Below are positions 1 through 40,626 of a stretch of DNA of 40,626 bases, piece after piece. Positions within the stretch are counted from its first letter, which is position 1; each line of letters opens with the position of its first letter. The DNA is from Pseudomonadota bacterium. GTDB taxonomy: Bacteria > Pseudomonadota > Gammaproteobacteria > Burkholderiales > Rhodocyclaceae. The notes under the pieces were generated by a model, which ran no database searches, was not told the DNA's origin, and saw nothing but the letters and a program-made list of their open reading frames with translations. The DNA is taken from the NCBI GenBank assembly GCA_018262095.1, contig JAGTRW010000036.1, forward strand, positions 1 through 40,626, in the 5' to 3' direction. The translations under genes and the position numbers were made by a program.

Positions 1-109
1 GACGGTCAAGCTGATCAACCCGATCGCCATGGAAGAAGGTCTGCGTTTCGCCATCCGTGAAGGCGGTCGTACCGTCGGCGCCGGCGTCGTTGCCAAGATT
101 ATCGAATAG
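1..109 (+). CDS. tuf: Elongation factor Tu, C-terminal end (partial)
   Basis: The window opens inside a reading frame (first full codon at base 2) that ends with TAG at 107-109. The 35 visible residues read from [17 protein letters not shown] to [10 protein letters not shown], the conserved end of domain III of EF-Tu, the GTPase that delivers aminoacyl-tRNA to the ribosome. Its place directly before rpsJ is the usual end of the str operon (rpsL-rpsG-fusA-tuf) in Betaproteobacteria. The start, G domain and upstream genes lie outside the window. Recognition is by the C-terminal signature only, but this stretch is highly conserved. Confidence 0.95.
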
Positions 110-120
110 TTTATAACTTC

Positions 121-144
121 GGGACAGGGTTACTGCTCTGTCCC
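121..144 (+). other. Hairpin between tuf and rpsJ
   Basis: GGGACAG (121-127) and CTGTCCC (138-144) form a perfect 7-bp stem with a 10-nt loop, 11 bases after the tuf stop. No T-run follows, so this is not a standard intrinsic terminator. It may separate tuf from S10 messages by processing or attenuation, or may simply be an RNA fold in a read-through transcript. Confidence 0.5.
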
Positions 145-164
145 AGCGCTCTTTGGAAAACAAT

Positions 165-476
165 ATGCAAAGCCAGAAAATCCGCATCCGTCTGAAAGCC
201 TTTGATTATCGTCTGATCGATCAGTCGGCGCAGGAAATCGTCGAAACGGCCAAGCGCACTGGCGCCGTGGTTCGTGGCCCGGTTCCTTTGCCGACCCGTA
301 TTCAGCGTTTCGACGTGTTGCGTTCACCGCACGTCAACAAGACTTCGCGTGACCAGTTTGAGATTCGTACCCACCTGCGTTTGATGGACATCATCGATCC
401 GACGGACAAAACCGTCGACGCGCTGATGAAGCTCGATCTGCCGGCTGGGGTCGATGTCGAAATTAAGTTGCAGTAA
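165..476 (+). CDS. rpsJ: 30S ribosomal protein S10
   Basis: This 103-residue protein ([17 protein letters not shown]...) matches S10 in length and sequence throughout, including the exposed-loop region around [22 protein letters not shown]10 sits in the head of the 30S subunit and, as NusE, also joins the NusB antitermination complex. A TTG at 153 would add four residues (MENN), but the ATG at 165 is the family start and has GGAAA about 6 bases upstream. It is the first gene of the S10 operon, 55 bases after tuf. Confidence 0.97.
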
Positions 477-497
477 CTGTGTTTAAGCGGCTATAAT
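468..497 (+). promoter_or_regulatory. Putative sigma-70 promoter before rplC
   Basis: A perfect -10 TATAAT lies at 492-497, with a weak -35 TTGCAG (468-473) overlapping the end of rpsJ and an 18-bp spacer. It lies in the only sizeable gap of the first half of the S10 operon (122 bases). It would let rplC and the genes after it be transcribed without rpsJ. Inferred from the motif and its position only. Confidence 0.6.
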
Positions 498-511
498 CGC
501 CGCCTTTCCGC

Positions 512-583
512 GGGTAGCGTCGTGATGTTTACGTTGCGCTACCCATTTTGACTTGTAGCGCTCGCCGGCCAATCGTAGCCGGC
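512..583 (+). promoter_or_regulatory. Structured leader upstream of rplC (two hairpins)
   Basis: GGGTAGCG (512-519) pairs with CGCTACCC (537-544) in a perfect 8-bp stem followed by ATTTT. A second stem, GCCGGC (564-569) with GCCGGC (578-583), ends just before the AGAGGAG ribosome-binding site of rplC. The first stem plus its short T-run could act as a weak terminator or attenuator. In Gammaproteobacteria L4 controls its operon through a structured leader; whether this is an equivalent is a guess. Confidence 0.5.
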
Positions 584-598
584 TAGAGGAGAATAACC

Positions 599-1243
599 AT
601 GAGTCTAGGCCTTGTTGGGCGCAAGGTCGGCATGACGCGCATTTTTACCGATGATGGAACCTCCATCCCGGTCACAGTGCTCGATGTGTCGAACAATCGT
701 GTCGCCCAGATCAAAACGCCTGAAATCGACGGCTATGCCGCGGTTCAGGTGGCATTCGGCAAGCGTCGTCCGTCGCGCGTCACCAAGTCCCTGGCGGGTC
801 ATCTCGCCAAGGCTGGCGTCGAAGCGGGGCACCTGCTTCGCGAGTTTCCGGTTTCCGCCGAGTCGCTCGCTGCTCTTAAACCCGGCGATCAGATCAGTGT
901 TTCGATCTTCGCAGTCGGCCAGAAGGTCGATGTCACCGGTCAGACGATCGGTAAGGGTTTCCAAGGCGCGATCAAGCGCCACCACTTCAAGTCGCAGCGC
1001 GCCACGCACGGCAACTCCGTGTCGCACAATGCGCCAGGTTCGATCGGTATGAACCAGGATCCGGGCCGGGTTTTCCCGGGCAAGCGGATGGCTGGACATC
1101 TGGGTGACGCGCAGCGTACCCAGCAGAACCTTGAGGTCATTCGCATTGATGTCGAACGTCAGTTGTTGTTAGTCAAGGGTGCGGTTCCCGGCTCCAAAGG
1201 CTCGGATTTGATCGTGCATCCTGCAGTCAAGGCGGGGGCATAA
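599..1243 (+). CDS. rplC: 50S ribosomal protein L3
   Basis: A 214-residue L3, one of the first proteins to bind 23S rRNA; its long extension reaches towards the peptidyl-transferase centre. Visible family blocks are [13 protein letters not shown] at the start, [13 protein letters not shown] in the middle, and [14 protein letters not shown]. The last keeps the glutamine equivalent to E. coli Gln150, the site methylated by PrmB. The start has a strong AGAGGAG site 6-7 bases upstream. The stop TAA shares its last base with the rplD start, so translation of the two is coupled. Confidence 0.98.
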
Positions 1244-1863
1244 TGGAACTCAAACTGATTAACGAGCAAGGCCAGGAAGCCAGTCGTCTGGAAGCGTCGG
1301 ATGTGCTGTTCGGTCGTGAATACAACGAGTCGCTGATCCACCAGGTCGTCGTCGCCTATCAGGCCAACGCGCGCAGCGGTAACCGTGCGCAGAAGGACCG
1401 CGAGCAGGTCAAGCACACCACCGCTAAGCCCTTCCGCCAAAAAGGTACGGGTCGGGCGCGTGCCGGTATGTCGTCGTCGCCGCTGTGGCGTGGGGGCGGT
1501 CGGATTTTCCCGAATTCGCCGGACGAGAATTTCACCCAGAAGCTCAACAAGAAGATGTACCGCGCCGGTATGGCGTCGATTCTTTCGCAGCTGGCGCGTG
1601 AAGACCGCCTGGCCGTGGTCGACAGCATTGCTGTCGATGCGCCGAAGACCAAGCTCTTTGCGCAGAAAATCAAGAGCATGGGTTACGACTCGGTGTTGGT
1701 GATCATCGATAGCCTCGATGAGAACGTCTATCTGGCTTCGCGCAACCTGCCCAACGTGCTGGTTCTTGAAGTCAATGAAGCCGACCCGGTGTCACTGATC
1801 CGCTTCCCGAAGGTGCTCATCACCAAGAGCGCACTCGCCAAGTTCGAGGAGATCCTGGGATGA
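1243..1863 (+). CDS. rplD: 50S ribosomal protein L4
   Basis: A 206-residue L4 ([20 protein letters not shown]...), which binds 23S rRNA and lines the exit tunnel with its extended loop. The loop is recognisable as [22 protein letters not shown] around residues 65-87. In gammaproteobacteria L4 also represses the S10 operon; no direct evidence for that is visible here beyond the structured leader before rplC. It overlaps rplC by one base and rplW by four (ATGA), typical of tight translational coupling. Confidence 0.98.
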
Positions 1864-2162
1864 ACCAACAACGTCTAATGCAAGTGTTGCTTGCGCCGCA
1901 GATCTCCGAAAAGGCGACCTATGTGGCTGACAAGAACGAGCAGGTCGTCTTTCGCGTCGCGTCCGACGCGACCAAGCCTGAAGTCAAAGCGGCGGTCGAA
2001 TTGCTGTTCAAGGTTGGCGTCGAGTCGGTACAGATCGCCAACGTCAAGGGCAAGCAGAAGAAATTCGGTCGCTTCATGGGCAGCCGAAATAACTGGAAAA
2101 AGGCGTACGTCTGCCTCAAGCCAGGTCAGGAAATCAATTTTGTTGATGGAGGTGTTGCGTAA
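1860..2162 (+). CDS. rplW: 50S ribosomal protein L23
   Basis: A 100-residue L23 ([20 protein letters not shown]...). L23 lies at the mouth of the exit tunnel and is the docking site for trigger factor and SRP. The family blocks PQISEKAT at the N terminus and [20 protein letters not shown] near the end are present. It overlaps rplD by 4 bases and shares one base with rplB (TAATG). Confidence 0.98.
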
Positions 2163-2989
2163 TGGCACTCGTCAAAGTCAAACCAACATCGCCTGGCCGT
2201 CGCTCGGTAGTCAAGGTCGTCAATGCGGATCTGCACAAGGGCAAGCCCTTCGCCGCACTGGTTGAGTCACAGTCGAAGCATGCCGGTCGCAACAACAATG
2301 GCCACATCACGACGCGTCACCAGGGTGGTGGTCACAAGCAGCACTACCGCATGATCGACTTCAAGCGCACCAAGGACGCGATTCCGGCCAAGGTCGAGCG
2401 TCTCGAATACGATCCGAATCGTACCGCCAACATCGCGTTGCTGCTTTATGCAGACGGCGAGCGGCGTTATGTGATTGCGCACAAGGGTATGGTCGTTGGC
2501 CAGCAGGTGCTCAGCGGCGCCGAGGCGCCGATCAAGTCGGGCAACGCCTTGCCGATTCGCAACATCCCGGTGGGTACGACGATTCACTGCATCGAGATGA
2601 TCCCCGGCAAGGGCGCCCAGCTGGCGCGTTCGGCCGGAACTTCGGCACAACTGCTGGCGCGCGAAGGGGTTTACGCTCAGGTTCGCTTGCGCTCCGGTGA
2701 AATCCGTCGCGTGCATGTCGAGTGCCGTGCAACGATCGGCGAAGTGGGCAATGAGGAACACAGCCTGCGTTCGATCGGCAAGGCCGGTGCCAATCGCTGG
2801 CGTGGTATTCGTCCGACCGTTCGCGGTGTGGTGATGAACCCATGTGATCACCCGCACGGTGGTGGTGAAGGCAAGACTGCGGCTGGTATGCATCCGGTCA
2901 GCCCGTGGGGTACCAAGACCAAGGGTTATCGTACTCGCAGCAACAAGCGCACGACTTCGATGATCGTGCAGCGCCGTCACAAACGCTAA
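2162..2989 (+). CDS. rplB: 50S ribosomal protein L2
   Basis: A full-length 275-residue L2, a core 23S-binding protein needed for subunit association and peptidyl-transferase activity. The C-terminal block around residues 224-240 carries the near-invariant [18 protein letters not shown], including the histidine region tied to activity. The N-terminal half shows the OB-fold region with [14 protein letters not shown]. It begins on the last base of the rplW stop codon. Confidence 0.98.
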
Positions 2990-3002
2990 GGGATAGAGAA
3001 CT

Positions 3003-3278
3003 ATGGGACGTTCCGTAAAAAAGGGCCCGTTTGTCGATGCCCATCTGATAAAGAAAATCGGTGCTGTGCGTGCGACGAGCGATAAGCGCCCGATCAAGAC
3101 GTGGTCGCGCCGTTCGACAGTGTTGCCGGACTTTGTTGGTCTGACGATTGCCGTGCATAACGGCAAGCAGCACATTCCGGTGTATGTCACCGAAAACATG
3201 GTCGGCCACAAGCTCGGCGAGTTTTCACTGACCCGCACGTTCAAGGGCCACACCGCCGGCAAGAAGGCGAAGAAGTAA
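3003..3278 (+). CDS. rpsS: 30S ribosomal protein S19
   Basis: A 91-residue S19 ([15 protein letters not shown]...), which forms a complex with S13 in the 30S head near the A site. The conserved [20 protein letters not shown] and [16 protein letters not shown] blocks are present. A GGGATAGAG ribosome-binding site sits upstream in a 13-base gap after rplB. Confidence 0.98.
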
Positions 3279-3288
3279 AGGAATGGAT

Positions 3289-3618
3289 ATGGAAACTCGT
3301 GCTATTTTGCGCGGCGTTCGGTTGTCGGACCAAAAGGGTCGACTGGTAGCCGACCAGATCCGCGGCCTGCCGGTGGATAAGGCGCTCAGCATCCTGACGT
3401 TCAGCCCGAAAAAAGGCGCTGAAATCATCAAGAAGGTGCTTGAGTCGGCGATCGCCAATGCCGAACATAACGATGGAGCTGATATCGACGAGCTGAAGGT
3501 GAAAACCATCTTCGTTGAAAAAGGCATGGTGCTCAAGCGCTTTACGGCGCGCGCCAAAGGACGTGGCAATCGGATCGTCAAGCCGACCTGCCATATCTTC
3601 CTGACCGTCGGAAACTGA
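3289..3618 (+). CDS. rplV: 50S ribosomal protein L22
   Basis: L22 of 109 residues ([19 protein letters not shown]...); it shapes the exit tunnel, and its beta-hairpin tip (near [16 protein letters not shown]) is where macrolide-resistance changes occur in the family. Two in-frame ATGs exist, at 3283 and 3289. AAAGGA (3277-3282) would touch the first but stands 6 bases before the second, and the family begins MET, so 3289 is chosen. Four-gene context rpsS-rplV-rpsC-rplP is standard. Confidence 0.96.
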
Positions 3619-3627
3619 GGAAAAACA

Positions 3628-4479
3628 ATGGGACAGAAGATTCATCCGACTGGTTTTCGCCTGGCAGTCACCCGTGACTGGTCTTCGCGTTGGTACGCCA
3701 ACAGCAAGAACTTCGCCGGGATGCTCAACGAAGACGTACAGGTTCGTGATTACCTCAAGAAGAAGCTGAAGCACGCCTCGGTTGGCCGTGTGCTGATCGA
3801 GCGCCCGGCCAAGAATGCCCGCGTCACCATCTTCTCGGCACGCCCTGGCGTGGTTATCGGCAAGAAGGGCGAAGACATCGATCATCTGCGCTCGGCTCTG
3901 CAGAAGATCATGGGCGTTCCGGTTCATGTCAGTATCGAGGAAATTCGCAAGCCTGAGCTCGATGCTCAACTGATTGCCGACTCGATCACGCAGCAGCTCG
4001 AGAAGCGCATCATGTTCCGCCGCGCCATGAAGCGCGCCATGCAAAATGCCATGCGTCTGGGTGCTCAGGGCATCAAGATCATGAGCTCGGGGCGTCTCAA
4101 CGGCGCCGAAATTGCGCGTCGCGAATGGTACCGTGAAGGCCGCGTGCCGCTGCATACCATGCGCGCTGATATCGATTACGCGACGTCCGAAGCGCTGACG
4201 ACCTACGGTCTGATCGGCGTCAAAGTGTGGGTGTTCAAGGGCGAGATTCTGAATCGCAATGAACAGCCTGCGGTGACGCCAGATGCCGCGCCGGCTGATG
4301 ATTCGCGCAAGCCGCGTCGCGTTGCCCGGCCCGCTGCTGCTGATGGTGCCGAGAAGCCCAAAAGCCGCCCGGTGAAGGCCGATGCGGGGACGACTACCGA
4401 CGCCGCTGTGCCTGCTGAAGGCAAGGCGCCGGCAAAACGAGTGAGAAAGGCAGGAACGACTGATGCTGCAGCCAGCTAG
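3628..4479 (+). CDS. rpsC: 30S ribosomal protein S3 with a long C-terminal tail
   Basis: S3 lies at the mRNA entry tunnel of the 30S head. The KH domain is visible with its [12 protein letters not shown] loop near residues 74-85, and the core ends with [11 protein letters not shown] at residue 208. After that come 75 residues rich in Ala, Pro, Lys and Asp, compared with about 25 in E. coli S3 (233 residues in total). The tail is low-complexity and probably disordered. The last 17 bases overlap the start of rplP in another frame, so the tail cannot be a simple read-through artefact without also affecting rplP. Confidence 0.97.
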
Positions 4480-4876
4480 AAGAAAATACCGCAAAGAGCA
4501 GAAGGGCCGCAATACCGGCCTGGCGACGCGCGGCGCCAAAGTGAGTTTTGGTGAGTTCGGCCTCAAGGCAATCGGCCGCGGACGCCTGACTGCGCGTCAG
4601 ATCGAAGCGGCGCGTCGTGCCATGACGCGTCACATCAAGCGCGGTGGTCGGATCTGGATTCGCATTTTCCCCGACAAGCCAATTTCGAAAAAGCCGGCCG
4701 AAGTGCGGATGGGTAACGGTAAGGGTAATCCGGAATACTACGTGGCCGAAATTCAGCCGGGCAAGGTGCTTTACGAGATGGATGGTGTCGATGAGGTGTT
4801 GGCTCGTGAAGCCTTCGCTCTCGCGGCGGCCAAGCTCCCGATCCCGACGACTTTCGTCACGCGAATGGTAGGTTGA
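4463..4876 (+). CDS. rplP: 50S ribosomal protein L16
   Basis: A 137-residue L16 starting with the near-invariant [19 protein letters not shown]. It helps position A-site tRNA on the 50S subunit. The block [22 protein letters not shown], containing the arginine region hydroxylated in some bacteria, is present. Its start lies 17 bases inside the end of rpsC, an unusually long overlap for this operon, and implies that L16 translation is coupled to S3. Confidence 0.98.
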
Positions 4877-4878
4877 TC

Positions 4879-5073
4879 ATGAAAGCCAGTGAACTCAGAG
4901 CAAAAAGCGTCGACGAGCTGAACAAGGAGCTGCTTGATCTGCTCAAGGCGCAGTTCGGCCTGCGCATGCAGATTGCAACCCAGCAGTTGACCAACCACAG
5001 CCAGATCGGCAAGGTGCGTCGCGACATCGCGCGCGTGCGCACCCTTCTTCGTGAAAAGGCGGTAAAACAATGA
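4879..5073 (+). CDS. rpmC: 50S ribosomal protein L29
   Basis: A 64-residue L29 ([19 protein letters not shown]...), a two-helix protein near the tunnel exit beside L23. The frame is open from a TTG at 4873 inside rplP, but the ATG at 4879 matches the family start and has GTAGG 6 bases upstream. It overlaps rpsQ by 4 bases. Confidence 0.97.
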
Positions 5074-5333
5074 GCGAAACGACTAGCAAGCGTACGCTGA
5101 TCGGCCGTGTTGTGAGCGACAAGATGGACAAGACCGTGACGGTCTTGATCGAACGTCGTGTCAAACACCCGATGTACGACAAGATTATCGTGCGTTCGAG
5201 CAAGTACCACGCACATAACGAAAATGATGAAGCGAAAGCTGGCGACCTGGTTGAAATTCAGGAGTGTCGCCCGCTGGCAAAGACCAAGGCTTGGGTTGTC
5301 ACCAAGCTGCTAGAGAAGGCTGTTGCGATTTAA
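5070..5333 (+). CDS. rpsQ: 30S ribosomal protein S17
   Basis: An 87-residue S17 (OB fold), an early 16S rRNA-binding protein. The family signature from [20 protein letters not shown] to [21 protein letters not shown] is complete. It is the last gene of the S10 operon; a gap of 128 bases with promoter and hairpin signals follows before rplN. Confidence 0.98.
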
Positions 5334-5336
5334 AGC

Positions 5337-5375
5337 TTGCCTTTTCTAGGAAAGAGGCTATAATCCTCTTTTTTT
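5337..5375 (+). promoter_or_regulatory. spc-operon promoter overlapping a terminator-like hairpin
   Basis: -35 TTGCCT (5337-5342), a 16-bp spacer and a perfect -10 TATAAT (5359-5364) precede rplN, where E. coli has the spc promoter. The -10 lies in the loop of a perfect hairpin: AAAGAGG (5351-5357), loop CTATAAT, CCTCTTT (5365-5371), followed by four more T (seven T in a row from 5369). The hairpin and T-run have the form of an intrinsic terminator for transcripts arriving from the S10 operon. The same DNA may therefore end one operon and start the next. Confidence 0.65.
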
Positions 5376-5379
5376 CGCG

Positions 5380-5401
5380 CCCGGCTATTCTCTTGGCCGG
5401 G
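5380..5401 (+). other. Hairpin in the rplN leader
   Basis: CCCGGC (5380-5385) and GCCGGG (5396-5401) form a 6-bp stem with a 10-nt loop inside the transcribed leader of the spc operon. It resembles in position the GCCGGC hairpin ahead of rplC. A function in autogenous control is only a possibility. Confidence 0.4.
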
Positions 5402-5461
5402 TGTTTCTTCCCTTACGGGTTCCAAGACTGACCGCAGTAGCGGGATAAGTTGGAGAGTTAG

Positions 5462-5830
5462 ATGATTCAGATGCAGACGGTTCTGGACGTCGCCGATAAT
5501 ACCGGTGCCCGTTCAGTGATGTGTATCAAGGTGCTGGGCGGCTCTAAGCGTCGCTATGCCAGCGTTGGCGATATCATCAAAGTAAGTATCAAGGATGCCG
5601 CGCCGCGTGGTCGTGTCAAAAAAGGCGACGTTTATAGCGCTGTGGTGGTTCGCACAGCCAAGGGCGTTCGTCGTCCGGACGGCTCTTTGGTTAAATTCGA
5701 CAACAATGCGGCGGTGCTCCTCAATAACAAGTTGGAGCCAATTGGCACGCGTATCTTTGGGCCGGTTACCCGCGAATTGCGCGGCGAGCGGTTCATGAAG
5801 ATCGTGTCGCTGGCGCCCGAAGTGCTGTAA
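5462..5830 (+). CDS. rplN: 50S ribosomal protein L14
   Basis: A 122-residue L14 ([19 protein letters not shown]...), located at the subunit interface and contacting 16S rRNA helix 14. The conserved CIKVLGG and [17 protein letters not shown] blocks are present. First gene of the spc operon, with a TTGGAGAGTT ribosome-binding region and its own promoter upstream. Confidence 0.98.
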
Positions 5831-5839
5831 GGGGCGATC

Positions 5840-6157
5840 ATGGATAAGATTCGTAAGGGCGACGAAATCGTCGTCATCGCCGGCAAGGACAAGGGCAAGC
5901 GCGGGACGATAGTTACCCGTGTGGATGCCGAGCATGTCGTGGTTGAAGGCGTTAATCGCGTCAAGAAGCACGTCAAGCCAAACCCGGTCAAGGGCGTGGT
6001 TGGTGGTGTAGTCGATAAGGACATGCCGCTGCACGTTTCCAATGTTTCGCTCTACAACCCGACGACTCAGAAGGCTGATCGCGTCGGCTTCAAGCAGCTT
6101 GAGGACGGCACGAAAGTGCGCATCTTCAGGTCGAGCGGCGAACAGGTTGGGGCCTAA
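5840..6157 (+). CDS. rplX: 50S ribosomal protein L24
   Basis: A 105-residue L24, an assembly-initiator protein of the 50S subunit. The KOW motif is clear near the N terminus ([19 protein letters not shown]). Nine bases separate it from rplN and nine from rplE, and GGGGCGATC before its ATG supplies the ribosome-binding site. Confidence 0.98.
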
Positions 6158-6166
6158 GGAGCGATC

Positions 6167-6706
6167 ATGGCGCGTTTGTTAGATTTTTACAAAAACACGG
6201 TGGTGCAGGAATTGACCGCGAAGTTCGGCTACAAGTCGAACATGGAAGTTCCGCGTATCACCAAGATTACCCTGAACATGGGTGTGGGCGAAGCGGTTGC
6301 TGACAAGAAAGTGCTTGAGCACGCTGTCGGCGACATGACCAAGATCGCCGGTCAGAAGCCGGTGGTGACCAAGTCACGCAAGTCGATTGCCGGCTTCAAG
6401 ATTCGTGATGGTTACCCGATTGGCTGCATGGTGACCCTGCGCGGACCGCGCATGTTCGAGTTTCTCGATCGCCTGGTGACGGTGGCGTTGCCGCGTGTTC
6501 GCGACTTTCGCGGCATCTCGGGCAAGGGATTTGATGGCCGTGGAAATTACAACATGGGCGTCAAGGAACAGATTATCTTCCCGGAAATCGAGTACGACAA
6601 AATTGATGCGTTGCGTGGTATGAACATTAGCGTCACCACTACCGCTAAAACCGATGATGAAGCGCGTGCATTGCTCGGCGCCTTCAAATTCCCGTTCAAA
6701 AACTGA
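6167..6706 (+). CDS. rplE: 50S ribosomal protein L5
   Basis: A 179-residue L5, which with L18 carries 5S rRNA into the central protuberance and contacts P-site tRNA. Family blocks seen: [34 protein letters not shown], and [19 protein letters not shown]. Length is normal. An AAGGAGCGATC site precedes the ATG. Confidence 0.98.
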
Positions 6707-6713
6707 GGCGAAT

Positions 6714-7019
6714 ATGGCGAAACTTGCACTGATCAACCGCAACGAAAAGCGGCGCAAGACGATCGAAAAATACGCCGCAAAGCGTGCTGACCTGGTTGCC
6801 GTCGTTAATGACGCCAGCCGGACCGATGAAGAGCGCTTTGAGGCTCGTCTGAAGTTTCAAGCATTGCCGCGGAATTCGAGCCCGGTTCGTCTGCGTAACC
6901 GTTGCAAGCTGACTGGTCGTCCGCGCGGCGTTTATCGCAAATTCGGTTTGGGTCGGAGCAAGTTGCGTGATTTCGTTATGCGCGGCGAAGTCCCTGGTAT
7001 GACCAAGGCTAGCTGGTAA
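6714..7019 (+). CDS. rpsN: 30S ribosomal protein S14 (zinc-free form)
   Basis: A 101-residue S14 of the long, zinc-free type: it starts [15 protein letters not shown] and has a single cysteine (in [19 protein letters not shown]) in place of the two CxxC pairs of the short zinc form. It belongs to the 30S head. The frame stays open upstream into rplE, but the ATG at 6714 is the family start, preceded by TGAGGCGA. Confidence 0.97.
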
Positions 7020-7034
7020 GCAGGAGAGAACGAT

Positions 7035-7430
7035 ATGAGTATGAGCGATCCGATCAGCGATATGCTGACACGCATCCGCAATGCCCAGATGGCAAGCAAG
7101 GCGTCAGTCGCCATGCCGTCTTCGAAGGTGAAAATTGCGATTGTCAAAGTGCTTCAGGACGAGGGTTATGTTGAGGACTACACCGTTCGTGAAAACGACG
7201 GTAAGCCGACCCTTGAAATCGGGCTGAAGTATTACGCAGGGCGTCCTGTGATCGAGCGCATCGACCGCGTGTCGAAGCCGGGTCTGCGTATTTACAAGGG
7301 CGCTGATGATATTCCGCGTGTGATGAATGGCCTTGGGGTAGCGATTGTATCGACGCCCAAAGGTGTGATGACCGACCGCAAAGCCCGCGCCAGCAACACC
7401 GGCGGCGAAGTGCTCTGCATCGTCGCGTAA
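7035..7430 (+). CDS. rpsH: 30S ribosomal protein S8
   Basis: A 131-residue S8 starting [19 protein letters not shown]8 binds the central domain of 16S rRNA and, in E. coli, represses the spc operon by binding its mRNA near rplE. The C-terminal [20 protein letters not shown] block is present. CAGGAGAG precedes the start. Confidence 0.98.
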
Positions 7431-7439
7431 GGGGTAACT

Positions 7440-7973
7440 ATGTCCCGCGTTGCAAAGAATCCAATTGTTCTGCCCCAGGGCGTCGAAGTTGCCTTGAGCG
7501 CGGAAGTGATCTCCGTCAAGGGGCCGTTGGGAGCGATTACTTTTGCTGCCAACCCGGCTGTGACGGTCGAGAAGCAAGACGGCGCGCTGGTGTGCAAGGC
7601 CGTCGAAGGTGCCGCTAACGCCGATGCGCTGTCCGGCACGGTGCGCGCCATCGTCGCTAATATGGTGGCCGGAGTTAGCAAGGGTTTCGAGCGCAGGCTC
7701 AACCTTGTTGGCGTTGGTTATCGAGCTGCGGCTGCCGGCGATGTGCTCAATCTGACTCTGGGTTTTTCCCATCCGGTCGCGCACAAGATGCCTGCCGGGG
7801 TCAAGTGCGAGACGCCAAGTCAGACCGAGATCGTGATCAAGGGTGTGGACAAGCAACAAGTCGGTCAGGTGGCGGCTGAAATCCGCGCCTATCGCAAGCC
7901 GGAGCCTTACAAGGGCAAGGGTGTGCGTTATTCCGACGAAGTGATTGTCCTCAAGGAAACGAAGAAGAAGTAA
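7440..7973 (+). CDS. rplF: 50S ribosomal protein L6
   Basis: A 177-residue L6 with its duplicated fold; it lies near the sarcin-ricin loop and the factor-binding site. Conserved points: [17 protein letters not shown] at the start, LVGVGYRAA in the middle, and the C-terminal [16 protein letters not shown]. The gap to rpsH is nine bases and contains the GGGGTAA ribosome-binding site. Confidence 0.98.
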
Positions 7974-7983
7974 GGGTCGATAA

Positions 7984-8340
7984 ATGATTGCCAAGAACCA
8001 GGCGCGGTTGCGCAGAGCCCGTAAAACCCGGGCCAAGATTGCCGAACTGAAAGTATTGCGCTTGTCGGTGCATCGCACTAACAGCCACATCTATGCCCAG
8101 GTGTTTTCATCCTGTGGTTCAAAAGTGTTGGCGTCGGCGTCCTCGTTGGAGCCTGAAGTGCGCAAGGAACTCACCAACGGTGGAAACACCGCTGCCGCAA
8201 CGGTGGTCGGTAAGTTGATCGCCGAGCGTGCCAAGACAGCTGGAATCGAGCAAGTTGCGTTCGATCGCGGCGGCTTCCAGTACCACGGGCGTGTTAAAGC
8301 GCTGGCTGAAGCTGCGCGTGAAGCTGGTCTGAAGTTCTGA
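7984..8340 (+). CDS. rplR: 50S ribosomal protein L18
   Basis: A 118-residue L18, a 5S rRNA-binding protein acting with L5 and L25. The basic N terminus ([14 protein letters not shown]), [16 protein letters not shown] and the C-terminal [24 protein letters not shown] all match the family. Confidence 0.98.
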
Positions 8341-8368
8341 TCAGCCCGAAAACGGATTGGAGTAAGTA

Positions 8369-8893
8369 ATGGCTAAACCTCAAGGTAGGAAACCGCAGCA
8401 AGCCGAAAAGCCTGACGACGGCATGCGCGAGAAGATGATATCGATCAACCGCGTCACGAAAGTGGTGAAGGGCGGTCGTATCCTCGGTTTTGCAGCGCTG
8501 ACTGTTGTTGGTGACGGTGATGGACGCGTCGGCATGGGCAAGGGCAAGTCCCGCGAAGTGCCGGTGGCGGTTCAGAAGGCTATGGAAGAAGCCCGTCGCA
8601 AGATGGTCAAGATCAGCCTCAAGAGCGGTACCTTGCACCACACTGTTTTCGGTCGGCACGGCGCGTCGGTGGTGATGATGCAACCGGCTCCCGAAGGTAC
8701 GGGGGTTATCGCCGGCGGCGCCATGCGCGCGGTCTTCGAAGTGATGGGAATGACCAACGTGGTGGCCAAGGCACACGGTTCGACCAATCCTTACAACATC
8801 GTTCGCGCCACGATCAATGGCCTGCAGGCGATGAACACACCGTCTGAAATCGCGGCCAAACGCGGCAAGTCGGTCGAAGAGCTCCTGGGGTAA
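8369..8893 (+). CDS. rpsE: 30S ribosomal protein S5
   Basis: A 174-residue S5, part of the mRNA entry site and a determinant of decoding accuracy. The S5 RNA-binding domain includes [25 protein letters not shown], a region where spectinomycin-resistance changes occur in the family. The C-terminal half carries [18 protein letters not shown] and the [13 protein letters not shown] block. It starts [11 protein letters not shown], and TTGGAGTAAG precedes the ATG. Confidence 0.98.
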
Positions 8894-8896
8894 GTC

Positions 8897-9079
8897 ATGG
8901 CTGACAAGAAAATCAAGGTAACGCTCGTCAAGAGCCTCATCGGCACCAAGCAGTCGCACCGTGCGACGGTTCGTGGTTTGGGCCTGCGCCGTCTGAACAG
9001 CAGCTCGGAGTTGGAAGACACCCCGGCGGTTCGCGGAATGATTAACAAGGTTTCATACCTTCTGAAATGTGAGGGCTAA
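8897..9079 (+). CDS. rpmD: 50S ribosomal protein L30
   Basis: A 60-residue L30 ([21 protein letters not shown]...), a small ferredoxin-like fold protein of the 50S subunit. The block [16 protein letters not shown] is the family signature. It follows rpsE by three bases and is followed by rplO after one base. Confidence 0.97.
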
Positions 9080-9080
9080 G

Positions 9081-9512
9081 ATGAAACTCAATACGATTCA
9101 GCCTGCTGACGGTTCAACGCATGCCAAGCGTCGCGTTGGTCGCGGCATTGGCTCCGGCCTGGGCAAGACCTGCGGCCGTGGGCACAAAGGTCAGAAGTCG
9201 CGCGCCGGCGGTTTCCACAAAGTCGGTTTCGAAGGCGGTCAGATGCCTTTGCAGCGTCGTTTGCCGAAACGTGGTTTCGTTTCGCTGACCAACGCGCGCA
9301 ACGTCGAAGTCCGTCTTTCCGAAATCAACGATCTGCCAGTCGACGAAATCGATCTGCTGACGCTGATTCAGGCCAATCTGGTTTCGCAGCACGCGCTGTC
9401 GGCCAAGGTGGTCCTGTCGGGCGAGATTACGCGCAAGGTGACCCTCAAGGGGGTTGGTGCCACCAAGGGTGCCAAGGCTGCGATTGAAGCAGCCGGTGGC
9501 AGCGTTGCTTAA
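9081..9512 (+). CDS. rplO: 50S ribosomal protein L15
   Basis: A 143-residue L15 starting [20 protein letters not shown]. The glycine- and arginine-rich N-terminal extension ([22 protein letters not shown]) threads into 23S rRNA. An upstream in-frame ATG at 9069 lies inside rpmD; the ATG at 9081 agrees with the family and has GAGGGC upstream. Confidence 0.97.
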
Positions 9513-9538
9513 TTACGATTCGAAGACGGTGACGTTTT

Positions 9539-10864
9539 TTGGCAACTAATCCAGGTCAAGTCAGCAAGGGCGGAAAGTACGGCGATCTCAAGCGCCGGCT
9601 TCTGTTCCTGCTCGGCGCGTTGATTGTTTATCGCATCGGGACGCATATCCCGGTTCCGGGAATCGATCCGCAGGTTCTGAGCGATCTGTTCAGCAAGCAG
9701 CAGGGCGGCATCCTGGGAATGTTCAATATGTTCTCGGGTGGCGCACTCAAGCGCTTTACGATCTTCGCGCTCGGCATCATGCCGTATATCTCGTCGTCGA
9801 TCATCATGCAGTTGATGACGCACGCCAGTCCGCAACTTGAGGCGCTCAAGAAGGAAGGCGAAGCCGGTCGGCGCAAGATCACGCAATACACGCGTTACGG
9901 CACGGTGCTGCTCGCTTTGTTCCAGGGCATCGGTATCGCGATTGCGGTTGAGTCGCAACCTGGACTGGTTCCCGATCCGGGAATGATGTTCCGCTTCGTG
10001 ACGGTGACGACTCTACTGACCGGGACGATGTTCCTGATGTGGCTCGGTGAGCAGATTACCGAGCGTGGCTTGGGCAACGGGATCTCGATCATTATTTTCT
10101 CGGGTATCGCGGCGGGATTGCCGAATGCGATCGCCGGTTTGTTGGAATTGGTCCGCACCGGTGCCATGCATCCGATTTCGGCGCTGTTCATCACCGTCTT
10201 GGTTGGCTTGGTCACGGCTTTCGTGGTGTTCGTCGAACGTGGTCAGCGCAAGATCCTGGTCAATTACGCGAAGCGTCAGGTCGGCAACAAGATTTACGGC
10301 GGGCAGAGTTCGCACCTGCCTTTGAAGTTGAATATGTCGGGGGTGATCCCGCCAATCTTCGCGTCGTCGATCATTCTGTTCCCGGCAACGATCGCTGGCT
10401 GGTTCAGTTCGAGTGATTCGATGCGTTGGCTCAAGGACATCGCCGGCGCCCTGTCTCCCGGGCAACCGATCTACGTGATGCTGTACGCTGCGGCGATCAT
10501 TTTCTTCTGCTTCTTCTATACCGCGCTGGTTTTCAATTCGAAGGAAACCGCGGACAACCTCAAGAAGAGCGGCGCGTTCGTTCCGGGGATCCGTCCGGGC
10601 GAGCAGACCGCACGCTACATCGACAAGATTCTGATGCGGCTGACGCTGGTTGGCGCAGGCTACATCACCATCGTCTGTCTGTTGCCCGAGTTCCTGATCC
10701 TCAAGTGGAACGTTCCGTTCTACTTCGGCGGAACCTCGCTGTTGATTATCGTCGTCGTGACTATGGATTTTATGACTCAAGTTCAGGCTTATGCCATGTC
10801 GCACCAGTACGAGGGACTTTTGAAGAAAGCAAACTTCAAGGGTTCCGGATTTACGGCTAAATAG
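9539..10864 (+). CDS. secY: Protein translocase subunit SecY
   Basis: A 441-residue SecY, the ten-helix channel of the SecYEG translocon in the inner membrane. Near the start is [16 protein letters not shown] (TM1 and plug region); [23 protein letters not shown] is also typical. It ends with FKGSGFTAK. The only start fitting the family length is a TTG at 9539, with GGTGA (9528-9532) 6 bases upstream; no in-frame ATG or GTG is better placed. Use of TTG may keep secY translation below that of the ribosomal genes around it. Confidence 0.96.
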
Positions 10865-10865
10865 G

Positions 10866-11084
10866 ATGGCAAAGGAAGACTTGATTGAAATGCAGGGCGA
10901 GGTCGTCGAGAACCTGCCCAATGCAACGTTCAGGGTGAAGCTCGAAAACGGTCACGTGGTACTTGGCTTCATTTCCGGAAAAATGCGCATGCACTACATC
11001 CGTATTCTCCCGGGAGACAAGGTGACGGTTCAACTCACCCCGTATGACCTGAGTCGTGCGCGGATCGTTTTCCGCGCCAAATAA
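10866..11084 (+). CDS. infA: Translation initiation factor IF-1
   Basis: A 72-residue IF-1 ([20 protein letters not shown]...), an S1-like OB-fold protein that occupies the A site during initiation. Complete match including [23 protein letters not shown]. Position between secY and rpmJ is characteristic of Betaproteobacteria; in E. coli infA is elsewhere. It starts one base after the secY stop, so coupling with SecY is likely. Confidence 0.97.
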
Positions 11085-11157
11085 AGAATCTCTACGTAGT
11101 AAATGCAATTCGGCAAGAGGCTGGCTGCGCCCGATGCCGGGAAATTAGGAGTTATCC

Positions 11158-11271
11158 ATGAAAGTGCTGGCATCTGTAAAGAAGATCTGCCGCAACTGTA
11201 AAATCATTCGACGCCACGGCATTGTGCGTGTGATCTGTACCGATCCGCGTCACAAGCAGCGTCAGGGCTGA
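11158..11271 (+). CDS. rpmJ: 50S ribosomal protein L36 (zinc form)
   Basis: A 37-residue L36 ([19 protein letters not shown]...), the smallest 50S protein. Zinc-ribbon ligands are intact: Cys11, Cys14, Cys27 and His32, so this is the zinc-containing form. A TTAGGAG site lies 7 bases before the ATG. It is separated from infA by 73 bases, in which I see no clear promoter. Confidence 0.97.
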
Positions 11272-11311
11272 TCGACCAGGATTCGCTTCGGCGAATGACC
11301 AGTCGGTTGAT
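11271..11311 (+). promoter_or_regulatory. Hairpin with UUCG tetraloop before rpsM
   Basis: ATTCGC (11281-11286) and GCGAAT (11291-11296) close a UUCG tetraloop with the stable C(UUCG)G arrangement. An outer helix, ATCGACC (11271-11277) with GGTTGAT (11305-11311, one G-U pair), could enclose it. This lies at the junction to the alpha genes, where E. coli has the S4-binding leader. No T-run follows, so a terminator is unlikely; an RNA control element or processing site is possible. Confidence 0.5.
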
Positions 11312-11348
11312 GAATTAATTGTAAGTTTCGAATATTTGGGGTGAATCG

Positions 11349-11711
11349 ATGGCCCGCATCGCAGGGGTAAATATACCCAACCACCAGCACGCCGAGATCG
11401 CGCTAACCGCGATTTACGGCATTGGTCGCAGCCGCGCACAAAAAATTTGTGATGCTGTCGGGGTTGTACGTTCCACGAAAATGAAAGACCTGACGGAAGC
11501 CGAGATGGATCGTTTGCGCGATCAAGTCGGTAAGTTCACCGTCGAGGGCGATCTGCGTCGTGAAGTGACAATGAGCATCAAACGTCTGATGGACCTCGGA
11601 TGCTATCGTGGTCTTCGTCATCGCAAGGGCTTGCCTTGTCGTGGTCAGCGTACGCGCACCAATGCGCGCACACGCAAAGGTCCGCGCAAAGCCATTGCTG
11701 GCAAGAAATAA
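11349..11711 (+). CDS. rpsM: 30S ribosomal protein S13
   Basis: A 120-residue S13 ([19 protein letters not shown]...), a 30S head protein that contacts P-site tRNA and bridges to L5. The helix-two-turn-helix region [13 protein letters not shown] and the basic C terminus ([17 protein letters not shown]) are present. First gene of the alpha operon order rpsM-rpsK-rpsD-rpoA-rplQ. Confidence 0.98.
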
Positions 11712-11723
11712 GGGGACCTGATC

Positions 11724-12113
11724 ATGGCCAAACCTGCGACGAAAGTCCGCAAGAAAGTCAAGAAGAACGTGGCTGAGGGCATTGCCCACATTCACGCTTC
11801 GTTCAATAACACCATCATTACGATCACCGACCGTCAGGGTAACGCCTTGTCGTGGGCAACTTCGGGTGGAGCCGGTTTCAAGGGCTCGCGCAAAAGCACC
11901 CCGTTTGCCGCGCAAGTTGCTGCTGAGGCCGCTGGCAAGATGGCCGTTGAATGCGGTGTCAAGAATCTGGAAGTTCGCATCAAGGGACCTGGTCCCGGCC
12001 GCGAGTCTTCGGTTCGCGCATTGAACGCGCTCGGGATGAAAATCACGTCGATCACTGACGTAACACCGATTCCGCACAACGGCTGCCGTCCGCCTAAAAA
12101 GCGTCGGATTTAA
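11724..12113 (+). CDS. rpsK: 30S ribosomal protein S11
   Basis: A 129-residue S11 from the 30S platform, near the E site and the Shine-Dalgarno helix. Family blocks: [33 protein letters not shown] and the C-terminal [15 protein letters not shown]. The 12-base gap from rpsM contains a GGGGACC-type ribosome-binding site. Confidence 0.98.
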
Positions 12114-12125
12114 GGAGAAAGAAAA

Positions 12126-12755
12126 GTGGCTCGTAATCTCGATCCGAAGTGCCGTCAGTGCCGCCGCGAAGGCGAAAAGTTGTTCCTCAAGGGTGAAAAG
12201 TGCTTTACCGACAAGTGTGCCATCGAGCGTCGCTCGTATGCGCCGGGTCAGCACGGCCAGAAGTCCGGACAGCGCTTGTCCGACTATGGTGTGCACCTGC
12301 GTGAGAAGCAGAAGATCCGTCGCATCTACGGCGTGCTCGAAGGTCAATTCCGCAAGGTTTACAAGGAAGCTGACCGTCGCAAGGGCGTGACCGGCGAAGT
12401 TCTGCTGCAATTGCTTGAATCGCGTCTGGACACGGTTGTCCACCGCATGGGTTTTGCCGCCTCGCGTTCCGAGTCGCGCCAACTTACGCGCCACAACGGT
12501 GTGATGGTCAATGGACGTCGCGTGAATATTCCGTCGTTCCAGGTCAAGCCGGGTGATGTCGTGGAAGTCGCCGAAAAGGCGAAGAGTCAATTGCGCGTCA
12601 AGGCTTCGCTTGCCGCCGCCGAATCGCGTGGTTTCCCGGAGTGGGTTCAAGTGGATGCCAAGGAAGCCAAGGGTACCTACAAGGCTCGTCCGGAGCGCAG
12701 CGAATTGTCGTCGACGATCAACGAAAGCCTCGTCATCGAACTTTATTCGAAGTAA
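12126..12755 (+). CDS. rpsD: 30S ribosomal protein S4 (zinc form)
   Basis: A 209-residue S4, a primary 16S-binding protein and, in E. coli, repressor of the alpha operon. It starts at a GTG (12126) with AAGGAGAAAG upstream. Cys9, Cys12, Cys26 and Cys31 form the zinc site of the C+ version, unlike E. coli S4. The S4 RNA-binding domain near residues 98-160 includes [20 protein letters not shown]. Confidence 0.98.
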
Positions 12756-12794
12756 GCGCGGCTCCGCTTGGCAGAATCAGGCAAAGGACAAGAC

Positions 12795-13769
12795 ATGCAT
12801 AGCAGTGGACTATTGAAACCGCGAATCATTGATGTACAGAGTTTGTCGCCAGTGCACGCCAAGGTCGTGATGGAGCCCTTTGAACGGGGTTACGGTCACA
12901 CTTTGGGCAATGCACTGCGCCGCATCCTTCTTTCGTCAATGCCGGGTTGTGCCGCCACCGAGGTGAGCATAGACGGCGTACTTCACGAATACTCGACGAT
13001 CGATGGGGTGCAGGAGGATGTCGTCGATATCCTTTTGAACCTCAAAGGCGTTGTGTTCAAGCTGCACAATCGTGAAGAAGCCGTTCTGCAATTGAGCAAG
13101 GAAGGCGAAGGCGTGGTTCGCGCCGGCGATATCGTGGTTTCTCACGATATCGAGATCATTAACCCGGATCACGTGATCGCCCATATCTCGGCTGGTGGCA
13201 AGCTGGCCATGGAGCTCAAGGTCGAGAAGGCACGCGGCTATGTTCCGGGCAATCTTCGCCAACTCGCCGACGGTAGCAAGAGCATCGGTAAATTGGTTCT
13301 TGATGCATCGTTTAGTCCGGTTCGGCGGGTCAGCTATTTCGTTGAGAGTGCGCGTGTTGAACAGCGTACCGATCTGGATAAGCTGATCATGGAGATTGAG
13401 ACCAACGGGGTGATCGAGCCGGAAGAAGCGATTCGTACCGCGGCGCGCATCCTGATGGAACAGCTGTCGGTGTTCGCCGACCTGGAAGGGACGGCGTTGC
13501 CGGTCGAGCACATGAAGTCGGTTCAGGTCGATCCGCTGCTGTTGCGTCCGGTCGATGACTTGGAGTTGACGGTACGTTCGGCGAACTGCCTCAAGGCTGA
13601 GAACATCTACTACATCGGCGATCTGATTCAGCGCACCGAAAACGAACTGCTCAAGACCCCGAATCTCGGCCGCAAGTCGCTCAATGAAATCAAGGAAGTG
13701 CTGGCCGCGCGTGGCCTGACGCTGGGTATGAAGCTCGAGAACTGGCCGCCGGCCGGGCTTGATAAATAA
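12795..13769 (+). CDS. rpoA: DNA-directed RNA polymerase alpha subunit
   Basis: A 324-residue alpha subunit. The N-terminal domain drives dimerisation and polymerase assembly ([23 protein letters not shown], near residues 32-54). After a short linker, the C-terminal domain ([19 protein letters not shown] to [13 protein letters not shown]) contacts UP elements and activators. The ATG at 12795 fits the family ([12 protein letters not shown]) and has AAAGGA 6 bases upstream; an in-frame TTG at 12768 is less likely. Relevant to the LysR-type promoter sites found later in the window. Confidence 0.97.
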
Positions 13770-13800
13770 GCTGCCCGGACAAGAATAGGAAGGAATAGAT

Positions 13801-14193
13801 ATGCGTCACCGTTTAGGTCTCCGTAAACTCAATCGCACCAGTTCGCACCGTTTGGCGATGCTGCGCAACATGACCGTTTCGCTGCTTCGCCACGAGACGA
13901 TCAAGACGACCTTGCCGAAAGCCAAGGAATTGCGTCGCGTCGTCGAGCCGATCATCACGCTGGGCAAGAAGCCGAGCTTGGCCAATCGCCGTCTGGCGTT
14001 CGACCGGCTGCGTGATCGTGAAATCGTCGTCAAGCTGTTCGACGAAATCGGACCGCGTTATGCCGCGCGTAACGGGGGTTACCTGCGTATCCTCAAGTGT
14101 GGTTTCCGCAATGGTGACAACGCACCGATGGCTTTTGTCGAGCTGCTCGATCAGCCGGAAGTCGCTGTCGAGGTCGAAGCCGAAGCCGCGTAA
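13801..14193 (+). CDS. rplQ: 50S ribosomal protein L17
   Basis: A 130-residue L17 ([20 protein letters not shown]...), located near the tunnel exit next to L22 and L32. The conserved [19 protein letters not shown] and [19 protein letters not shown] blocks are present, followed by a short acidic tail. Last gene of the ribosomal cluster; AAGGAATAG precedes the start. Confidence 0.98.
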
Positions 14194-14216
14194 GCTACGC
14201 GTTCTCGTTGCACAAG

Positions 14217-14245
14217 AAAAGCCAGGCTTCGTCGCCTGGCTTTTT
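14217..14245. terminator. Bidirectional intrinsic terminator
   Basis: GCCAGGC (14221-14227), loop TTCGTC, GCCTGGC (14234-14240), followed by TTTTT on the plus strand and preceded by AAAA, which gives a T-run on the minus strand. It therefore can end both the alpha operon arriving from the left and the ABC exporter gene arriving from the right, whose stop codon is at 14246-14248. Textbook form. Confidence 0.92.
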
Positions 14246-16078
14246 CTATTTGGATAGCTCGCTGGCTTTCAACGCGCTCATCAACTGGTCCTGTTGATCC
14301 TCTTCCTGCTGTTGCAGCGCCCACATCTGCGCATAGCGGCCCTTGCCTTCGAGCAGCGTCGCGTGCGCGCCGCGTTCGACGATGCGTCCGCCATCCATCA
14401 CCAGAATCTCATCGGCGTTCATGATGGTCGATAGCCGGTGGGCAATGACCAAGGTGGTCCGGCCCCGCGCCGCGTTGTCGAGACTGGCCTGGATCGCCTT
14501 TTCGGTTTTCGAGTCGAGCGCCGACGTCGCCTCGTCGAAAATCAGCAGCGGTGGGTTCTTGAGCAGCGCACGCGCGATGGCGACGCGCTGCTTCTCGCCG
14601 CCGGAGAGCTTGAGCCCGCGTTCGCCGACGCGCGTCTCATAGCCGTCGGGCAGAAGCTCGATGAATTCTGCGAGTTGCGCCGCTTGCGCTGCCGCCAGCA
14701 CCTCTTCGTGAGTCGCGTCGGGGCGACCGTACTGGATGTTGTAATAGATGCTGTCGTTGAACAGCACGGTATCCTGCGGAACGATGGCGACCGCGGCGCG
14801 CAGGCTCGCTTGCGTGATCTGCCGCAAATCGTGGCCATTGATGCTGATCCGGCCGCGGTCGATGTCGTAGAAGCGATAGAGCAGGCGCGCCAGCGTCGAC
14901 TTCCCCGAGCCTGACTCGCCGACGACGGCAACGGTATGTCCGGCGGGAATCGAAAAGTCCACGCCGAACAGGATCTGGCGTTTCGGCTCGTAGGAGAACT
15001 CGACTGATTCGAAGCGCACCTCGAGCGAATTGCCGCCCAAAGTACAGGCATCCGGGGCGTCGGCAATTTCGCGATGAACCGCCAGCAATTCGAACATTCG
15101 CTCGATGTCGGCGAGCGACTGGCGGATCTCGCGGTAGACCACGCCGAGAAAGCTCAGCGGCATGTAGAGTTGGATCAGAAAGGCGTTGACCAGCACCAGG
15201 TCGCCGATCGTCATCCGTCCGTCGACAACGCCGGCTGCGGCGCGCCACATCATCGCCGTGACGCCCAGTGCGATGATCAGCTGCTGACCGAGGTTGAGCC
15301 ACGACAAGGAGATCTGGCTGCGCGTCGCGGCGTCCTCCCAGCGGCGCATGTGGGAATCGTAGCGCGCTGCCTCGTACTCTTCGTTGTTGAAGTACTTGAC
15401 CGTCTCGTAGTTGAGCAAACTGTCGATGGCCTGCGAGTTGGCCGCCGAGTCGGTATCGTTGACCAGCCGCCGCAGGCCGATGCGCCAGTGGCTGACCTTG
15501 ATCGTGAACACGATGTAGGCCGACAACGAGAGCAGCGTGATGAGCACAAAGCCGCCGTCGTACTTGACGAACAGAATGCTCAGCACCAGCGTGATCTCGA
15601 CCAGCGTCGGCAGAATCGAGTACAGCGTGTAGCTGATCAGACTGGAGATCGAGCGGCTGCCGCGCTCGATGTCGCGTGAAACGCCGCCGGTCTGGCGCTC
15701 AAGATGAAAGCGCAACGACAGCGCGTGCAGATGGCGAAAAACCTCGAGCGCGATACGGCGTACCGCCTGCTGCGTGACGCGAGCGAAAATGATCTCGCGC
15801 AGTTCGGTGAACAATGAGTTTGAAAAGCGCAGCGCGCCGTAGAGCGCCAGCAGTAGAACCGGCAAGGCGAGCGCCGGCGTAGCGCCGGTCAGATCGTCGA
15901 TCATCGACTTGAAGACGATAGGGACGGCGACATTGGCGAGCTTCGCCGTGATCAGGCACGATAAGGCGAGCAGTACGCGCCACTTGTACTGCCACAGGTA
16001 GGGGGCAAGACTGCTGAGCGTCCGCCAGACATGCGGCGCGGGCCGCAAAGGCGATGGGCTTCGGGAAGAACGGCGCAT
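14246..16078 (-). CDS. Atm1-type ABC exporter (permease fused to ATPase)
   Basis: A 610-residue half-transporter: a membrane domain with about six helices (roughly residues 30-320) followed by an ATPase domain. ATPase motifs are all present: Walker A GESGSGKST (387-395), Q-loop VPQD, signature LSGGE (491-495), Walker B LLIFDE (511-516) and H547. The stretch VKYFNNEEYEAARYD (227-241) in the membrane domain is typical of the Atm1/ABCB7 branch, which exports glutathione-linked sulfur or metal conjugates. It would work as a homodimer in the inner membrane. Single gene, convergent with the ribosomal operon and sharing its terminator. MsbA-type lipid flipping is a less likely alternative. Confidence 0.85.
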   Translation of the reverse strand: MRRSSRSPSPLRPAPHVWRTLSSLAPYLWQYKWRVLLALSCLITAKLANVAVPIVFKSMIDDLTGATPALALPVLLLALYGALRFSNSLFTELREIIFARVTQQAVRRIALEVFRHLHALSLRFHLERQTGGVSRDIERGSRSISSLISYTLYSILPTLVEITLVLSILFVKYDGGFVLITLLSLSAYIVFTIKVSHWRIGLRRLVNDTDSAANSQAIDSLLNYETVKYFNNEEYEAARYDSHMRRWEDAATRSQISLSWLNLGQQLIIALGVTAMMWRAAAGVVDGRMTIGDLVLVNAFLIQLYMPLSFLGVVYREIRQSLADIERMFELLAVHREIADAPDACTLGGNSLEVRFESVEFSYEPKRQILFGVDFSIPAGHTVAVVGESGSGKSTLARLLYRFYDIDRGRISINGHDLRQITQASLRAAVAIVPQDTVLFNDSIYYNIQYGRPDATHEEVLAAAQAAQLAEFIELLPDGYETRVGERGLKLSGGEKQRVAIARALLKNPPLLIFDEATSALDSKTEKAIQASLDNAARGRTTLVIAHRLSTIMNADEILVMDGGRIVERGAHATLLEGKGRYAQMWALQQQEEDQQDQLMSALKASELSK

Positions 16079-16328
16079 GTTTGTAGCGTCCCAAGATGGT
16101 TACCGACGAGTATGCCGCTTTGTCGCGCGCGCACCCAGAAAAAAGTGTCATCGGACGCGCGCGAGCCGATTGCTCGGCGGATCAAGCACTCGCCGTCGAA
16201 CGAAGGCAACAAATTGTTGACCAAGGCGTAGTCATCCACCGATGATCTGGCCGGTGCCGGAGCGAGTCATGGCTCTGGCTTTGCGCCGCGCCGGCCCTCT
16301 CGACATTTCCAAGGAACGAGCTTCAACC

Positions 16329-16730
16329 ATGAGCGAACACATCGCCGTCCTGCCCGACAAACAACCTGCGTTGCGCGTCATGCCGATGCCTGCTGACGCC
16401 AATCAATACGGCGACATTTTCGGTGGCTGGATCATGTCGCAAGTCGATATCGCCGGCGCGACCGTCGCCATGGTCCGCGCGCGTGGCCGGGTGGCGACGG
16501 TGGCGGTCGATTCCTTCGTCTTCAACCAGCCTGTTTCGGTCGGCGACGTCGTGAGCTTCTTTGCCGAAGTCATCGCTTCGGGCCGGACCTCGATCAAGGT
16601 CAACGTCGAGGTCTTTGCCGAGCGCAATCCGGAGCAGCCATTTACCGTCAAAGTCACCGAAGCGACGCTGAGCTATGTGGCGATAAACCAACAGGGCGCC
16701 AAGCGCGAACTGCCGAGTCAAAAAGAGTAG
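16329..16730 (+). CDS. Acyl-CoA thioesterase, YciA-like hotdog fold
   Basis: A 133-residue single-hotdog protein. The N-terminal block ALRVMPMPADANQYGDIFGG followed by WIMSQVDIAG contains the catalytic region of the YciA/ACOT family, in which the Asn-Asp-Gly pattern acts on the thioester. Such enzymes hydrolyse short- to medium-chain acyl-CoAs in the cytoplasm. The frame is open upstream to 16242, but the ATG at 16329 fits the family; the ribosome-binding site is weak (AAGGA 13 bases upstream). It lies just upstream of a FadL-type porin, consistent with fatty-acid or hydrophobic-substrate handling. Confidence 0.85.
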   Translation: MSEHIAVLPDKQPALRVMPMPADANQYGDIFGGWIMSQVDIAGATVAMVRARGRVATVAVDSFVFNQPVSVGDVVSFFAEVIASGRTSIKVNVEVFAERNPEQPFTVKVTEATLSYVAINQQGAKRELPSQKE

Positions 16731-16742
16731 ACCGTTTTCCCG

Positions 16743-16767
16743 ACCGGCACTTTAGAATCGTGCCGGT
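16743..16767. repeat. Inverted repeat between thioesterase and porin genes
   Basis: ACCGGCAC (16743-16750) and GTGCCGGT (16760-16767) are perfect 8-bp arms around TTTAGAATC. No T-run follows, so it is a poor terminator. The loop contains TAGAAT (16753-16758), which matches a -10 at five of six positions, so this may be an operator around the porin promoter. Confidence 0.5.
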
Positions 16768-16830
16768 TATCCGTAGGCCAGGGGATTCTCTCTCGCGCCA
16801 AGACAATAAGCACTTCAGAAGAGGGTGGTG

Positions 16831-18075
16831 ATGGCGCGAAATAATTCGACGAAGTTGTTTCCGATAGTGCTGCTCGCTATCAGCGGCGCGGCCAGCGCCT
16901 CCGGTTTTCAGCTGATGGAGCAGAACGCCAGCGGCATCGGCAACGCCTACGCCGGTTCGGCTGCGGCGACCGATAACGCCAGTACCGTTTATTTCAATCC
17001 AGCGGGAATGACGCAACTGCAGGATCGCGAAGTCTCTGCCGGTGTTGCGGCGCCAGGCCCCAGTTTTAGGTTTCGCGATCAGGGGTCGCGCGTCGGCGTC
17101 TTCAATTCGGCTGGCGACGGCGGCGACGCCGGCGGCTGGGCGTTGGTTCCGAACGGTTACCTGTCGTTGGCGCTCAACCAGGACCTCTACGTCGGGGTCG
17201 GCTTTGGCGCACCGTTTGGTCTGAAGACCGAATACGACAACCGGTGGGTCGGCGCTGCGCAGTCGACGATGTTCGAGGTCAAGACCTACAACGTCAATCC
17301 GTCGATCGCGTATCGCCTCAATGACCAGGTTTCGCTTGGCGCCGGCGCCAATTGGCAGCGCCTCGAAGCGAATTACGAACGCCAGGCTGCGGTCACGCCT
17401 GCGGGGTCGGTGACGCCGATCAAACTGGATCTGAATGACGACGCCTGGGGCTGGAATGTCGGCGCCTTATTCACGCTGTCGCCGGCGACCAAGGTCGGCG
17501 TGTCGTACCGTTCAGCGATCCAGTATCACACCAGCGGGACGCTCAAGGTCAATGGCGGCGGAGCGGGGACCGTCGGCGCCAGCGCCGATATCAAGATGCC
17601 CGACACCCTCATCATGAGCGTTGCGCAAAAACTCAGCGAGCAATGGGAAATGCTCGGCGACGTGTCGTGGACCGGCTGGAGTTCGATCCCGAAAGTCGAC
17701 ATCATGCGCAGTACGGGAACTCTGGCGCAGACTCTCGACACCGAGTTTCGCGATACCTGGCGCGTTGCGCTGGGTGGCAATTACCAATACAACAGTGCCT
17801 GGAAGCTCAAGTTCGGCGTCGCTTACGACCAGACGCCGGTCAAGGGCGCCAGCACGCGACTGGTATCGCTGCCCGACAACGACCGCATCTGGCTGTCCTT
17901 CGGCAGCCAATGGGCCGTCGACAAGGCTGCCAAGCTCGATCTGGGCGTGAGCTACATCTTCATCAAGGATAGTCGGGTCGATAATAACCAGAGCGCGGCG
18001 GGGCGCGGCACCGTTAGCGGCGAATACACCGGCAATATCTGGGTTCTTGGCGGACAGTACTCGCTGGCCTTTTGA
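16831..18075 (+). CDS. FadL/OmpP1-family outer-membrane transporter
   Basis: A 414-residue outer-membrane beta-barrel protein. A signal peptide ends near residue 23 (ASA before SGFQLMEQ), and the mature N terminus GFQLMEQNASGIGNAYAG is the FadL plug signature. NPAGMTQL follows near residue 56. The chain ends in LAF, with the terminal Phe needed for barrel insertion. Family members import long-chain fatty acids or hydrophobic aromatics across the outer membrane. An ATG at 16831 with GAGGG 5 bases upstream is chosen over two GTG codons just before it. Substrate cannot be read from sequence. Confidence 0.9.
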   Translation: MARNNSTKLFPIVLLAISGAASASGFQLMEQNASGIGNAYAGSAAATDNASTVYFNPAGMTQLQDREVSAGVAAPGPSFRFRDQGSRVGVFNSAGDGGDAGGWALVPNGYLSLALNQDLYVGVGFGAPFGLKTEYDNRWVGAAQSTMFEVKTYNVNPSIAYRLNDQVSLGAGANWQRLEANYERQAAVTPAGSVTPIKLDLNDDAWGWNVGALFTLSPATKVGVSYRSAIQYHTSGTLKVNGGGAGTVGASADIKMPDTLIMSVAQKLSEQWEMLGDVSWTGWSSIPKVDIMRSTGTLAQTLDTEFRDTWRVALGGNYQYNSAWKLKFGVAYDQTPVKGASTRLVSLPDNDRIWLSFGSQWAVDKAAKLDLGVSYIFIKDSRVDNNQSAAGRGTVSGEYTGNIWVLGGQYSLAF

Positions 18076-18085
18076 TGTGCAAAGT

Positions 18086-18103
18086 GCTCGGTGCGAGCGT
18101 TTT
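18086..18103 (+). terminator. Weak terminator-like hairpin after the porin gene
   Basis: GCTCG (18086-18090), loop GTG, CGAGC (18094-18098), then GTTTT. The stem is only 5 bp and the T-run is short, so termination would be partial. Confidence 0.35.
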
Positions 18104-18156
18104 GCGGATCTTTGGCAGCTTCATTTCGCAGCAAGGGCAAAGCGCGCTGGAGTGTC

Positions 18157-18165
18157 TGGCATAAT
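18157..18165 (+). promoter_or_regulatory. Extended -10 promoter before the DUF2802 gene
   Basis: TGGCATAAT fits an extended -10 (TGn followed by CATAAT, five of six consensus positions) 31 bases before the ATG at 18196. No convincing -35 is seen, as is common for extended -10 promoters. Confidence 0.5.
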
Positions 18166-18195
18166 ACGGCCCAGACCCTATGACGCAGGCGACCG

Positions 18196-18756
18196 ATGGA
18201 TTTTGATCTACTGGCCAATTTGACTTGGCGCGAGACGCTGATCGCGATTGTTGCGTTGCTCGTGCTTTATGTTGTCGTCGTTTTTCTGCGCCTGCGTCGC
18301 ATCAAGCAGGGGAAAATGGATCTGAGCGTCCCCGAGCAGTTGGCGGCCAAGTCGGCGTTGGCGGCCTACGCCGCCGAGCAGTCGCCGCCGGACGCCGCAC
18401 CGCCTGCCGCGGCTCCGGAGTTGCTCTCGGCGCCGTCCGAATTCGCCTTCCCCTGGAACGAGCCGCCAGAGGAAATTCCCGGCCAGCAGCGGATCGATGC
18501 GCTGGAGCGCGAAGTGACGCAACTGCGCAAGGAAGTCGGCAGTTTGCGTGCCGAAGTGCTGGTGTTGCGCGAGGAGCAGCGGCGCGAGCAGACGCAGGCT
18601 CAGGTCACCCAGAATGTCTCGCCGCTCTACAGCGATGCAATGCAGATGGCGATCCAGGGGTATGATGCCCTGAGCATTTCAGAGCACTGCGGCATCGCGC
18701 GCGCCGAGGCCGAGCTGGTGGTCGCGCTGGTGCGCAATCGCAACGACGCAAATTGA
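18196..18756 (+). CDS. DUF2802 membrane-anchored coiled-coil protein
   Basis: A 186-residue protein with one N-terminal membrane helix (about 14-32), an Ala/Pro-rich linker (45-95), a coiled-coil segment (about 98-135) and a C-terminal domain (143-181) with YSDAMQMAIQGYDALSISEHC followed by GIARAEAELV. The last part resembles a small helix-turn-helix-like repeat seen in the DUF2802 family, from memory. No function is established. It is followed after 21 bases by a SPOR-domain membrane protein, so the two may form an envelope-related operon. Confidence 0.7.
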   Translation: MDFDLLANLTWRETLIAIVALLVLYVVVVFLRLRRIKQGKMDLSVPEQLAAKSALAAYAAEQSPPDAAPPAAAPELLSAPSEFAFPWNEPPEEIPGQQRIDALEREVTQLRKEVGSLRAEVLVLREEQRREQTQAQVTQNVSPLYSDAMQMAIQGYDALSISEHCGIARAEAELVVALVRNRNDAN

Positions 18757-18777
18757 CAGTACAGGCAGGGGAACCCC

Positions 18778-19500
18778 ATGGCGACAAACCAGAACAACAA
18801 CGACGCCGCAGCCGACCCATCCGAGATCAAGCGCAAGCTGGCCTGGCGGATGGGCGTTGCCGGTTTGATGATCATCGGCCTGCTCGGCGCGCTGGCGCTC
18901 TTCGATCGTCTGAGTACGCCGAGCGAGCCCGAACCGAGCGCGCCGCAATTTACCGAGCCGGTGCCGGTGGCCAAGAAGATGATCACCCAGCCGGTGACGC
19001 CGGCCGAGCCCGTGCCCGAAGCGGCGAAGGCGGCGGGCAAGGAAGCCTCGGTGCCCGAATCGAGCGCGCCGCCGGTCGACAAGTCGGCGCCGCGCGCTGA
19101 GCCGCCGCCGCGTCCTGCGGTCGCCGCGCAACCGGCCTTGCCGCGCGCTGCGCAGCCGGCTGGCCAAGCCCGTCCTGCGGCAAGCCAATCCAGACCGGCC
19201 GCCGCAGCTACGACGGCCAGTGTTCCATCCCCGCGTAGCGAGTCGCCGGTCGCCGCCGCGCCGCCGGCGCCGCCGCGCTTGTTCTCGGGCTATGCCTTGC
19301 AGGCCGGGGTCTTCTCCGATCCGCGCCGCGCCGAAGAGCTCAACGCCAGGCTGATTCTCGAAGGCATCCCGTCGTCGATCGAGGCGCGGGTGCAGGTCGG
19401 CCCGTTCAAGAGTCGCGCCGAGGCCGAAGAAGTTCGCCAGAAAATGAAGGCGATGGGGATCGACTCGGTGATGCTGCCGCCGCCCAAGGCCAAGCGCTAG
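18778..19500 (+). CDS. SPOR-domain membrane protein
   Basis: A 240-residue bitopic protein: short cytoplasmic N terminus, one membrane helix (about 24-42), a long Ala/Pro-rich periplasmic linker (45-165) and a C-terminal SPOR domain (168-235, beginning LFSGYALQAGVFSDPRRAEEL and including VQVGPFKSRAEAEEV). SPOR domains bind denuded peptidoglycan and bring proteins to the division septum. The layout is like FtsN or DedD, but which of them it corresponds to cannot be decided. Its stop codon overlaps the stop of the convergent TPR gene. Confidence 0.85.
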   Translation: MATNQNNNDAAADPSEIKRKLAWRMGVAGLMIIGLLGALALFDRLSTPSEPEPSAPQFTEPVPVAKKMITQPVTPAEPVPEAAKAAGKEASVPESSAPPVDKSAPRAEPPPRPAVAAQPALPRAAQPAGQARPAASQSRPAAAATTASVPSPRSESPVAAAPPAPPRLFSGYALQAGVFSDPRRAEELNARLILEGIPSSIEARVQVGPFKSRAEAEEVRQKMKAMGIDSVMLPPPKAKR

Positions 19501-19832
19501 CCGGTGGCTGCCGGCAGCTTGCGCAGCCTTCTGGCGAACACTGCCATCTCCTTGGCCGCCTGGACGTCGCCGCGGGTCTGCGCAGCAACGATCCCTTGCT
19601 CGTAAGCGGCGAGCGCCGCTGGCACTTCGCCGCTGTCAGCGAGCGCCTTGCCCAGCAGCTTCCACGCCGCCGAATACTTTGGATCGCGTTCGACTGCGGC
19701 GCGAAAATACCCGGCCGCTCGCGCCGGATCGCCGGCCTTGAGCCACTCGTTGCCGAGTGAATAGCGCAGCAGCGCGCCGTCGCGCGGCCCGCCGAGCATT
19801 TTCTCCAGCGTGGCGATGATTGGTTGAGTCAT
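19497..19832 (-). CDS. Small tetratricopeptide-repeat protein
   Basis: A 111-residue protein made almost entirely of TPR helices: LRYSLGNEWLKAGDPARAAGYF and AAWKLLGKALADSGEVPAALAAYEQG fit two repeats, which in this family bind other proteins. A longer frame begins further upstream, but the ATG at 19832 gives the natural N terminus (MTQPIIATLEKML) with GGAA about 7 bases upstream. No signal peptide. The partner is unknown. It converges on the SPOR gene, the two stop codons sharing the tetranucleotide CTAG (19497-19500). Confidence 0.7.
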   Translation of the reverse strand: MTQPIIATLEKMLGGPRDGALLRYSLGNEWLKAGDPARAAGYFRAAVERDPKYSAAWKLLGKALADSGEVPAALAAYEQGIVAAQTRGDVQAAKEMAVFARRLRKLPAATG

Positions 19833-19903
19833 TGAGGTTTCCGACAAGAACGATCGCCACAAAGAGCTCGCCGTTCACTACGAGAAGCAATAAAGATTCT
19901 GCT

Positions 19904-19930
19904 TTCGTCGTGTTCGTCGTGTCCGTTGTG
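19904..19930. repeat. Three 9-bp tandem units
   Basis: TTCGTCGTG, TTCGTCGTG and the diverged TCCGTTGTG follow each other at 19904-19930, in the 134-base gap between the divergent TPR and ridA genes. Read on the minus strand they would encode HNGHDEHDE, but no supported gene covers them. Confidence 0.7.
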
Positions 19931-19966
19931 GTTCAATTGTATTTTTCAACTTGATGAGACAGCGCG

Positions 19967-20350
19967 ATGAGCAAAACGATCATTTCCTCGGCCAAGGCGC
20001 CGGCCGCTATCGGTACCTACTCGCAGGCCGTCCGCGTCGGCGATACCGTCTATCTCTCGGGTCAGCTCGGCCTTGATCCGGCGACCATGCAGCTGGTCGA
20101 CGGCATCGACGCGCAGGTGATCCGCGTTTTCGAGAATCTCAAGGCGGTGGTCGATGCGGCCGGCGGTTCGCTCGCCGACGTCGTCAAGCTCAACGTCTAT
20201 CTCACCGACCTTGCCAACTTCGCCAAGGTTAACGAAGCGATGGCCACTTATTTTTCCGAGCCCTTTCCGGCGCGTGCCGCGGTCGGCGTCGCGGCGTTGC
20301 CGCGCGGCGGACTGGTCGAGGCCGACGGCGTCATGGTGCTGACCCAATAG
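19967..20350 (+). CDS. ridA: RidA family enamine/imine deaminase
   Basis: A 127-residue YjgF/YER057c/UK114 protein. RidA hydrolyses reactive 2-aminoacrylate made by PLP-dependent dehydratases and so protects PLP enzymes. Signature blocks are [20 protein letters not shown] near residues 16-35 and [21 protein letters not shown] near the end, with the arginine that binds the carboxylate of the substrate. It forms trimers in the cytoplasm. It is followed after two bases by recG, so the two are likely co-transcribed. Confidence 0.93.
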
Positions 20351-20352
20351 CG

Positions 20353-22395
<2,043 letters not shown>

Positions 22396-22419
22396 GCCGG
22401 CAGGACGCGATGTCCCTGG

Positions 22420-23715
22420 TCAAGTGGCCTTGCGGTCCCACTCGACCGATTGCGCGGCCTGGCCGCCGGCGACCGAATAGAGCACCTTGGTATTGCGCGT
22501 CTTGAGAAAATCGTCGAGCGATTCGCCGCGCATCGCGGCATAGATGTGCAGGTTGGAGACGCCGACCGTCGCCCCCAGCTTTTCGAGCAGGAAGAAGATC
22601 ACGCCGTAATGGATCATCGCGCGCCAGTCGCGCCGGCGGATCAGATCCTTCTCCTGTTCGGACAGCCCGGCCACGGCGAAGGCGCTTTCGGGATCGTCGA
22701 GAAAGGCTTGGCGCTGCGCCGGGACGATCATTTGATGCAGGAACTTGTTGACGCGATAGGCCTTGACGCTCATCGCGTGCGTGAACGGATAGGTACCGGT
22801 GAGCTTTTCCGCGCCGCGCAGCTGCTCGGCCATGCGCTCGCGATGCCGCTCATTGACCGCGCCGGGCACCGGCAGCGACTCGTTCTCGAGAACCAGCGTG
22901 CCGATGTTGGCCATCGACGGCAGATACGACGAACTGTGGATCTTCCTGACGTTGGCCGACAAGGCGCCGCGCATGATCAGCCACATGATCACCTCGGCGC
23001 CTTCGAGGCCGCCGAGCGTTGCGTATTCGGCGTGCGTCATCTCGGCCAGGCGCGCCGGATCGCGCGCGATCAGTTCAAGGAATTGTTCATCCCACGCGGT
23101 GTTGTTGAAGCCCGCGCGTTCGCCATGGACCTGGTGCGACAGGCCGCCGGTGGCGACCACCGCGACGCGCAGGTCGGCCGGATAGCTTTCGATCGCGCAG
23201 CGCAGCGCCTGGCCGAGCTTGAAGCAACGCGCCGCGCTCGGAATCGGGAACTGCAGCACGCCGACCTGCAGCGGAACGATGGTCGTCGGCCACTCGTCGC
23301 CCTGCCTTTCGAGCAGCACCGACATCGGCGAGAAGAAACCGTGATCGAGCGGCTTGTCCTGGAAGAACGACATGTCGAACTCGTCGCTCATCAGGCTCAC
23401 GGCGATGTGCTGCGCGAGCTCCGGATTGCCCGGAACCGGCGGCAGCGCGCGCGCGCCGCCGCCCTCGTCGGCGACCGCATACTGCTCGCCGATGCCGAGC
23501 GCGAAGGTCGAGTAGTGGTCGAAGAAGAACGAGGTGACGTGGTCGTTGAAGATATAGACCAGCGCGTCGGGCCGGTTTTGCGCAAACCACTCGCGAACCG
23601 GCGCGAAGCTCCTGAAGATCGGCGCCCACGCCGGGTCGTCCTGCTTGTGGGTGTCGTAGGCGAAACCGATGGTCGGCGTATGCGAGACGGCGACCCCGCC
23701 AATGATCTTGGCCAT
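22420..23715 (-). CDS. galA: Gallate dioxygenase-like, LigB-LigA fusion
   Basis: A 431-residue type II extradiol dioxygenase. The N-terminal LigB-like domain (1-280) has the iron ligands His12, His59 and Glu241 and the catalytic His194 (GGLSHQVHGER). The C-terminal part (about 310-410) is LigA-like. This beta-then-alpha layout, length and sequence (MAKIIGG.AVSHTPTI, MRGALS) match GalA of Pseudomonas putida and DesB of Sphingobium, which cleave gallate to 4-oxalomesaconate. An AAGGAG site precedes the ATG. It is the last gene of the operon that begins with the livK gene. A related substrate such as protocatechuate or 3-O-methylgallate cannot be excluded. Confidence 0.88.
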   Translation of the reverse strand: MAKIIGGVAVSHTPTIGFAYDTHKQDDPAWAPIFRSFAPVREWFAQNRPDALVYIFNDHVTSFFFDHYSTFALGIGEQYAVADEGGGARALPPVPGNPELAQHIAVSLMSDEFDMSFFQDKPLDHGFFSPMSVLLERQGDEWPTTIVPLQVGVLQFPIPSAARCFKLGQALRCAIESYPADLRVAVVATGGLSHQVHGERAGFNNTAWDEQFLELIARDPARLAEMTHAEYATLGGLEGAEVIMWLIMRGALSANVRKIHSSSYLPSMANIGTLVLENESLPVPGAVNERHRERMAEQLRGAEKLTGTYPFTHAMSVKAYRVNKFLHQMIVPAQRQAFLDDPESAFAVAGLSEQEKDLIRRRDWRAMIHYGVIFFLLEKLGATVGVSNLHIYAAMRGESLDDFLKTRNTKVLYSVAGGQAAQSVEWDRKAT

Positions 23716-23753
23716 TCTGCTCCTTGGAAAAGTGGGAAAGCCCCGACAAGGGT

Positions 23754-24320
23754 TCAGGCGCCCAGGCCGTAGGGCGCCGGCGTCATATTGACGATGCGCC
23801 GGAAGAGGGTCTCGTACTCGCCCTCGGCGCCGGAAAAGGGGTCGAAATTGGCCGAGAACTCAGTGTCGAGCGCCTGCCAGTCGGCCTCGGAGAGCGCTTC
23901 GCGCGCCAGCGGCAGCAATTCGCCCTCTTCGAGGTTGAGGTGCTGCCAGTTGAAATCGAGGTAGTGCTGGAGCAGCGCGTCGAACGCCGCGAAGCCGCTG
24001 GCCTCGAAGCTCTGGTAGTGGATCAGCGCCTGCAGCAGTTCGCCGGTCATGCGGGTGCCGTCGCGGTGCTGCGCTTCGAGCTGATCGATCAGCGCCGACG
24101 CCTTGGCCGAACGAGCGCGCAGCAGCGGGAAGAAATAGTCGTCTTCCTTGGGGTGATGGACCTTTTCCGGCACCTGCGTGATGTAATCGACCATCGCCGC
24201 GAGCAGACGGAAGTCGGGCTGCAGCTTGCCGCTGCGGATCTCGCCGACGACGAAGCGCAAGGCCTGCAGCACCGAGGCCAGCGCGCGGTGTTCGTCGTGA
24301 ATGATGTCGATCGTCTTCAT
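23754..24320 (-). CDS. Hemerythrin-like HHE-domain protein
   Basis: A 188-residue four-helix hemerythrin-like protein. Candidate di-iron ligands are spaced as in the family: His11 (HDEH), His55/His56-x2-Glu59, His85, His119 and His127 with Glu131. Such proteins bind oxygen or nitric oxide, store iron or protect from oxidative damage. A longer frame exists, but the ATG at 24320 has GGAAG 5 bases upstream. It lies between the importer ATPase gene and the gallate dioxygenase gene, 19 and 38 bases from them, so it is very likely in the same transcript. Supply of oxygen to the dioxygenases or protection of their Fe(II) would fit, but is inference. Confidence 0.82.
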   Translation of the reverse strand: MKTIDIIHDEHRALASVLQALRFVVGEIRSGKLQPDFRLLAAMVDYITQVPEKVHHPKEDDYFFPLLRARSAKASALIDQLEAQHRDGTRMTGELLQALIHYQSFEASGFAAFDALLQHYLDFNWQHLNLEEGELLPLAREALSEADWQALDTEFSANFDPFSGAEGEYETLFRRIVNMTPAPYGLGA

Positions 24321-24339
24321 GGTGACTTCCTTTTCGCGG

Positions 24340-25048
<709 letters not shown>

Positions 25049-25056
<8 letters not shown>

Positions 25057-25801
25057 CGAGCGCCTCTCCCAGATAGACTTCCTTGACGCGTTTGTCGCGA
25101 GCAATTTCGTCCGGCGTGTTTTCGGTCAGCAGCGCGCCATTGACCATCACCGAGATGCGGTCGGCGAAGCGGAAGACGAGGTCCATGTCGTGCTCGATGA
25201 GCAGGATGGTGACCTCGCGCGGCAACCGGGCGATGGTCTCGAAGAGTTCGCGGCTCTCGCTGGTCGGGACGCCGGCCGCCGGTTCGTCGAGCAGCAGCAC
25301 CTGCGGCTTGGCGGCCAGCGCCAGCGCGATCTCGATCAGCCGCTGCTTGCCGTAAGCGAGGTTGCGCGTCTGCTCGTTGGCGACGTCGGCCAGATGCAGG
25401 CTGGCGAGCAAGGCCGCCGCCTCATCGACCGCGTCGCGTTGCGCTGCCAGCGGCCGCCACCAATGGCCGCCCAGGCCCAGGCGCTCGCAGACGGCGAGGC
25501 TCACCGCTTCGAGCACGGTCATCTCGGCGAACAGGCAGTTGATCTGGAAGGTGCGCACCATGCCGCGCTTGACGCGCTGGTGCTGCGCCAGTTTGGTGAC
25601 GATCTCGCCCTTGAGCACGACTTCGCCCGAAGTCGGTTCGAGGAATCCGCTCAGCAGGTTGATCAGCGTCGTCTTGCCCGCGCCGTTGGGGCCGATCAGC
25701 GCGTGGCGCGCACCCCGCTCGATGTTGAGCGAGACGTCGTTGGTCGCGACGAAGCCGCCGAACTTCTTGACGAGATTACGCGTCTGCAGCACGGCGCTCA
25801 T
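25049..25801 (-). CDS. Branched-chain-type ABC importer, ATPase (LivG-like)
   Basis: A 250-residue ATPase of the LivG type. Walker A GPNGAGKTT lies near residues 37-45, and Walker B is LLLDEPAAGV. The signature is LAYGKQR in place of LSGGQ, which is normal for LivG. RTFQINCLFAEMTVLEAV is the Q-loop region. It overlaps the livM-like gene by 4 bases on one side and the livF-like gene by 8 bases on the other, so all are translated together. Confidence 0.9.
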
Positions 25802-26775
25802 GATTTGCCCGCCTTGATCATTTTCTGCGCCAGCCCCATGACGCCGTCGCGCGCGAACAGCACGACCAGCACCAGCACCGCGCCGAGCCAGAACTGCCAG
25901 TACTGCGGATTGAGGTCGGAGAGGTAATGGTGCGCGACCATGAAGACCATGGTGCCGATCAGCGCGCCGTAGAGGCGGCCGCTGCCGCCGAGCACCAGCA
26001 TCAGCATCAGCTCGGCCGAGCGCGGAAACGACAGCACGTCGAGCGAAACGAACTGGGTCGTCTGCGTCAGCAGCGCGCCGGCGATTCCGGCGTACGCCGC
26101 GCCGAGCGTATAGACCGCCGTCAGCCGGCCGTTGACCGGCGCGCCGATCGCCGGCATGCGCCTGACATTCTGCTTGATGCCGCGCAGCGACAGGCCGAAC
26201 GGGCTATTGACGACGCGCCGCGCCAGGCAGAACAGCACGAACAGCACGCCGATGCTGTACCAGTAGGCGGTCTTGCCGTAGAGATCGAAGCCGAACAGCC
26301 CGATGACCTGGTGCATCTCGACGCCCTGCAAGCCATCGACGCCGCCGGTGAATTCGGTGAGCTTGTTGGCCGCCTCGTAGAGCATCATCGCCACGCCGAG
26401 CGTCACCATCAGCCGCGTCAGGTCGCTGCCGCGCAGCACCAGAAAGCTGGTGATATAGCCGACGATCGCGGCGACCAGCGCGCCGACCGCGAGACCGAGC
26501 AACGGATCGCCGTAGCCGTACTTGGCCAGGAAACCGGCGGCGTAGGCGCCGAGGCCGAAGAAAGCGGCGTGGCCGAGCGAGACGATCCCCGCGTAGCCCA
26601 GGATCAGGTCGAGCGACAGCGCGAACAGCGCGGTGATCGCCATCTGTGAGAGCAGCGACAGGCTCTTGGGGAAAAGAAAGTAGGCGGCGATCGGCAGCAG
26701 CCAGAAGATGAGTTCGGGCGTTTTCCAGGCCGCGGCGCGGCGCAGCGGCGAAAGGTCGGGTGCGGTCGTTGACAT
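25798..26775 (-). CDS. Branched-chain-type ABC importer, permease (LivM-like)
   Basis: A 325-residue polytopic membrane protein with about nine or ten helices. The block GYAGIVSLGHAAFFGLGAYAAG is the LivM signature, and GGSGRLYGALIG is the conserved loop facing the ATPase. It pairs with the LivH-like permease to form the channel. Nine bases separate it from the LivH-like gene. Confidence 0.9.
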   Translation of the reverse strand: MSTTAPDLSPLRRAAAWKTPELIFWLLPIAAYFLFPKSLSLLSQMAITALFALSLDLILGYAGIVSLGHAAFFGLGAYAAGFLAKYGYGDPLLGLAVGALVAAIVGYITSFLVLRGSDLTRLMVTLGVAMMLYEAANKLTEFTGGVDGLQGVEMHQVIGLFGFDLYGKTAYWYSIGVLFVLFCLARRVVNSPFGLSLRGIKQNVRRMPAIGAPVNGRLTAVYTLGAAYAGIAGALLTQTTQFVSLDVLSFPRSAELMLMLVLGGSGRLYGALIGTMVFMVAHHYLSDLNPQYWQFWLGAVLVLVVLFARDGVMGLAQKMIKAGKS

Positions 26776-26784
26776 GGGTTCTCG

Positions 26785-27642
26785 CTATTTGGCCGCGCTG
26801 CGGCCGAAAAGTCCCTGCGGTCTCGCGATCAGCATTACCACCATCACGACGTAGATGACGAAGGCGCCGGCCTGCGGCAGGTAGTATTTGCCGGCCACGT
26901 CGAACAGGCCGAGCATCAGCGAGGCGATCAGCGAGCCCTTGATGTTGCCGCTGCCGCCGACGGCGACGACGATCAGGAAGGAGACGATGTACTTGAGCGG
27001 AAAACTCGGATCGAGGCCGAGCATCTCGATTCCCAGCGCGCCGCCCAGGCCGGCGAGCCCCGAACCCAGCGCGAAGGTCAGCGTGAAGATGCGTTCGACG
27101 TTGATGCCGAGGCCGCGTGCCGCGCGCGGATTGTCGACCGCCGCGCGCAACTGCGCGCCGAAGCGCGTGCTGCCGACCAGCCATTGCAGGCCGAGCGCCA
27201 GCGTGAGGCCAATGACGATCAGGAACAGGCGATAGACGCCGACGTCGAGCCCGGGCAGCTTGATCTGTCCGCGCAGGAAGTCGGGCAGCACGATCGCCTG
27301 CTGCTGCGCGCCGAAGAAATAGTGCGCCGCGCTGATCGCCATGAAATTGATGCCGATCGAGAACAGCACCTGGTCGAGGTGCGACGCGCCATAAAGTCGG
27401 CGGTAAAGCGTGCGTTCGAGAACGACGCCGGCCAGCGCCGCGACGATCGCGCCGGCCGGCGCCGCGAGCAGGAACGGGACGCCGGCGCGCGCCAGCAGCA
27501 GCGCGCAGACGTAACCGCCGAGCATGGCGAAAGCGCCGTGCGCGAGATTGACGAAGTTCATCAAACCCAGTGTCACCGACAGGCCGACGCTGATCAGAAA
27601 GAGCAGCATGCCCGCGGCCAGCCCATCGAAGATGATGGTCAT
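26785..27642 (-). CDS. Branched-chain-type ABC importer, permease (LivH-like)
   Basis: A 285-residue membrane protein of the LivH family, beginning MTIIFDGLAAGMLLFLISVG and containing GLMNFVNLAHGAFAMLGGYV, the hallmark segment. VGGSGNIKGSLIASLMLGL near the C terminus is the ATPase-coupling loop. GGGGGA precedes the ATG. A stable hairpin lies between this gene and the upstream binding-protein gene. Confidence 0.9.
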   Translation of the reverse strand: MTIIFDGLAAGMLLFLISVGLSVTLGLMNFVNLAHGAFAMLGGYVCALLLARAGVPFLLAAPAGAIVAALAGVVLERTLYRRLYGASHLDQVLFSIGINFMAISAAHYFFGAQQQAIVLPDFLRGQIKLPGLDVGVYRLFLIVIGLTLALGLQWLVGSTRFGAQLRAAVDNPRAARGLGINVERIFTLTFALGSGLAGLGGALGIEMLGLDPSFPLKYIVSFLIVVAVGGSGNIKGSLIASLMLGLFDVAGKYYLPQAGAFVIYVVMVVMLIARPQGLFGRSAAK

Positions 27643-27667
27643 CGATTCCCCCGCCTGTAGTTATCGC

Positions 27668-27689
27668 GAGGCGGCGATCGCGCCGCCTC
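27668..27689 (-). other. GC-rich hairpin between livK- and livH-like genes
   Basis: GAGGCGGCG (27668-27676), loop ATCG, CGCCGCCTC (27681-27689): a perfect 9-bp stem just after the binding-protein stop codon on the minus strand. No T-run follows. In operons of this kind such hairpins often protect the upstream mRNA from 3' decay, raising the amount of binding protein over permease. Confidence 0.7.
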
Positions 27690-27695
27690 CGCCGG

Positions 27696-28862
27696 TCACT
27701 GCTTGCCCGGATCCTTGAACTCGGGAACCTGGTCGAACTCGACGTTCTGCAGCTTGTTGCCGACCTTCTCGACCTTGCGGATGTAGACCGTCTGCACGAT
27801 GTCGCGCGTCGCCGCGTCGATCGTCACCGGGCCGCGCGGACTCACCCATTTCATTCCCTTGACGGCCTCGATGAATTTGTCGGCGTCGGCGTTGCCGCCG
27901 GTCTTCTTGAGCGCCTCGGCGATCAGTCGCATGCCGTCATAGCCGCCGACGGCCATGAAGTTGGGTCGGTCCTTGGGATAGGCCTTGAGATAGGCGGCGG
28001 TGAAGGTCTCGTTTTCCGGCGACTTGTGCGCTTGCGAGTAGTGGAAGGAATTGATCACGCCGAGCGCCGGATCGCCGATGGCGTCGAGCACGTCCTCGTC
28101 GAGCAGGTCACCAGTGGCGATCAGCTTGATTCCGGCCTGCGCCAGCCCGCGCTCCTGGAAGCCCTTCATGAAGGCGATTCCCATTTCGCCGTTGGGGACG
28201 AAGAGGAAGACGGCGTCGGGCTTGGTATCCTTGACCTTCTGCAGATACGGTGCGAAATCGGGGTTGCCGACCGGCACGCGCACCTCGCCGACGATCTCGC
28301 CGCCGGCGGCGGTAAAGGTCTTCTTGAACTGGCCTTCGGCGTCGTGGCCGGGGCCGTAGTCGGCGACGATGGTGAATACCTTCTTGATGCCGTTCTTGGC
28401 CGCCCAGCTGGCGATCGGCGCGGTGACCTGCGGCAGCGTCATCGATGTGCGAACGATGTAATTCGACTTGGTCGTGATCGCAGACGTCGCGGCGTTCATC
28501 ACCACCATCGGCTTCTTGGCTTCGGTCGCCACCGGCGCGACGGCAAAGGCTTCGGGCGTCAGGCTGAAGCCGGCGAGGATATCGACGTTGTCCTGAATCA
28601 CCAGTTCCTGCGCGCGGCGCTTGCTGGCGTCGCCCGCGGTACCCGGCGAGTCGTCCTTGACGATCAGCTGCACCTTGCGTCCGGCGATGGTATCGCCGTT
28701 CTGCGCCAGGTAGAGCTTGACGCCGTTCATGATCTGCTTGCCGTGCGAGGCGAACGGGCCGGTCATCGGCACGATCACGCCGATCTTGAGGTCGGCCGCC
28801 TGCGCGGCGACCGACGCGAGCAGCGCGAATGCTGCCGCGGCGACTTTCATCTTGAGTTGCAT
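27696..28862 (-). CDS. Periplasmic substrate-binding protein (LivK-like)
   Basis: A 388-residue type I periplasmic binding protein. A signal peptide (KMKVAAAAFALLASVAAQA) precedes the mature start ADLKIGVIVPMTGPFASHG. The ATG at 28862 has GAGGAG 9 bases upstream; the open frame extends further but without support. It would deliver its ligand to the HM permease. Related proteins in soil bacteria bind benzoates, coumarates and other aromatic acids. The operon contains a gallate dioxygenase, so gallate, protocatechuate or 4-hydroxybenzoate are reasonable candidates. First gene of a six- or seven-gene leftward operon. Confidence 0.9.
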   Translation of the reverse strand: MQLKMKVAAAAFALLASVAAQAADLKIGVIVPMTGPFASHGKQIMNGVKLYLAQNGDTIAGRKVQLIVKDDSPGTAGDASKRRAQELVIQDNVDILAGFSLTPEAFAVAPVATEAKKPMVVMNAATSAITTKSNYIVRTSMTLPQVTAPIASWAAKNGIKKVFTIVADYGPGHDAEGQFKKTFTAAGGEIVGEVRVPVGNPDFAPYLQKVKDTKPDAVFLFVPNGEMGIAFMKGFQERGLAQAGIKLIATGDLLDEDVLDAIGDPALGVINSFHYSQAHKSPENETFTAAYLKAYPKDRPNFMAVGGYDGMRLIAEALKKTGGNADADKFIEAVKGMKWVSPRGPVTIDAATRDIVQTVYIRKVEKVGNKLQNVEFDQVPEFKDPGKQ

Positions 28863-28976
28863 ATCTCTTGTCTCCTCATGTTTTATGCCTGAGGCCTCAC
28901 AGGGCACCGGGTCTGGGCTATGATCGAAAGGGGCCGACGAAAGGCAATCAGCCACGATCAATCGCGCTTGACGAGG

Positions 28977-29032
28977 ATAATGCAGCGCATCGCACCGGGC
29001 GACAATCCAGCTTCGCTACTAGTAGCTATCGC
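28977..29032 (-). promoter_or_regulatory. Promoter of the importer/gallate operon with activator site
   Basis: On the minus strand: GCGATAGCTA (from 29032), then 27 bp after its first base a -35 TTGTCG (29005-29000), a 17-bp spacer and a -10 CATTAT (28982-28977). The transcript would start near 28970, about 108 bases before the livK-like ATG. The 10-mer, its spacing and the 17-bp spacer recur exactly before the ligAB operon, which supports an activator site shared by the LysR-type regulator encoded between them. Confidence 0.7.
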
Positions 29033-29045
29033 TTTCTGTTATAAC
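29015..29045 (+). promoter_or_regulatory. Regulator promoter overlapped by a 12-bp palindrome
   Basis: GCTACTAGTAGC (29015-29026) is a perfect palindrome. A -10 TATAAC (29040-29045, five of six consensus) for the LysR-type gene lies 17 bp after the position where a -35 would fall (29017-29022), inside that palindrome. Binding there would block the regulator's own promoter while activating the divergent operon, the usual LysR arrangement. Confidence 0.55.
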
Positions 29046-29078
29046 CCAAAATGAATAGCCATTCCGGAGGGCGGGTCG

Positions 29079-29996
29079 ATGAACCTCAAGCAGCTGGAAT
29101 ATTTCGTTCGTGTCGCCGAGCTCGGCAGTTTCAGCAAGGCCGCGCTGATCCTCAACATCGCCCAGCCGGCGCTATCGAAGCAGGTGCGTCTGCTCGAGAC
29201 CGCCCTGCGCGTCACCTTACTGACGCGCAATGGCCGCGGCGTCGTGCTGACCGATTCGGGGCAGCGCTTGTTCGACCATAGCGTCGGCATTTTGCAGCTG
29301 GTCGCGCATGCCACCGAGGAGATGGAGGCCGCACGCGATGTTCCGTCCGGGCGCATCGTCATCGGCTTGCCGCCGAGCATGGGGCGACGCTTGACCTTGC
29401 CGCTCGTCGAAAATTTTCGCCGCACGCTGCCCAAGGCACGGTTGGCGATCGTCGAAGGACTGTCGACGCACCTCACCGAATGGATCGCCACCGGTCGTGT
29501 CGACCTCGGCCTGGTGCTCAACCCCGAGCCCAACCCGGCGATCGAAGTGACTCCGGTGCATGAAGAACCGCTCGGCCTGGTCGGCCCGGTGCCTGGCAAG
29601 AAAGACAAGGTGGCTGTCGTGCCTTTGGCCGAGCTGGTCAACTACCCGCTGATTCTTCCCGAGCGCAGTCATGCCTTGCGCAAGCTGCTCGAGACCCAGG
29701 CCGCGCTGTCCGGGCTCAAGCTCAACGTCGTCCTTGAGGTGTCCAGCGTCCAGTCGATTCTCGATCTGGTCGCCGCCGGTCACGGTTACGCGGTGTTGTC
29801 GCAGACGGCGCTGACCGCGTCGGGTCGGCCGCAGGAATTTACGCTGCGCCCGCTCGCCAAACCCGGTCTGACCAGCACTTTCTTCATTGCCGTGTCGGCG
29901 CACAAGCCGATGACGCCGCTCGGCCGCCAGGCGTTCCGCTTGTTGCAGGAACTGGTCGTTTCGACCGGCGCTCCCATAGCCAAACGCGATAGCTAG
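29079..29996 (+). CDS. LysR-type transcriptional regulator
   Basis: A 305-residue LysR-type protein. The winged helix-turn-helix (1-60) reads MNLKQLEYFVRVAELGSFSKAA, then AQPALSKQVRLLE, the recognition helix. The effector domain begins near residue 90 (GRIVIGLPPSMGRRL) and would bind an aromatic acid or pathway intermediate. GGAGGG lies 7 bases before the ATG. It is divergent from the importer operon and followed at 30137 by the ligAB operon. Its last bases overlap the GCGATAGCTA motif of the downstream promoter. It is the obvious candidate controller for both sides; the effector is unknown. Confidence 0.93.
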   Translation: MNLKQLEYFVRVAELGSFSKAALILNIAQPALSKQVRLLETALRVTLLTRNGRGVVLTDSGQRLFDHSVGILQLVAHATEEMEAARDVPSGRIVIGLPPSMGRRLTLPLVENFRRTLPKARLAIVEGLSTHLTEWIATGRVDLGLVLNPEPNPAIEVTPVHEEPLGLVGPVPGKKDKVAVVPLAELVNYPLILPERSHALRKLLETQAALSGLKLNVVLEVSSVQSILDLVAAGHGYAVLSQTALTASGRPQEFTLRPLAKPGLTSTFFIAVSAHKPMTPLGRQAFRLLQELVVSTGAPIAKRDS

Positions 29997-30041
29997 TAGT
30001 GCGCGCGGTGGCTTGGTCAGCACCTGATGTGTCGTCACAAT
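29986..30041 (+). promoter_or_regulatory. Promoter of the ligAB-pobA operon with activator site
   Basis: GCGATAGCTA (29986-29995) is followed, 27 bp from its first base, by -35 TTGGTC (30013-30018), a 17-bp spacer and -10 CACAAT (30036-30041). The elements are weak, as expected of an activator-dependent promoter. The motif overlaps the stop codon of the regulator gene. Geometry is identical to that of the importer operon promoter. Confidence 0.7.
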
Positions 30042-30121
30042 GGCAGCGCTCTTCAACCAGGACGTCACGATGCCAGGCTCGACCCCTTGCCACTTCGTGC
30101 GTATCCGTACTGGCCCGATGA

Positions 30122-32342
<2,221 letters not shown>

Positions 32343-32346
<4 letters not shown>

Positions 32347-33368
32347 GCCTGCCGCGCCGCCGCATCGGTCAATTGAGCGTCTCGGCGATCGGCCTGGGCG
32401 CGATGAACCTGAGCCACCTCTACGGCGCGCCGCCGCCGGTCGAGGTCGCCGAGTCGGTGCTGGGGCGCGCGCTCGACCTTGGCGTCGATTTCTTCGATAC
32501 CGCCGCGCTCTACGGCTTCGGCGCCAACGAAACGCTGGTCGGCCGCGTGCTCAAGCCGCACCGCTCGAGGATCGTGCTGGCCAGCAAGTGCGGCATTACC
32601 GGAATCGACGGCAAACGCGTCGTCGACGGCCGGCCGGCAACGCTCAAGCGCACCTGCGACGAGGCCTTGCGGCGATTGCAGACCGACGTCATCGACCTCT
32701 ATTATCTGCACCGCCTCGATCGCCAGGTTCCGGTCGAGGACAGCGTCGGCGCGCTCGCCGATCTGGTGCGCGCCGGCAAGATCCGCAGCATCGGCCTGTC
32801 CGAAGTCTCGGCGGCGACGCTGCGGCGCGCGCACGCGGTGCATCCGGTCGCCGCGGTGCAGAACGAATACTCGCTGTGGACGCGCGAAGCCGAAATCGGC
32901 GTTCTTAACGCCTGTCGCGAACTTAACGTCGCGCTCGTTGCCTTCAGCCCGCTGGCGCGCGCCTTCCTGACCGGAACGCTGCGCGACCCGCAGCGCGAGC
33001 TCGAGCAGGGCGACATCCGCCTCGACATGCCGCGCTTCTCGGCGCAGAACTATCCGAAAAACCTCGAACTGCTCAAGCCCTACGCGGCAATCGCCGACGC
33101 GGTCGGCTGCAGCATGGCGCAGCTCGCGCTCGCCTGGCTGCTGGCCAAGGACGATTTCATCGTGCCGATCACTGGAACCAAGAATCCGCGCCACCTCGAG
33201 GAGAACGTCAGCGCCGCGTCAGTGGCGCTCGACGCGGCGACGGTCGCGCGGCTCGATCGCCTGATCAACCAGCACACCGTCGTCGGCGCACGCTACAACG
33301 CGGCGACGCAGCGCGACATCGACACCGAAATGTTTGCCGAGAGTCCGCTACGCGAGGAGAGCGCATGA
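32343..33368 (+). CDS. Aldo/keto reductase of unknown substrate
   Basis: A 341-residue aldo/keto reductase (TIM barrel, NADPH-dependent). The catalytic tetrad is visible: Asp52, Tyr57, Lys82 and His123. IGLGAMNLSHLYG near the start and PITGTKNPRHLEENV near the C terminus (cofactor-binding) fit the YakC/AKR13-like branch. It overlaps ligC and the next gene by 4 bases each (ATGA), so it is built into the operon. It may act on an aldehyde or keto intermediate of aromatic breakdown, but none of the standard protocatechuate 4,5-cleavage steps needs it. Confidence 0.88.
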
Positions 33369-33718
33369 AAACCTCCCGAGCGAAACATCAAATCGCCGGA
33401 ACCACGGTGTTCGACGGCGAACAGGCGCGCAAGGGCTACGCGCTTAACAAGATGTGCTTTTCGTTCAACTCGGCGCAAAACCGCGCCGAATTTCTGCAGG
33501 ACGAGCCGGCCTACTGCGACAAATACTCGCTCAACGACGAGCAGCGCGCCGCGATCGCCAGCCGCGACGTGCTGCGCTTGCTGGCGGCCGGCGGCAACAT
33601 CTATTACCTCGCCAAATTCGCCGGAATCTTCGGACTCGACATGCAGGAGATCGGCGCACAGCAGAGCGGAATCAGCAAGGACGCGTTCAAGGCCGCGCTG
33701 ATCGAGGCCGGCAAATAA
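33365..33718 (+). CDS. LigA-type dioxygenase small subunit (second copy)
   Basis: A 117-residue LigA-like protein, helical, without metal ligands. It aligns with residues 6-122 of the fused enzyme (GTTVFDGEQARKGYALNKMC; GGNIYYLAKF) but is clearly diverged. Met93 stands where the fused enzyme has Phe93 and Sphingobium LigA has Phe103, a residue at the substrate entrance. It overlaps the reductase gene by 4 bases and precedes the LigB-like gene by 2 bases, so the two make one enzyme. Substrate unassigned. Confidence 0.87.
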   Translation: MKTSRAKHQIAGTTVFDGEQARKGYALNKMCFSFNSAQNRAEFLQDEPAYCDKYSLNDEQRAAIASRDVLRLLAAGGNIYYLAKFAGIFGLDMQEIGAQQSGISKDAFKAALIEAGK

Positions 33719-33720
33719 TC

Positions 33721-35749
<2,029 letters not shown>

Positions 35750-35851
35750 TGGCTTTGGCCCATGGCCAGCTGGCTGGCGAGGTCTCGATTAAGGCGGCGA
35801 AAAACCGGGGGCTTCTCCAAAGTGCTCATTTCGTCTGGCAAGTCGCGATGT

Positions 35852-35869
35852 CTATGACTATAGTTATAG
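35852..35869. promoter_or_regulatory. Near-perfect palindrome with -10-like core
   Basis: CTATGACTATAGTTATAG reads the same on both strands at 16 of 18 positions. It contains TATAGT (35859-35864), a possible -10, 35 bases before the small Cys-rich gene. No strong -35 is visible. It could be the operator and promoter of that gene. Confidence 0.5.
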
Positions 35870-35899
35870 CGTGTCGGCGGGCCGTGAAAGGAGCAAGCC

Positions 35900-36100
35900 A
35901 TGAAGCTCTTCTATCATCCGATTGAGCGCTGCGAAGTCAAGCACACGATGGTGCGCATCGATCAGACGCAGCGCGAATGTGCGCTTGAGCATCATTGCCC
36001 GGCGTCTTGTGCGTGCCCGGTAGGCGCTTATTTCAGCGAAGTCGGTGATGCCTATCGGCGGCCGATGGCTTGGGAGCACTCGGGAGGGTCTTGCGTCTGA
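35900..36100 (+). CDS. Small Cys/His-rich protein of unknown function
   Basis: A 66-residue protein with six cysteines (11, 27, 33, 37, 39, 65) and several histidines, including EHHCPASCACPVG around residues 30-42. AAAGGAG (35887-35893) stands 6 bases before the ATG, an excellent ribosome-binding site, and a palindromic promoter-like element lies upstream; together these argue that the gene is real. The Cys/His spacing suggests metal or Fe-S binding, but I recognise no family. It is 150 bases after pobA and probably separate from that operon. Confidence 0.62.
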   Translation: MKLFYHPIERCEVKHTMVRIDQTQRECALEHHCPASCACPVGAYFSEVGDAYRRPMAWEHSGGSCV

Positions 36101-36235
36101 GCGATGGCGTTCGGTTTGACCGGAGTAGCCCGTTTCGCGGATACTGCTGTCGGCGCAAGCCGATTGCCTCTTCGCCGCCGGTGTGGTGAGTTGGTCGGTC
36201 TGCGCGATCGTGCGGCATAGGTTTTTCCCTCGTCC

Positions 36236-36253
36236 AATTCCGACAATTCCGAC
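36236..36253. repeat. Two 9-bp direct repeats
   Basis: AATTCCGAC occurs twice in tandem at 36236-36244 and 36245-36253, in the 242-base gap before the MFS gene. The rest of this gap shows no promoter I would defend. Confidence 0.6.
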
Positions 36254-36271
36254 CTTTCCTGGGCAGGCTTA

Positions 36272-36346
36272 ATGAACATTCTCGACCGCCAGCCCTTTTC
36301 CGGCTATGCGTTGCGATATCTCGATGCGCGCGCCGCCGCCCGATGA
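36272..36346 (+). CDS. Possible 24-residue leader peptide before the MFS gene
   Basis: A short frame (MNILDRQPFSGYALRYLDAR then AAAR) ends in TGA whose ATGA overlaps the start codon of the MFS gene. The MFS start itself has no Shine-Dalgarno sequence (the upstream bases are GC-rich pyrimidines), while this short frame has GGGCAGG 5 bases before its ATG. Translation of the transporter could depend on it. There is no independent evidence that the peptide is made. Confidence 0.4.
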   Translation: MNILDRQPFSGYALRYLDARAAAR

Positions 36347-37701
36347 GCCCTGAACCGACGCCGCCACACTCGCAGTTCGCGTTGCTCGGGATGCGTCGTT
36401 TCGCGCCGTTCTTCGTCACGCAGTTTCTCGGCGCGTTCAACGACAATCTGTTCAAGAACGCGCTGGTCGTGCTGCTGACTTTTCATGCGGCGAGTTGGAC
36501 GACGCTCTCGCCCGAGATTCTGACCAATCTCGCTGCCGGGATTTTTATCCTGCCCTTTTTCCTTTTTTCGGCGACCGCCGGGCAACTCGCCGACAAGTTC
36601 GACAAGGCCAAAATGGCGCGCCTGGTCAAACTGCTCGAGATGCTGATCATGGGGATCGCCGCGCTCGGCTTCTTCATGCACAGCCTTTTCGTGTTGCTCG
36701 CTGCGCTGTTCCTGCTCGGCCTGCACTCGACGCTGTTCGGCCCGGTCAAGTACGCGATCCTGCCGCAGCACCTCGCCGAGGACGAACTGGTCGGTGGCAA
36801 CGGTCTGGTCGAGAGCGGCACCTTCGTCGCGATCCTGATCGGTACGCTGGCCGGCGGTCTGCTCGCCGGAATCGGCGGTCACCCGAGCTGGGTCGCTTTT
36901 GCCGGGCTGCTGGTCGCCGCTGCCGGCTATCTTGCCAGCCGCGCAATTCCGGCGGCGCCGGCGCCGGCGCCCGAGCTTTTGGTCAACCTCAATCCCTTTT
37001 CAGAGACCTGGCGCAACATCGGTTTCGCGCGCCAGAACCGTACCGTATTCCTGTCGATTCTCGGCATCTCGTGGTTCTGGCTCTACGGCGCGCTCTTTCT
37101 CGCGCAGTTCCCCGTTTATGCGAAAAACGTGCTGGGCGGCGACGAGACGTCGGTCACCCTGCTGCTCGCCATCTTCACCGTCGGCATCGGCCTCGGGTCG
37201 ATGCTCTGCGAGAAGCTCTCGGGAAAACACGTCGAGGTCGGCCTGGTTCCTTTCGGTTCGATCGGCCTGACGCTGTTCGGTCTCGATCTGGTCTTCGCCT
37301 CGCCGGCCAGCCTGCCGGCTGCCGCGCCGCTGGCGATCAGCGCTCTGCTCGGCCTGCCATCGACCTGGCGAGTGCTTTTCGACCTCTTTGGCCTCGGCCT
37401 GTTCGGCGGTTTCTTCATCGTCCCGCTCTACGTGCTGATCCAGCTGCGCAGCGCGCCCGAGCACCGCGCGCGGATCATCGCCGCCAACAATATTCTCAAC
37501 GCGCTGTTCATGGTCGTCGGCGCGCTGGTCGCCGCCGGCCTGCTCGGCAACGGACTGTCGATCCCGTTGCTGTTTGGGATCGCCGCGCTGGGCAACGCGC
37601 TGGTCGCGATCTACATCTACCGCGTGGTTCCCGAGTTCATGCTGCGCTTCATCGCCTGGCTGCGTCGGGAGATAGCCGAATTGCGCGGCGACGGCAAATA
37701 G
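36343..37701 (+). CDS. MFS transporter, LplT-like
   Basis: A 452-residue inner-membrane transporter with about twelve helices. RRFAPFFVTQFLGAFNDNLFKNAL near the N terminus (residues 18-41) is the hallmark of the LplT branch, which flips lysophospholipids for re-acylation. In many proteobacteria this domain is fused to, or followed by, an acyltransferase (Aas/PlsC); here the protein ends after the membrane domain (FIAWLRREIAEL) and ubiA follows. Substrate is inferred from family only. Confidence 0.8.
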   Translation: MSPEPTPPHSQFALLGMRRFAPFFVTQFLGAFNDNLFKNALVVLLTFHAASWTTLSPEILTNLAAGIFILPFFLFSATAGQLADKFDKAKMARLVKLLEMLIMGIAALGFFMHSLFVLLAALFLLGLHSTLFGPVKYAILPQHLAEDELVGGNGLVESGTFVAILIGTLAGGLLAGIGGHPSWVAFAGLLVAAAGYLASRAIPAAPAPAPELLVNLNPFSETWRNIGFARQNRTVFLSILGISWFWLYGALFLAQFPVYAKNVLGGDETSVTLLLAIFTVGIGLGSMLCEKLSGKHVEVGLVPFGSIGLTLFGLDLVFASPASLPAAAPLAISALLGLPSTWRVLFDLFGLGLFGGFFIVPLYVLIQLRSAPEHRARIIAANNILNALFMVVGALVAAGLLGNGLSIPLLFGIAALGNALVAIYIYRVVPEFMLRFIAWLRREIAELRGDGK

Positions 37702-37773
37702 GCCGGGGCTCGCGTCTTTTGCCGGAGGTCGCCATACTGACGGCTTTCTGACTTTGTTGACTTGGGCGGTGCG

Positions 37774-38655
37774 GTGATCACGACGCAAGAATTACGCGAA
37801 AAGCTCGACCTCTACGAGCGCTTGATGCGGCTCGACAAACCGATCGGAATCCTGCTGTTGCTGTGGCCGACGCTCTGGGCGCTGTGGCTGTCGGCGTACG
37901 GCAAACCGAACTGGGCGGTACTCTGGATCTTTACGCTGGGCACCGTGCTGATGCGTTCGGCAGGCTGCGTGATCAACGATCTGGCCGACCGTAACTTCGA
38001 TCCGCACGTGGCGCGTACCAAGGATAGGCCGCTGGCTTGCGGCCGGGTGTCGACGCGCGAGGCGCTGCTCCTCTTCGCCGCGCTGGTGCTCTGCTCGTTC
38101 TGCCTGATTCTGCCGCTACGCAGCTGGGCGTTTTTCGGATGGTCTGCGGTCGCGCTGTTCCTCGCCGCCAGCTATCCCTATACCAAGCGTTTCCTGGCGA
38201 TTCCGCAGGCCTACCTGGGCGTCGCCTTCGGCTTCGGCATCCCGCTGGCCTACGTCGCGCAAACCGGAGTCATTCCGCCGGTGGCGTGGTGTTTGCTGCT
38301 GGCCAACGTCTTCTGGGCGATCGCTTACGACACCGAGTACGCGATGGTCGATCGCGCCGACGACCTCAAGATCGGCATCAAGACCTCGGCGATTACCTTC
38401 GGCGTTTTCGACGTCGCCGCGGTGATGCTCTGCTACGCGGCGACGCTGGCGCTGATCGCCTGGGTCGGTTTCCAGATGCAGCGCGGATTGAGTTTTTACG
38501 CTGGCTTGGGCGTTGCCGCAGCGATCGCCGTCTATCATTTCACGCTGATCAGGCAGCGCGAGCCGGCGCGCTGCTTCAAGGCTTTTCTGCACAACAACTG
38601 GATCGGTGCCAGCATCTTCGCCGGAATCGTCGTCGATTTTCTGCTCGTTCAATAG
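37774..38655 (+). CDS. ubiA: 4-hydroxybenzoate octaprenyltransferase
   Basis: A UbiA-family membrane prenyltransferase of about 293 residues with roughly nine helices. The first Asp-rich motif is NDLADRNFD and the second DTEYAMVDRADD, both needed for Mg-prenyl-diphosphate binding. It attaches the prenyl tail to 4-hydroxybenzoate in ubiquinone synthesis. The start is uncertain: a GTG at 37774 (VITTQELREKL) or a TTG at 37762; neither has a good ribosome-binding site. Its substrate, 4-hydroxybenzoate, is also the substrate of the nearby PobA, so the two compete. Confidence 0.94.
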   Translation: MITTQELREKLDLYERLMRLDKPIGILLLLWPTLWALWLSAYGKPNWAVLWIFTLGTVLMRSAGCVINDLADRNFDPHVARTKDRPLACGRVSTREALLLFAALVLCSFCLILPLRSWAFFGWSAVALFLAASYPYTKRFLAIPQAYLGVAFGFGIPLAYVAQTGVIPPVAWCLLLANVFWAIAYDTEYAMVDRADDLKIGIKTSAITFGVFDVAAVMLCYAATLALIAWVGFQMQRGLSFYAGLGVAAAIAVYHFTLIRQREPARCFKAFLHNNWIGASIFAGIVVDFLLVQ

Positions 38656-38763
38656 CGCTCAGCTGGTTTTTCTTTTCTGCGCGGCAAGCAGCGAAATTAG
38701 GCGGGTTCGGCAATAGCGCACGGCGATTCAGGGTAAACTCTTTTTTTTTCTTCCGGCCATCCC

Positions 38764-40293
38764 ATGCGCCTACTGCGTCTCGCCAAAATCATCCGCGTTG
38801 CCAGCCGTTTCGGCATCGACGAGATGATCTTCGAACACGAGCCGAGCGGCCGGCTGGCGGCCTTGTCGCGCATTCTCCAGTTCTGGCGGCGCTTCGACTC
38901 GCCGCGCGCCGTGCGCCTGCGTTTGGCGCTCGAAGCGCTGGGGCCGATCTTCGTCAAGTTCGGCCAGGTGATGTCGACTCGCCGCGACCTGCTGCCGCTC
39001 GATATCGCCGACGAGCTCGCCAAGCTGCAGGACCAGGTTCCACCGTTTTCCGCCGAGCTCGCGCTGGCGCAGGTCGAGGCGGCCTACGGTCGGCCGGCGA
39101 GCGAGGTCTTCGCGCAATTCGACGCGACGCCGGTCGCCAGCGCGTCGGTCGCGCAGGTCCATTTCGCCAGGCTGCGCCCGGAAGACGGCGGCCACGAGGT
39201 GGCGGTCAAGATCCTGCGGCCGAACATGCGCGAGGTGATCGCTCACGATTTGGCTTTGCTCGACACGCTGGCCGGTTTGCTCGAGAAGATTTGGTCCGAC
39301 GGCAAGCGCCTCAAACCGCGCGAAGTCGTCGCCGAGTTCGCCAAGTACCTCTACGATGAGCTCGACCTGATGCGCGAGGCCGCCAACTGTTCGCAGTTGC
39401 GCCGCAACTTCGCCGATTCGAAGCTGCTGCTCGTTCCCGGCCTCTACTGGGATCTCTGCACCGAGACGGTGATGGTGATGGAGCGCATGCACGGCGTTCC
39501 GATCAGTCAGCGCGACGCGCTGCTGGCGGCGGGGATCGACATGTCGGCGCTGTCGCGCGCCGGCGTCGAGATCTTCTTCACGCAGGTCTTCCGCGACGGT
39601 TTCTTCCACGCCGACATGCACCCGGGAAACATTTTCGTCGCCACCGACGCAGTGCATCACGGCAAGTACATCGCGCTCGATTTCGGCATCGTCGGAACGC
39701 TCACCGACGTCGACAAGAATTATCTCGCGCAGAACTTCCTGGCCTTCTTTCAGCGCGACTACAAGCGCGTCGCGATGGCGCACATCGAGGCCGGTTGGGC
39801 GCCCGCCGACACCCGCGTCGACGAGTTCGAAGCGTCGATCCGCGCCGTCTGCGAGCCGATCTTCGATCGCCCGCTGCACGAAATCTCATTCGGTCGAGCG
39901 CTGTTGCGCCTGTTCCAGACTTCGCGCCGCTTCAACGTCGAAATCCAGCCGCAGCTCGTGATGCTGCAAAAGACGCTGCTCAATATCGAGGGGCTCGGCC
40001 GCCAGCTCGACCCCAACCTCGATCTATGGACGACCGCCAAACCTTTCCTCGAACGCTGGATGAGCGAACAGCTCGGCCGTCGTGGCCTGGTTCGCGGACT
40101 CAAGCAGGAAGCGCCGAACTGGGCGCGCATCGTGCCGCAACTGCCGCGCCTGGTGCATCAGGCGCTGGCGCGCGAACCGGCGGACCTCGCGCCGCTGCTC
40201 GCGCAGCTGGCGAGCGCGCAGCGTCGGCAAAATCAGCTTCTGGCGCTGATCGTCGTGTTGCTGGCAGCCGTACTGCTGATCAAGCTGCTGTGA
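38764..40293 (+). CDS. ubiB: Ubiquinone biosynthesis regulatory kinase-like protein UbiB
   Basis: A 509-residue UbiB/ADCK protein with the family signatures: KFGQ (65-68) in [15 protein letters not shown], the Ala-rich loop ASASVAQVH (125-133), Lys149 in [16 protein letters not shown] and the metal-binding LDFG. Two C-terminal membrane helices may be present; at least one is clear at the end ([19 protein letters not shown]). It supports ubiquinone synthesis at the inner membrane, probably as an ATPase. A run of nine T (38741-38749) lies just upstream and no Shine-Dalgarno sequence is seen. It is 108 bases after ubiA. Confidence 0.95.
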
Positions 40294-40324
40294 GCGTCGC
40301 GTTTCCTTGCGCCTGGCGAGTGCC

Positions 40325-40626
40325 TCAAAGCCGATAGCGAGCCATGTCTTTTTGCAGCGTCCCGGCCAGCGCGTCGAGGGTGCTCGCCGTTCCTGTGACT
40401 TGAACCATGGCTTGATCGTTTTCCTCGATCATCTGCACGACGCTTTCGACGCTCACCGCGATATCCTGACTTGCCGCAGCCTGTTGTACCAGCGCTGCGC
40501 TGACATCCTCGATCACGTCGAGCACCCGACTGGCGCTTTCACCGATCTGGTTGATGACCTCGGCGGCGTTCTGCGCCAGGGCCACGCCCTTGTCGACGCT
40601 TTCCACCGATGTTCTCATCTGCGACG
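40325..40626 (-). CDS. Methyl-accepting chemotaxis protein, C-terminal end (partial)
   Basis: The window ends inside this leftward gene. About 100 residues are visible, ending AGTLQKDMARYRL with TGA at 40327-40325. The helical pattern VDKGVALAQNAAEVINQI, then ALVQQAAASQDIAVSVE, matches the descending arm of the cytoplasmic signalling coiled coil, near the second methylation region. The sensor domain, membrane helices and CheA/CheW tip are outside the window, so the ligand is unknown. It is convergent with ubiB across 31 bases without a clear terminator. Confidence 0.87.
   Translation of the reverse strand, partial: SQMRTSVESVDKGVALAQNAAEVINQIGESASRVLDVIEDVSAALVQQAAASQDIAVSVESVVQMIEENDQAMVQVTGTASTLDALAGTLQKDMARYRL

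Follow-up and report, generated by a model that had tools for sequence, protein, structure and literature searches.

The stretch of DNA analysed here (the window) comprises positions 1 to 40,626 of contig JAGTRW010000036.1 in assembly GCA_018262095.1, a genome totalling 4,796,982 bases (4.80 Mb). It carries on the plus strand the gene of a 305-aa regulator, termed LysR1 (29079–29996), which was assigned to the LysR type by its HTH_1 and LysR_substrate domains (PF00126 at 76.8 bits against a cutoff of 26.6, and PF03466 at 132.4 bits against a cutoff of 28). None of the best 25 of 54 NCBIfam families reached its cutoff with LysR1, and the comparison with solved structures returned distant LysR-type regulators only. 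To the left, on the minus strand, lies an ABC importer made up of a periplasmic binding protein (27696–28862, Peripla_BP_6), two permeases (26785–27642, of the urea/branched-chain type with scores below the cutoffs, and 25798–26775) and two ATPases (25049–25801 and 24340–25056); the second permease and both ATPases were named from sequence and position, with synteny. A hemerythrin-domain protein (23754–24320, minus strand, PF01814) stands between the importer and a gallate dioxygenase (22420–23715, minus strand; PRK13367 at 764.6 bits, cutoff 412), which is the last gene of the run. Copies of the hemerythrin-domain protein with 78–79% identity adjoin the importer in two relatives, L080 and L043, and genes of this kind were noted in benzoate clusters, where their role is called unclear (PMC6449761).

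To the right, on the plus strand, a fused LigA-LigB dioxygenase of the protocatechuate 4,5-dioxygenase type (30137–31387; PRK13366 at 551.6 bits, above its cutoff of 317, and PRK13372 at 766.8, below its cutoff of 837) is followed by a GFO/IDH/MocA oxidoreductase (31384–32346), called LigC-like from synteny and position, and by an aldo/keto reductase recognised by a domain match (32343–33368). Next come a second LigA subunit (33365–33718; PRK13378 at 191.6, cutoff 161), a second LigB subunit (33721–34560, PF02900) and the 4-hydroxybenzoate 3-monooxygenase gene pobA (34574–35749; TIGR02360 at 671.3, cutoff 538.7). The regulator gene is thus placed beside protocatechuate 4,5-cleavage genes, as it is in a LigR-type regulon. 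Two LigA/LigB sets, one fused and one of separate subunits, are present in the single run 30137–34560; with the gallate dioxygenase on the other side counted in, one predicted regulator would govern three class III dioxygenases.

The two outward promoters were found to share the 10-mer GCGATAGCTA, which is exact at 29032–29023 on the minus strand (copy A) and at 29986–29995 on the plus strand (copy B) and has the same orientation relative to transcription at both places, as the initial annotation had claimed. The promoter geometry that it had described was also borne out: in both promoters the TTG of the −35 element begins 27 bases past the first G, TGG stands one base ahead of this TTG, and a 17-base spacer leads to the −10 element. 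In promoter A the elements are TTGTCG (29005–29000, minus strand) and CATTAT (28982–28977, minus strand) with a predicted start near 28970; both spacings, and the −10 element itself, recur at the ABC-importer promoter of L080. In promoter B they are TTGGTC (30013–30018, plus strand) and CACAAT (30036–30041, plus strand), and the predicted start is near 30048. Neither promoter passed a plain sigma-70 consensus scan; such weak scores fit activator-dependent promoters, of which they are no proof.

As a shared motif the 10-mer proved to be exact and at the same time only a portion of the site, amounting to the core (right half) of a LysR-type operator of about 30 bp. The consensus of this operator, CCATAACAAAACGCGATAGCTAGTAGTG, is composed of a T-N11-A box, ATAAC-N5-GCGAT, joined to AGCTAnTAG. 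Operator A (TTATAACAGAAAGCGATAGCTACTAGTAGC; 29015–29044, minus strand) belongs to the divergent importer/gallate promoter and spans about −74 to −45 relative to the predicted start, and operator B (CCATAGCCAAACGCGATAGCTAGTAGTGCG; 29974–30003, plus strand) lies within the 3′ end of the gene for LysR1. The description of two sites that flank the LysR-type gene, one of them overlapping its stop codon, was therefore accurate, since operator B spans the TAG at 29994–29996. On a matrix that excluded the window operator A scored 32.5 bits and operator B 42.3 bits, and profile R1, which was built from the sites of 27 relatives with the window excluded, gave E-values of 0.02 and 1.5e-4, respectively. 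Each predicted operator lies upstream of an outward operon, again as in a LigR-type regulon.

Coincidence had been called unlikely in the initial annotation, and the counts agree with this. When the two 102-bp stretches were dinucleotide-shuffled, none of 20,000 pairs reached an in-register run of 10, the longest shared run being 9, in a test devised once the run had already been spotted. The 4,796,982 bases hold three exact copies of the 10-mer and 20 of the reversed pattern; the third exact copy (C4:21229) falls inside an open frame and was rejected as a promoter site. Within the window the extended pattern ATAACNNNNNGCGATAGCTANTAG, with up to three mismatches, was found at operators A and B only (0.00 expected). 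In the whole-genome scan these two ranked first (0 and 1 mismatch) and a single extra match appeared (C49:72992, three mismatches), against four matches for the reversed pattern. A shorter and looser pattern was uninformative, giving 94 matches against 949 for its reverse. A one-mismatch copy of the 10-mer at 27667–27658 was also discarded, being within chance expectation and without an operator score. When profile R1 was run against its own genome at E≤10, with 150 of the 701 first-look candidates scored, both window sites and nothing else were returned, so that the proposed search for a third genomic site yielded none that was convincing by this profile or by the whole-genome pattern.

Conservation beside orthologous operons had been set beforehand as the test on which the proposal could fail, and it was examined around relatives of the regulator gene. 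These were drawn from 199 family genomes (17 at ≥59% identity) and from the contigs of named genomes (best 80, with 43 at ≥55%). The loci L082, L086 and L103 share identical regulator genes with L036, L043 and L047 and were dropped for this reason, which left 57 relatives plus the window. L051 and L052, with less than 50% identity, stand outside this count and have no operator of the window type adjoining the regulator gene; loci L075–L078 were not in the analysed set, and 37 loci at 43–51% identity were handled separately. With a leave-one-locus-out matrix, a test that is softened by close relatives, a downstream operator of at least 20 bits was obtained in 34 of the 57 relatives and an upstream operator in 15; among the 28 relatives at ≥65% identity the counts were 24 and 15. 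Both strands were scanned, and all downstream matches of at least 20 bits point away from the gene while all upstream ones are divergent. Motif, orientation and promoter spacing are thus all kept. A downstream match at this threshold is missing from 23 of the 57 relatives, 17 of which are below 62% identity, and several of these relatives show by eye a diverged box, ATGCC-N5-GGCAT. An upstream match is missing from 42 of the 57, and L043 has kept the regulator together with operator A and is without operator B.

The columns of the promoters themselves were counted over 34 downstream promoters, that of the window among them, after one of 35 had been removed by thinning. The −35 element CTTGG at columns +26 to +30 is well conserved (T in 29/34 at +27 and in 22/34 at +28, G in 29/34 at +29 and in 31/34 at +30), and so is the −10 element cAgAAT at +50 to +55 (C in 24/34 at +50, A in 29/34 at +51 and again at +53, A in 33/34 at +54, T in 29/34 at +55). 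The columns from +56 to +97 carry no more than 0.0–0.8 bits each. Because the −35 and −10 elements are conserved at the claimed offsets and the sequence beyond them hardly is, the calls of promoter B appear to be right, and this is the strongest evidence for them. The calls of promoter A are less broadly supported: the two elements are less pronounced in the 16 upstream sites, and the best counterpart is the ABC-importer promoter of L080 mentioned above. A shared 10-mer that is mere coincidence, or the trace of a recent promoter duplication with no function, could draw on the fact that operators A and B agree at only 20 of 30 letters; the shuffles and the persistence of the sites beside relatives whose flanks are hardly conserved leave this explanation with a practically nil probability, and chance was rejected on the pattern scans of the window and of the whole genome as well. 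We consider the paired operators around LysR1 to be real, conserved and, judging from these comparisons, probably functional in the manner that had been proposed.

Over 775,358 bp of regulator loci, 58 matches of at least 18 bits were obtained, namely 35 downstream and 16 upstream of the regulator (window included) and 7 elsewhere, and 100 column-permuted matrices run over the same loci gave no match at this level (top score 17.0). Two of the seven precede the binding proteins of ABC importers (L037, L038), and one, in L085, precedes a ModA-like operon 1.9 kb past the regulator gene. Another, at L045:3172–3201 on the plus strand, lies about 6.4 kb from the regulator and before a frame that by eye resembles a Rieske-type aromatic ring-hydroxylating oxygenase. 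The remaining three belong to IorA-like genes (L034:17885–17914 and L035:17424–17453, both on the minus strand, and L081:714–743 on the plus strand), and it is possible that this gene is an extra regulon member in these three relatives. Its product is a protein of about 700 aa, similar to the alpha subunit of indolepyruvate ferredoxin oxidoreductase and below the family cutoff. To the left of the regulator, the 15 relatives with operator A have a TRAP importer in eight cases, an ABC importer in two, and in five neither among the query proteins used. It is less ordinary that one operator type accompanies two unrelated kinds of importer (TRAP and ABC), besides the IorA-like and Rieske-looking genes of some relatives. 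For the clade of regulators found beside gallate/protocatechuate 4,5-cleavage genes in Rhodocyclales-type bacteria, this supplies a sharply defined operator that can be used for target prediction.

The position of operator B at the end of a coding sequence raises the question of what has been conserved. Overlap with the regulator's stop codon was found in 34 of the 35 downstream operators, as would be seen if site B were kept as coding sequence for the protein end of the regulator with no binder at all. Across species, however, three different frames run through this DNA: 25 of the 34 end in -HNKTR* or similar, 7, including the window, are of the -ITKRDS* type, and 2 use the third frame, with ends such as -HQP*. 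It is therefore the DNA that is conserved and not the peptide, and C-terminal protein conservation was rejected as the cause. Moreover, the upstream copies encode no protein end and the copy in L085 is well beyond the gene, so that we give the purely coding explanation hardly any credence. That an operator takes in the stop codon of its own regulator gene, with three frames used by different species, is again less ordinary, and it is a clear example of such a built-in site. One could go further and suppose that operator B has been retained in the last codons and stop as a working feedback switch, whereby the bound regulator would activate the downstream operon and at the same time roadblock or end its own mRNA, the three frames having been kept as lineages diverged. 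The end of the coding sequence would then double as the feedback switch of the regulator gene; we regard this as quite improbable.

Gene order in the relatives was compared with that of the window. A ligJ homologue lies 3′ of the regulator on the same strand in 50 of the 57 relatives, in most cases after a ModA-like gene or after galD; ligK and ligI, named partly by synteny, then follow wherever the contig is long enough. The ModA-like protein (SBP_bac_11; L039:10072–10758), which by eye has no obvious signal peptide, is the product of the gene that opens the 4,5-cleavage operon in many relatives. The closest architecture to that of the window was found in L080, a Propionivibrio record, where an ABC importer lies to the left and galD-ligJ-ligK-ligI-ligAB to the right. 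The window has no galD, ligJ, ligK or ligI between the regulator and ligAB, so that ligAB is the first gene under operator B. Of the 58 loci, the window alone showed an importer run that ends in a gallate dioxygenase, the contig of L080 stopping before that place. Between promoter B and ligAB, a weak candidate for a remnant of a galD start (30070–30110, plus strand) came from an in-register alignment with the galD start of L080, with a score of 35 against a shuffle mean of 21.1 (sd 3.3), a score that the best of 200 shuffles also reached. When 12 galD-bearing loci were compared, one (L095) beat all 200 shuffles, L080 tied and ten failed; a galD scar at this place is offered as a suggestion.

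Regulators of this arrangement are known from lignin-degrading bacteria. LigR of Novosphingobium aromaticivorans has two sites that flank its gene; it protects some 30 bp between roughly −50 and −85 and activates the operons on both sides, and its box TT-N-GC-N6-TTAT overlaps a T-N11-A motif (PMC12710314). The window resembles the LigR systems of N. aromaticivorans DSM 12444 and Sphingobium (S. lignivorans) SYK-6 in having a LysR-type activator candidate, two flanking sites and a pair of operons that serve the 4,5-cleavage of protocatechuate and gallate. On the opposite strand, site A is AT-C-GC-N6-TTAT and site B is AT-C-GC-N6-CTAT, one and two letters away from the LigR box as given there, which begins with TT where the window box has AT; the operators are predicted at −74 to −45, a range that partly coincides with the LigR footprints at −51 to −85 (PMC12710314). 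Unlike the LigR systems, the window has a site within the regulator's stop codon, an operon of ABC importer and gallate dioxygenase genes, and its lower-pathway genes elsewhere. LysR1 probably works like LigR, judging by the arrangement of sites and genes. GalR of Pseudomonas putida KT2440, an activator that is also of the LysR type, acts on two gallate promoters, has a predicted T-N11-A site and responds to 4-oxalomesaconate as its effector (PMC9942251). Set beside the window by this description, it shares the regulator type, the two promoters and the T-N11-A site. The GalR site itself, by the same description, resembles CTATA-N9-TATAG with an AACGCAT repeat, unlike the operator of the window, and the GalR system has an MFS importer with a porin and a divergent galB where the window has an ABC importer. 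On the sequence evidence, the pair in the window is a further case of the LigR/GalR-like kind, and the type of arrangement was already known. No description of the operator was found in the literature searched, so far as its text was accessible; subscription papers were outside this scope, so that its unpublished status is unproven. A comparative study of betaproteobacterial aromatic regulons mentions neither LigR nor GalR in the text searched (PMC6449761).

It is very probable, in our estimate, that LysR1 binds both flanking operators and activates both operons, although its roles as binder and as activator are both inferred. LysR1 (29079–29996) would bind the two operators on either side of its own gene. 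The centre of each lies some 60 bp ahead of a predicted start, and a position near −60 is the usual one for LysR activators. With an aromatic or ring-cleavage effector bound, for which protocatechuate, gallate and 4-oxalomesaconate are the candidates, it would activate both promoters. The leftward one would then express the ABC importer, the hemerythrin-domain protein and the gallate dioxygenase, and the rightward one ligAB, the LigC-like dehydrogenase, the aldo/keto reductase, the second LigA/LigB pair and pobA. Operator A may also serve to repress the promoter of LysR1 itself. In many relatives operator B heads a fuller 4,5-cleavage operon.

The profile was also run over larger sets of genomes, where its model E-values are rough. 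In the 199 family genomes it gave 33 matches at E≤0.01 in 20 genomes. These comprise all 18 genomes whose regulator orthologue is at least 59% identical, and two from the remaining 181; 17 of the 18 had supplied training sites, and their matches are by construction. No match at E≤0.01 was obtained in 179 of the 181 family genomes that have no close regulator orthologue. A scan of 398 phylum-wide genomes returned the window and four weak partial matches, which is about the chance rate at E≤0.01. The stricter filters of both scans lose weak matches, and operator A is unlisted there at E≤0.01. On plasmids, no relative at ≥60% identity was present. One genome of the family, G069, has a further match about 12 kb from its regulator and before a TRAP importer gene. 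In G078 the match precedes an orthologue of the window's importer binding protein, and in G142 it lies between a regulator of 44% identity and galD. The presence of the operator in G078 with no close LysR1 orthologue would suit a transcription factor other than the flanked LysR-type protein as the user of both operators. Against this stand the T-N11-A box of LysR type, the position near −60, the flanking of a LysR-type gene, the co-occurrence of site and regulator, and the LigR precedent; such a factor is very unlikely, and LysR1 is preferred.

The genome's own homologues of galD, ligJ, ligK and ligI were located in a row on another contig, C62, beside a paralogous regulator, LysR2; the identities to L039 are 84% for ligJ, 76% for ligK and 84% for ligI. 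LysR2 is about 46% identical to LysR1 and up to 72% identical to members of a second clade, represented by the 37 loci handled separately. The segment of C62 concerned (genome G000, L074:8226–14176) carries LysR2, the divergent galD-ligJ-ligK-ligI and a second ligI-like gene, and the intergenic box contains two GATAGC-type half sites. An upstream box that shares the right half of the operator was found in 28 of the 37 second-clade loci by a pattern search, with the pattern chosen after looking.

LysR2 could, then, act at operators A and B in addition to LysR1 or in its place, within a shared network that would link the upper and lower pathways. The boxes near both types of regulator do have the right half ATAGCTnnTAG in common (by eye, with a pattern chosen after looking), and a window-type operator precedes the orthologous ABC importer in G078, where the sole regulator match at E≤1e-30 is 46% identical; the site in G142, with its 44% regulator, points the same way. 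The C62 site, in contrast, scores 7.3 bits on the window-type matrix and is absent from the R1 matches at E≤10, and within the family sample the operator tracks close orthologues of LysR1. We regard a part for LysR2 at these operators as possible but unlikely, and LysR1 remains the preferred regulator of both. The initial annotation had placed import, gallate cleavage and protocatechuate cleavage under one regulator. The operator pair, its orientation and its spacing are conserved in support of that idea; it is to be amended in that a single regulator does not visibly cover the whole pathway here, as homologues of galD, ligJ, ligK and ligI are beside LysR2 on C62 with a related but different box. 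As the third less ordinary trait, the catabolic pathway appears to be divided between the loci of two paralogous regulators.

A LysR-type neighbour of a protocatechuate 4,5-cleavage operon is known in Comamonas, namely PmdR beside the pmd operon. Among the literature matches listed there was no occurrence of pmdR. PmdR may correspond to the second clade, with its 37 loci at 43–51% identity and a related upstream box in 28 of them.
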